In this document: positions 1 through 64,000 of the stretch, in pieces
Layout of the letters: every line of letters starts with the position of its first letter
How positions within the stretch are numbered: position 1 is the stretch's first letter
Assembly: GCF_037392515.1 (NCBI RefSeq)
Contig: NW_027133905.1
Location: forward strand, 186,001-250,000
DNA: 64,000 nt
Source of the DNA: Haliotis asinina
Lineage: Eukaryota > Mollusca > Gastropoda > Lepetellida > Haliotidae
Direction of reading: 5' to 3'
Notes under the pieces: model-generated
Told to the model about the DNA's origin: nothing
The model's database searches: none
Seen by the model: only the letters and a program-made list of their open reading frames with translations
Program-made: the position numbers and the translations under genes

Positions 1-1440
1 CCGATGTAGATAGGGTGTATTTAGGGGTATTTTCTCAGCCATATATGATTTTTGCATGGACTGTGAGAGGGGCTTCCTCTTGTTGGTGTTATATCACTTT
101 TCATAATGCAAGTGAATATCTGGTGTTTGTACCACATGTTGTCAGATGGTATAGGCACATGTCCAGCAGCTGTAAATGGCCTGAGTGAATTCCAATGCAC
201 TATGCAACCGATGTAGATAGGGTGTATTTTGGGGTATTTTTTCAGGAATGTATACGTTTTGGCATGTACAGTGAGAGGGGCTAACTCTTGTTGGTGTTAT
301 ATCAATTTTCATAATGCAAGTAAACATCTGGTTTTTGCACTACATGTTGTCAGATGGTACAGGCACATGTGCACCAACTGTCAATGGTCTGAGTGAATTC
401 CAGTGCACCATGCAACCGATGTAGATAGGGTGTATTTTGGGGTATTTTTTCAGGAATTTATACGTTTTGGCATGTACAGTGAGAGGGGCTAACTCTTGTT
501 GGTGTTATATCAGTTTTCACAATGCAAGTAAACATCTGGTTTTTGCACTACATGTTGTCAGATGGTATAGGCACATGTGCACCAACTGTCAATGGTCTGA
601 GTGAATTCCAGTGCACCATGCAACCAATGTAGATAGGGTGTATTTTGGGGTATTTTTTCAGGAATTTATACGTTTTGGCATGTACAGTGAGAGGGGCTAA
701 CTCTTGTTGGTGTTATATCAGTTTTCACAATGCAAGTAAACATCTGGTTTTTGCACTACATGTTGTCAGATGGTACAGGCACATGTGCACCAACTGTCAA
801 TGGTCTGAGTGAATTCCAGTGCACCATGCAACCGATGTATTTAGGGTGTATTTTGGGGTATTTTGTCAGCCATTCATAACTTTTCCCATGGACAGTAAGA
901 GGGGTTCCCTCCTGTTGGCGTTATATCATTTTTCATAATGGAAGTAAACATTTGGTGTTTGTACCACATGCTGACATGATACAGACACATGTGCAGCAAC
1001 TGTCAATGCTCTGAGTGAACTCGAATGCACCATGCACCCGCTGTGCATATTGTGTATTTTTGGGTATTTTGTCAGCCATTTGTGACTTTTTGCGTTGAGA
1101 ATTGACAATGAGATGGGCGCCCTCCTGTTGGCGTTAAATCATGTTTTCATAATCCAAGTAAACATCTGGTTTTTGTACCACATTGTCAGATGGTATAGGT
1201 CCATGAGCACCAACTGTCAATGTTCTGACTGAATTTCATTGCACCATTCAAACCTGTGTGGATAAGTTGTATTTGGGGGTACTTTATTAGCCATTTGTAA
1301 CCTTTTGCATGGACAATGAGAGGAGCTCCTTTTTGTCAGTCTTGTACACTTGTTCATGTTGCAGTTAGACAGCTGGTTCTTGTACCACATGTTTTAGATG
1401 ATATAGGCACATGTGCACGTGCACTAACTGTAATTGGTCT
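1..1440. repeat. 208-bp tandem satellite, about 7 copies
   Basis: Units begin near 1, 208, 416, 624, 832, 1038 and about 1253, each around the phrase CCGATGTAGATAGGGTGTAT or a variant. The period is 208 bp for the first units and drifts to 206 and then irregular lengths. The units starting at 208, 416 and 624 are almost identical; those from 832 onward diverge steadily, and the last is barely recognisable by 1440. The array runs off the left edge, so its real size is unknown. No coding signal is seen. Confidence 0.95.
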
Positions 1441-1586
1441 GTAAACGATTTGTGACCAAACTTTCCATGATTTTACACAGGTTAGACGTTAAGGTCTGTA
1501 TGAAACAGGGCGAGATGGATCTTTACCGAAATGCGCAAGTAAATTTCCCGAGCACAAACTTTGTGTACAACTAAAGGCAAAATATA

Positions 1587-1614
1587 ACCTCCCTTGGTTG
1601 AATTACCTCCCTTG
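1587..1614 (+). repeat. Left terminal inverted repeat of the ISL2EU element
   Basis: It begins ACCTCCCTTGG and ends ATTACCTCCCTTG. The last 13 bases are perfectly inverted at 6931-6943. It lies 27 bp before the SAP-YqaJ start codon. Confidence 0.75.
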
Positions 1615-1640
1615 CCACAGGCGAGCAATCCTCACCAAAC

Positions 1641-4117
1641 ATGGCTGCCACAGTGCAAATAATAGATAGTAAACAGACCGGACCAAATGGCTTTGAAGGT
1701 TATACAGTGCGTGATTTGAAGGCACACCTGCGGGAACGAGGCTGTCATGTATCAGGGACAAAGGCCGAGCTCATAAAGCGTGCTATGGGATTGAGGGTTC
1801 TGTCTGAAAGGCAGTTCTCCAACACTGACCTTGAGCAGACAGAGGACAAAGTTGAACAGGTAGATCAATGTTGATGTTTCTGATTTAAATTATTTAAAAT
1901 AAATGATTTTTGGCCGAAAATGACATGTTACGACATAATTAGGTTGAAAATGGGTAAAATTTTATTTTGTTTTCCAATCATAGGCTCCCATGTCATTTCA
2001 GTGTACATGATCATGATGATGTAGATCTAGCATATATAATTACACAAATTCTGAATCTATCAATTTTTGTCAAATTTTCATAAAATTCGGCACGACTGTA
2101 GAAAACCATCTCACCTGAATCTGTGTAATTTCAAACTAGAATCCTATCCACACTATTAGAGATACTGTGATTTAATCAACAAAGCATAATTTTTGTGACA
2201 TGTCACTGAAAGTCCCATTGGGGAATCAGCTTGTAAATTCGACTATCATCAATTTATAAAATGAACCAAGCCCAAACACTACAAATACTAAGCTGTTGTT
2301 TCACTTTTTCTTTCTTATATCCAACAACTCCATGAAAAACATTACTAATGTAATGTAAAAAAAATAAACTTTTTTATTATTTAATATTTAATGAATTCGT
2401 TTACATTTTGATCAGGACTCCAGGAAACAGGAGGCAAGGTTTGCAACCTCTCTCGGAGAAAAACTCCCTGAACCCTGGACAGTACCCAGCTCTGAATGGA
2501 CCGACAGTGAAGAGGACATTCCCATTATTAGATGTTCAGATCTTTACAATTATCTTGTCCTAAACAGGAGAACTTTTGATCATAAAACAACAAAAGCAAA
2601 GGGTCAATTGAAAGCGAAAGTATTTTATGAGGAGGGATATGCCCACAAATTAAATATCACAGTATAGCAGTTGAATGCTCCCACTGTTATGTGAAGTGTA
2701 GGGTTATTCCATCCATACCTGGCAGCAAGGAAAATCAAAGACCTGATTATACTCTCTGGGTAGCCCTAGCCAAGATGTCAAGAAATGTGCATGCAGCTGG
2801 TTGCACATGTGCAGTTTAGTTTCCTTCTATACATTTGTAACATAGACAAAATGGTTTCTTTCCATGTTGCAACCCAGTCTTATTAAAATCACATCTAGCA
2901 GGGATCATAACAGGGTAATGGGCCAACATTAAACTTAGAGGAAACTATAACATTATATTTAGATAAAGATATTCGACTGACAAAATGTAATTTCATTTTT
3001 TAAATAGGTACCTATGTAAGCACCTCTGTGTAGCTTTCTAAATATATTAAGGCTGTTGGGCCCATCAGACTTTGTTAATGGAAATGGCTGTTTCAAATGA
3101 CCCCTCATATTTGTCAGATTTGATGATTATGGAACAAATAGAAAAAACGTTCTTGAAACTATCATCCTTTTTTATATTTTCAGGGAAGGTGAATGTTGCA
3201 ACCATGTTTCCACTCTGCTGTATGCCTTTTTTGACATGAGCGAGAAAAAGGAAAAGGGACTGAATGCTTCCACATCTAAGAAGAATAAATGGATGGAACC
3301 GAGAAGGAAACTATCCCCCGTGAAATCTCAAAACCTTATCTTCAAGAAGTACAAGACGCAAGAGAGAAGCACTGAGAACAAGCTGTCATCTTCAACAACA
3401 ACCAACTACTAGGATATCAGATTTGGATAAGATTACCCCAGTAAATGTGTCATCTTTTTGCGACAAGTTGCATGAAATTTCACCAAATTCTGGCTTTCTA
3501 TTATCACAAGATAAGTATGTTAAGCTTTAAGTTAAGTCTCTATCTCCACTTCCCAAACTACACCAAATTGACTTTCTTTATCATGACAGTGTTGATCTTA
3601 ATTCTCAGAACTGCAAGGATGAGTTTCAGTCTTAAAAAGACCTTCAATGATGTTCATGTCAGCCCTGAAACGTGTAGGAATATCGAAACAGCAACCAAAG
3701 GGCAAGCTAATAACCCCAGATGGTACGATGCTAGAGGGGTAACTGCATCCAACTTTGGGAAGGTTTCTCAGGTTCTAGGCTTTAAAAAATTTGACAGTGC
3801 AGCATTACGGAGGGGTGAAGCAGAAACATCATTATTACTATCAAATCCAAGGGTAGTTGGCAATTACCGAGAGGAAATGGTGTGATATTTTCATATGGAC
3901 TCTCAAAGGATATTCTCTTGAGAGAATATATTTTGACAATCGATTCTGGCAGGACATGCTCTATAAACTCAACAGCTTCTATGTATCTGCATTGCTTCCA
4001 GAACTTTTCTCCCACAGAGTTAACGTGACAAAGTTCTCTTCCAGTAACTTTTGTACCACTGTTTCATGTGTTCTCTGTTGTGAAGAACAATTCCACAATA
4101 CTGCGAGAATAGAGTAG
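1641..4117 (+). pseudogene. SAP-SWIM-YqaJ nuclease gene of the transposon, decayed
   Basis: Exon 1 (1641-1859) encodes a SAP DNA-binding motif with YTVRDLKAHLRERG at residues 22-35. It ends at a GT donor that joins in phase to a CAG acceptor, so exon 2 starts at 2416. Exon 2 runs to about 2816 and supplies the first half of a SWIM zinc finger (AAGCTCA near its end). The exon from 3182 supplies the second half (ECCNHVSTLLYAFFDM). A YqaJ exonuclease N-terminal part follows (WYDARGVTASNFGKV near 3720-3770). The C-terminal end of the same family appears at about 3880-4030 (FDNRFWQDMLYKLNSFYVSA). Frame changes occur near 2665, 3412 and 3630, there is a stop at about 3520, and the middle of the nuclease domain between about 3870 and 3880 is missing. 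YqaJ proteins are phage-type 5'-3' exonucleases; here the role would be in transposition or repair of ends. Confidence 0.8.
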
Positions 4118-5025
4118 TACCACCTTTGGCTCACCAGTGGCAGTAGCTCACAGGTTTCATCTCATAACCATATTGATGATACAGGCTTTCCACCTGCTCC
4201 TACGTGGCACCTCTGCAATATAACTGAAAGATTACTGAAAGGGGCATTAAATGTTGTTAACTTAACATATACATTATGTTGTATATCCCTTTAATCACCA
4301 GCCCAGTGCCAGTCGTAGCTCACAGGTTTCATCACATAACCACATTGATGTCTCTTATGCACATTCCTTCTGGATAAACAACGAATAAATTTTTGTTCAA
4401 TCAAGCTTTTATTTGGTTTTGTTTTTGTAATGGTACAACATGAATTTGCAACATTCATGATATCAGACATGCAGTTGATGCGGGCGAACATCAAATACAC
4501 TTTGCAGAATTATGATTGAAATATGTAAGTTTTAAAAATTATTTAAATTTCCATTCTCCTCATAAGGTACTGTAAACTAATAGTTAGTGTGTTCAGCAAT
4601 TCGATTGGTCAATTTCTGGGATCAAATAGTCTGAATGATGTTTTGAACAAACAAATTAATCTTATCTGCTTTGAAAAGCTGTCTGTTAACTTCAGTATTT
4701 GTCAGCAGCCATACATTCTGTCGATCTGTTCATTTGTGATGTTGTTTACAACCTTTAGTCCCCCATTTTCAGCAATGACCAATTCTGATATAAATTTCTC
4801 AGTTCACATTCACTAGTGAAAAAAAGCAAAGAAATACGCTAATTATTGTGCGAACGGTTTACAATATTGATAAATAATTTCAGTTGTTACATTGCAGGAT
4901 TTCATTCTTACTCAACACGTGCAAATTTTCTATTTGAAACCTCGGCTGACGCCTTTGGTTTCAAAGATAATGAAATCCTGGAAATTTAACAATTGAATCT
5001 ATTTATCTTCTAAATATAGTTAAAA
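4118..5025. other. Spacer between the two convergent transposon genes
   Basis: There is no complete gene here. A direct repeat of about 50 bp at 4133-4187 and 4299-4360 reads on the minus strand as a similar peptide in both copies (HQYGYEMKPVSY and HQCGYVMKPVSYDWHW). This suggests a coding remnant that was duplicated. The rest is AT-rich and featureless. Confidence 0.45.
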
Positions 5026-6881
5026 TTAATCTTCTTCGTCATGTGTAAGTGGTGGTTGCATATTTGTCAAGGCAGCACAAATTTTCCATATATGTGTTAC
5101 AAGATGAGTTGTAGTTATTGGCATAACTCCTTGAAGAATGCGAACATTCTTAACTCTTGAAATTGCTCTTTCCACATCAATCCTAGGATAAGCAATCCTC
5201 CTTGTTACCTCCACTTGTGTTCTGTTCAACTGTCTTTTTCTTTTCAGAGGGGGCATGATACGTTTAAGACATCTAAGTGCTGTTAGGTCAGTGATAAGAA
5301 ACCCCTTGTCCGCCATTATTGCATCGCCTGGTTGAATATTACATTTTACAGTCAATTGTTTGTCACTAATAGCTCCTGACTACAAATCGGAGACGAATGT
5401 TATAACACCTGCAGGACTTATGCCGATTAGTGCCTTGTACGTCATATGAATTTTATAATGTGATTACAACAGGGATTTATTAATATTTGATTGTGGAGTC
5501 TCAGTAAATATTTCTGTGCAGTCAATTATTACACGACAGTCAGGATGCACCCGTTTGAATTTCTGTGGCATCGAGTCCATGATTGCTGATTTTGATGGCA
5601 ATTGTATCAAAAAAGAGAGCTTATGTGAAAAGTAACGTATCCAGTGGTTTGTTATGGCACTACATGAAGACACAGAAACCTTGAATCGATATGACAAGTC
5701 CTCAAGCAGTAGTCCCGAGTCGCAGACGCATCATGACAAGAACAAATTCATCAACTAATCTCAGACTTCTTGGTCGTCCAGCATTCCCTCCGCTACCTTT
5801 CCGATTTGTATGTTCCGTAGCATCAGTCATTTCATCAAAACGTAGATTGAAGATTGCTTTTGGAATTCCAGTATAGAACATGCACTTTTCATCATTCTGA
5901 ATAACATCTTCATGTGCTATACCTGGTCTTTCCACCTGAAAACCAACTTTTGGAAAAGATTTCACATTGACTACAGTGTCAGAGCTCTCAGTTTGGCTGG
6001 CAGTTGTTCTTAACTGAACTTTTCCCATGGTACTGATATTAGTGACGGTCACACTAACCTGCTCACATTTATTAAGTGTTCGCAAAGGTGTTTGCTGTAC
6101 AACTTTGCAGTAGTCATGCAAGGACAGAGAAATATTTTCATGTGGAAAATTGTCTCAGCTAGTGAGTGGAATGTTGTTTGACAAGCATTCATCTTCAGAA
6201 TGGCTCTCTGTGCAAGTGACACAACATTTATCTTCCTTGTCCGGCTGATGTACAATTTGGTCTGAAGCTATCTGAAATTAAATGAATGTCTAAGTCAATT
6301 ACTTAGATCTAATCCCATGCAAACCTACATACACTTGGCAAGTGAAGAAAATGTTCAGTCAAACATGTGCTAATAAACATGATAAAGATACAAACGTTGA
6401 AAATATTGTTTTTTAGCATGAAACAATTAATTTGACATAGGTTTGTGGACATGTAAATTGGGGAAAGGACCAAAAAGCCTTAGCGGAAAGCCAATGGCAT
6501 GGCAAGTTACTAATGTCTATTCAATAAATACTAACAAAACAAAGGATTAACTAGACACATGCATCACTTTCATACTTGCCTTTGATAAAGAAAATTTCTT
6601 TACTGTTCCATCTAACCAATAAAGGTTGTTGGTACAGTGCCTTTCACAAACACACCATTAGGAAAGTGGGCAGAACAGAGCCAGTCATTCTTCAGATTGG
6701 CCTTAAAATTTGGGCTCACACTTTTAATTCTTTGCAGCCACACAGCCTGGGTTGATTTATCTGCTGGAAATCTGTGAAGGCTGATGCCATTCACTACTTG
6801 ACCACCATGGTTAGAACACACACAGCAGTAAAGTCTGTTGCATGTTTTCACTCTTGACTGACGATTGCTTGAAGTGGCCAT
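5026..6881 (-). pseudogene. THAP-DDE transposase of the ISL2EU element, broken
   Basis: Read from 6881 down, the first exon (to about 6612) encodes a THAP zinc finger: CCVCSNHG, HRFPAD, WLCSAHF and a terminal VPTTF box, matching the C2CH family pattern. It ends at a likely GT donor near 6618. From about 6250 to 5702 comes a linker and a helix-turn-helix-like segment (GRPRSLRLVDEFVLVMMRLR). From about 5700 to 5026 lies a DDE_Tnp_4 nuclease with visible acidic signatures IDCTE, SDL...ISDKQLT, MADKGF and RIDVERAI. There is a frame change near 5702 and there are in-frame stops near 5463 and 5384, so no active enzyme is encoded. An upstream ATG at 6992 is in frame but lies outside the terminal repeat, so 6881 is preferred. 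Confidence 0.85.
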
Positions 6882-6930
6882 ATTGCTCACAGGAAGCAAA
6901 GCTGCAGTGTTTTCACAACAAAAGAGTACA

Positions 6931-6957
6931 CAAGGGAGGTAATATTTCAGGGGAGGT
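6931..6957 (-). repeat. Right terminal inverted repeat of the ISL2EU element
   Basis: Read on minus it begins ACCTCCCCTGA and ends ATTACCTCCCTTG, matching 1587-1614 with a one-base gap. It lies about 50 bp upstream of the THAP start codon on the minus strand. Confidence 0.75.
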
Positions 6958-7658
6958 GAGACCCTTATCATAAAGGACCATAGGACCTGCATGCTGTTGC
7001 AGTAAAAAGTGTATGGAAGGCCTGGGTGGAGACAAAGATAATTTGAGATAACATGTACACATGCTGTGTGAAGTAAGTTTCAAGTTTAAACCCTGTTCAA
7101 AGAAGAATTTAAGAGTTTTGGGATGTTTCGTTCATGATGTTAAAATTTTAGCAGCTCTGTTATTGGTTAAATCTTTGACTGAAAACAATTTTATTCAATT
7201 TGTTTTTATCAAGTTGACAACTGTGATATTTTGCATCATCGTTTTAATCAATTTCCACTTAGGAAAGACTGATGTAGACAGGATTTCAAGATGGAAACAA
7301 TAAGGATGTTTGTTTTCATTAGTAATGTCAATTGAATAACATTTCCACTCTGTTTTTGTGCTAGTTTTGAGTTATTTCGTATTTTCAATCATGTTCTGAA
7401 CAAATAAAATTAATTATTAATTACTAAGCCATGTTTTATTGTTTTTCAAACACATGATATTGACTATGTAATGACTCTTCAGGAAGACAATGATAAACCT
7501 TTTTCAGAAAAAATGTTATCACCAACAAAAATGTGTGGTGTTATTTCAAATGTTCAAATCACAACTCTTATTTTAGTTATTATAAATATTTATATTTCAT
7601 TAAAAAAATACACGATCTCCAAAACAAACATGTCAATATCCAATTATTCCTACTACAG
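6958..7658. other. AT-rich stretch with no recognisable feature
   Basis: Only short chance reading frames are seen. A short segment around 7471-7535 (MTLQEDNDKPFSEKM) has coding-like composition and could belong with the decayed exon that follows, but nothing confirms this. Confidence 0.4.
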
Positions 7659-7948
7659 GATTCGTCAGCTAATGACAAACGTTTAAATGAGTTTTTCTCA
7701 AAATGACAGAAGTTTGGCTTAACTTTCTTCTCCCGGGGTCTTCAATTACCAAAGCAAGTTTCACCAACTATGCTCATGGTAGAATACAAGGAACAACCCC
7801 AACTAACCACTGTAAATCTCAGCGAGAACAATCTACACAGGAACACTGACTCAGAGAGCGACATAAACACGTCTGTTCAGGTCAGCAGACCAAGCAGGAC
7901 TCGTCTTAACAACCATACATTAGAGATTATCTCCCTTAGTTTGATGTG
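7659..7948 (+). pseudogene. Unidentified decayed terminal exon
   Basis: After a good acceptor (CTACTACAG at about 7650-7658), one frame stays open for about 96 codons to a TGA at 7946-7948, with a single internal TGA near 7704. The peptide is hydrophilic, with serine, asparagine and acidic residues (NLHRNTDSESDINTS) and then a basic run, VSRPSRTRLNNH. I do not recognise the family. It could be the 3' end of a lost host gene or of an older element. It lies just left of the R1 repeat, which does not contain it in its other copies. Confidence 0.35.
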
Positions 7949-8526
7949 AAAATCTATATGCTTTGTGGATGGTGGAGACTCTACTTATCATTGATTATTA
8001 ATTTGTAGGATCAGAAGTGTTTAAGCGACTGGTCCACAGTTGACAGTAATACAGGAAGCAGATCTGTCATATCCATGTATGAATATCAGAACCCTTCCCT
8101 ATTGCGCAACTGCATGACATTTTTTCACTGGACGAAATTCCCCTCTACCACAAAACACTGCATGAACTGTAGATCGTATTATGACTAAAACATGAATGTG
8201 TCATATTTTAAACATTGAAAATTGTAAACCTGAAATTTTCATGTCATACTCCAGTCAACTAACAAGGGGGATAACTGAATGAACAGCTTTGCTTTGAATG
8301 AAATCCATGTGCCTGATGCGTCATCAAAACATCCATTATTATTGTATCAACATTGATTCAATCCCGTGTATCTCCCAGTTTCCATAGTCGCACATTGAAA
8401 GTACAGTATGAAGAGAATATAATCAAAACTGTAGAATCGACCCTGCTTTAAACAGAGATTGCTGAATAAAAAGAGCTTGCCGCTTCTATTATGACGTCAG
8501 GCAACGATGTGGATGACAGCTGTTGA

Positions 8527-8782
8527 TGAGTGTGTGAGTGAGTGATTTTTTTTTTGCCATACTCAGCAACATACCAGCTATATGTCGGCGGTCTATAAAT
8601 AATCGAGTCTGGACCAGACACTCCTGTGATCGACAGCATGAGCATCGATCCATGCAGTTGGGAACCAATGACGTGTCACCCAAGTCAGCGACCACCCGAT
8701 CCCGTTAGTTGCCTGTTATGACAAGCACAGTCGCCTTATGTGGGGTTGCTGGAGACCTATTCGACCTTGGATCTTCAGGGTG
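8527..8782 (-). mobile_element. Abalone-type SINE, minus orientation
   Basis: On the minus strand it carries, in order, the CTAACGGGATCGGGTGGTC block, the GTCTGGTCCAGACTCG block, the CATATAGCTGG core and an ACTC-rich tail. It is nearly full length at about 255 bp. Confidence 0.85.
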
Positions 8783-10794
8783 GGATGTTGATGAAGGACT
8801 AAACCAGTATATGAAACATGTGCATGCTTCACAACAGGCTTTGCCTGATGTTTCAGAACTGATGACATAAAAGCTGCATCTGTATGCTCCTCACAAGTCG
8901 CAGGTCTCATGAAACACAAATATATACTACTGGTGGTAGAAATCGAGAAGTCGTGTTTACCACATGAACTGTTTAAAAATTTTGAATGTTGTTGTTTTGC
9001 GTCTTTTTTAATTTCCAGCTTGTCGTCAACTGATTGAACTGCAGTGAAGGGCAGTTGTAGTGTCTTGGACAGAGTGAAACACAACTGGATAACCCTTCCT
9101 CCAATACATAATCTGCCTACTGAAGCAGGTTGCCAAACTAACTAAAACAAACAGTTCAGTTGACTGTAGTTATGAATGTTTTACTTGTTTACCTTGCCAC
9201 TTTTGAAAAAATCCCAGCTAATTCACATTTTTTTTACATTAATCAGAATTTTTTAGGAAAGCATTTACTTTTAAAAAGTGGAAAACTTGAAAATTATCCA
9301 GTATGTGTAAAATAGTTTTGTTACTTTAACACTGTACAATGTCAAAAACTAAAAACGTATATTGAAACCATTAAACAACAAACGTTATCTCTTGCATGAT
9401 GGAATTCATTGTGATCCCTGATTACATTGAGCACTTCGCATGAATGAGAGCTTGGGGCAAGATACATATCTTTCACTTCTTGCTCACTCTCGAGTATTGG
9501 TTAAGCTCTGTCACGTCATCAGATTTTATCGACTGGTATGAAAGTGTGCGGGGTAGCGATCATCACAAGGTCCATTTCAGTGCTAAACACCCAAGCGCGA
9601 GTCACCTTTTGAACCAATCGATAAATATGTTATGTTTTGGCTTACATTGCAATCAGGGGGTCAGAACACTTAACTTGTAGAACTGGGTCTGTTTCAAGTA
9701 ACCCCAAATTGGCATGCACAAGAAGGCGGTAATGCAGGAACATCAAACTACATCAGCATAGCCAGGCTACATAACTAGCACCAACATACAGACCGGTGCC
9801 AGATACACTGAGTCGCTTGACGTACTTTCCATAGTCTTACATGCCATTTCAGTGTAGCATCAATAATTGTGATGAAGTGAATTTAGAACTGATCTATGTA
9901 AAATATGACAGGCAAAAGTGAAATCATCTCTGCTCTGGGCACATAATTTCAGTTCAATTTTATTCCGACCACTATTTAAGTAATGGCATCACATTTCTCA
10001 ATTACGCATGGTTTCACAATGTACAAACCCAATGGCCGCCATGTGAAAAGGAGTTTTCGGCACTGAACAATTGTTGATTAACTTGTTGGAATTCGATAAA
10101 TAAGCTGTGGAAAATTGAACAGAAATTTTGTGATTTTAGGCAAGATGTTTCTTCATAAATGTGCAAAATTCGACATGGATCTAATGAAAATTAAATTCAT
10201 GAAAATTATTTATGCTACACTAAATTAGCACGCAAGTCTATGCACGGGAATACATGTAACATCAAGTGGCCCGAGTCTGCTAGCTTTCTTTAATTATTCA
10301 CCCGACATAAATGTTACAGATGTTCTTTTGACCACCCTTCTCAGGTACAGTAAGACTGTCTAATGTTACCTGTTCCTAAACAAATCAACAACTATTCCGT
10401 TGCTGTAAGAAATGATAAATGTAGATGTTTCTGAGGAAGCAAGTCGACAATACTTGATTTTATTCTTAACCTTTCGTAACATATATACTTCATTCTATGA
10501 GAGTGAAGGATAGAGTCAAAATAATTTGCCATTACCCACACAAATGGAGCCATGTAGCTGTAGCAATATTTTTAACCAGGATTTCAGCTGAATTTACATG
10601 CAGTTGATTTAGATGAGAAACGTGGCAGTATAATTGTAGACTCGTTTATTAGAAGTGCGTTGTTTACATGCCTGGAAAGATCTGAGTTAGAATTGGTCTT
10701 TGTAAACCCATGCATGTAAGAGGCAAGATTTGGCTGACACGTCTCATGAAATTCTCGTAGTCCAGACTCAATTATGTACACATGTCGTCATATA

Positions 10795-10985
10795 ACTGGA
10801 ATATTGGTAGTGGTGGTTTTAAAAACAACCAAAACACAAAACAAAGAACAAAAAAAACAAACAAACAAACAAAAAAACAACAAACAAAATAAATAAAATT
10901 AAAAAACAACAACAACCCCCCCCCAAAAAAAAACAAAACAAACAAAACTAAACAGACAACTAAAAAAAGGGAAAAAAAACCGCAC
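10795..10985 (+). repeat. A-rich low-complexity tract
   Basis: This is a run of about 190 bases made almost only of A with scattered C (AAACAAACAAAC patterns) and one short C run near 10917-10923. It lies inside R1, at a point where the 50-kb copy keeps only a short AAACAAACAAACC remnant near 50375. Confidence 0.9.
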
Positions 10986-11872
10986 TTGCATACAATGCGA
11001 GTATTGTCAAAATCAAAACACTTCAAAACAAATGTCTGTGTTCTTCAGAGTAAGCCCAATCGTTTCCACGTTTTCCCACTTTGCTAAGGTGTTAGTGTTA
11101 TGCTGTGCATAACATTATTATGGTGTCACTGTAATTTGTTTTCTTACACTTATGGCTTGTTTCCAATATGTCAAGGATTAATATCTATCCATAAACATTT
11201 GGTCCTGCTCTTTCAAAACTGCTGATGGCATAAAGTTATGATGGTTTCCACCTGAAATAATATGGACTAATGTATGCTTTTACACATTTATTCATAAGAT
11301 TATTTATTTTTTTGAAGGAATGAAAAAATCAATTTTTTAAGTAAAATATTTTGTAGATATATAATATTGACTGCAACTTCTAATATCTGAAGGAATGGTG
11401 TAAATCCAGGTGGGGTCCATGTAGGTATCAAAGGTACTTGTCACCATGGTCCCTTTATGGTGATCCAAGTTCAGTTGTTGGAGTCTGTTTTCATATTATT
11501 CATTAGTTAAAAAGTTTTGTATTTATATACTTGTTTTACAGTAATATCAGTGATATACTTCTTGTTGTTACTGTCCTTCGTTTCATAATTTAACGTTATG
11601 TGTTGTGAATGTTGAACTTGTTTAGCCACAAGCTGAAATACTACCGATATGACATTTTCAAACAGGTAACAGTCGATTGTGCAGTTTCCGTATCACAGAA
11701 ACTTTAAATGTGTTAATGTATTTTTCACTTCCCAGCAGTTACAGGCTCTCTTGTTTTGTAAACAAAAAATATTGTAGCGCTCAAATTACAGAGGGACGCG
11801 TGTTTGTATCAAAAGATGCTGTTTACACATTGCAACAAAAACAAAGATAGTATATATCTAGAAGTATATAGT

Positions 11873-12105
11873 TTGAGACCCGTGAAGGTCCGGGTTAGAA
11901 AATTGACTTTCAGTAACCCCTGCTTGTGGTAATTGGCGATTAAAGGGATCGGTTGGTAGGGCTCGCTGACTTTGTTGTCACACGTCATTTGTTCACATGC
12001 GCACTGGATTTGTCTGGTCTAGACTCAGTCAAGTATTTACAGACTGTTGCCATATAGCTGGAATGCTGTTGAGTGTGGCATAAAACAATACTCACTCACT
12101 CACCC
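11873..12105 (+). mobile_element. Abalone-type SINE inside R1
   Basis: It starts GAGACCCGTGAAGGTCC, has the ATTTACAGACTG and CCATATAGCTGGAATG core, and ends with ACTCACTCACTCAC. The same SINE with the same downstream flank recurs at 51560-51808, so it was present before the two R1 copies separated. Confidence 0.88.
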
Positions 12106-12139
12106 ATGTTAGAAATGCAAAATATATTGTCAAACTTGT

Positions 12140-12725
12140 CACGTGGCTGTGGCCTCCTCGCTGGTTCTCAAGAATGGCGCTGGTCATGTGACTTGGTGCA
12201 TCCAACGTTCAGCGTTATATAACTCTTTTTCAGTATCTTGCTCCTTTTTAAGTTCACCCCATGTCTACATTAATACTCGAAAAATAGGAGCAAAATATGG
12301 CAGTTGTTCGACACCAAATTGTATAACACACACTGACACGCTGGGTAGAAAACACCGTCAAAAATTTGCAAATTTTCTGGCAAAAGTCCTCTGAAATGTA
12401 GTCACATCAAGTGACACTCTAATCGGCCACCGCACCGAGGTCAGAGTTCAAGTACAAATGCCATGACGTCATCATCGGCTGTTCTAACGTCACGGGGTTC
12501 TGATCGACTGAGGGCTAATATTGATTATTCTGGTGCAGTGATGAGGCCGTGCCTATGACTAATATTGTAAATTTGGTCTGTGGCAGCGTCCCAAATATCG
12601 TTATTTGTTATAAATTCAACATATTTATTTACAATTAATCACTTTCTAAAGTACTCCTTCCAATTAATGAGATAAAATCTCATTTTCCAAATATTTTTTC
12701 GTATGGTACAAAATAGTTTATCCTA
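12140..12725 (+). repeat. Repeat R2, copy 1
   Basis: About 590 bp, closely matched in the same orientation at 59356-59955. It starts at CACGTGGCTGTGGCC and ends around CATTTTCCAAATATTTT. It contains a CRE-type palindrome, CATGACGTCATCATCG, near 12465. No open frame or terminal repeat was recognised. It is probably a non-autonomous element. Confidence 0.8.
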
Positions 12726-14087
12726 AATATATTTTTCGTTTAGGTAGACATATATATTTTCACATCCGTTCAAAATGTGATTAAAATGTTATCAAAACCT
12801 TCAAGATGTGATTAAATTGGTCCTGTTTGAAAATAACATTCTGTACACGTGCCATGTCATACAAATATAGTGCGGATGTCTCACATCTTCTGAAAGTGTT
12901 GAAATATTACAGACTATTTTGCGTTTTAAATGTTTGGAATTTTAATGTCACTCTTGCATCAATAATTTCATGAGCAAAAACATTTCTTGAAAGAGTGAGC
13001 AGCTATTTTTTTCATTAAGTTTAATTATTGTGAACAAAGTTCATAGCAACTAAGGACAGTATTGTATGGAGGCCCATGTAACTGAAAGGCGAGAAAAGAG
13101 GTCGTTCTGTTTTCTTCATATTTCAGGGACACCAGTGATGGGGTTTCGAACCTGGGTTTTCGACGATGACGCTCGAATGTTACTTGGCTGTCCCAAGGCC
13201 CACCCCGCAGTTGCTCAGACACAGTAAGACGATCTTGTATTCCTGATTGAGAGCGTCACTCCTGAATCCTCACACTTCACCAGCTTCCCTCACAAAGCAA
13301 CACGCAGAAATACACAGACAGGAATGTTGACAGCGAAGGACAAATGATAATGAAAATGCTAATAATAATTGGCTCGTGGCAATACATAAACTGACGGTCT
13401 TCCGACTTCCTGCACGGTCCTTGTGGCCATCTTTTCTTGTACTGTTTCTCTGGACACCAACTGAAGCGCCCATTACAGTGTGTTTGGAGTTGTGGATTCG
13501 CATGACGTTGTATGGACTGTTGTGAAATTTAGTTCTCATGAAATGACTGAAAAGTTATTTTTTCATTCTTTAAGTAGCATCGTATGCTATTGCTCTTTCT
13601 AAACATAAGAAAATTAGGCCTTAATTGCAATGGGCGATCTTTTTGTGGCAAGAAGCGATAACTCTCCTTTCAAAGTGCGACGGTCCAACTTCTCACATCC
13701 GGTCTGGTTCCCTAGTCAATGTGCGCTGCGACAGCTTGCTACATGTAAAGACAGAACCCAGCTTCCGCGTTGCCGTGTTCACCTTTACTGAAAAAAAGTA
13801 CCGTTTATGGCGAAAAGCCATTAACTGACGCATCTTTTGCTTTCATTTTAAGTTTAGAATGTCATACGTCGTTTAATTTCTAAATGCAGTACGAATTGAC
13901 ACGATTGAAGTTGACACGCCTTGAAAAGTCGGTATATACTTGATTTTCCGCTCAATTTGTCGCAGTTGCGCAGTAGGTACTTCCTTAATGGCGATCACGT
14001 GACAAAGGACACGCTAGAGGACAAAATGGCGTACGTCAAACCTGTCTGTATGACCTAGATTGTGTTCAATCTTTTCACTGACAGAGA
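12726..14087. other. Gene-free stretch before the THAP exon
   Basis: It holds only short unrecognised frames on both strands. The GC content rises from about 13600 toward the THAP start, and a segment at 13990-14040 includes CACGTGAC and AAAATGGCG. This is compatible with a promoter or 5' leader of the following gene, but no site can be assigned. Confidence 0.4.
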
Positions 14088-14227
14088 ATGGGAGTCAAGC
14101 GGTGTGCTTGGGGCGTATGCAAGAGCGACTCGCGCCTCTACTACAAGCTCTCAATGAACAGAGTTTTTTTCATCCGGTTCCCAAAGCCAAAAACCAACTC
14201 AGAAAAATGTGACAGGTGGATACGGGC

Positions 14228-14698
14228 TAGCCGAGAGCCGCGATGCGGTCCTATACAGTCAAGACATGACCCTGCATCGCGGCCGAGAACACCACCTTCA
14301 TAAATCCTATTCAGATTCTAGCGGCCGATTACCCCTCGTATTTTCTTGTGATTTTTTAAATATACTTCCCGTGGGTTTTTGACTGAAAAGTCGATAGCGA
14401 TCTACTCCCAGATAATTTCCCTACACATACATGTAACTCATGTTTTTATGTTCATACGTTTATATATTAATGGGCATGTTACCCGTAAACATGTTTCAAC
14501 TACATGAACTATAGCGAGTTGACATGCTATGCGCCGAATTTCTATAGTCTGTATCGGAAGATGTTCTTCATTAGTGCTATGCAAAACTCACTCTCGTCTC
14601 CTGTTTCGCGCGCTCGTACTTAAATTACAATCACTCTTATGTATAACGTATTTATCTGTTTTTGTGCCATGATTTATAGCTTTTCTTTGCAGAGAGGA
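14228..14698 (+). repeat. Left arm of the MULE inverted repeat
   Basis: It pairs with 17040-17509. Shared phrases include ACCCCTCGTATTTTCTTGTG and CGTTTATATATTAATGGGC. It ends near TTTCTTTGCAGAGAG. Confidence 0.9.
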
Positions 14699-15126
14699 CT
14701 CCATTCACATCCAAACGAAAAAGACGTTAGCACATTTATTTTTGTACAATATAGCGCTCAGGACACTTAAGGAAGCACGATCTTGTCGTTTTCACTATGA
14801 TATTTCACTTCGACACATGTCCAAGAATTTCAAGCATTCTCCAAATTTACATTCTTGTATTGTTAACAAAATCCAAGCAGGCCTAAGTGTAAGATAAGAA
14901 TGTTATTACTAGAATTAGTTTTATTTTGCCGGATAATATGAATGTTTGAACTTAATCTGTGAGTGAATTTGATCGTGTTTGTGCAGACGTATTGCTTGTT
15001 GCAAGGTAATTTGAATTCAGACGTCATTACACTTTTCTTTCAATTATAAAAAATGAGGGTGTTCTATTATGCATTTTGTTTAGTACCGGAATAATTTTCT
15101 ATCCATTTTATAAGGCTGTGCACCCG

Positions 15127-15358
15127 TAAAGATTCGGGATAGATTTGATTTTCAGCATCACTTGTCTGTCGCAAGAGGCGACTAACGGAATCGGATGGTC
15201 AGGCTCGCTGACTTTGTCCACACACATCATCGTATTCCATTTGCGATGTTCACGCTGTTGATCACTGGATTGTCTGGTCCAAGCTCGATTATTTACAGAT
15301 CGGCGCCATATGGCTGGAATATTGCTGAGTGCAGCTTAAAACTGAACTCACTCACTCA
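15127..15358 (+). mobile_element. Abalone-type SINE inside the MULE
   Basis: It has the GGCGACTAACGG and TCAGGCTCGCTGACTTTG blocks, the GATTGTCTGGTCC block and the CATATGGCTGGAATATTG core, with an ACTCACTCA tail. Its first 30-40 bp are diverged. Confidence 0.85.
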
Positions 15359-16428
15359 GCTATACGTGGTTGTTCCTCAATGATTTTACATGTGTAGGTT
15401 TAAATAAAATATGAATGATATTTTCTGTTTCAGCTTTGCAGAAAGAATACAGCTAAACTACAATTTTAAATTTGAACGTCTTTATCTGTTGTCAGCATCC
15501 TAATTTCTGTGAATAACACGGTGTTGAAATCATCTTAGCTTTGTCTTCTTCGTTGCTATTACTTACTGACGTTGTCAAATTATCTTTCGATATTTATGTA
15601 TCAGTATCATTTTGCCATTTTGATTAACTAATTTTTGTCTATTTTCCCCTTTAAACATCATCCTCTAAGCAACAGCATAAATTAACCTGCATCCTCCCCC
15701 TGTAGTATGAAGTTCTGAGGTTACATGTATAAGGATTTAATGTTTTACCCAATATACAATCAAATGATACAGATTCAGTTTCATAGGATTTTTTATGGAT
15801 TTGATAATATGTTTTCCAAGAAAAAGTCTTGAAAGGAGATATTAGAACAACAGATTGGTACAATGTTTCACTGTAGGAAAGTTATTAGTATTTCTTATTA
15901 ACAGACATATTCATTAGAAATTATCCTGGTTATGAAATTTATATTACATACGTGTTATATGACGTATATATTATTATGGACAAAGGCGTTTAATGACTCT
16001 AGGTGTGCGTTCGTTAATAACTTTTAACGATATACTCCACTTTTTGTTGTTGTTGTTTTGGGGTTTTTTTTAATAATATACACGGCGTAATCACTGTAAA
16101 TTGCTAAAGACATAATATTAAGCTGGTTATTAAACTTTACTTCTGAAAAAACTTTACCAAAAATTAAAAAGCAAAAAGAAAAAAAAGACGTTTAGACATT
16201 GAAACACATGGTAAATTATTCCGTTGTTTATCTGTCAGGACATTCAAATGGTGATTGATTCATAACTACACTGGCAATATTCCAGCCATATGGTGACTAA
16301 AACGATTCATTTATTAAACCCGTGGAAACGATTTGAACTTGTCAAACAAAAATCAAGCTTCAGGTAATCTCAGATTTGTTCTTTTATATGTAAGAATTGA
16401 GGGCCGGTGGGATGTGTCATCTTCTAAT

Positions 16429-16500
16429 GAGTGAGTGAGTGAGTGAGTGAGTTAAGTTTTAACGTCACATCGGCAATATTGCAGACATATCGTGACGAGA
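16429..16500 (-). mobile_element. SINE 3' scrap with GAGT microsatellite
   Basis: A GAGTGAGTGAGT run is followed by a segment like the SINE core read in reverse (CGGCAATATTGCAGACATAT). A second scrap with GGCAATATTCCAGCC lies at about 16270. Only the tail half is present. Confidence 0.6.
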
Positions 16501-17039
16501 AGATACGTGATATAAAAAAAGAAATATATATGCATATTATGAAGAACTTGTCGACAAAAGGAGAGTAAAACCACTAGACTATCACAGTTAGTATTTAAAA
16601 CTAGCGCGTCTTCTACTGACTCATAAAAACAGATCAAGTTATATTATAGAAAGGACAGGAACACAACTGGCTTATCACTGATAGAGAATTAAATTAACAT
16701 AAAGAAGTGAAATTAAGAAAAAGACTGGGGATACGCGCCAACTAAAGGTAGATCACCGGGTATCTCGGTGACTGACAGTAATTTGTCTACCTGCATGGAC
16801 CCTATCTGGATTTACATGATCTTTTGTACCGCTGGCGATAGTAGTCAAATTTAGCCATATTTGGAAACCACAAAAATCACACGTTTAAAAAATCTGGTAA
16901 GTTTGCATTTACTTAAGTTCGTGAGGTAGTAACTGTCTCAGGACAGTACTTTTACACTACTTCAACATCCTTTGAGGACAGAGTTGCTAATTTAAACTAC
17001 CGATTACAAAAGAAAAAATATATCTAACAACAACACCCC

Positions 17040-17509
17040 TCTCTGCAAAGAAAAACTATAAATCATGGCACAAAAACAGATAAATACGTTATACATAAGA
17101 GTGATTGCAATTTAAGTACGAGCGCGCGAAACAGGAGACGAGAGTGAGTTTTGCATACCACTAATGAAGAACATCTTCCGATACAGACTATAGAAATTTG
17201 GCGCATGCGCATATCATGTCAACTCGCTATCGTTGAAACACAAAGTTTACGGGTAACATGCCCATTAATATATAAACGTATGGTCATAAAAACATGACAG
17301 TTACGTGTATGTGTAGGGAAATTATCTGGGAGTAGATCGCTATCGACTTTTCAGTCAAAAACCCACGGGAAGTATATTTAAAAAATCACAAGAAAATACG
17401 AGGGGTAATCGGCCGTTAGAATCTGAATAGGATTTATGAAGGTGGTGTTCTCGGCCGCGATGCAGGGTCATGTCTTGACTGTATAGGACCGCATCGCGGC
17501 TCTCGGCTA
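17040..17509 (-). repeat. Right arm of the MULE inverted repeat
   Basis: This is the reverse complement of 14228-14698 with scattered substitutions and small gaps. It ends CGCGGCTCTCGGCTA directly before the second GATACGGGC. Confidence 0.9.
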
Positions 17510-17792
17510 GATACGGGCTTGTTGTAGAGGCGATGATTTTGGTCGACACAGGATCACTCAGGACACTTATGTTTGCTCCCTTCACTTTGTTGGTGGTTGT
17601 GGACCAACCCCCGAGCACCCAGATCCCATTCCCGCAACCGCTCGTGGGGTTGAAAAGCGAATTTTCGAAACCCGAAGGCGGAGACCTGCACCAAAAGACC
17701 GTTCAACTCCCATTATGCCTCAGGTCACGGCATTTCCTACGACAGAACAAGAGACAGAGCAACTCTCGGATGTCGTAGCATCGGTGAAGTAA

Positions 17793-20700
17793 TGAAAATT
17801 CTTTTTTATATGCTATCAGCCCTTAAGTTGTTCCCAACGGTAATGTAACCGTTGTCACAATAAAATCTTACAAATGGTTCCTATACAACCACCGATTCTG
17901 GGGCTACACCTCCGGCGAACGAGCATCCATTAGAAGTTCTTTATCCAGATTTTATGATTATTACACATCCTTGATAATTGAAGAAATTCTGTATAGAATG
18001 AAACATTTACTTAGAAACATATATACTGCGTTTGGAGCAGCAGTTTGTCACTCATCTGAATTAAATTAAATTAAATTTTGACACTACTGTATATTTTTAT
18101 GTTTACATATACAAGTGTCATGCACCTGTTATCAAAGTCGGTTGCATCAGAAACACCAGTCATCATAGCTGGAAATAGAATATTTCCACCTTGAATAATA
18201 TGTCCACCAGTCAGGATTGTGAGCCATGTTATATATGTGAATTTATTAGTTCAAAAGTCAAAAGTTTAACACCATTTAAAACTCTTAAGGGAAATAGTCA
18301 TTTACAGATATTTCTCTCAATGAACAACATATAATTCTCACCACCCAAGTGGATGTGTATGGTAGAAATATATTTCATATGTTTCTTGTTTTGGTAACAT
18401 TAAGTTGACAAAATATTTCCCATGACAGACAATTTACAATCGAACTTTAATTATCTAACTTTCTGATTTCCAGTCAACAGTTCTTAAAAAAAAAAATCAG
18501 GTTATGTATGTTGGTTAGGGATTAACACAGAACATGTGTTTATTATCAAATATATGATTTCGATGATACAAAATCGAATTTAACCCCATAATTGTATGAA
18601 GATATGTTTATGCATTTATATATATTATTACATATTTAACAGTACAATGTACAATGACTGAATAAAGTCATGAATGTGTAATGTAATATAAAAGTACACA
18701 AGCTCCAGCATACAAAGAATCAGATGGAATTACAACATTGTACAGTGCACATACAATGATAAGTGGGAAAAGATATTGACTTTGAAAAATCATTTTAATG
18801 CAACAAAACATAAGAGCAAGCTCTAAGAATAAAAATATGAGCTTCTTCATGACTATTATAATAATCTGATCATTGTGAAGACAAGGTGTATGTAGACACT
18901 GTAGGAAAATGTAAAACCATTTGATGCTGACAACACTTAACAGGACCATTTATTATATTAGAGATGTGTGTTGTTTAGTTGTGTAATGAAAATAGAATTT
19001 GGAAAGTGCCCTCGAATATGTACTTCACCTAATGGTAGTTTTGCTTCTTCTGTGTCTGATATAGTATATTTAATAAATTAATATTTTAATATTATGTCAT
19101 TTATTAAAAAGTAAGAAAAACAAATCATGTTAATTTATACCCTTAATTGTTGATGATTATAATGCAGTCATTGTAGAAATCTGCAATATCTTTATGCATT
19201 ATTTGCCTACATGGTGAATTTATATTTCATGCATCACAAACCATTACAGACAAAAAAGTAGATTTTAGTTATGCCCATGTTTGTCGCATTTGAAAGTTGG
19301 CTACATGTAGGCGATGACTGACATAATTCGTCAGCTACTGTGATTTTACAATTACTTGACCATTGTTTCTGACTTTCCTCTGTACCTACTACGCCGTTGT
19401 AAATTCCATGAATGCAGCCATATCGGCCGTAATACTAAAATGATTGGAGTACATATACATTGAAATTACACTGCAGTTTTAAATGTGTGATACTGAGACA
19501 TCTAGTGCCAGACTTAAATAACCGATTGCAAAGCGTCGACAAAACGACAAAACATGACCTGAAAACGATCAGCTGATTCCACCGCCTCGCTTCGAACTGC
19601 CACCTCGCGATTCATACTCACAAAGTAAGCTGTCATGCCTATCCCGGGTGTATCATAGGATCATGGAATAAATATTTCAGGACATAACACTCGATGTATC
19701 ATCGTAAAAGGGAAAAGCTATTCTGTCCATGCACCGGCGTGAACGTCACCGATGAAGGTGAAGGATATACTGGTTAACTGTCTCTAAGTTTAATGGTAAC
19801 ACTTACGGCTCACATCGCGCATACGACATGCGCTGTCAGTTTAAGTTTCGGCCTTGCGGATTCGTGAAGGGAAGATAAATTCAAAAAGATCGCCCATTAT
19901 TTTTGTCAAAAACAGTTGTTTTCTCAAATCACCAAATTTACATTTCTTTCCCGCAACAACACTTTATACGATGTAACATGTTACAAAAATGATATTTCTA
20001 GCAATATTGTGTGACAGACATGAAGATAAGCTTAGATTGTTTGTATATCCACATAAATGCTTGAAATTGCATGGATTTCTTTGCTTAAATAGATTTGTAT
20101 TTATACTCTTTAGAAATTACACATAGAACTAAGTTTCCTTTTCGGTTTTTTCGGCAAAGCCTCACCCAAGAAAATATTGCATTACATTAATGGAATTGAA
20201 AACATTCATACTTCTTCATACAGTATTTAAAAATCAATATGATTATTGAAAACCTTAAAAAATGCAAAAATATTATTGTTATGGGCAAGATACGCTTGTT
20301 ACAGGAAAGACAGAAAACGTTGCTTAACAATCTGTTTTTCATATTAAATAAACATCAATATGTTGAACCAAAAATGTGAGTTAACAATGGTTTACCCCTA
20401 ACAATATATTAAGACGTGCATATTTTGTACAAATATCCCGTGAACTGCTGTTTTTCTTTAACGTAACATACACGCTCTTTACAGTAACAGAATTAATTCT
20501 TTACTGTAACGGTTGCATTCGTTGTAGTTAAATCAGTATGTACATCCAGCAAATGCTGTTGATTGCATACACATACGTAGAGAATAATATTCATGTTACT
20601 CCTACTTAGGGTAAGATATTAGTAAAAACCTGAACATGCTAATAACAGGAACAGATATATATCACTCATCATCTGTTTTGCACATTGTATAAACATAATA

Positions 20701-22090
20701 CATTGAACCAAAAGTGTTCAACAGGTTCACATCTAATATTATATTAAGATAAAAGTTTATAATATACATAGTTCCTGTTTTTACATCTGATTTTTCTTTC
20801 CTGTTACATTTTTAGCGTTACAGGAAAGAATGTAACAGGAAACAAGTACGTCAACAGAAACATTACGAGGAAATTAATACCGCCTTGCAAAAATGTTTCA
20901 TAGTTCAAATGTAATCATGGAAACAAAATTTTGCAATATTGTACATGTCAGTGCAACAGTATTGTTACAGGAAAGATGCTTAATAAATACATGCTCCAAG
21001 TCCTAATATTTAACGCCCTTTCCCCGCAGCCCTCAGTCAGTAGGACATCTGGAACTTGGGTCATCATGAGAACACAGGAAGTGCCAAAGAGCAGGCAGAA
21101 GTTTCGGTATTTTGGCATCAGGTATCATACATTACTTCAAATTTGAGGCTGTCGTTACGAAAGAACATTAGCTTAGGGTAGCTACAAAACATGTCTTATT
21201 TAAAACAAATATGGCACCAAACATCTTTACATCATTATGTGTGTGAACTAAACAGTTCATACACATGAAATCACCCCCCGAAAGTTAACCAAAACCCTGA
21301 CAGGGACAGTGAGAACAGCTCATTTTTATCCCTTTACAGGACTGTACTAAATATCTAAATAAATTTGTCCACATTTAAACATGGATATACAAACGGAATG
21401 CCTCAATTTCCGTCTTGGGCTGAAAAATTGCGGCAAAGTTGAAGAAATATTTATGTGATTATGCAGGGACAGGAATTCCTGCATATGTTTTAAAAAGACC
21501 CTTTTACTTAATTTGCATATTTATTAGATTTGGATACCAATTTTATTAGATGGGTTTATTACATCGATAACACTCTCCATTATATGATAAATTGCTGTAA
21601 CACAGTGACCTGATAGCTCATCTATTACACATATTAATAAGATAAGTTTTATTCCAAGTTTATCAAGTCTGAATTACGTGCCTATCAGTGAACAATAGAA
21701 ATGACTTGAGAGCTGGGGCAGAGAGTTTCGAAAGCATGCAGTGTGGCAATTAGTGGATGTTAGTCTGAGTGTTATAGGGCTTACTATGCAGAGCTATGGA
21801 CTAAGAGTAAAATAAAGTGTAAAACATTACTAAGATTCTTATACGTGTTCATTGTTATTAAATGGAAACAGTGCCATTCACCTTGATACCTTATAAGAAC
21901 TATATACATTTATATATAAATCGACACTGATTAAGATAACAAAGACTGTTTGAGGCTTCACCCTGCTTTTGGCAATATTCCAGCAATATTAGGATAGGAA
22001 ATGGGCTTCACACATTGCACTCAAGTGGAGAATCGAACCTGTGCCAAGGGCGTGGCGAGCGAACACTTTAACCACTTGGCTACCAGAGTA
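17793..22090. other. Long AT-rich gene-free stretch
   Basis: No coding region is convincing on either strand. A short GC-richer zone at 19560-19870 contains, on the minus strand, an ATG-led run ending in a GTAAGT donor near 19800-19835 and could be a first exon, but too little is seen to call it. A scrap similar to the SINE core lies near 21965-21995. Confidence 0.5.
20287..20975 (+). repeat. Two diverged direct repeats sharing a TTACAGGAAAG motif
   Basis: The stretches from about 20290 and about 20640 run in parallel: each has a (T/A)ACAGGAA motif, a CATTGAACCAAAA or TGTTGAACCAAAA phrase, a TATATTAAGA phrase, then TTTTTCTTT and more (T)GTTACAG or GTAACAG motifs. GTTACAGGAAAG occurs at about 20297, 20818 and 20954. 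The unit length is about 330-350 bp, and identity is low outside the motifs. Confidence 0.45.
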
Positions 22091-22094
22091 GAAT

Positions 22095-22210
22095 AGACCT
22101 TCAGGAACCCATACTTGCTATAAAAGTCGATTAAGAGGCGACTAACGGGATCGGGTGGTCAGACTCGCTGACTTGGTTGACGCATGTCATCGGTTCCCAA
22201 TTGTGCAGAT
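22095..22210 (+). mobile_element. SINE fragment, 5' half
   Basis: It contains AGGCGACTAACGGGATCGGG and the following TGACTTGGTTGACGCATGTC block, then stops after the TTCCCAATTGTGCAGAT block. The 3' half is absent. Confidence 0.8.
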
Positions 22211-22280
22211 GAGGTGAAAGATAGTATATCTATATGAGCATACAATGGACGAGCTCCAAAGACACAAATCCAACTGTCAT

Positions 22281-22886
22281 AACACCGTTTGGCTATCTTT
22301 GGAAGCAGCTGGCAGCAACCTTAGTGACTCTTCATCACCTTAAATTGCTTGCCGACCGGCCGTAGTAAGTCCATTTCACGCTGAACTTGCAATTTCAAGC
22401 TTGTATGAGTCCTCATGTCTTAAGGTAAATTTAAGTGTTGTGTTTTCCTTAATAAACCATGTTTTAAACCGTTGGTTCTGTTGTATTTTAATGAGTTCTG
22501 GGAGAGTGTAGTCAGGGCCAGCAGCTTGTAAGGTCTGTAGGTCCTCGTAGCTGCCGATCAACGTTGGTCCAGCACCGACAAAGAAACCTTGGCTCAACGT
22601 CTTTTTTATTCCTCAATATTTTTTACCCTGAAACGTTTGTACAAATCGAGCAATACTATCACATAGAAAGCAATACATCCTTCAGACTGAATTCACTTTG
22701 GGCTCTATGAATGAAACAGAAACTCAATTAAAGCTCACCCTCTTTGGCTTTGCTTGACACCTCTGCGCAGCTTGGTGTAGGCTCTAGAAATATTTAAAGT
22801 GTTTCTGACACAGATAAAATTATAAGCATGTTTCAAAACACCGTTTAGCGGATCTTTGGAAGCAGTTGGCAGCATTCTTAGTGACT
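22281..22886 (+). repeat. Pair of 50-bp direct repeats
   Basis: The segment 22281-22330 (AACACCGTTTGGCTATCTTT onward through GGAAGCAGCTGGCAGCA) recurs, diverged, at 22836-22886 (AACACCGTTTAGCGGATCTT onward). They are 555 bp apart. The DNA between includes an unrecognised 73-codon minus frame (22376-22597), which I do not call as a gene. Confidence 0.5.
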
Positions 22887-23109
22887 ACAGGATTACTTGC
22901 GACGTTTCAAAATGATTACCGATTAATAAAATAATAACAATAAAATATGAGAAAAGGCCTGATGATCTATGCCTCTCCGTAGTGGGCCTAGTTAGGGGAA
23001 TTTTATTCCCTGAACTGAACTTGCATCACACAGTTAGGGCTGACCCCCCCAAGCTGGTTTTACACAGGGTTACCAACAGACAAGAAGAGTAAATTTTACA
23101 ACTCCGCAG

Positions 23110-24106
23110 TCCAGTCAGCCTTCTTCCCGTAGAGACACAAACCATACTGGATATGGGACTTGCCCCAGGGGGAGGCATAGGACCCGACCAAGAATATCTT
23201 GGTCAAACCATCTCAGATCCACACCACTAGAGTGCGCGAAAGCGACAGGATGGCCTGATAATCCACGCATCAGTGGCAGTTCGCTTAAGCTGCATTGGGA
23301 CAATATGCCATGCCCATGTATGCTTACCTGACGGAGCAAAATCTCCAAAATCAACTCCGGCGGCTAAACCATTTCATGCCCCATGAGCCAGTGCAAAACA
23401 CAACTGGTGCCCGTCAGAGCAAAATGCACAAGTGGCAGCAGACCCAAAACTCCTTATGGACGTCCGCGCGAACCTCTTTCCTCTTGCTGACAGAAACTCT
23501 TCCGAGAAAGAGCCAATTGGCCCCGAAATTTTGGACCCTCACTCTTCCTCGGTTATAGACCTTTCCAAAAATCCTGTTTATACTTGTTTTACTTCTATTG
23601 ATGAGGGAATTTGTGATTTACCTTTAGAGCAACGGAGGCCAATTAAGCAACTCAATGTGTCTTTTCCCAAAAATGAAATTGTTTTACTTAATGAGAAATT
23701 ATCTCTCTAAACCTTTTGCGGACTGTTCCTTACATGAAGTAAATTGCTGCCGCGCGAACCTTGCAGGAACCTCACACAGTTTCTAAAGACAAACCCTCTA
23801 ATAATAACAATTAAACGGTTTCTTGTAAAACTTACTGAAACTCGAGTTCTGCTTTAAAATACGTTCATCAGGGAGTCCAATGTCAAAACGGCAAAAGGCA
23901 ATATGGAGAAAATTAAAACTACAATACAAGCCAACAACAGAAAAGATAATTCTCCAAATTCATCATTCCCCTCAGGCGAAAATAAAGGTTTGGACACAAA
24001 GAAAGAAAACGATGGCATAAGAAAAACAAATTTATCAGATAAAATACACTCCTTAGAAATAATGACAAGCTATTTTACAGGCAACTCAAAAAAGTGGTGT
24101 TGATGA
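23110..24106 (+). pseudogene. Decayed coding stretch of unknown origin
   Basis: One frame from about 23110 to 23708 is coding-like with few stops. Its clearest part is 23432-23710, with peptides such as AADPKLLMDVRANLFPLADR and YTCFTSIDEGICDLPLEQRR. A second short frame (23903-24106) is rich in lysine, serine and asparagine. I do not recognise the family. Mixed polar composition and the setting among repeats suggest an old mobile-element protein, but nothing in the sequence proves a class. Confidence 0.35.
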
Positions 24107-24239
24107 GCATGATAAACGGCCTCCCATGGCTGCTAATGAAAGGTTCTGGAAACAGTTGTGATCTATACCCGGCGACTGTAACCTGGAGGCACCAGGGGGT
24201 GGGGGTGCAAGCATCAACTTGCATCAACAGCTGTCGTAA

Positions 24240-25822
24240 GTAAGCTGATCATAAGTAGGAAGTAGATCTGTCACATCTATGCATGAATACCAGAGCCCTT
24301 GAATTTAGCATAACGGTATGACATCATTTCATTGGACGAAATTTCCCTCTACCACAAACTACTGCATGAACGTCCCCATCTCAGTGCACATTGAAGCACC
24401 AAACTTTACAACTACAGACCAAGGCATGAACAAGTTACATTTTAAACAAAGGTTAAAACCCTTCCTGGAGTTCAAATTTGCCAATCCCCAACAACCCACA
24501 TATCCTTGCAGTAAAGATAGATACAGATTCAGGTTAAATTGCGTTTTGGGTCCATTCTCCGTGCAAAAAACATATATCTACACAAGTCAAAATTACAAAA
24601 ATATGTGGCAAAACCCATTTCGAAAACGTGAAGATATTTAATGTTCCTACCACGTTCAGATCACGTTTGTTTCACAATACCTGAGCGTGTCAAGCACCAC
24701 ATATAGTCTTTTATTAGTCTGTCTTTAATAGTGATTCAGAAACACATACTTTGACCTCGCATGGAGACAGTCACTGGTCTGTCTGGTCCAGACACTATTC
24801 TTCAGAGACCATATCGTACAGTGTCTATTATAGTGTCATGCAACAAGGATGAAGGATGTTGATGAAGAACTAGACAGTCTACAGTCACAACAGGCATTGC
24901 TCGATGATTACAACTTCATAAAACAGAATCTGCCCCTGTTTTATACGTCACATTTTTCTCTTCATCACATAGTTCATATACTAATAAATCGTCATAACGT
25001 CACGGGTCTCATGCAACCCATGAAAAATGAGAAAAGAAATCAAAACAATAGCAAACAAACAAATTGTATGCTGCTGGAGGTAGAAATCAAGAAATGTTTA
25101 TCATATGAAATGTTTATAATAGTGTCCTTTCTTTGAATTTCTCACTTGTTGTCAATTGCCTTTGTTAAGGGTTGTTCCAATGCAATAAGCTGCAGCAAAG
25201 AATAATAGTAGTATAATTGAACAATTAATACATAACTGAATAATCTTTCCCCCAACACACAATCTGCCCGCAGAACCATATGTGAAACAAAATAACTGTG
25301 ACTGAAAGTAACTGTTCAGTTGATTTAAGAGAAAAATTTTGTTATTTATCTTTCTAATTTTGGAATTTTCACATATTTTCTTTACACCAAACTGAATTTC
25401 TTTGGAATGAATGAACGTTTCGACGGTCGAACATTAGGAAACCTGCGAACACTGGGAAACCTGCGAAAAGTATCCAGTATGGGTAAAACAGTCATGGTAC
25501 TTTAACAGTGTTCAAGTGAGAAACAATAAAAAGTACATTGTAACCATTAAGCAATAAACGTTATCTCTCCCTCTTCTTGCTTACATTCGTGTAAGCACTG
25601 TCAATATATTTTATCGACTGGTATGAAAGTGTGCGGGGTAGCGATCATCACAAGGTCCATTTCAGTGCTGAACACCCAAGCGCGAGTCACCTTTTGAACC
25701 AATCGATAAATATGTTATATTTTGGTTTACATTGCAATCAGGGTAGTTCAGAACACTTAACCTGTAAAATATGGAGTGGTATTCATGAAGCTTCTAAAAT
25801 ATTTCTAAGTTTTTCACGTAAG
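24240..25822 (+). repeat. R1 repeat, 5' part copy
   Basis: It matches 8030-9690: AGATCTGTCACATCTATGCA at 24263, ATGACATC...TTGGACGAAATTTCCC near 24320, the ACAACAGGCATTGC block near 24888, and the module around 25620-25745 (GGGGTAGCGATCATCACAAG). A stretch of about 290 bp at 24370-24660 has no counterpart in the first copy. The copy is cut at 25826 by the piggyBac-type element. Confidence 0.7.
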
Positions 25823-26730
25823 TTTCCTTAATCCTCTCAATGCTACCGTCGAACCCATTCGACAGGAGTGCAGGATAATGACATCTCCAAATAAAACTTG
25901 CAATAATTATTCAACGAGTCGGATTTACGTGTCATATGAATTATGTACGGAATGTGCTAATTCTCACCTTTTTAAATATGTAATGTTCAATACGTTTATA
26001 TACCTTAAAACGAAACGCCCGCGAATTAAAAATGAGATCGCCGAATTTCTCGGCACGCAGTCGAAAATAACGGCAATTGTCGACTTCCAGCGCACCACGC
26101 CGTGTGGTACCCAGTCTAATATTTTCTTCATAATGAAATATTTTTTGATCGTTTAGTCTATATTTTTTGTTCCTTGACGGAGAGAAAGCTCATAAGTTTC
26201 CCATTTTCTAAAAATTAGTAACTTTCGGCTCAAATAAATATAAACAAAACCAATCTCAATGTTATATGATCGATTGGACGAATAGAAACGATCATGGCAA
26301 CGGCGGTAAACAAACAACTCCACATGTATCGTGATGCCGAAGAAAATGTGCCATCCTTTTGACATATCCAATTATTTCATCTGGAATTAATTACACGGTG
26401 TGAATAGGTAAATGTTATTGCCTCTGCAGAGAAATTACCAGATTTAGCGATTTTATTTTCATTTGGTTTGATAAACCTTCCAACATTCACAAAGTTGACA
26501 GCCGTTGGTGACCCGAAAGGGCGTGGCCAAACTCGCGGTCTTTCTAAGTGACAAGACACGAAGGATGTTTGAAAATATGCATTCATAAGCAGAATCTGAA
26601 CTCATATACATTGAAAGAAAACGACTCAATACCTATATAATGCAGATCGTGAAACAGTATCACAATATTTGTAATTGTACCCACCCTTGATGAAACCGGA
26701 AGCACGTACACGGCATGGCACTCGTGGAAG

Positions 26731-27223
26731 TAAAATATAAACGAGTTGGAAAACGACCATTGATACATTTTCTAAACTGATTAAAATTCACGTAAGATCC
26801 ATACTATACACCAAAATTACCTTTCAGTCATCCTTAATTATTTACTGTTATTTGTGTTCAATGGTCACAAGAAGTACAATTTTGATGATTGAGGATGTCA
26901 TAAATAAAATCATTTTTCCTTTCGCAGAAATGAACGAAACCAGAGCTAGTGTGAGAATGTAACGTACAGTAAATGTATTTAATACAAATTAATGGCTGCT
27001 TAGAAAACAACTGTCATTGTCTTTGTGAATCAGTATTTATTTTTGACATTAAAACAGCTTAACATCACATCTTTTGTTCACGAATTGGGAGTAAAATGTG
27101 AACGAGTTGGAAAACGACCATTGATACATTTTCTAAACTGATTCAAATTCCCGTAAGATCCATACTATACACCAGAATTACCTTTCAGTCATCCTCAGTC
27201 ATTAACTGTTAGTTGTGTTCAAT
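26731..27223 (+). repeat. 348-bp tandem duplication, second copy split by insertion
   Basis: 26731-27078 is the first copy. The second begins at 27083, breaks at about 27223, and resumes at 35350-35575 after 8.1 kb. The matched arm at 47140-47495 has the segment once, so the duplication is specific to this copy and came before the insertion. Confidence 0.75.
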
Positions 27224-27855
27224 AGCAGTTGTCATTTGTTGCTTTTGTTGTAGTATTTCTCCTGAAGTTAGCCGTCGATGTGTTGATCTTAACCCCCTGG
27301 ATGCCGAGTTTTTTTTCAAGCGCACTTTTTCGTAAGGTTTGAAAAGTGAACGTTGTGCGTGATTTGCGCTCGCGTGGTACTGGATCTGCGTTCGGCTATG
27401 AAATTGCACAGAAATGTAGAATATTTAATTTCCCATCAGTTAGTATAAATATATATGCGGCTGCCTCAGGGGTGTGAGAAACAGACACTGCTAAAAGTTG
27501 TACAAAACTTTTGTGTGTGTTGAAAAACAGTACATTTCTCCGTTTTTTATCGTACACCAATAAAAACACTCTGCTACGGTTTGTTTAATTTGGCATCTTT
27601 ACGGAAAGTGTGAGCGAAGAAAATACAGCTTGATATCTGAACGACATAAGTGTATATGACATGGATGTATGTGCTAATGCATAACGTCATAATCACAAAA
27701 TCAAAAATGACCTGCAATAAATGTCAAAAATCGATTTTCTTCTATGACGTCAAACGTCGACAGAGTATTCATGAACGTAGAAAGATAAGGGGGCATAACT
27801 CAGCCATGGTTTACATTAGGTCAATGTAACTCAGATCACATGGAGAGAATTTGCT

Positions 27856-28041
27856 GTGGATACGGACAGTATATTTTCGTTATGTTTTGTTCACAGTGAA
27901 CCAAACTATTCCAATACAAATTTCCCCAGTGTGAGAGGATACCTTTTGGTAGTTTCACAATTTGTAAGAAAAGATGCCAGTGTACTACATAAAAAAGCAG
28001 GTAATAGCGATTTGGATGGCCCTATCCGATACATATTTTAG
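27856..28041 (+). other. Short open frame, unrecognised
   Basis: A 61-codon frame starting MDTDSIFSLCFVHSEPNYSN with mixed, protein-like composition, ending in a TAG. No domain was recognised and no splice partners were identified. It may be a first exon or chance. It is included because the interior of this 7.9-kb element has few other coding candidates. Confidence 0.25.
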
Positions 28042-29285
28042 TTCTTAGATTCCCATATATTCTCCTGTTTGTGTAGATGTATTTTTATTAATTTTGCATC
28101 ATTATTAACGAAGTAACAGCCACATTTTCAAATGTAATGAAAAAACTGAAAATAATGCGACATTTTAGTTGACGTCACGGCATGTTTTGTGCATTTTGTG
28201 GCGTCGAAAAAGACAGCTCTGCTGATTAGTATATATCTAACCTAATTTCCACTCAATGTGTAAAAGATCTCGGCTTCTGTGTCAGAATTCAACACTTTTT
28301 AGCCAAAATATAAAATGAATGGTTTTATCACTGAAATCCTGAACATGTCAACAATTACACGGTTTTACTACATATCTTATTGTGAGCAACACGCGCACCT
28401 GCCTAGCATCAATTTAGCGTAAATGAAAATTTCACAATACCTGATTATTCATTGAATATTCATTTAGGAAATAGACTTTTCTTCTCATGATTATGAAATC
28501 AATTCCCTTCATAAGTTTGCAATGCAAGGTACAAAGAGATCGCGTTTTCAGTACAGAAGTATTAGAATATGGACGTAAGGCTTGTCCAAATTAAGACATG
28601 ACCTGGTTTATATATTTTTAACAATTTTCGTATAAATAGTGTTTGAGTTAGATATTCTGTCATCAGATATATTTTAATCGAATTTGAATTGACTTTATTA
28701 TCGAAAAAAAAAGATAATGAATCATGAAACGTTTTTGACAAACTCGCACCTGGTCAATTATTATTCATAATTGTTTTGTCTATAAAAACGACACAAACCA
28801 ATACAATGAACAAGACAATTCCTTTAAATGGTAGTATGTGTGCCCCTACATTTCATAAAATGTACAAATCATTTTCATTAATATTATCCGTTTTATTTAC
28901 AAGTTGGAATTAAGTCGCTGTTTATTAACCTGTTCATATGAAACTGCAATATATGCCCCAACGTATTGAATATTGCACATCACGGGGAACTAAAGCACAT
29001 GTTGCTTGCAGTAATGGCTACGTGTGATCTTCCAACACTTGTGTAGAGGCTTAAAATGTGGTATAGTTCACTTACTGAGTCAATTTCCCATGTATCACTC
29101 ATTCTCAGTTAACCGGGACTATTGGGGTCTACTATTGTGAAATCATGAAGTCAAATAAATATGATCCATGTTAACGTTTTCAGTCAGAGGCACATCTGAA
29201 GCAAACTCCTGTAAAATTTCCACACTCGGGGACAAACAGTTTTTTCATTATCAACTCCTGAACATGTGTACTCCATTTCAGCTTA

Positions 29286-31501
29286 GTAATTTACGTTACA
29301 GTGCCTAATTACAAAAAACTTGATACATAACTTAACTTAAAATTGTGATATCTTCGGTATATCATGGAAACAAACTTTCACATATTTTCATCTAACTATG
29401 GAGCCTTATCAATATTCTTAAAATCGGAAAATTAGAAAATCGGTGTAATTTACAAAGTGATATACTTATTCTCAAATATAAATTTCCCACACAAGTAAAA
29501 TATCAAATGTCACTTCTAATTTAAAGAACTGTTTAATTGTATTTGAATGATCTTTTTCGAATTGTTTAATCCTCTAAATCTTACACAACTGACAATAGTA
29601 TATACCCAGTTACCCAGGGTTAGGTCATTTGTCTGTAACGTAAATTACTATTCTGACATTGTTTCAACACCGACAATCAAATTCAACCACATAATTCAAC
29701 TCTTATTTCAGTCAAAAAACTTTTGATAAATCTTTCAAATGATTCTCAATCGCAACACAAACAGCTTTTGAATCATCACAGTTTTGATATTTAAATGAAT
29801 AAAATGTAATATTTTAACACTCAAACATAACGTAAATTACCAAATTCGCAAAAACACATCGACTAAACGAGAAATGCTGCATTTCAGAACATTATCAAAT
29901 ACTCTAAACATTGCAACAGTACAAAATATCGACCACTGTAAGAGTTAGCTACACGTGTGAGGAACACTGGCCATGTTTAAGACCGGTAACGTAAATTACG
30001 ATACATAAGACACATATCCTTGTATCTCAGTAAAAAGTGCAGAAAGGAAATAATGTCTCAAAATGTGTTCTTAACCATTTCTTCCATACAACACTTAAAC
30101 TGAAAGTATGGTCGCTCGACAATAACTGACATTTTCCCTGTAACGAAAAGTACAGTTTTCTAACCTTGTATAAATGTTCTGATGTAGAACACTTACTTTA
30201 ACTCAACAGATTTCAAAGTCAATATGTTGAAGGTAAGTATGTTACTTATGGAATGTAACAGAACCATTTCAGGGGAAATACTGGATACACCGTTGTCATC
30301 CTCTACTACGTCACATGTGGTTTGACTTTTGTTTTGATCTTGATTTGATGCCACAGGAACAACATTTTGATCAATGTCATTTTTCAAAAGTTTCACCTTT
30401 TGCCTGTATTCAGCCACATTCTTTCTTATTCTAATCCTCCTTTTTTATCAGCTCTACTCAGATTTGCTGTTGGTGCATAATATCCTTTATTCCTAAGGAA
30501 TAATTACAACATAATAAGTCGGCAACATATTTTCCTCTTTAATATCATGTATTAAAATGGAACATACTGACACTTTCATACATAAACAGACACTTTTTTT
30601 AAACATCACACATAAACTATCAGAAATACAATATGTTGCTCAATGACACGACTCTTTCATTATCCATGCTAAACAGTAATATTTTATGTGAGGCATCATG
30701 CTTCTAAATGCTTAAAAAGCGAATAAATTATTTCCCAAACACGTCATTTCGATCGCATTAAATGGATGTAATTTACGTTACCAATATGTATCTTACGTTA
30801 CGTATCTATAAAGGGACATTACTCTGATCAACATCATTCAAATATCAAACCTTACTTTCACTTTGAAGGTTCAGTAATTTGAGACATGAAAACCCGATGC
30901 TACAATGAAAAGTCTGATATGTTTTGTCTAAAATATGTCAACTGAAATATTACTTATCAAACTTGCTTCAAGACAATCGTTGATAGTACGTATTTCCTCT
31001 CTTCCCATAATATTTACTGCTTTAATCACTCGGAAAAACTGCTGTGACATGCCGTCTGTGGCCTGCAATGACTGGCATATCTTTGGGGGTTACACCTTTA
31101 CTTCCAGGCCGTTTCCCAAATACGGTGGTAACGTAAGTTACAGTAACGTAAATTATTTCTGGTAATGAAGAAAATGTTGCCACATGGTATGAACACTCAA
31201 TGCATGGTTAGGGCCCATGGCTAACATCATTCCACCTGGCTCCAAGTATATCGGGTCGAATACAGCTGACAGAAGGCTAGGTTTTGAGTTATAACAGTAA
31301 CGTATGATTACATCCTTAAAAATCGGTACTTATGAAGAATATATCTGTCTACGTGGGAGGAAAACTTTATGTTGATTAAGCTAATTTTTTAAACTAATAA
31401 AAACATATCAGTTGACCCACTGAGAAATGGCGTTTTTGTTGACTTTGGCGATGGTTTATCACAAGAACCGATAGAAACAAACAGAGGGTAACGTAAATTA
31501 C
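29286..31501. promoter_or_regulatory. Cluster of a 14-bp motif, GTAACGTAAATTAC
   Basis: Exact copies lie at 29635, 29986 and 31488 on plus, and at 29286 and 30768 on minus. One- or two-base variants lie at 29827, 30140, 30788 (minus), 31128 and 31143, with a 15-bp variant at 31297. The motif is internally symmetric (GTAA...TTAC) and includes TAACGTAA, one base from the TTACGTAA site of PAR/C-EBP-type bZIP factors. Several spacings are 154-193 bp. The surrounding sequence is not repeated, so this is not a simple tandem array. Function is unknown. Confidence 0.8.
30193..30470 (-). other. Basic coiled peptide frame, possible exon
   Basis: Reading minus from about 30470, one frame gives KRRIRIRKNVAEYRQKVKLL, followed by acidic and serine-rich residues (DVVEDDNGVSSISPEM), ending at 30193. 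The start resembles basic, arginine/lysine-rich helices seen in DNA-binding proteins. There is a stop just upstream (TAA in a DKKGGLE-like context), and no partner exon was identified. Unrecognised. Confidence 0.3.
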
Positions 31502-33329
31502 CCAGTCCCTACCGACAAAATATAAATGCATTTTTTGTTTCATTCACGCGGAAATATGGACAAAGTAATATTTGCAAAAGAAACCACATATATCTTGTTG
31601 AATTTATGCTTATAACTTTAAGGAAAAGTCTCTTGGTGTAAGTTTTATGCAAGTTCATTTGTATTTGGTCTCTACTGCCGACATTAGAAAAATAGCGTCA
31701 TTGAACCATATAAATTTGTCTGACGCTTCAAATTGTTTTACTGCAAAGCGTTTGATGTTTGAAAATGATTGTAGATGCTATTATTTGAAATATCTGTACA
31801 TGAAAATTTGCATTTATGCTCAAATTTTAAAGTACAGCCAGCTTATAAGTAGGCGACAGCAATAGTCCCTCTTAACTGAGAATGCGTGGTATGTATTATT
31901 CAAACAATCAAAAGCTTTCAAAGAATAAAAACGAATACCTTATATCCGCACGTGATATGGTGTTGAACATGGATATATGTACATAGTGAAATCAGTTTCA
32001 TGAAAAGGTATCTGAACGATACGCAAAACATACATCACAATACTAAAAGTGCAATCAGAATGACCAGTATGGGCATTGTGTTTACTCTTGTTCAACCGAC
32101 CTTCACCTCAAAGAAATTGCCTAATATGTGCAACAATGTTGACGTGTGACATCACTACCGACAACCGATTTCTTTCAAAATGGCGGCTTCGCTGAGAAGG
32201 GTCAACAGGAATTTGCGAGGACTTTTTGCTTGATTCGGGGATCTTTTGTATATAAATGTGAGATGTAAGTAATCAGAATTATTCTTACTAGCTGTGTGTT
32301 GTTATATGTTCTTGTCGTTTACATTGTAAATGACGGAAGAAGCCAGAAATGCCGATAAGTACCGTTGTCGTTCTGCGTGATTTTGCGTCAATCATGGCGT
32401 CACGTTGCACTAAATGTTTGACAGTTTCTTATGAATTCAGGGATTGACTTGGGCCGCGATATCGCGATTTTCTCGCACCAGTTGCTTTAAAATCGCACTC
32501 AAATCTACCTGCAGCGATTTAAAATCGCATCCTGCTCACCTTTATGATAGGAAGTTTTTAAATCTGTTTTACTGAGAAAGGATTTGTCGTTATTTGGTCC
32601 TGTCAAAGATATTCCCGTTGCTTTTTACGTATTTTTACTCTTCGAAACATAACTTCTGGTATGGAACATCGAACATCGTTACACAGTGCTGCACAAAATG
32701 AGCTGCACTGCAAGGAGTATGGCAAACTCTGAACCTCGCACTACTGTGTTGTTTATGCACTGTGCGACGGTGTACAGAAACGTCACACAAAGGGTGGCTA
32801 CTAACGAAACCATCTTATTCGATATAAAAATCTTTAAATTCTTAAAGACGACGAATGAAAACGAAGAAACAGTTTGACCCTTTCAACACCGTAGGCCGAA
32901 AAATTGGCCAAGACATCGCCAGTCCCCAGGAGCTGTAGCTCGAAAAAACGACCAGTCAGTAGTTGCATCAAAATGATTTATACTTTTCGGAACCTAACTA
33001 ATATATGATTCATTTATCAAATCTTTCACTCTTCATAATGCCTTTCAACACTTATTACATTTCAGATATTTTATCGACAAGGTTAGAATTGTAAACTATT
33101 TTTCGCAATGTTATTGAAAAAAAACTATTCTCACACACATGCTTCGGCAACGGTTCCACATCCGAGTTCTCAGTGAGCAAATCAACAATGCGTAGAGGAC
33201 ATAATTAAACAAATCACATAAACTGAAGAATAAAATCAATAACAATATTCATAAAAATTGTCTAACAAACATTATAACTTACTATTTCAAACTTTATTGC
33301 GCGATCGTGTCATGTCATTCTTTCTCGTT

Positions 33330-33353
33330 TGTGGGGGGTGGGGGGGGGGAACA
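33330..33353 (+). repeat. G-run tract
   Basis: GTGGGGGGTGGGGGGGGGG in an otherwise AT-rich interior of the 7.9-kb element. It could form a G-quadruplex on the plus strand, or be a site of length variation. Confidence 0.8.
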
Positions 33354-36300
33354 GTATCCATTGCTGTTATCTGATTGGCTGACTTAGGTCACTTGTCTGA
33401 TATTGACCAATCACGATCCTTACTGCAGACTGAGTCTAAAAAGCGTCATTAGAAACCAATGTTTATCCAATAAAACCGCTTCTTACAACTATGAAAATAC
33501 TCTTGGCAAGGATACGGCTGTGGCTATATACACGACATCCGTCATTTTGTTGATGTTCAGAGCTTTCGAATGATACCCGCCATCAAACGAATCGCCTCAC
33601 ATGTTATTCATTATCGGACAAAGATTTTAAAATGGTGGTTTTTCACGCTGTTGTATCACGTTACCAAGGGAATTGCCACTGATATCGGGAAATACACGAC
33701 CATACATATTACTTCAGAAATCTTTCTAGAATAATTTTCTGATCGTGTATAAATGAACATATGAAAGAAAAAGTGAAGGGGATGTCATGACTTGTTACAA
33801 ATAGAAAAAAACGCTCCAGGTTTTTCTTCCTCCGTGGTTCATCTAGACATATAAATGTCTATGCCTGCAATTTCATTACAAATTAACTTATTTAAGTTGT
33901 AGTCGTATTACGTAAAACATATGATAAAAGTAACTTTCATATTTATAAACAGTAAGATTAGTCCTTTCAACTGGTGTATGATATGCAGTAGCAATAATGA
34001 TTTATAAGTTGATATTTTCTATTGATAACCATAAACTATGACCTCAGAGTTGCTAGGAACTCGGTGTCATGGAAGTATAATGCCTCTGGTTGACTGGTGT
34101 TGAAAGAGTTAAGTCGTTGACCTTGATGACAACCGGAATGCAGACACCAATGGTGATGCTCGTAGATCTACAGACTTGTAATTCATTGCAACTGAGGATT
34201 GCTTGACTTGAAATTGATTATGACAATGTCTTATTTGTCTCGTTTTCTTTTTCTTCTGAACGATCATGAACAGTTAAATCTCATAAGATTTGAAAAAATC
34301 TCATGCTTTTGATCCCATGTGAGATTTTATCTCACATGTTTTCTGAGCCAGGTTTATCCCTGTGAATTACCAAATGCTTTCATTGTATCTGTTTTCAGTT
34401 TGCTTTTTCTTGCTACGATGCTCTTCCCCTGAATATACTAAGCGTATTGAGCCATTGTAAGCAATGATTAGGCTGCTGGATGTTGGAAAATTTCCGAAAA
34501 TGCTACGCAGTGTAAAATTGGAATTTTTCTTTGTTTACATTTCAGTCAAGCGCTGTCTTTCGAGCACCGCGTTCGTTTTCATACAAAGTATATTTCGTTC
34601 CGTTTTGTCTAGACAGTTGGTATTGGTGACAAAGACCTTCTGTAATTTGATTCTAAGATGCTTGGGGAATTCAATGATGCATTTGTCGCTGCTAACTATG
34701 AAGTGTACATGATGCAATAGGCGTCTCAATACCGGCCTTCTCGAAACGTGATTTTGTAAACACTATCCAATATGGCGGAAAGCGCACTTCGGCGTTCGTG
34801 TAAGCGTATTTTCGAAAACACCCCAACCGATTCTGGGTACATCGGTGACGTTTCAGAATTACCATTACTGGTTACATGAGAACTTGATATCAGTGATCAT
34901 TAATATGCTATTTTTGAAATTCATTACTACCAGTAATTATCCGATTTTCACATTTCAATACATACTGCGAATAACGCTGTGAATCTCGATTTTGTACAGT
35001 TTGAAAAATGGCGACATTTACGATGAAGCCTATTTTGAAAGGCGATTCTAAGCACTTTAGCTTGGTCTGAGATAATAGTGGATGGTATCAAGAAACTGGG
35101 AATTTTCCGCAGAATTCAAAATTGTGAAGTATTTGTATATGCGTGGTATATTTAGAATTTTATTAGATTTCCAAGTGAGGTATGTAGAGGAGGGACATAT
35201 ATGTCCCTGTGGCATCCAGGGGGTTAAGTTTAGCAAATACGAAGTCGATGATTTTCGCGGTCTATTATTTTCAAAGAATGTTCTGACGCGGGGAGACTTA
35301 TAAATTGTCAGTGTGTCGTAACAATAACAGTATATTCTTCTGTGTATATCGTTACAAGAAGTACAATTTTGATGATTGAAGATGTCATGAAAAAAAATCA
35401 TTTTCCTTTTGCAGAAATGAACGAAACCAGAGCTAGTGTGAGAATGTAACGTACAGTAAATGTATTTCATAAAAATTAATTACTGCTTACAAAACAACTG
35501 TCATCGTCTTTGTGAATCAGTATTTATTTTAGACATTAAAACAGCATAAACATCACATCTTTTGTTACTCCAAACAGCAGAGCTTTCGGAGTTAATTCTG
35601 CCTAGTATGATGCAGGTAATGTTTCAGATCAAATTGTTTGACGTGTGTGCATATTTGTATAAATAAATCATGTCATGTGGCTCAGTCCGTGGTTCCATAC
35701 AGCTTTTAGATATTGCACTAGTGCAATCTGAACTGCAAAATGTACCTCATCTTTATGGCCATACTTTTTACCTACGTGCACACTGTCTATGTTCATATTT
35801 TACTGTTAAAACAGACTTCATCTGGGAAACAGACTTATGATCCAAACTCTTGGAGCAGTGATTACACTGACAGTGAATCGAAAGACAGACTCATTTTTTT
35901 CTTGTGATGAAATTTCATGAAGTAATATGAAATTATCACACCAGACCTAGAATAATTTTGTTGTAGTGATGTTTTGAATATGGAATATCAAAACTACAAG
36001 TGACAGATAACTAAGTGTTGAGTAGGAGCTGCAACCTATGTTAGTCTTTGGCATCAAGGTAATCATGTGGTGGCAAGTAAATTTCTTTTTTCCTAATACT
36101 GAGCTCTGCAGTGAGTGGTTTTTGTTGTCCAGTTTGGAGCTATTCTTTAAGATTTCAATTTGGATTTTTTTCCATTGCCATGTGTATATGGCAAAGACAT
36201 ACATGTATATATCAAATGCTTCCAGATCTTTAACGGAAGACTCCTCAGTCCTTGGCATTTTGTTATTCAAGGAAGACTGTTCTTCATGTTTCTTGTTTCA

Positions 36301-38698
36301 TGATGGTTTAGGCTATTGAACACTAAATAATTGGAGTATATCACCATCAGACACTTCAGCAAACAGAAACAATCCTTGAAAGTTCATTAGACCCATTTCA
36401 TATTGTGACATTGCTCCTAAACCCAGGAAAAGACAATAAGGTAGAATAATATATATTTACAGAATATGAAGCCTGTTTACTTTCACCAGAGACAATAAAA
36501 CCTCTTATATGTATATGGTTTCTTTTTTATAACATTTTTTTTGATAACATTTTCTGATAAATTTACATGTACTGTTACTTCAACAACATAATTGACATTA
36601 TTTGTCATGTGCGATTCAAAATAATTCAGCAAACAAAGTGGTACTGTTGAAAACAAAAATAACTCATCACCCATTTGTATTTGATGTACATTTTGGCACG
36701 ATATTATGAAGAGATAAAATACACAAAATAATTTGTAATATCTATCCATATATTTTATGGCATACATGTAGTTGTAATAAAAATTGTGCAAAACTGTCAG
36801 CTTTCCACATTACTGAAAGACATTAATTAAAATTTGGTTATTTACGCGTCGCTAATGCATTGACAGACTTTAAGTGTCTTTGCCCTTGTCTATTCGAGAG
36901 AGAAAAATAATTGTCATATTATTAATATCATTTAACATATTAAAGTATATGAAAAGATTTAAAGTTGTAACCAGTTATGAAACATAAAGCATTGACAAAT
37001 CTATCGTAATTATTCATCAAGAACGTTAATTCATTGCATAAAATTATGAATGTAATTCAACTTGTTCAAAAGTGAGACATATAATTTTCCCAATCATGTA
37101 ATATGAACGCAAGTTTTATCAAATCATCTCCGATTTCATGTGAAACTATAACTGAAAATATATTTTTGTTTATAAAACATGTATACTGCAGTTCTTACTA
37201 CACTACATCGTCATAAAAAGAAAAGCATGAATGTTTTTTTGAAACACAAATGCCACGCCCATATCCGCGCACCTGTTGTTGAGAATGATGTTTGTACACG
37301 TTTCTGTGTTGGACCATGTGAAAAAAAGAATAAGCTGGGATCAACATGCATCACAATTACATCTTTGCTATCTTTATATTCACTGGACAATAAAGTAATG
37401 TGCCGAATATGAACAAAAATTCAAATAAAAGATACTGAAAAACTTGCATCTGCAGTGTTGATCGACTACTGTTTCCGGGTCACGGGAGCATACAAGGTCA
37501 AACTGGTTCGGCTATGTGCGCATTATATAGTCAAAAATACACCAAGAAAATTCTATGAGCTCTGATTAATCACTTTAAACAGTTATTTGTGCTAAATTCA
37601 GACGAAATATCTCCAACTTTTCTGTTCATATTCAATAGCGAATGAATTTCATCAGGCAATCCCCGTCTGTGACATCACATCCGGTGACCTTTGCACTTAC
37701 TAGAAAACAAGTTAGATTTCACGATCTTAATTTTCGTCCGTCTTTCGTCATACTAAACGGAAAATGAGACATGGAACACTTGTAGAATGAGAAATTCTCC
37801 CTCTTTCACCAGGTCTTACACAGAAGAGTTCTGTAATCTTTCTTCTGACCAAAAAAGTTCGACGAAGCGCGCCATGTTTGTTTTTTAGTATGCGTAACAC
37901 CATTTAACACCGTCTTTTTGTGGGTTTGTGCAAAAATTAATGAACCATAACACTTGATATTTGCACTCATGAATGCTTATGAATCATGTATTTTATTCTG
38001 CTATTTTCATTACATGACACGTTTAAATAAACGTAATAGTGCCATTTCAGAAAGACCTGTCATGACATCGAAAATATTATTTGTTTACGACGAACGTTTT
38101 CGATTATTTTATTTTCAGAATTATTTTTTTAATTTGTCGTCGCGCGGATATTTGCCGATACAAATATACGAAATTAAAGTCAGATACTTATGAAATATCA
38201 GTAGTAAGAATATTGAAATCAGTTTGCGATAATTGGACAATTTATACGGTTCCTAGTATAAAACGCATCCGGCTACCAATCGAGTAATTCAGGTAAATTC
38301 TGGAAAATTTACTTTATTTATGTTTGTCTTGTAATTAATATCTGTACGTTTGAAATTATCTGGATATTTTTTTATAATAATGTTTATTTTTGTATGTAGT
38401 ATTAATGAGCTGAATATTTTTTCAGTTGTCCCTTATTTAGTGGCGCACTGAGTGTTTGAAATCACCCACCTTCTTATTAGCAAAAATTCTTCGTTTCTTT
38501 CTTAACCCAGTCTATGAAAAATTCTTAGCTAAAACTGTTCTTACAACTTAGAATTGTCTAAGAAGACATCATAAAGCAAGATGGGATCGTATGAACCGGA
38601 CAAGTGGTGTGCAAATGACGTTTCGGAAAACCCCATGTCTAATTTAACTTACGGAGACGAACTCTTCAGTCGGAAAGATCTTTTTAAGCAGACGAGAA

Positions 38699-41179
38699 AT
38701 GGAACCTCAAACAAAGAAATCAAGACAACCCAACTGGACGGAGGAACAGAATTTGCCTCTAACACGTCATATGGAGCAAAACAAGAGCCTCATAACTCGG
38801 CAAATTCGGCTCGGGGGTAACTGCTCTGAAGAAAAAGGAAAAATGGATCGACATATGCGCTCAAATCAACTCCACCTTCCAAAGTAAGTGACCTATATTT
38901 TATATAAAAAAATATTACAGTAATCAAAAAGCTGAATTATAACCGAATGCATTGATGAATTTATTGATCTGAAGTATGTTAAAAATATAGGTAAGAACTG
39001 CAGTTCTCCAGAATATTACTTAATATTCTTATAAAAAAAATCTTATAAGAAAAACAAGTTTAAAGATCAATTTGTCATGTCCTTTAACGTGATTTTTTTC
39101 TTTTCTATGATGCTCACATATTCACAATATTGATGTACACTTCTTTACACTAATTTCAAATAACTGTAAAATGATCATTTTTCGATGTATTGATAATTGA
39201 TTCTTGTCGTTTCCATTTTTCAATATAATGAAGCACACTGTTTCTGGCCAGTTGTTGTTTCTGTCATTGTAATGATTGTGACTTCATTCAGTCGGAAATG
39301 TTGAATTATGACACGCATTTGATCTGTACAAGGTGCATCAGTTTTAATTTAAAACAGTCAGTAGTGCATTAGTAACTGTAGTAATTGTATGATAATAATG
39401 CAGTTACATTATGATACATGAATTATGTGTATCCAGTTATTTTTACTAAAGTACAAGTAAGAGTGTAAGACGGTGCTGATGATATTTATTATAACATACA
39501 GAAGGTACATAAGTTTATTTTTATAGATGCAACAAGATCTGTGGAAGAGGTGGAGGAGAAATGGCATAATATTCAGTCCAAGCAAGGCCAACAATGAAAT
39601 ATCAGCCCATAAAAGGTCAACGAACACCACAGGTAATCAAGACATGTAGCACAATCGCAAATGGAAGTGGAAAAGAAAACCTTAAAACATATTTTATTCA
39701 TACCAAACCACTCAATCTCTTAATGTATGTTATGTATATTTATGATACCAGTCTTATGAAACTTTGTGGATGATAATTTCAAAAGTTATTTGAAGCTCAT
39801 TGAAGAATATCATAGATAATTTGTACTGTAATGCTATCTGGGCAAATCAAATATACATTTTAATGAATTATCTTCATTCAAATCCACTTTTATATCTCTA
39901 CATCTACTGGTGTTCATTAAATCACAAAACATTGTCATAAACACTTATCATTAAACATTTCCCAGAAATAGAATATTATCTTGCTGTTTAATCTGAATCA
40001 ACATATGTAATTAGATGTAGACATTTCAAGTAAAAATAAAAGAATGTTCCTTCCAAAATAAAAAAAACCCCAACTTAATTATGTTTATGGCAGTTGTCAA
40101 TTTCATATATTTTAAAAGGAGGAGGTCCATCATGCACCCCCCTGTCGGCAGTGACAGAAGTAGTCCAGGATATCCTGGGCGATGACAATATGGTCATTTC
40201 TGGGGTACCGAAAAGCATGGATTCCAGCATGCTGCAGGTACTGGAGATGTCACCCAGCTTTGAAGCCCAAAGATATATTTATTTTCTGGTCATCATTATG
40301 ATATTACACGGAGTACAATTACATATTATGTTACACATTGCAAACAATTAGTTTAATGGGGAAATGTACAAATACAGACAAATTAATGTACATGTGTAAT
40401 TATGGGACATTCATATTTCCACAAGTGATGCAGTTCATTCTTTGAGAGACGAGATACAGATGGCATCTGACCATATATACAATACCCACAAACTGAGAGA
40501 ATGACATGGCTTTGTTTCCAAATAACAGGTGAAAAATCTTGAAATCAAAGTAGACTGTGGACTGTTGGAAGATACTGAATAAATCTGGCAGGATTAATAA
40601 TACAGACAGTAACAATGCATCACTTAAAGATTTCTCTGAGCATATTATTTCTCTAAGAATAATTTCAAATTAAAACCATTACAACACGAAAAAAAGCTTG
40701 ATCCGAAGTTTACCTTGGCTGATGATGAAGCCACTGACATATGTAAAACTGTAATTCTCATATTGTATGCGGATGACAGTAACAGTTAATAGTTACTATG
40801 ATTACTCTGGCCAGTGGCATACGAGGGCATTTTCATGGCATAATTAACAATGCCAAATTCTGTTTTTAACAGACTGGACACTATAAGTGAGATGGATGTA
40901 AGGAAGCTGGATTTCTCTGGGGTACAGGTCCCTGTCATGTCTACAACACCTCATTCAGTGAGTGAGCCACTTGTCAGAGCCTGTCCACCAATCTCAACTC
41001 CAACTGCTACATCCTCCAGCTCGTTCCACATCTGCCATACTTGCCAGACCTCTGCAAAGGAACAAGCCACATTAACCACTAAAAGAATAAAACTGGAAAT
41101 TGAAACTCTCAAACTAAGGAAAGGAGTCTTATGTATATACTGGGGAGGAGTAGATTTAATATCATTTTCATATCAGTAG
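38699..41179 (+). pseudogene. Myb/SANT-like protein of the Harbinger element
   Basis: Exon 1 (38699-38883) encodes a Myb/SANT-like domain: QPNWTEEQNLPLTRHMEQNK and then, after a one-base frame change at a G run near 38815, VTALKKKEKWIDICAQIN. It ends at a GTAAGT donor. Exon 2 (39527-39632) continues in phase (RSVEEVEEKWHNIQSK), with a frame change near 39587, then NEISAHKRSTNTTG. Exon 3 (40119-40236) gives GGGPSCTPLSAVTEVVQDIL, a proline-rich link typical of these proteins. Exon 4 (from about 40873) gives a serine/threonine-rich linker and a final helix, TKRIKLEIETLKLRK. In Harbinger elements this protein assists nuclear import and DNA recruitment of the transposase. The copy is decayed. Confidence 0.75.
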
Positions 41180-41480
41180 TCAAAAAGGTTAGGAGTGTAC
41201 AGTAATACCCAAGTTTTGATCCTTCAATGAGAGAATATTCTCTGAATATACTTGTAACTATTGTTGAAGCACCATTTTACAGACTGACAGATAGACTTAA
41301 GTTTATTTGTAATATCGGCCTATTAAACAGTCACAAACTTTGTAATGATGTTATATGATTATAATTAAATTTTGTATATAGTAATTGTTTTTTTTGGGGG
41401 GGGTTTACATTCATTAGTTGTTTGTGAAGCTACAGTACATTTTTCGTTGACCACATCAGAACTTTGATATAATGTACTGA

Positions 41481-43446
41481 GGTGATAAATGCGCTCTTGC
41501 AAACAGATCTCTGTAAGTTAATCCTGAAGTCACAGTGCTGCTGCTTGGAGTTGGGGGATGTGGAAGCGTTTCCGGTTGTGGGGTGTCTGGGAGGACGTCA
41601 CTGCTTTCCTCAGGGTCAGGGATGTTTATTTACAAATGTTATGCAGAACAGCACAGGCCACAATCACCTGACAGGCTTTATGGGGATTGAGCCTCAGTTT
41701 TTACACGAAGAGCATGAAATACCCTTTCAACAATGCTGCGGGTTTTCTTGTGGGAACTGTTGAAAAAATAGAAATGCAGTATGAATAGAAGAACACATCA
41801 ATAATTTATCATGCAATTTTTTTTGTCCGGGTGGGGGCGTTGGGGTTCATCAATTGTGTACACAAGTACTAGGGGGTCATCAACTTGGTACAAACATATA
41901 TTTTAAGAAAATGCTTAGAAATTATGAAAGTGTCATTGATTTTGTACATGACATGCTGGGGCACATGCTTTTCAAATCATCGTCAACACCACCCTTCCTA
42001 CCCCCACCCACCTTGCCATAAATTATGAGTAGTCCATAACTTTCAACAGTGATATAAAGCAGAACTAATACCTAAACATGATACATTGAAATGCATTTAT
42101 TCATGTTTCAGATTATTGAACAAGGATTCATATACCCTATGTATTTTTTTTTTAAAAATGATATATAGGATGAACAGGAGACCATATAAAAAATCATATT
42201 TACATGGTCTCCAGCTTATTATGTCTAGTAAAAAATGCATAGGGTTAGACATATGTGCCCTAACTTATGCAAAAGTTTGAAACATGAATAAATCCTTTTC
42301 ATTGTATTTTATCTCATTGAGGTATTAATTATGGGACAACAAAATTCCCACGAGTAAATGATCCTAAATAGTTGGTAAAAGTGTCTGACAAATTTTGACA
42401 ATACCAAGTTAAAGATACAGTCATACAAAAGTGAAAAAATACATCCTCAACTCATACCAGAATTCTATTGGCGTGAAATTTTGATGTCTAATAAAGCTTT
42501 GACAAAATACTGCCTCAGTAATACATGAAGTACTCTCGAAGTAGATTTTTTAGTATTCATTTTATTTTAACAGGTTTTTATTTCATCTCGAGATATTAAT
42601 TTTGCAATGACCCATTTCAATTTTTGACCTTCCTATAACAAGGGAAGTAAGTCTTATTTACAGGTTATACGCAAGTTGGTGAGCGTTGGTTGGCCGGAGG
42701 AATGGTGTCAGAAATCATGGTTTTGAGTGATATCCGCTGTCTCCTAATAAATGAAAGTTGCCAGGTACCCGTCTTATTTCAAAGAGAACTTGGAGACCAC
42801 TTTCTCGAAGGATCCGTACATCTGTCGATCCTGGCCACTTGGCGACAACGTTGGCAATCCGGTAATGTGCATCAGAAGCTATTTGGGTGTTGATTGAGTG
42901 CGAATGTTTACGGTTCACAAACGCAGGTTAATTCACGTATGGTGCGATTATTTGGACATGAGTGCCATCAATGACAGCGAACACATTTGGGAAGTTTGCA
43001 ACGCGGGCAAACTCATTTGCGTTGTCAGTTGTCTTGGGCATAGCGGAAACGAGATGAAGAAACTGCACAATATGTGGTGCATTTAGAGCAGCTAACGTCT
43101 GCGCTATGTACAGCCCGACTTACTGTTAATTGTGAAATATCCATATCATCGGCATTGCATAGCTACATTTTGCCTGTAGGCAAATCCCTCAATGTTACAA
43201 GCTCTTTGTTTAGGGCTGGTAAGGGTCGATTTCTGTAGGAAACTGCATCGATTTCATCCGAGATCAAGCCTGTCCCAAACTCTACTATATCCCACCTCTG
43301 CCAAGACGATAACGTCGTAACAACTCTCTATCAGTGCACAGATCAAACACATTCTTCCTAGTGTGAAAGTTTATGTTTCCATTGTAAAGGGAGGTTTAAC
43401 TTTTTGGTGGAGAGTAGGTTTATTGGGACAGGGATAGGCTTGGCCA
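41481..43446 (-). pseudogene. Harbinger DDE transposase (HARBI1-like), broken
   Basis: Reading minus from 43446: MAKPIPVPINLL, then RKNVFDLCTDRELLRRYRLG, ISDEIDAVSYRNRPLPALN and a helix-turn-helix, LTVSRAV. The nuclease follows with VIDGTHVQIIAPYV (first Asp, near 42965), HSINTQIASDAHYRIANVVA, KWPGST and LLGDSGY (second Asp, near 42740). An intron of about 900 bp (42664 to about 41762, donor GTAAAT, acceptor TTCAACAG) leads to the last exon with TRSIVERVFHALRVKTE (the Glu) and CQVIVACAVLHNIC. Several stops and frame changes interrupt it. It resembles HARBI1-type nucleases of the DDE_Tnp_4 family. Confidence 0.85.
42092..42298. mobile_element. Foldback MITE in the transposase intron
   Basis: A nested palindrome of about 207 bp. 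The outer arms are TTTATTCATGTTTCA and its complement, the middle arms ACCCTATG(T/C)ATTTTTT, and the inner arms GGAGACCAT and ATGGTCTCC around 42176-42215. All pair in register, so nearly the whole unit folds into one hairpin. It lies within the intron of the minus-strand Harbinger transposase. There are no open frames. Confidence 0.75.
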
Positions 43447-43602
43447 TGTTGGATAACTTAAGATTTTTCTTAACTAGTTAGGTGTCCTCATGAGGTTTCT
43501 TAAAGTTAAGAAGTACACTAGGAACAAAATGACTTGTGTAAGTATTTCGTTACAAGTTAAGACCGTTGTTATGGAAACTAAGAATTCGTAGTGGATTCTT
43601 TT

Positions 43603-44320
43603 CTTGCTTATACTCGTGTAAGCACTGTCACTACAATATATTTTATCGACTGGTATGAAGTGTGTGGGGTAGCGATCATCACATGGCCCATTTCAGTGCT
43701 AAAGACCCAAGCGAGAGTCACCTTTTGAACCAATCGATAAATATGTTATACTTTTGGTTTACACTGCAATCAGGGTGGTCCTTTCAAGTAACTCGGATCC
43801 AAGGCAGGCGAGAACATAAGGCGGAAATACCAAAACGTGCAGACGTTATCAACACAGCTTTCCATTAATTGCCCACCCTGACAGAACCGTTATGCATGCT
43901 CTTTTGACCACCTTTCTCAGCCACAGTACTGATGTTTTCCGTTTCTGGAAGAATGTCATGTGGAAATATTTCTGTGAAAGCAACTTTTGATGGTATTATT
44001 AATCATTCGTGACGAATATCCTCCATGCTATGAAAGGGAAGAATATCCACAGGCTCAATCCATATCTGTGTCATTCTGAAAAGATACACCTTTTTTGCAT
44101 ATCAGGATTAAACCTTTAATATAAACGTCAAATTTAATCGATGGGTGAAAAATGTGATGTCTCCTTCAAATTTGAAAATACCCAATATATGTGGTAGGTC
44201 TATGTTCATCTAGATTTGCTGTGCGCTCATATATTAGGACCATTAAATTTATATTTTAAGCAACAACTGACATTTTCCTCAACAATTTGTATCTTTTATG
44301 TCCTTCAAACATAGTTGTTA
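43603..44320 (+). repeat. R1 repeat, middle part copy
   Basis: It matches the 9520-9660 module (TATCGACTGGTATGAA, ACCTTTTGAACCAATCG) and then 9690-10500 in shortened form (TTTCAAGTAAC, CTTTTGACCACC...TCTCAG). It starts with a small palindrome, TGCTTATACTCGTGTAAGCA, also seen at 25577. It ends where the inverted piggyBac-type copy 2 begins. Confidence 0.65.
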
Positions 44321-47300
44321 CTTTAGCCTGCTGAATTAATTTCAGCATAAGGCGCTGATAAGAGGGTGGGTGATTTCAAACAGTCGGTGTGTCACTAAGT
44401 AAGGAACAACTGAAAAAATATTCAGCTCATTAATACTAGATAAAAAAATATCTAGATAATTTCAAACGTACAGATATTAATTACTAGACAAACATAAATA
44501 AAGTAAATTTTCCTGAATTACTCGATTGACAGCCGGATGCGTTTTATATTAGGAACCGTATAAATTGTCCATTTATCGCATATCGATTTCAATATTCTTA
44601 CTACTGATATTTCATAATTATCTGACTTTAATTTCGTACATTTGTATCGGCAAATAATCGCGCGACGACAAATTAAAAATTAATTCTGAAAAAAAGTAAT
44701 CGTAAACAAATCATATTTTCGATGTCATGACAGGTCTTACTGAAATGGCACTTTTACGTTTATTTAAACGTGTCATGTCATGAAAATAGGTGCAAATTTC
44801 AAGTGTTATGGTTCATTCATTTTCGCACAAACCCGCAACCCGCCGGTGTTAGATCGTGTTACATGTACGAAAAACAAACATGGCGCGCTTCTTTTAACTC
44901 CTACATAAAATATAGCTTTTTGGTCAGAAGAAAGATTACAGAACTGGCGAAAGAGGGAGAATTTCTCATTCTACAAGTGTCCCATGTATCATTTTCCGTT
45001 TAGTATGACGATAGACAGACGAAAGTTAAGATCGTGAAGTCGAAATTGGTTTCTAGTAAGTGCAAAGGTCACCGGATGTGATGTCACAGACAGGGATTGC
45101 CTGATGAAATTCATTCGCTATTGAATTTTGACAGAAAAGTTGGAGATATTTCGTCTGACAAACCCAAATTTAGCACAAATAACTGTTTAAAATGATGAAT
45201 GAGAGCTCATAGAAATTTCTTGGTGTATTTTTTTACTATATAATTCGCACATAGCCGAACCAGTTTGACCTTGTATGCTCCCGTGACCCGGAAACAGTAG
45301 TCAATAAACACTGCAGATGCAAGTGTTTCCGTTTCTTTTATTTGAATTTTTGTTCATATTTGACACATTACTGCATTATCCACTGAATATAAAGATAGCA
45401 AAGATGTAATTGTGATGCATGTTGATCGCAGCTTATTCTTTTTTTCACATGGTCCGACACAAAAACGTTTACAAACATTCTCAACAACGGGTGCGCGGAT
45501 ATGGGCATGGCATTTGTGTTTCAAAATAACATTCATGCTTTTGTTTTTGTGACGATGTAGTGTTGTAGCAACTGCAGTATACATGTTTTCTAAATTAAAA
45601 TATATTTTCAGTTATAGTTTCACATGAAATCGGGGATGACTTGATAAATTTCGCGTTCATATTACATGATGTGAAAAATTATACGTCCCACTTCAGAACA
45701 TGTTGAATTACATTCATAACTTTATGCAATAAATTAACGTTCTTGTTGAATAATTAATTATGATAGATTTGTCAGTGCTTTATGTTTCATAACTGCTTAC
45801 AATTTGAAATCTTTTCATATATTTTCATATGTTAATTGATATCAATATGACAGTTATTTTTCTCTCCCAAATAGACATGGGCAAACACACTCAGGATCTG
45901 TCAATGCATTAGCAACGTGTAAATAACCAAATTTTTAATAAATGTCTTTCAAGTAATGTGGAAAACTCACAATTTTACATTACATGTATGCCATAAAATA
46001 TATAGATAGATGTTGCATATTATTTTATGTATTTTATTTCTTTATAATATCGTGCCAAAATGTACATTAAATACAAATGGGTGATGAGCTATTTTTGTTT
46101 TCAACAGTACTCCTTTGTTTGCGGAATTATTTGAATCACACATGACTAATGTCATTTATGTTGTTGCATTAACAGTATATTTATCAGAATATGGTATCAT
46201 TTGATAAAAAAAAAAGAAACCATGTACATATAATAAGTTATATTGTCTCTGGTGAAAGTAAACAGGCTTCATATTCTGTAAATATAAATTATTCTACCTT
46301 ATTGTCTTTTCCTGGGTTTAGGAGCGATGTCACAATATGAAATGAGTCTACTGAACGTCCAAGGATTGTTTCTGTTTGCTGAAGTGTCGGATGATGATAT
46401 GCTCCAATTATTTAATGTTTAATAGCCTAAACCATCATTAAACAACAAAATGCCCAGGACTGAGCAGTCTTTCGTTTAAGATCTGGAAGCATTTGATATA
46501 TATGTCTTTGCCATATATATATGGCAATGAAAAAAATCCAAATTGAAATCTTAATGAAATAGCTCCAAACTGGACAACAAAAAGCGAGCTCAGTTTTAGG
46601 AAAAAGAAATCTAGTTGACCCTGATGCCACCACATGATTACCTTGACGTCACCTCCTGCTCAAGAATTAATTATGTGTCACTTGTAGTTTTGTTATTCCA
46701 AATTCAAAACAATACTACAACAAAATTATTCTAGGTCTGGTATGATAGTTTCATACTACTTCATGAAATTTCATCACAAGAAAAAATGAGTCTGTCTTTC
46801 AATCACTGTCAGTGTAATCATTGCTCCAAGAGTTTGGATCATCAGTCTGATTCCCGGATGAAGTCTGTTTTAACAGTAAAATATGAACATAGTGTGTAAG
46901 TAGGTACAAAGTATGGCCATAAAGATGAGGTACATTTTGCAGTTCAGATTGCACTAGTGCAATATCTAAAAACTGTATGGAGCCACGGACTGAGCCACAT
47001 GACATGATTTTTCTTTCTTTCATATCCACACGCGTCAAACAATTTGATCTAAACCATTACCTGCATTATAATAGGTAGAATTAACACCGAAAGCTCAGCT
47101 GTTTGGAGTAACAAAATAATTTCAATTTTGCTCCAAATTCGTGAACAAAAGATGTGATGTTTAGCTGTTTTAATGTGTAAAATAAATACTGATTCACAAA
47201 GACGATGACAGTTGTTTTCTAAGCAGTCATTAATTTGTATTAAATACATTTACTGTATGTTACATTCTCACACTAGCTCTGGTTTCGTTCATTTCTGCGA

Positions 47301-48388
47301 AAGGAAAAATGATTTTATTTATGACATCCTCAATCATCAAAATTGTACTTCTTGTGACCATTGAACACAACTAACAGTAAATAATTAAGGATGACTGAAA
47401 GGTAATTTTGGTGTATAGTATGGATCTTACGTGAATTTTAATCAGTTTAGAAAATGTATCTTAGGTCGTTTTCCAACTCATTTATATTTTACCTCCACGA
47501 GTGCCATGCCGTGTACGCGCTTCCGGTTTCATCAAGGGTGGGTACAATTACAAATATTGTGATATTGTTTCATGATCTGCATTATGTAGGTACTGAGTCG
47601 TTTTCTTTCAATGTATATGAGTTCAGATTCTGCTTATGAACGCGTATTTTCAAACATCCTTCGTGTCTTGTCACTTAGAAAAACCGCAAGTTTGGCCACG
47701 CTCTTTCGGGTCACCTCCGGCTGTCAACATTGTCAATGTTGGAAGGTTCATCAAACAAAATCAAAATAAACTCGCTACATATTTCTGTGCAGAGACAATA
47801 ACATTTACCAATTCACACCATGTAATTAATTCCAGATAAAATAGTTGGATATATCAAAAGGATGGCACATTTTCTTCATCACGATGCATGTGGACTTGCT
47901 TGTTTACCGCCGTTGCCATGATCGTTCCTGTTCGTCCAATCGATGATGAAATATTGAGTTTGGTTTTGTTTGTAAATATTTAACCCGAAAGTTACCAATT
48001 TTTAGAAAATGGGAAACTTGTGAGCTTTTTCTTCGTCAAAGAACAAAAATATTGATTAAACTATCAAAAAATATTTCATTATGAAGAAAATATTAGACTG
48101 GGTACCACTGGACGTGGTGTGCTTGAAAGTCAACAATGGCCGTTATTTTCGACTGCGTGCCGAGAAATTTGGCAATCATATTTTTAATTCGCACGCATTT
48201 CGTTTTAAGGTATATATACCTATTGAAGATTATATATTTATAAACCTGAGGATTAGTGCATTCCATACATAATTCATATGAGACGTAAATCCGACTCGTT
48301 GAATAATTATTGCAAGTTTTATTTGGAGATGTCATTATCCTGCACTCCTGTCGAATGGGTTCGACTGCAGCATTGAGAGGATTAAAGG
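44321..48388 (-). mobile_element. piggyBac-type element, copy 2 (right arm of the inverted pair)
   Basis: It runs from CTTTAGCCTGCTGAATTAAT (44321) to ATTGAGAGGATTAAAGG (48388), the same two ends as at 52172-57250, and is inverted relative to copy 1. It is about 4.07 kb. It has no transposase; its middle (about 45300-47900) is non-coding DNA shared with copy 1 but not with the transposase-bearing copy. The target TTAA is not clean at either end (TTAC and TTAG), consistent with age. Small open frames shared with copy 1 (45354-45584, 47454-47839) are listed under findings. Confidence 0.75.
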
Positions 48389-50030
48389 ACTAATTGTTGT
48401 TACTGCAAAGACAGTTTAACATCAATGAGCTTTCATTTTTGGTTTTCTTTCCTGGTTGATTCTGATGTGCATGTATATATGAGATTACAACATCTTGTGC
48501 TTAACAAAGACGCCTGTTCTTGAAACTTTGAACGCTTATGTCCATTTCAAAGACAGTTATTTGAAAGACAGCATATGACTGACGATACTAAATATGACAG
48601 CGTAATAATCAGGCTCCAAAACCTTCAAAGCATTGAACATCTAGTTTCCTAAATAAAGCTACTGGGTGGTAATCTAAAAGAAAGAATCGGTGAAACATTC
48701 ATTTCCGTATCTTTTTTTCAGAACTAGCAAGATGGGTATGACAAATACAGAGATTAATTTTGTTGATGTATATGTTACTTGAGGAAGATGATCCAAACTT
48801 TGATACTTTTGTAAGTTGTACACCTGTGTCACAGTTTGATAAATTCATAACAATTACTGTCAACTTTTTGTTAAAATGGGTTTTTTTCTGAGTTCCTAAA
48901 AGAAACAAACTTCAAGATGGTAACCGCTACTTTAATTGTTGCTTATTTAAAGCACAATGTCTATCGTTTTGTTTACATCAGAATATAATTCCTCTCTGTC
49001 TTCCATCAACTTGTTCTGAAATGTCTTTCCAGTAACGCTGACATGCCTTTAGGGTAACAAATCTGCAAACTCTAAAATACAGAGTATATATTACGCACTT
49101 CAAGTGTGGTAAAAACAATACTTTTAGAAATTGATTAATATGAACCTGGCTTATCATCAAATCACACTGATGTATTCTTGTCCTAACTGAAATATACGAT
49201 TGAATGGTCTTCTCTGTAACAAACATGTCATTATTAGTCACGTAACCAGTGTCCTTAATCTCGAAGCGTTGATTGCCCTAAGAATTCTAAACTTTGATCG
49301 TAGCCAATATCTTAAGAATGGGCTTAAGAAGTTCGTAGTGCTTCGAACGTTTCGAGACTAGCTAGCCTGGAGATATAGATATAACATGTAACACTTACTA
49401 TACTTCTGATGGTATCGGTCAAGGAACTCTTTCTTTCATTACAGATAGTTCGAAGATTTTGTTACAATTATATACTTTTCAAATTTATTTGACATATTTT
49501 CTTTCCAATAATATAGAGTGTCATAACGATACTGCCTTTCCTATAACAGTAAAGTAAGCGTTTTTTTATCTAAAGAGTAAGACATTGCCAAAAATCAATC
49601 AGAAATATCAAAATATTCTCTTCAAATCACTTTCAGTGCAATAATTGTTTTAAGAGAGACAGTTGAGTGGATGTCAAGAGTATTTTTCCATCTGACACAG
49701 CGTAGAACAGGTTTATTTCATAAACACACAATCATAGAACTGAATTTGTAAGTGTGTGTAACAAAATAACAGGTGAAATTTACAATGCAATATCTTTAAG
49801 TATCAATGTATTTTTAAGAAAAATACAAATATTACTGTTGTCACTGGAAAAACATTGTGGTTTCGTCCGAATTAGTTTAATTAGTCTTCATAACAATATT
49901 GAACATAATTAAGCCTCAAATATTATTGACATGTGTACCTTAACAATGTAGTTTGCCATTTGTGAAAATAGAGATTGATTATTTTGTATTTGAATTATGT
50001 TGACTTTTGCACACCAAATAGCTGCAACTT
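48389..50030. other. Gene-free AT-rich stretch
   Basis: Lies between the inverted element and the last R1 part. Only short frames occur, the longest being an 87-codon minus frame at 48978-49241 that I do not recognise. It has no match elsewhere in the window that I could see, and it belongs to the roughly 6 kb that separates two R1 blocks adjacent in the first R1 copy. Confidence 0.45.
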
Positions 50031-50714
50031 TTGAGAATGACTCATCTAAGGATAGAGGCAACATAATTTGCTATTACACACACAAATGGAGCAAGATATT
50101 TGTGACAACACTTTTAGCAGGGATTTATGCTGAATTTACATGCAGTTGATTTAGATGAGAGACATGCAGTGTAATTGTTGACTTATATATTAGAAGTGCG
50201 TTGTTTACATGCGTTGAAAGATCTGAGTGGAAAGAAAGAGGCAACTACAAGTACTGGGCAGCCGGGCGCGCTGATTTGGCTGAGACGTCTCATCAAATCC
50301 CCGTAGAGTAGATTGTGCTGTTGATCAATGGATTGTCTGGTCCAGACTCCATTATGTACACACGTTGCCATATAATTTTAAACAAACAAACCAACAAGCA
50401 CACGCACTTGCAAACAATGCAACACAAAGTTAAAATCAAAACACGAATGCCTGAGGTCTTCAACTGCTTCCACTTTTTCCCACTGAGCTAGCTGGTTTTA
50501 TGATTGTTTATTTCCTATGCCAGTTTGTCCAGGATTAATATCTATCCATAAAAAATGTGTCTGCTCTTTCAAGACTACTGATGGCACAAAGGTACGTCGC
50601 ATCACTCAATTTATAGAGGAACGCGAGTTTGTATCAAAAGACGAGGCTCATTGAAACAAAAACAAAGATTATATATATGTAGTATTATTAGTCGCCCGTT
50701 GAAGATACTTAGGA

Positions 50715-50875
50715 GATAAACATCATGTGTTGGCCAATTTCCGGGTGTTATTGAGTATTTGAAGCACGGGAATGCATTTGGAACCGACGGCGTCAGCCGG
50801 AGGTTTCAAATGAAATATTCCCGTGCTTCAAATACTCAATAACACCCGGAAATTGACCAACACATGATGTTTATC
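50715..50875. repeat. Near-perfect 161-bp hairpin
   Basis: Arms 50715-50773 and 50817-50875 pair over 59 bp with one mismatch. An inner stem, 50775-50785 with 50802-50812, pairs over 11 bp with one mismatch, leaving a loop of 16 bases. Arm text includes GTGTTATTGAGTATTTGAAG. The transcript would form a long double-stranded RNA stem. Confidence 0.92.
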
Positions 50876-51013
50876 GACATTGTAAACAAAAAGGTAAACC
50901 AAAGGGGTTTTACTGTCTGCACTCGTTTACATCGAGTATGAGTACAGCAGTAAAGTGTCATCAGCTGGCCGTTTCAGCTGGTTCCCATGGTAGCATCTGG
51001 AGTTCCTCATTTG

Positions 51014-51277
51014 TGACGTCATTCTAACTTTACGTCACAATATGATTTGAATGACGTCACCACTGTTGATGACACAATAAAACAACTGTTTACGTGTAAG
51101 TACGCAGTGAATAGTCTTGCAGTTTCCGGGAATCTAATACCATTTGATCACGTTTTTCAACCAATCAGATTACAGAACACAGTGACTTTTGGTTTACTTT
51201 TGCAGTGTAATATTTTTACGGCAATATTGCAGTAGTGTAATACCGTATGACGTCAAAATGGCTCAGTTGTGACGTCA
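51014..51277. promoter_or_regulatory. Cluster of CRE palindromes TGACGTCA
   Basis: Perfect TGACGTCA at 51014, 51052, 51248 and 51270, with TTACGTCA at 51030: five sites within 264 bp. This is the consensus site of CREB/ATF bZIP proteins. The sites surround GC-poor DNA with no called gene, so they may be internal promoter or enhancer sites of the inserted element. Confidence 0.75.
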
Positions 51278-51559
51278 CAATGCTAATGCAGATGTCGCAA
51301 TTTTACTAGACCTTGCTTGACTCGCGGAAAGCTTAGAGTGATCACACTGCAGGGAATTTCGCGGCAGTTTATGTCAATTTATGTTGGCGAGTAATAAACA
51401 GAGTACTAAACTCGCTTCCGTGAAATATCATTTTTTATTAAACTCGTTAAAGATTAAGTATCAAACTCGCTTTCGCTCGTTTGATACCAAATCATTAACC
51501 CGTTTGATATAAATGGTATTGCACTGAAGGTCGTTTAGTATAATCTATGTATATATTTT

Positions 51560-51808
51560 GAGACCCGTGAAGGTCTGGGTTAAAATATTGACCTTCAGTA
51601 ACCCCTGCTTGTCCTAATAGGCGATTAGCGGGATCGTTTGTACGGATCGCCGACTTTGTTGACACATATCATTGCTTCACGTGCGCAGATCGATGATCTT
51701 GTTGATCACTGGATTGTCTGGTCCACACTCAGTTAGGTATTTACTGTCAATCGCCATATGACTGGAATATTGCTGAGTGTGGCACAAAGCTAAATTCACT
51801 CACTCACC
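51560..51808 (+). mobile_element. Abalone-type SINE in the second R1 copy
   Basis: It starts GAGACCCGTGAAGGTCTGGG, has TTGATCACTGGATTGTCTGG and the ATATGACTGGAATATTGCTG core, and ends ACTCACTCAC. It is followed by the same flank as the SINE at 11873 (TGTTA(A/G)AAATG, ATTGTCAAAC). Confidence 0.88.
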
Positions 51809-52171
51809 AGTGTTAAAAATGTGAAATGAATTGTCAAACATGTTTTATAATTTTTTATTTATTTTTCATACATTTTACAGTCATTTCAGAAAATAAAATG
51901 ACATCCAAGTTAAGAGACTATTCAGAAAGAAAGATAACAATTTGACATCCAGGTTAACAGACTATAGACCCAAGACAGAGGCAATAAATAACATGAATAT
52001 CCAAATTCATAAAAAGAAGCTGTGCACATCAAATACACAGTCCGTGACATGACGACTAAAACTTATAGAATGTTTTGATATTACGCTCCAATAGGGAAGA
52101 ACATTTAGTTATCATATAGTAGTTCTTTAGTTCATTCTGGATAACTTGAAAATGTGGCAATTTCTTCTTAA

Positions 52172-55100
52172 CCTTTAGCCTGCTGAATAAATTTCAGCAT
52201 AAGGCGTTGTAAAGAGGGTGGGTGATTTCAAACAGTTGGTGTGCCATTAAAAACGTGACAAAGGAACCAATATTTTGAACTTTAATTATAGATAGAAAAA
52301 TGAACATAACTATAAAAAAAAAGTCCAAATGTTTTCAAACACACAGGGGTTAAGGCCCACGCGAGCTTAAAAATTGTAAATATTCGTAAAGTTCCCTGAA
52401 TTACGTGATGGTAGGTGGAATACGTTTTGTATCAGGGATCTGTTTAAATCGTGAAATCAGCGCTTGTTGCTTCATCCATCAATTCTCCAATATCTCAAAT
52501 ATAGCTAAGTTAAAATTCATATTTTTTCATTGGATGGCACCGACGCGAAGGCAAATTATGAACTGTAACAGGAATATATCGTACGAAAATTGTCGTCAAA
52601 ATATATTCCATGTTCAAGCAGATTTACCCGTCTCGTACTGCAAGCAGACGTATCAAAATCAAACATGGCGCGCTTCGATGTACAGGACTTAAAATGTTGT
52701 TATTAATCCTCAGTAAAGTTGCTATTTCTATCGTTTATGTGTTATCGATCGAAATCAGATGATCGCCTTAGTCGATAGGTGATAGCTTTGATATAATCAC
52801 TTTATTAGAACGATACATAAACGATAGGAAAGATGAAACATGTTCACGACACCGTTCAGAGCTGCCGGATGTGGATGTCACTCACTGGGAGACGTCAACC
52901 GATTCATTCCTTGATTACAGAAAATAAGTAGGTATGTTTGTAGCACTGTAATTCGTTTATATCTTTTAGAATACACAAAAAAGATAATAATGATGATTCA
53001 TAACGGATAACGATATGGCCCAGGCGATAAAATTCGCACATTTCTACACCAGTTTGACCTTCAATGCTCCCGTGACCCGGAAGCGGTAGTTCTGATTTGT
53101 ATACGTCAACACGAAAATGAACTTCGTCAGTATCATTTGTTTGAAGATGTATTAGACGAAATACCGCATGTTGATCACTCTAAAGACGCCCATAGGAATA
53201 TCATTGATTATAGATAATCGTGTTAAGGAGACAACTGCACAATATTTTGAATTATGTTCTGCCCTAAACAAATAACATTTTCATACAGAGCGGCATGACG
53301 ACGCGAAAGAAGCAGAATGTGTTTGAATGGATTTCTATACATGCTAGTGTAATATGATACAACATTTGAACAAATAAATATTATTAACTAATATGTTTCA
53401 AATAAATATATATGTCCTGTGTACAATTGAATAACTCCTAAAATCAATAATTACTGAATAAATACACCAACTCAGGGACTGTTCATAAGTTGTTTCTGTG
53501 GGGAGATGATGATGATTTTCATGGAGGAGCATGAACAACGGTACTGCCCCGATCCTATGATTTACATACCAAATAAGTGACACTCCTGCCCCAAGTCCCA
53601 ATTTTCTAAACATAACTTTAGGTACTGAAGGTAAAAAGTTTGATTGCATCTGTATCCCCAGTACATGTGCACAAAACTGATGACCTTTATTCCTCCCCAG
53701 TACGAAATTGGTGACGCCCTTATCCCTCTTACAAATAAATTTCTCTCGCTCTCACGCACACACACGTTATGAACACTCCCTAAACATATGTACATTCTTT
53801 CTGCATGAAATTGTTTTTGGTATTTGTTTTCACAGCAACAACAACTACAAAGGTAGTAACAGGTACTGCACATTTTAACTGATAGTTTGAATCATGGAGA
53901 CCTGGGTAGCACTGGATTTTATAATTTACTAAGGTATGGTACCTTTCAAAGCATGTTACAGGGCACATGTGAACATTACAGCTCTTGCAAATGAAAGTGG
54001 CTTGAAGCCTTTTGGCATCTCTGGACGAACAAACCACACAGTCATTGCACGAGATCTTACCTGGGAAATGGCGAGTTGTTAGTCTAACAGGACGCTCCAG
54101 GTTGGTTGCAGGACGTCCAGATCGTGCTCTTCCCTGTCGCTCCCAACTCTCCATGCACCTGGTTGCAATGACCAGTTTGAACTTTTCAGAACTTACTCTC
54201 TTACCTGGGTTTGCAGCTTTGAAGATTATCAGAGCATTACTAAATGAAACTTCCATCAGGTCCAAAAACACCTTCTTCCACCACTTACAACACGTGGAGC
54301 ACCATGTAGTATTGCAACTGCTTGTCTGCCACCTGGTCCACTCCTCCCATGTGCTGACTGTTTAGCTGAAATGCTTTGGGTTTTCTTACCTCTCTGAAGC
54401 TGTTTGGTGATGCCCTCGATCAAACAACAAGAACCATTGTGACCACTGTTCAGAAGGTTTACTTTTCTGTTATCGGTCCATGTAATATACAAGAATTCAT
54501 TATCCCTATATAAATGCGGATCATCACCAGCTTTTGGTTTTGCATCCTTGACAGGCTGTGGTACATCCAGTCGGGAGGCCCCCATGTTCCACACGCACCA
54601 GTCTGGTTGTCACTTAGTTCCTGGAATAGAAGAAATGAAAAACTTGTACACATGGTGACCCTTACCATACAGAGGCTGACACAATGACGTAACAACCTCG
54701 TACGTCAAACCATGTGGTCTCCCTCCCTCCTGTCTCCTGTGTATGTTCCACAAGTACCCAGTCCTGCTGTCTGCCAGACCCCATAACTTGATACCCCACT
54801 TATGTGCTTATATACTGCAGCAAACCTGTTCGTCCCTTGAAAGAAATCATACTCTCGTCCACAGATACCTCCATGCCTGGGTGAAAGTGCCTCTGCCATC
54901 CTGGAACAAGAATTTTCATGAGTGGTCTTATTTTGAAAAGTTTGTTATGTCTTTGGTCCTCTTTGGGGAAATCTTAGGCATTGTCATTTAAGTGAAAAAA
55001 CATAAGTATCTGAATAAATCTATCCCTTGCCATGATAGCTTTGAATCCTTTACATGCGAGTTGTGGGTCACTTGACCTGTAAGATTCATACGATGGTTTC

Positions 55101-57250
55101 TTTGACAAACCCGTCACTAAAAGAATAGAAATGAAAGCCCTCATTTCGGAGGTATCAGCCGGTTTCCAATTCTTAGCACGTGAATGTACTTTCAACGTGT
55201 CCATCTTTTCAGCTATAAATTGTGCTGCATACCTGTTCGTTTCAGTGACAGGAAGTCAAACACTTCATCACTGAAAAAGAGTGAAAAAGCATCATACTCA
55301 CTCAAATTTTCACCTGTATTTCTTGGCCCAGATCGATCGACAAAATCTTGTAGCCATGGCGTTTCACTCGCTCCGACTGAGGGGTCCTCCAAAAAATCTT
55401 CTTCATTGCCCCCAAGGTCCAAATTTTCAACTTCTTCTAAATCCATGTCCTCGAACCCGAAAAAGTCTTCTTCACCTTCACTATCCGAGTTTCCGAAAAG
55501 TTCGCGAAAATCTTCGATCGCGGAAGCCATTATGCAAAAAGTTCTAGATCAATAGACCGATCCAGTTCGGGCCGATAAGCCCCGCCCACTTCGTTTTTTG
55601 ACGTTGGCCGGGACAACCTCTGACAATGCCGTCACCTCCGGCAAAACGTACGTAATTGAGAATGGTGTTGATGAATTCTGTTTGCCGTACTTTGGTATCC
55701 GTCGTTTGTGAATGATATTTAAAGGGGAAAGTTTTACGTATTTTATTTTTAATACATATTAATTGACAGACAGTAATTAGCGAGTGAAAATGAGTTATAC
55801 CACAGATGGAAAATCGTCATCGGCTGCGTGTTGGAAACGTATTTTTTGTCGAAATAATCAATCTATCTGGCATTTCACGTCCGTCTAAGATACTAGCAGG
55901 GAAGTGAAACTGAAGTATGTTATTTGTTTTTTTTACCTCTAGACTCCCATCGTAATTCTATAATAACCGGGTTCACAACCACATGTTCAAGTTGCAGATC
56001 GTTTCGGTATCTATAAATAGATTGTCAACACTGCGCGAGGAGTGTTCAGTTCGATCTCTTATCCGATGTTCACATTTAGTTCAATTACTTATGTGAAATC
56101 ATGGGTTTATACCTTTGAGTAACAAACCGGAAAAATATTTCCATACTAGTAGAAACATACTCAGAAGCAAATATTCAGCAGTTAATCTTCAGTAAATCTC
56201 AATAAAATTTCCCTCTTCAAATCTGTACACCATCCTTAAATGTCACTTAATATATGGAAATATATTTTTTTTAATCATCCTCTTCAATGTATTTTTCTGT
56301 GTGTGCTTGTTGTGGAATCCTAATTTACAAAATTTCACAATACTGGACTTCATGAACTGCTAGCGTTTATGTTCAGATACATAACACCACCATAACACTA
56401 AAGATACACTCTGCACCTGCACACTGACCATCTTTCAGAAACAATGAAATCCCTGAACAGAATCCATATTAATAAACACCATTTTGGCTCTGTCATAAAA
56501 CATTGGTAACCTCCTCAAAAGCTGGCGATTTCTAAGAACCATCACATCAAATCTGTGTTAAATGTGTATTTCAATATACATGAAGCGGCTCTCGGCTAGT
56601 CAACAGCTGGTCATTGCCGATGTTTTCACGAATTTTGTCCACAAACCAATTGGGAATATTAGGTTTTACTAAGAAGAAAACTGATAAATATGTGAATCTG
56701 AAACTAGAAAACGAAATTAAAATTCTAAAATGGCGAAAAACGGATTTTCCAAATATGTTGATGTGTTTGTTTACCACCGTTGCCATGACAGTTTCCGTGT
56801 CAGCCAGTCGATGATGTAACAACCGTTCTCGTTTTTGTGATTAATATATTCACATAAAGTGATTACTTTTCGAAAATAAGTTTTGTTTCTGACTCTGCAT
56901 TATAAAAATAACACATTTTGGTCAGTTAAAAAAAAAAGATGACTTTGCGATGAAAAAATCGGACTTTATGTAGCTGAACGTGAAGCGCCTCGCATACACA
57001 ATGGCCGTTGTTGGAGCCTTGTGCCGATAAAATTAGCTAATGCATTTTATATTCGTGGGGGTTTCGTATTGAGGTACAAAAACTTCTTAAACTTGATATA
57101 TTTAGAAAGCTGAGAATTTGTTCATTCCATACGTAATTCAAGCCATACATAAATTGTGTTTGGTAAATAGTTGTTGCAAGTTATGTTTAGGGATGTCATT
57201 AGACTACTGTTCTGTCGAACCGGTTCGACGGCAGCATTGAGAGGATTAAA
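52172..57250 (-). mobile_element. piggyBac-type element, copy 3, with transposase
   Basis: The left end, CCTTTAGCCTGCTGAATAAA, is preceded by TTAA at 52168; the right end, GCATTGAGAGGATTAAA, overlaps a TTAA at 57246. Both ends match copies 1 and 2. Subterminal DNA is also shared (for example CTCCCGTGACCCGGAA near 53065 and 45285, and GTTTACC(A/G)CCGTTGCCATGA near 56770 and 47905). At 5.08 kb it is the only copy with transposase sequence. Its left neighbour is R1-associated DNA and its right neighbour is a LINE fragment. Confidence 0.75.
53780..55530 (-). pseudogene. piggyBac transposase (PGBD4-like), broken
   Basis: Reading minus from 55530: an acidic N-terminus, MASAIEDFRELFGNSDSEGE; a DDE_Tnp_1_7 start, NWKPADTSEMRAFISILLVT; then VSVDESMISFKGRTG (first catalytic Asp, near 54860), AHKWGIKLWGLADSRTGYLW, GHHVYK, TGACGTWG, YITWTDNRKVNLL (a later Asp), MGGVDQVADKQLQYY (the MGGVD signature, near 54335) and WWKKVFLDLMEVSFSNALII. 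It ends in a C-terminal zinc ribbon (CVVCSSRDAKR, CKSCNVHMCPVTCFERYHT). The segment after GHHVYK, where the family has an Asp-Asn-Phe, reads FFISSIP instead, so a catalytic Asp appears lost. Frame changes and stops are present. The family cuts and pastes at TTAA. Confidence 0.88.
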
Positions 57251-57252
57251 TC

Positions 57253-59300
57253 TGCTTCCAAAACTGTTTTTCAAAATAATGATAATAATGTTTAGAGGAT
57301 CATTATTTGTATCGGGAAAACCATGAAGTACATGTATTTTTTTGTATTTTAAGACAGATTTCAATTTTTTGCCAGATATGTGTGATGTTGTTACAAGACT
57401 AGAAATTGTGATCAGGTGACTCACTTTCGTGTTGACAAAAGCTGCATTTTGAATTGTCTACATATACAAATTTAGATAGCAGTGCATTTGTCGGCAGGAT
57501 GTGATGCATTATTCTATATTGGAATCGCTGTAATTTAGTGTTATTGGTACATCTGAAAGGAATCTTACTATAGTTGTTTCCAGTTGACCCGTGAAGGTCC
57601 CGGGGTAGAATAGGCCTACAGCAACCCATGCTTGCCACAAAAGGCGACTATGCTTGTCGTAAGAGGCGACTAACGGGATCGGGTGGTCAGGCTTGCTGAC
57701 TTGGTTGACACATGTCATCGGTTCCCAATTGCGCAGATCGATGCTCATGTTGTTGATCACTGGATTGTCTGGTCCAGACAGATTATTTACAGACCGCCGC
57801 CATATAGCTGTAATATTGCTGAGTGCGGCGTAAAACTAAACTCAGTCACTCACTTGTTTCCAGTCATGGGATAGCCCATCATTGGTTAACATATTTTGCT
57901 CCCATATTTGGCAATGTACATTTTTGGTAGTAGCGTCTGTCAATTATGTTTTGTAAAAGCGTTGTGTCTCCTTTATATCTTTAAGGATGTGTTTTAATAT
58001 TTGCTGGTAGAGTTAGATATGGTATCTTAGTTTTCACAAGGTATATTGAGTGATGTCAAATAGAGCTTTAATGATCGGATAAGACCCATGTATGTAACAA
58101 AGTTTTCAGGTTAAACATATTTACAAAGTTTTCCAAAGGGTGTATTTTGTTGCTTCAATCAACTAGGTCGTTAATACATCGCACCCCTTTGTCAAACCAT
58201 TGTTTATAAAACACTGGTTTACCTCCAACATAAATGTTTTTGTTTTAACATAGACGTTCTGAAAGTATAGCATTTATGTCATGGTTAGAATGGTTTTGAG
58301 ATATAAAATGCCACCATGCACTTAAACATTTCTATAATATCTATTGTGGATCAGTGGGAGGCAGTCCTCTTTCAAATGTTGACAATTACGTGTATACTAC
58401 CCATTAAAAGATTAGACTTCCTGGTGCAAATGTAGTTACTCACTTCAGTCAACTGTTCTAAATTACATTTTGCAAAATTTTCCATAATGTTTTAGGATAG
58501 TGTTTACACATGAACTGTTCTATTATAAACCAAATTCATACCTTTGAAAAGATTATCGTCATGAGTTCAGTAAATGATGAAAAGCAGTGAAAATTGTTAA
58601 ATGCTTAAACAAAATTTTACACCCAAATGCAGGAGTTCCCCAGCACGATATTTGCACATGCTTTTCAGCAATTTGATTCTTGATCCTCATGCAATTCATC
58701 TGCAGAAAGTTTGCAATTGAACTCCCCAGAATGTGGAGAAATTCATGTTTGATGTGTACATATATATACATAACATATAGTGAGTGCTTTAAGTGAAGCT
58801 AAACTTTCGATGGGTAGTAGTATGTAGTGAAAAACATTGCCACCACTAAGCTTTGGGTGATTTTACATGAAGAGATGACACCAATTTGACTCACGACTGA
58901 GAATCTTCTGACGATAGATAACTTTAATGCTTGCATTAATGTTTTTATATTTGGCATATTAAAAACACCGTCTTCTTTGTGACAGATTACTTGTCTTGTC
59001 TTAATTTTGTCAGGTTTATTGTACCAAATAAATTTGTAGCATTTCTGCTGGAATTTATTCATAATTTCCCAATCTGGGCCAGGAAGAACACTAAATAAAT
59101 GATGTAACTTGGGAATAATCAGTGATTTCAAAACGGTATTTCTTCCAAAGGGAGTAAGATTTTGTGTGGACCATATGGACATTAAAGTTTCACAATTTTT
59201 TATCTTGTTTTTATCATCTAAATCTAGAGAAAAAGTAATTCCAGGAAGGCTGAAGCCCCCTTGGTCACAGTTTAGATTAAAGTCTGAACATAGATTCATT
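57253..59300 (-). mobile_element. LINE fragment, 3' part of an L1-like reverse transcriptase ORF
   Basis: Minus frames give the region after the catalytic core of a non-LTR reverse transcriptase: GITFSLDLDDKNKIKN, LTPFGRNTVLKSLIIPKLHH, FIWYNKPDKIKTRQVI and LKLSIVRRFS (59300-58800). Further on, NNYSKIPFRCTNNTKLQRFQ, YRIMHHILPTNALLSKF and a CSFCQHE zinc-binding turn appear (57590-57410). The order and motifs fit L1-type elements common in molluscs; the clade is not certain. The copy is truncated upstream of 59300, carries frame changes and stops, is split by a SINE at 57586-57853, and ends where the piggyBac-type element's right end lies. Confidence 0.8.
57586..57853 (+). mobile_element. Abalone-type SINE with internal duplication
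   Basis: The best preserved SINE in the window: GACCCGTGAAGGTCCCGGGG to CACTCAC, with ATATAGCTGTAATATTGCTG. A segment of about 25 bp is doubled (TGCTTGCCACAAAAGGCGAC, then TGCTTGTCGTAAGAGGCGAC). It is inserted in the LINE fragment, so it is younger than that. Confidence 0.92.
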
Positions 59301-59355
59301 TTCGATCTCTTTTTGTATCCTATCTATATGAGATGTTTCCTCTTGTCACTGTTAT

Positions 59356-59955
59356 CACGTGACTGTGGCCCCCTCGCTGGTTCTCAAGTATGGCGCTGGT
59401 CACATGACTTGGTACATCCAACGTTCAGCGTTATATAACTATTTTTCAGTATCTGGCTTCTTTTAAAGATCACCCCGTGTCTACATTAATACTCGAAAAA
59501 AAGGAGAAAAATTATGGCAGTCCTTCAAATCTAAATTGTATAACATACACAGACACACTAGGTAGAAAACACCGTCTAAAATTTACAAGTTTTCTGGCAA
59601 AAGTCCTCTGAAATGTGGTCACATCAAGTGACACTCTGACTGGCCACCGCACCAAGGTCAGAGTTCAAGTACAAATGTCATGACGTCATCATCGCCTGTT
59701 CTGACGTCACGGGGTTATGATCGCCTGAGGGTTCATTTTGATTATTCTGGTGCAGTGGTGAGGCCGTGCCTGTGTCTAATATTGTAAGTTTGGTGTGTCG
59801 CCGCGTTCCAAATATAGCTATTTGTTATAAATTCAACATATATATTTACAATTAATCACTGTTTTCAACCTCATCACTTTCCAAAGTACTCCTCCCAATA
59901 AATGTTATAAAAATCCCATTTTCCAAATATTTTCGTAAGGTTGCAAAACAGTCTT
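59356..59955 (+). repeat. Repeat R2, copy 2
   Basis: It matches 12140-12725 from CACGTGACTGTGGCC to CATTTTCCAAATATTTTCG in the same orientation, with scattered substitutions and one extra piece of about 20 bp near 59865. It shares the CATGACGTCATCATCG palindrome near 59680. Confidence 0.85.
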
Positions 59956-60009
59956 TGTTAAATATTGACGGTCGCATGCAACCAAAAACTCAAACATAAT
60001 TAGAGTCAG

Positions 60010-60275
60010 TGCTCCGAATACCGTACACGTTTGGCCACAGGCATCACCCGAATCGCTTCGGTTACAAATACTACGTCATGGCGCATGTTGTTTAAAAGAT
60101 CATCCAATCATCTTGCCTGCTCATTAAACCGGTTGTGCAATCCGTTTTCCGTTTTTACTATGTGTTCAGTCAAAGAAGGCTACCCTCAGTCATTTAAATT
60201 CGTACAGAGTGACTGTAATACCGTACACTGTTTCTTCTAATATCGTACACGTATCTTAATTCCGTACACTATCTA
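60010..60275 (-). pseudogene. Short coding-like relic with a repeated GTGTACGGTATT motif
   Basis: Minus strand, about 60200-60010: one frame reads TEHIVKTENGLHNRFNEQAR, a stop, LDDLLNNMRHDVVFVTEAIR, VMPVAKRVRYSEH and stop. The composition is protein-like, but I do not recognise a family. The motif GTGTACGGTATT or a near variant occurs four times on minus (about 60016, 60218, 60242 and 60262), partly outside this frame. Confidence 0.35.
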
Positions 60276-61769
60276 AATGACACTTTCGCTGCTGTTAGTT
60301 CTTAATACAAGTTACATCTACTGGTTAATTATTAACTCATATAAATGATTGGAGGTAAATCAAGTTCAAAACTATATTCATTTTTACATTTCTTTATTCA
60401 TAATTATCACTAGAATATAATGAACTTGAGTTGATGAATATCGGGTGTTCTCAATGTTAGCTAATGTTGAAAATGCATATTTGTTTTAAATGTAAAGCTT
60501 TATTCTTCATTTGATCCTTTAGAGATAAGTATATTATAACACATTATAATACACAAATGTATTTCTGAAAGCATTTGAAAACAAACACAGGAAATACACA
60601 CCAAGTAGTTTTACTAAACCAATAAACTAGAAATCCATATAGTTATAAGATAATACATTAAATAAGAGTTTCGGGGTTGGGTAACTGATTTATAGCTGGC
60701 TCTGTGGGGTGGGAGGGTCGTCCTTACTGACACCTTCCGCGGGAAAATTTGAATTACAGTGATGTAGTAACGGTGCATTATCGTCATCAACGGTTTTAGG
60801 TTGAATCAGCGCCTCCTTCCAAAGTTACACAGTGAACTGTTAACACGTCGGTTAACGGAAGCATGGGAATAGAGAATTCACTCAGCGTCAGAAAGAAACG
60901 AATTTAAAAACGAATTTTATGGTTTTGACACTTTATGCACTGCAGTACAGGAAAATATTATTTGAAGTGTCATTAACGAAAGAAAATGGAAGCCGAATGA
61001 CTAACTGGGAGCACCTGCAGTACAGCGGCGCACTACAACATCTCGTGGGGGCAGGGTCGATATGTTGTATGTCACGTGTCGCCAAAATCAAGATATCCTG
61101 AAATGCATCGCAGAAGGTAAGAGTTTAAACAATACAAGATTATAATACAAGATGGGCAATAAGACTTTTTGATTTAGTGGCGTTATTCTAAAGACAGAAG
61201 TTTTGTGCAGTACTTCTTGTGGGCGGAGTTCCCATTGTTTTCACCAATATGCTGTTTTTATCAGCGTGTTGACTAAGGGTAATAATCAGTTTATGCAGGA
61301 GTGTGACGATGTCGTGTTTTTTCCTGTTTGCAACAATGACTGCTAATAATTTGGCACACCAATTTGAATATGTGTTGCTTAAAAATACCAAATACAGAAC
61401 ATTTTCTTCCAGCACATATGATAGTCAGGTAATAACAGGTGTTGTTTATCATACGTTTGATTTTATTTTAGAACTGTGACTTACTCACTAACACAAAATC
61501 CAATAATTGCATCAAAACTAAATTTTGCACAGTGCCATGAAAACAGCAGACCAACACTCACGATTAGTATTATAATTTTGGACACCCAAATTAGTAACAA
61601 GCTGTCATTATGATGTTGTCAAGCACTTAGCGGTTTCACCTGCATGGGGTCACCCTCCTAAGAAATAGTGACAAGTGACAAGAAAAATAATTATCGGTAA
61701 TTTTTGTGTGTGTTAGTGAGTAATTCATCGATCTTAAATGGATTTCAACAGCTTATTGGTACAGTGTAT
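60276..61769. other. Gene-free stretch left of the pogo-like gene
   Basis: AT-rich with short unrecognised frames only (for example 61188-61415 on minus, 75 codons). No inverted terminal repeat for the pogo-like element could be fixed here; a CAGTGTA at about 61765 is close to the stop codon and could be a chance match. Confidence 0.4.
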
Positions 61770-63485
61770 TTATAAGATAATCTTAGATTTAGAAGCTGGC
61801 TTCCCACCCTTCTGACGAGATTGCCTGGCTTCCATACGCGCTTGTTTTTCTCTTTCTAGTTTCTCTTTCTCATCTCTTTTCTCTGTCTTCATCTTAATGA
61901 TCTCATCGCTCGTCAGAATGCGGTGGGAAGTCAGCTTCCGTGGATTTGATTTGGAACTTTGTTTCATTACAGAGGGTGGGAGAGAAAACTCGGACTTGAT
62001 TGCGTCCATAGCCTCAACCTCGAACACTGTAGCTATTTCAATAACTAAGTTGCCTGATTCATCTAAAGAAGATGGAGTGTCACCTGCCAAAACCGACAAA
62101 ATGAAGTCAGTGTCAGACAGGAGAGACGCGCCCTCTGGTAACGCTGCTTCAGATGTAGATGAATCCACTGATACCCCAGCTATTGGTGTAGCAGACGCTC
62201 CGGCATCAGGCGTGATGGTGCCAGAATTGACTGGAGTGTCAGCTTCAGCAACAACTGGAATATCAGCAACTCCCTCTTCTCCAGATGACTCGAAGCTAAC
62301 GTCAAAGGGTTTGCTAGGGGCAAAAGCCTTATCTGGGATGGAATTTGTATTTACAGGGAATATTCCGCATTTCCTAAATCCACTGCATACATTTGAGGGC
62401 GTGAAAGCAATATCGTAAGCTTGTTTGAACAAACGGGGCCATTCCCATTTGGTCACTAGATTATTTGGACTTTGCACCATGAATTCGCTGCAAACCCTGT
62501 TCCACTCCCTACTGAGTGGGCCAAAGACTGATTTATCTAGAGGGCAAAGCCACTGGGTTGTGTGAGGAGGAAAAGCTAGGATAGTGACATCATTTGCCTT
62601 TGCCTTCTCAAGAAGCCCAAGTGTTTCGTGCGAACTGTGGCTGTCCAGCACTATAAGTTGAGGCCTCTCCGGTCCACAGTGTTTCAGGAAATGAGCCTCA
62701 AACCACCCTTCACCCAGTGTGTCCTCCATCCATGCACGACTCTGGTATGTGTAGGCCGTGCCAGGCACTCCAGCCGGAGTATTGTAAGTCTGGAGGCATT
62801 TTGGGGTCTTCCCCTTAACTATGGCCATAGGGGGGATGTTGCCCCCCGCAGCATTTATGCAGGCTAAAACAGTGACATTATCACGTATATTCCCCACACG
62901 CCCGGGAACATTTTTAACACCAGCTTCCGCCAGAACTTTGGTTGGTTTGTGTGTCAGCGGAACACTTGTTTCATCAATGTTCCAAATTAAGTGCGGTTTA
63001 TCGTTTAGTTTAAGACTCTGGACAAGTTCCTCAAGTTCCTCAAAGTAACTATTTGTGACACATGGATTGAGCATTCTTGCCCTGATTGTGGTAAGAGGGA
63101 CGGGCGATCTCAGATGTATGTCGGGGTGGCGCTTCATAAAGCCAGCTATCCACCCTTTACCAGGCACGTCATTCTTGAAAGGGGTCGTCAGCTTAAGTCT
63201 CCTGCATATACGTGCCACTTTTAGCACCAGCTGACGACGGGTAATGCCGAACCCTGTCAGTGCTGCGGCCTTTATTTGGTCGGCAATGCCATCTTCAACG
63301 GCCACCGATAGCCCTGATGGGCGACCAAGATTCCCTCCCTCAGACATCCCCCTGACATGATCACTTATAGTCATGACGGGAACTTTGAAACGTTTTGACG
63401 CAGTTCGGAATGACAGACCCTGACCCGTAACAGCGGCAACTGCACCCTCCAGGGCCTGCTTGGTGTATTGGCGTCTTCTGCCCAT
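61770..63485 (-). CDS. Pogo-like DDE_1 transposase, intact
   Basis: 571 residues in one frame without a break. The N-terminus (residues 8-48) is a Psq/CENP-B type helix-turn-helix (ALEGAVAAVTGQGLSFRTAS), followed by a CENP-B-like second domain to about residue 130, with GWIAGFMKRHPDIHLRSP. The DDE_1 nuclease spans about 160-370 with three aspartates in family context: WNIDETSV (D171), LIVLDSHSSHE (D281) and QWLCPLDKSVFGP (D317), that is a DDD triad. The C-terminus is acidic and serine/threonine-rich, then a charged coiled coil (KMKTEKRDEKEKLEREKQ) and a basic end. The minus-strand DNA just before the ATG, TTTACTTTTTTAG, looks like a 3' splice acceptor, so the ATG may open a second exon. It is GC-richer than its surroundings, as expected for a young element. 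Confidence 0.93.
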   Translation of the reverse strand: MGRRRQYTKQALEGAVAAVTGQGLSFRTASKRFKVPVMTISDHVRGMSEGGNLGRPSGLSVAVEDGIADQIKAAALTGFGITRRQLVLKVARICRRLKLTTPFKNDVPGKGWIAGFMKRHPDIHLRSPVPLTTIRARMLNPCVTNSYFEELEELVQSLKLNDKPHLIWNIDETSVPLTHKPTKVLAEAGVKNVPGRVGNIRDNVTVLACINAAGGNIPPMAIVKGKTPKCLQTYNTPAGVPGTAYTYQSRAWMEDTLGEGWFEAHFLKHCGPERPQLIVLDSHSSHETLGLLEKAKANDVTILAFPPHTTQWLCPLDKSVFGPLSREWNRVCSEFMVQSPNNLVTKWEWPRLFKQAYDIAFTPSNVCSGFRKCGIFPVNTNSIPDKAFAPSKPFDVSFESSGEEGVADIPVVAEADTPVNSGTITPDAGASATPIAGVSVDSSTSEAALPEGASLLSDTDFILSVLAGDTPSSLDESGNLVIEIATVFEVEAMDAIKSEFSLPPSVMKQSSKSNPRKLTSHRILTSDEIIKMKTEKRDEKEKLEREKQARMEARQSRQKGGKPASKSKIIL

Positions 63486-63520
63486 CTAAAAAAGTAAACA
63501 CGAGACTGAAGATATCTACT

Positions 63521-63877
63521 TTAATACTGTCCAATTTGACACAATATCGAACGAACACGTTCCAGAATTGTATCCTGTTGACATGATTCGTTTTCGTCAT
63601 AAACATGAAGCACACGTCTTGCTAAAAAGATTGCAGACATCGGGTCTTTTAGTGTCTTTTGATATGTCATTATTCGACAAACAACTTCTGCCACTGCAAG
63701 TCTACATCTAGAATGGTCTAAAGATTTCCGCAGCAGGTCAAGTATTACTTCAGCTTCGTATTCAACAAACACATCGTCTAGGATTAAGGCGTTTAAAGCT
63801 GTACGGGCGACTGCAATCACTAGTTCATGTCCACTTCCAAATGATTCACGGAGCTGAATGGATTTTGAAAGCGCCAT
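63521..63877 (-). CDS. Unidentified 118-residue helical protein
   Basis: It starts ATGGCGCTTTC at 63877 (MALSKSIQLRESFGSGHELV); an in-frame ATG at 63904 would give 127 residues. It ends LERVRSILCQIGQY at 63521. The composition is helical with alternating hydrophobic residues (ARTALNALILDDVFVEYEAE, then LDHSRCRLAVAEVVCRIM), reminiscent of HEAT/armadillo-like repeats, but no family was recognised. It lies 35 bp upstream of the pogo-like transposase on the same strand, and a likely splice acceptor precedes the transposase ATG. It is either a companion ORF of the element or a host gene into which the element was inserted. The frame is clean and coding-like. Confidence 0.6.
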   Translation of the reverse strand: MALSKSIQLRESFGSGHELVIAVARTALNALILDDVFVEYEAEVILDLLRKSLDHSRCRLAVAEVVCRIMTYQKTLKDPMSAIFLARRVLHVYDENESCQQDTILERVRSILCQIGQY

Positions 63878-63904
63878 TTTCTGTAAAGTTGACAGTACTG
63901 TCAA

Positions 63905-64000
63905 TTATTTGATATTGACTCATAAATAATCGTAAAAGTGTGATTTGTGCGCTTGTGTTATATAAAATTGTATTAGCTTGCGTGTAAATAACAGTTAGGC
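63905..64000. other. Upstream flank, AT-rich
   Basis: Only 96 bp to the window edge. It could contain the promoter of the preceding minus-strand genes, but no element was assigned. Confidence 0.3.

Follow-up and report, generated by a model that had tools for sequence, protein, structure and literature searches.

The window analysed here, the whole stretch of 64,000 bp from Haliotis asinina (C33:186001-250000), harbors a dispersed cluster of the 14-mer GTAACGTAAATTAC between positions 29286 and 31501. Motif scans with this 14-mer found five exact sites, three sites with one mismatch and three with two mismatches (Table 1), and all 11 matches with up to two mismatches in the whole 64-kb window lie inside this interval; each of the six matches outside it carries three mismatches. 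When up to three mismatches are allowed, the window contains 18 matches, compared with a mean of 9.25 and a largest value of 17 in shuffled sequences. One more site, which has an extra base, was read by eye; it was missed by the motif scans, and its place matches that of sites in other families. The cluster of five exact sites and six near variants reported in the first-pass annotation is thus real, and so are the recurring spacings of 154, 154, 158, 191 and 193 bp, which are present in other families too. An Rfam search of positions 24000-38000 gave no match.

Table 1. Features of the window that belong to the 14-mer cluster and to the two elements carrying it (TIR, terminal inverted repeat; TSD, target site duplication)
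Feature	Position	Strand	Remark
Outer host element, TTAA...CCCCCTGGATGCC ends	27289..35227	.	7.9 kb; outside the site system
TSD GTAT, left	29092..29095	.	
Nested non-autonomous DNA transposon with 14-mer sites	29096..31888	-	2,793 bp; strand as for the transposase gene of L020, a longer copy
29-bp TIR, downstream end (relative to lost gene)	29096..29124	+	
Exact site	29286..29299	-	190 bp inside downstream TIR
Exact site	29635..29648	+	
Site, 1 mismatch	29827..29840	+	
Exact site	29986..29999	+	2-mismatch match 29991- overlaps
Site, 2 mismatches	30140..30153	+	
Coding remnant near transposase N terminus (..RRIRIRKNVAEYRQKVKLLKND..)	30279..30489	-	ORF 30193-30444 on -; continuous with gene in L020/L031
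Exact site	30768..30781	-	Direct pair with 30788, 20 bp apart
Site, 2 mismatches	30788..30801	-	Direct pair with 30768
Site, 1 mismatch	31128..31141	+	Direct pair with 31143, 15 bp apart
Site, 1 mismatch	31143..31156	+	Direct pair with 31128
Variant site GTAACGTATGATTAC, one extra base	31297..31311	+	By eye; place matches other families' sites
Exact site	31488..31501	+	387 bp inside upstream TIR; equal distance in L012
29-bp TIR, upstream end	31860..31888	-	
TSD GTAT, right	31889..31892	.	

The 14-mer sites belong to a separate element that is nested in an older TTAA element. When window positions 25000-38000 were compared by BLAST with the 14-mer-cluster loci, homology was found to start at 29090-29096 in nine of ten copies with unrelated flanks (29246 in L010) and to end at 31876-31888 in nine of ten (31852 in L021). 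The 29-bp inverted repeats read CACTCATTCTCAGTTAA..GGGACTATTG and CACGCATTCTCAGTTAA..GGGACTATTG, with GTAT outside both. In locus L022, the motif element stands next to a copy of the outer TTAA element that lacks the insert; the length of this empty site equals that of the two joined window flanks minus one GTAT, and two bases differ. The empty site, the shared borders and the TIRs with GTAT together establish a nested element (29096-31888) in an older one (27289-35227), and the view that the sites are a feature of the 7.9-kb TTAA element is wrong, since the L022 copy of the latter lacks the insert. The nested element has TIRs and a TSD of fixed length, as expected of a cut-and-paste DNA transposon. 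The outer element, which we take to be piggyBac-like by its TTAA-CCCCCTGGATGCC ends only, is about 3.1 kb long in its L022 copy; the nested element is flanked by GTAT, not by the TTAA of piggyBac. A 220-bp direct repeat (92.7%) flanks the outer element on both sides (26861-27078 and 35348-35566) and carries GTAACGTACAGTAA at 26959 and 35446.

Both ends could be located in ten of the 13 copies of the nested element (A/B), and in seven of these ten the 4-bp flanks are identical. Three of the seven (window, L017 and L018) represent one insertion in duplicated DNA; the flanks of L014, L019 and L020 share 3 bp. Long stretches of window positions 25098-36146 are about 99.0-99.9% identical to L017 (C11:52.25M) and L018 (C11:52.51M), which lie 258 kb apart, so that the window copy is not an independent insertion, and C33 (273 kb) may be a duplicate or haplotype contig. 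TIRs are also found in c3 (the copy at C3:35.04M), L041/L043/L044, L042 and L034. Among these relatives, the TSD is ATGA in the C1 copy of c3, TAAT in L043 and ATAT in L042; it is inexact in L044, L034 and the C3 copy of c3, and L041 is not assessable in this respect. L009 and L018 have extra DNA, interpreted as nested insertions, whose long ORFs resemble Tc1/mariner transposases by eye. Two satellites are associated with related termini or sites. In the related element L027 (1440-2411; C8:6.43M), 63 tandem copies of the 15-bp unit ATAACGTAAAYTACA, counted by hand with up to three mismatches, occupy the position of the 15-bp pair, and this satellite seems to have grown from two sites; in L025 (782-1112; C9:55.05M), the TIR start and flank together form a 31-bp tandem repeat (GGTTCATAGT-CACTCATTCTCAGGCAGATTT) that reaches the element end and seems to grow outward from the transposon terminus.

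A longer copy, L020 (C13:45.19M), contains about 1.8 kb of extra DNA at the window junction 30279/30280, whose minus strand encodes fragments of a large protein in a damaged frame. As L020 keeps this damaged transposase-like gene, the window copy is a deletion derivative, which has lost most of the gene and kept both ends. A decayed gene of L030, Harbinger-like by eye and with no Pfam match for its first piece, had been considered as the possible transposase and was dropped because a gene was found in L020, a member of the window family. A 188-aa middle piece of the L020 protein, used as a query, has 65 matches in the genome. Long open frames of 854 aa (L032 and L033), 857 aa (L042, without the expected start methionine) and 872-876 aa (L043, L041 and L044) are present. 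The 854-aa frame occurs at two loci that agree at 99.96% over 5,093 bp but differ in their flanks, indicating that this family moved recently. Protein identity to P0001 is 58% for P0003 (L042), 52% for P0004 (L035), 44% for P0006 (L020 piece) and 39% for P0002 (L041). The motifs DFxENY and DxPxxQY are invariant in all six aligned proteins, and NYFE(A/T)GHGKGPCDG is present in four of them; P0005 is without it and P0006 ends before it. The pattern of acidic residues suggests a putative DDE/D catalytic core, in which these conserved residues would have the catalytic role. In Pfam scans every match was below the cut-off, the best being PLDc_3 (E 0.0012) for one L020 piece and DUF5614 (E 0.008) for P0001, and a PDB search with the transposase-like proteins gave nothing better than E 0.95; neither Pfam nor PDB identified a DNA-binding or catalytic domain in them, and no relatives were confirmed in viral and prokaryote contigs. 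A 937-aa ORF at L045 (1736-4546; C8:59.44M) is related at 26% identity to P0001 and is accompanied by no GTAACG-type sites; its C-terminal part reads by eye like an OTU-type protease, and L045 may have a motif of its own.

In the scanned genome of 1.14 Gb, exact GTAACGTAAATTAC occurs 89 times versus 22 times for the reversed pattern, which refutes an equal density of the 14-mer across the genome. According to a tally by hand, 54 of the 89 sit in the 13 copies of the nested element, six in five loci with a related TIR (L016, L024-L027) and 14 within about 2 kb of transposase homologues; only 15 are left over, compared with 22 for the control pattern, and the excess over chance is thus accounted for. 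Enrichment of the degenerate motif GTAACGWAMATTWC is mild (309 versus 233 for the reversed control). On one contig, C1, 13 transposase fragments are spread over 1.5 Mb (24.27-25.77M; L001-L008 and L046), eight of which each have a single exact 14-mer at a distance of 1.5-1.8 kb, and this cluster is read as a local amplification or a domesticated gene array.

Related elements carry the sites in similar number. A count with the degenerate motif, two mismatches being tolerated, gave 12 sites in c3, 11 in L035ext, 10 in L041, 12 in L042 and 10 in L043, whereas random sequence drawn from a first-order Markov chain (6 and 5 draws, whole fetched stretch) gave 0.2-1.0; the 13 hits in L020 become 11 once overlaps are merged, and few or no sites were found in L034ext (4), L046 (2) and L045 (0). 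Five of the six families examined thus have 10-12 sites per element. None lies inside the gene proper, and open frames are touched at their edges only. Two sites of c3 (2720 and 2743) precede the likely start codon (2776), another in-frame ATG lying further upstream at 2740, and a site of L042 (4801) touches the open frame upstream of the likely start. At the other edge, a site contains the TAA stop codon in the L020 piece (4079-4092), L041 (2725-2738), L043 (4246-4259) and L044 (2108-2121), which represent two families, and the first site after the stop follows at 3 bases in L042, 11 bases in L035 and 175 bases in c3 (at 5450).

Families in which the DNA between the sites can no longer be aligned have largely kept the distances and orientations of the sites relative to the ends. 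Measured in bp from the upstream TIR, sites lie at 387-, 733-, 1088+, 1108+ and 1444+ in the B copy L012 (1108 and 1088 being the equivalents of the window pair 30768/30788); at 180-, 377-, 567-, 722-, 737-, 1059-, 1078+, 1438+ and 1461+ in c3; at 385-, 574-, 729-, 743-, 1253+, 1431+ and 1452+ in L044; and at 181-, 320-, 475-, 490-, 812-, 831+ and 1191+ in L042. From the downstream TIR, the positions are 190-, 539+, 731+, 890+ (overlapped by 895-) and 1044+ in the window, 199-, 560+ and 911+ in c3, 190 (both strands), 568+ and 711+ in L044, and 198-, 546+, 879+ and 1045+ in L042. At both ends of B/A, c3, L044 and L042, sites near the TIR point one way and those deeper inside the element point the other way; an exception is L035, in which three downstream gene-adjacent sites (5017, 5175 and 5195) have the opposite orientation. 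The ends of L016, L024-L030 and L034 were scanned with three mismatches allowed, and some of the sites found in this way are due to chance. The first downstream site was placed at 182- in L024, 190- in L025, 184- in L027, 188- in L029 and 183- in L034, of which L024, L025, L027 and L029 share some near-TIR DNA with the window element and are therefore not independent. Upstream, L034 has sites at 387-, 730-, 744-, 759-, 1062+, 1083+ and 1287+, in partial agreement with B, c3 and L044, and opposite-sense hits at 739+ and 1292-. The 387-bp site was found at one of four upstream-type TIRs, that of L034, and not at those of L025 (the TIR at 1102), L028 or L030, and the expected first site is absent in L026 and L016.

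BLAST comparison of site-masked upstream flanks gave nothing for B/c3, B/L044, B/L042 and c3/L044; c3 and L042 share 21 bp, and L044 and L042 have a weak 40-bp match at different positions. In the three of six family pairs that were compared with random placement, orientation being ignored, sites coincide within 12 bp for four of five sites from B to c3 (P 0.004), three of five from B to L044 (P 0.017) and six of nine from c3 to L044 (P 0.0004). L042 was left out of this test because of a shift of about 247 bp, relative to c3, in its upstream sites after the second. The four-site block that extends outward from the 15-bp pair, with ends set by hand at the sites, measures 374 bp in the window (A) and in c3, 372 bp in L041 and L044, and 323 bp in L042. 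The between-site DNA of this block scores barely or not at all above shuffled sequence, with z of 0.2-1.4 between families and of 0.1 to 2.4 with L042; between L041 and L044, which are of one family, the block aligns at 98%. An older tandem array with conserved flanks, which had been named at first as the finding that would explain the cluster away, does not fit, since there is no between-site similarity among A, c3 and L041/L044.

Judged from these sequence comparisons, the sites are probably binding sites for a protein encoded by the element, most plausibly its transposase, which would assemble both ends at a fixed geometry. We infer that the transposase is the binder and that binding is needed for transposition. 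The low site numbers of L034ext and L046, the absence of sites from the distant relative L045, the departures from the layout and the mild enrichment of the degenerate motif count against this reading, as does the lack of a Pfam or PDB match to a DNA-binding or catalytic domain. In this mechanism, the array would consist of some 10-12 asymmetric sites per element in most families, placed outside the coding sequence apart from the one that overlaps the stop codon in two families; it would span about 0.7-1.5 kb from each TIR, with one orientation nearest the end and the other further in and with distances held near multiples of about 180 bp. Several protein units would bind the array and bring the two ends together at a fixed geometry, the catalytic domain would be loaded on the CAC termini, and the ends would be cut and joined with a 4-bp duplication. 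The window copy, which has both flanks and little else, would be moved in trans. The initial description of the cluster as a bank of binding sites holds best in its version of transposase subterminal sites, and its bZIP option found no support beyond the resemblance of TAACGTAA.

The identity of the sites varies with the family. Versions of the motif include GTAACGTACATTTC, GTAACGAACATTTC and GTAACGTAAATTAC, one version being common to c3 and L042. Position 9 is A in 11/11 sites of L020 and C in 12/12 of c3, 10/12 of L042 and 9/11 of L035; position 13 is A in 10/11 of L020 and T in 12/12 of c3, 12/12 of L042 and 10/11 of L035; and position 7 is A in 9/11 of L035 and T in 12/12 of c3. L044 is mixed, with A in 6/10, 5/10 and 9/10 sites at positions 7, 9 and 13, respectively. 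The number of differing motif positions rises as protein identity to P0001 falls (none in L042, one in L035, two in the L020 piece and about three in L041), an order that consists of four comparisons and hence of few. If the binder is encoded by the element and co-evolves with its sites, a parallel change at about ten dispersed places in one element is to be expected. A point against the binding-site reading is that, in a comparison of close copies of the window element, the sites show no clear excess of conservation over random blocks (0.0177 versus 0.030; P 0.063, 6 blocks), though the choice of sites favored conservation.

It is rather improbable that a host transcription factor, for example a bZIP protein of the TTACGTAA type, binds the sites and drives or silences the transposase gene. 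Such a factor would suit the core TAACGTAA, which we take to resemble bZIP sites, as well as the sites just upstream of the likely start codon in c3 and L042 and those on the stop codon or within 11 bp of it in the L020 piece, L041, L043, L044, L042 and L035; among the Pfam matches of the transposase-like proteins themselves, no bZIP is listed. However, a single host factor leaves unexplained why the sites changed in parallel family by family within one genome, and a host factor also leaves unexplained the comparable first-site distances and the mirrored orientation at both ends. The flip of orientation in both flanks suits end recognition better than it suits a promoter. A regulatory role gains some ground from the orientation exception in L035 and from the sites at the stop codon.

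When close pairs are merged and the TIR is taken as zero, neighboring sites are separated by 139-199 bp, by 333-387 bp and in one case by 517 bp, and the intervals cluster near multiples of about 179 bp. The best period is 181 bp in c3 and 179 bp in A/B, each reached by none of 5,000 random placements, and 181 bp in L044 (P 0.0036) and 174 bp in L042 (P 0.0004), likewise against random placement. For this test, which does not include L035 and L034, positions were typed by hand and close pairs were merged at their midpoint; the A/B row is a composite of the window, L020 and L012 and includes the variant site 31297 (577 bp). The families compared share ancestry, so their spacings are not independent draws. 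A step of about 179 bp is close to the nucleosome repeat length. As a more speculative extension, which we regard as unlikely, the transposase would read a ruler of about ten family-tuned sites at multiples of about 180 bp, one per nucleosome repeat, and would assemble on chromatin-wrapped ends; site identity would co-evolve with the enzyme, and only spacing and orientation would be kept over deep divergence. The same interval clustering near 179 bp is the point in favor of a chromatin or replication element, in which sites set once per nucleosome repeat would organise the element and be recognised by a chromatin or replication factor instead of the transposase. This alternative is quite improbable, as it does not explain the variation of the sites by transposase family, and no clear nucleosome-like G+C or poly-A/T pattern was seen between sites in 12 single and 7 double intervals. 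Finally, a functionless remnant of internal tandem or segmental duplication, to which the amplified 15-bp unit of L027 and a weak internal similarity around the sites in a self-alignment of the window element would lend some support, is highly improbable, given that families with unalignable between-site DNA differ in spacing by no more than a few to about a dozen bp and that dispersed sites changed in parallel.

A site array of up to about 1.5 kb per end that has lost all alignable sequence but kept its spacing and orientation would be an unusually clear case of constraint on the geometry of DNA only. Since several protein-site pairs, near-identical recent copies and long open frames are available in one genome, co-evolution is directly testable, and if the step of about 180 bp reflects nucleosomes, it would show a transposase coping with chromatin at its own ends.

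The arrangement has partial counterparts among known transposons. CACTA (En/Spm) elements have subterminal motif repeats that are recognised by an element-encoded protein, and the motif differs between families (PMC2613891). As in the TNPA repeats of this group, a short motif occurs many times inside the TIRs in direct and inverted orientation, and the ends begin with CAC. Unlike the arrays found here, with about 3-9 sites per flank over up to about 1.5 kb, Tgmt* repeats are dense, with 24 in 732 bp and 4 in 159 bp (PMC2613891). CACTA elements also have CACTA termini, a 2-3 bp TSD (3 bp in the elements with TNPA repeats) and a tnp2 transposase, whereas the TSD is mostly 4 bp here, the ends read CACTC, CACGC, CACCC or CACCA, and no tnp2 match is listed in the Pfam scans of P0001 and of the six proteins. 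The Chapaev elements of the CMC group are characterized by a 3-4 bp TSD and CAC...GTG termini (PMC4079192), as are A/B, L034, the L041 family and the right end of c3, but L042 begins with CGCC and the left end of c3 is GATCC. Chapaev transposases correspond to PF06918 (PMC3985635), which is not among the Pfam matches listed for P0001 at E<=1 or for the six proteins at E<=0.1. An assignment to Chapaev was not made because of this missing match.

The superfamily is left open, and Sola, compared by description only, is a better lead than Chapaev; presumably, the D..D..HxKxxxD blocks resemble those of Sola. Sola elements are described as having a DDD transposase, a 4-bp TSD and mostly a length of 2-9 kb (PMC10741241), and the mean length of Sola1 is 5,445 bp in a curated bivalve library (PMC10294476). 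The present elements likewise have a mostly 4-bp TSD and fall within 2-9 kb, with 5,093 bp in the 854-aa family, about 4.86-4.87 kb in L043 and L044 and about 4.85 kb in L042 (by end coordinates). In Sleeping Beauty, the spacing between transposase sites matters (PMC8151067), and its IR/DR ends resemble the present ones in having more than one transposase site each; Sleeping Beauty differs in an inner and an outer site per end within about 230 bp, a TA target and a Tc1/mariner transposase. Repeated short sites near the ends are used by the transposase in hAT elements as well (Hermes and Ac), which differ in an 8-bp TSD and in terminal regions of 150-200 bp (Tol2). In the literature searched, which was covered in part, sparse arrays that span up to 1.5 kb per end and keep their spacing beyond sequence similarity are not described.
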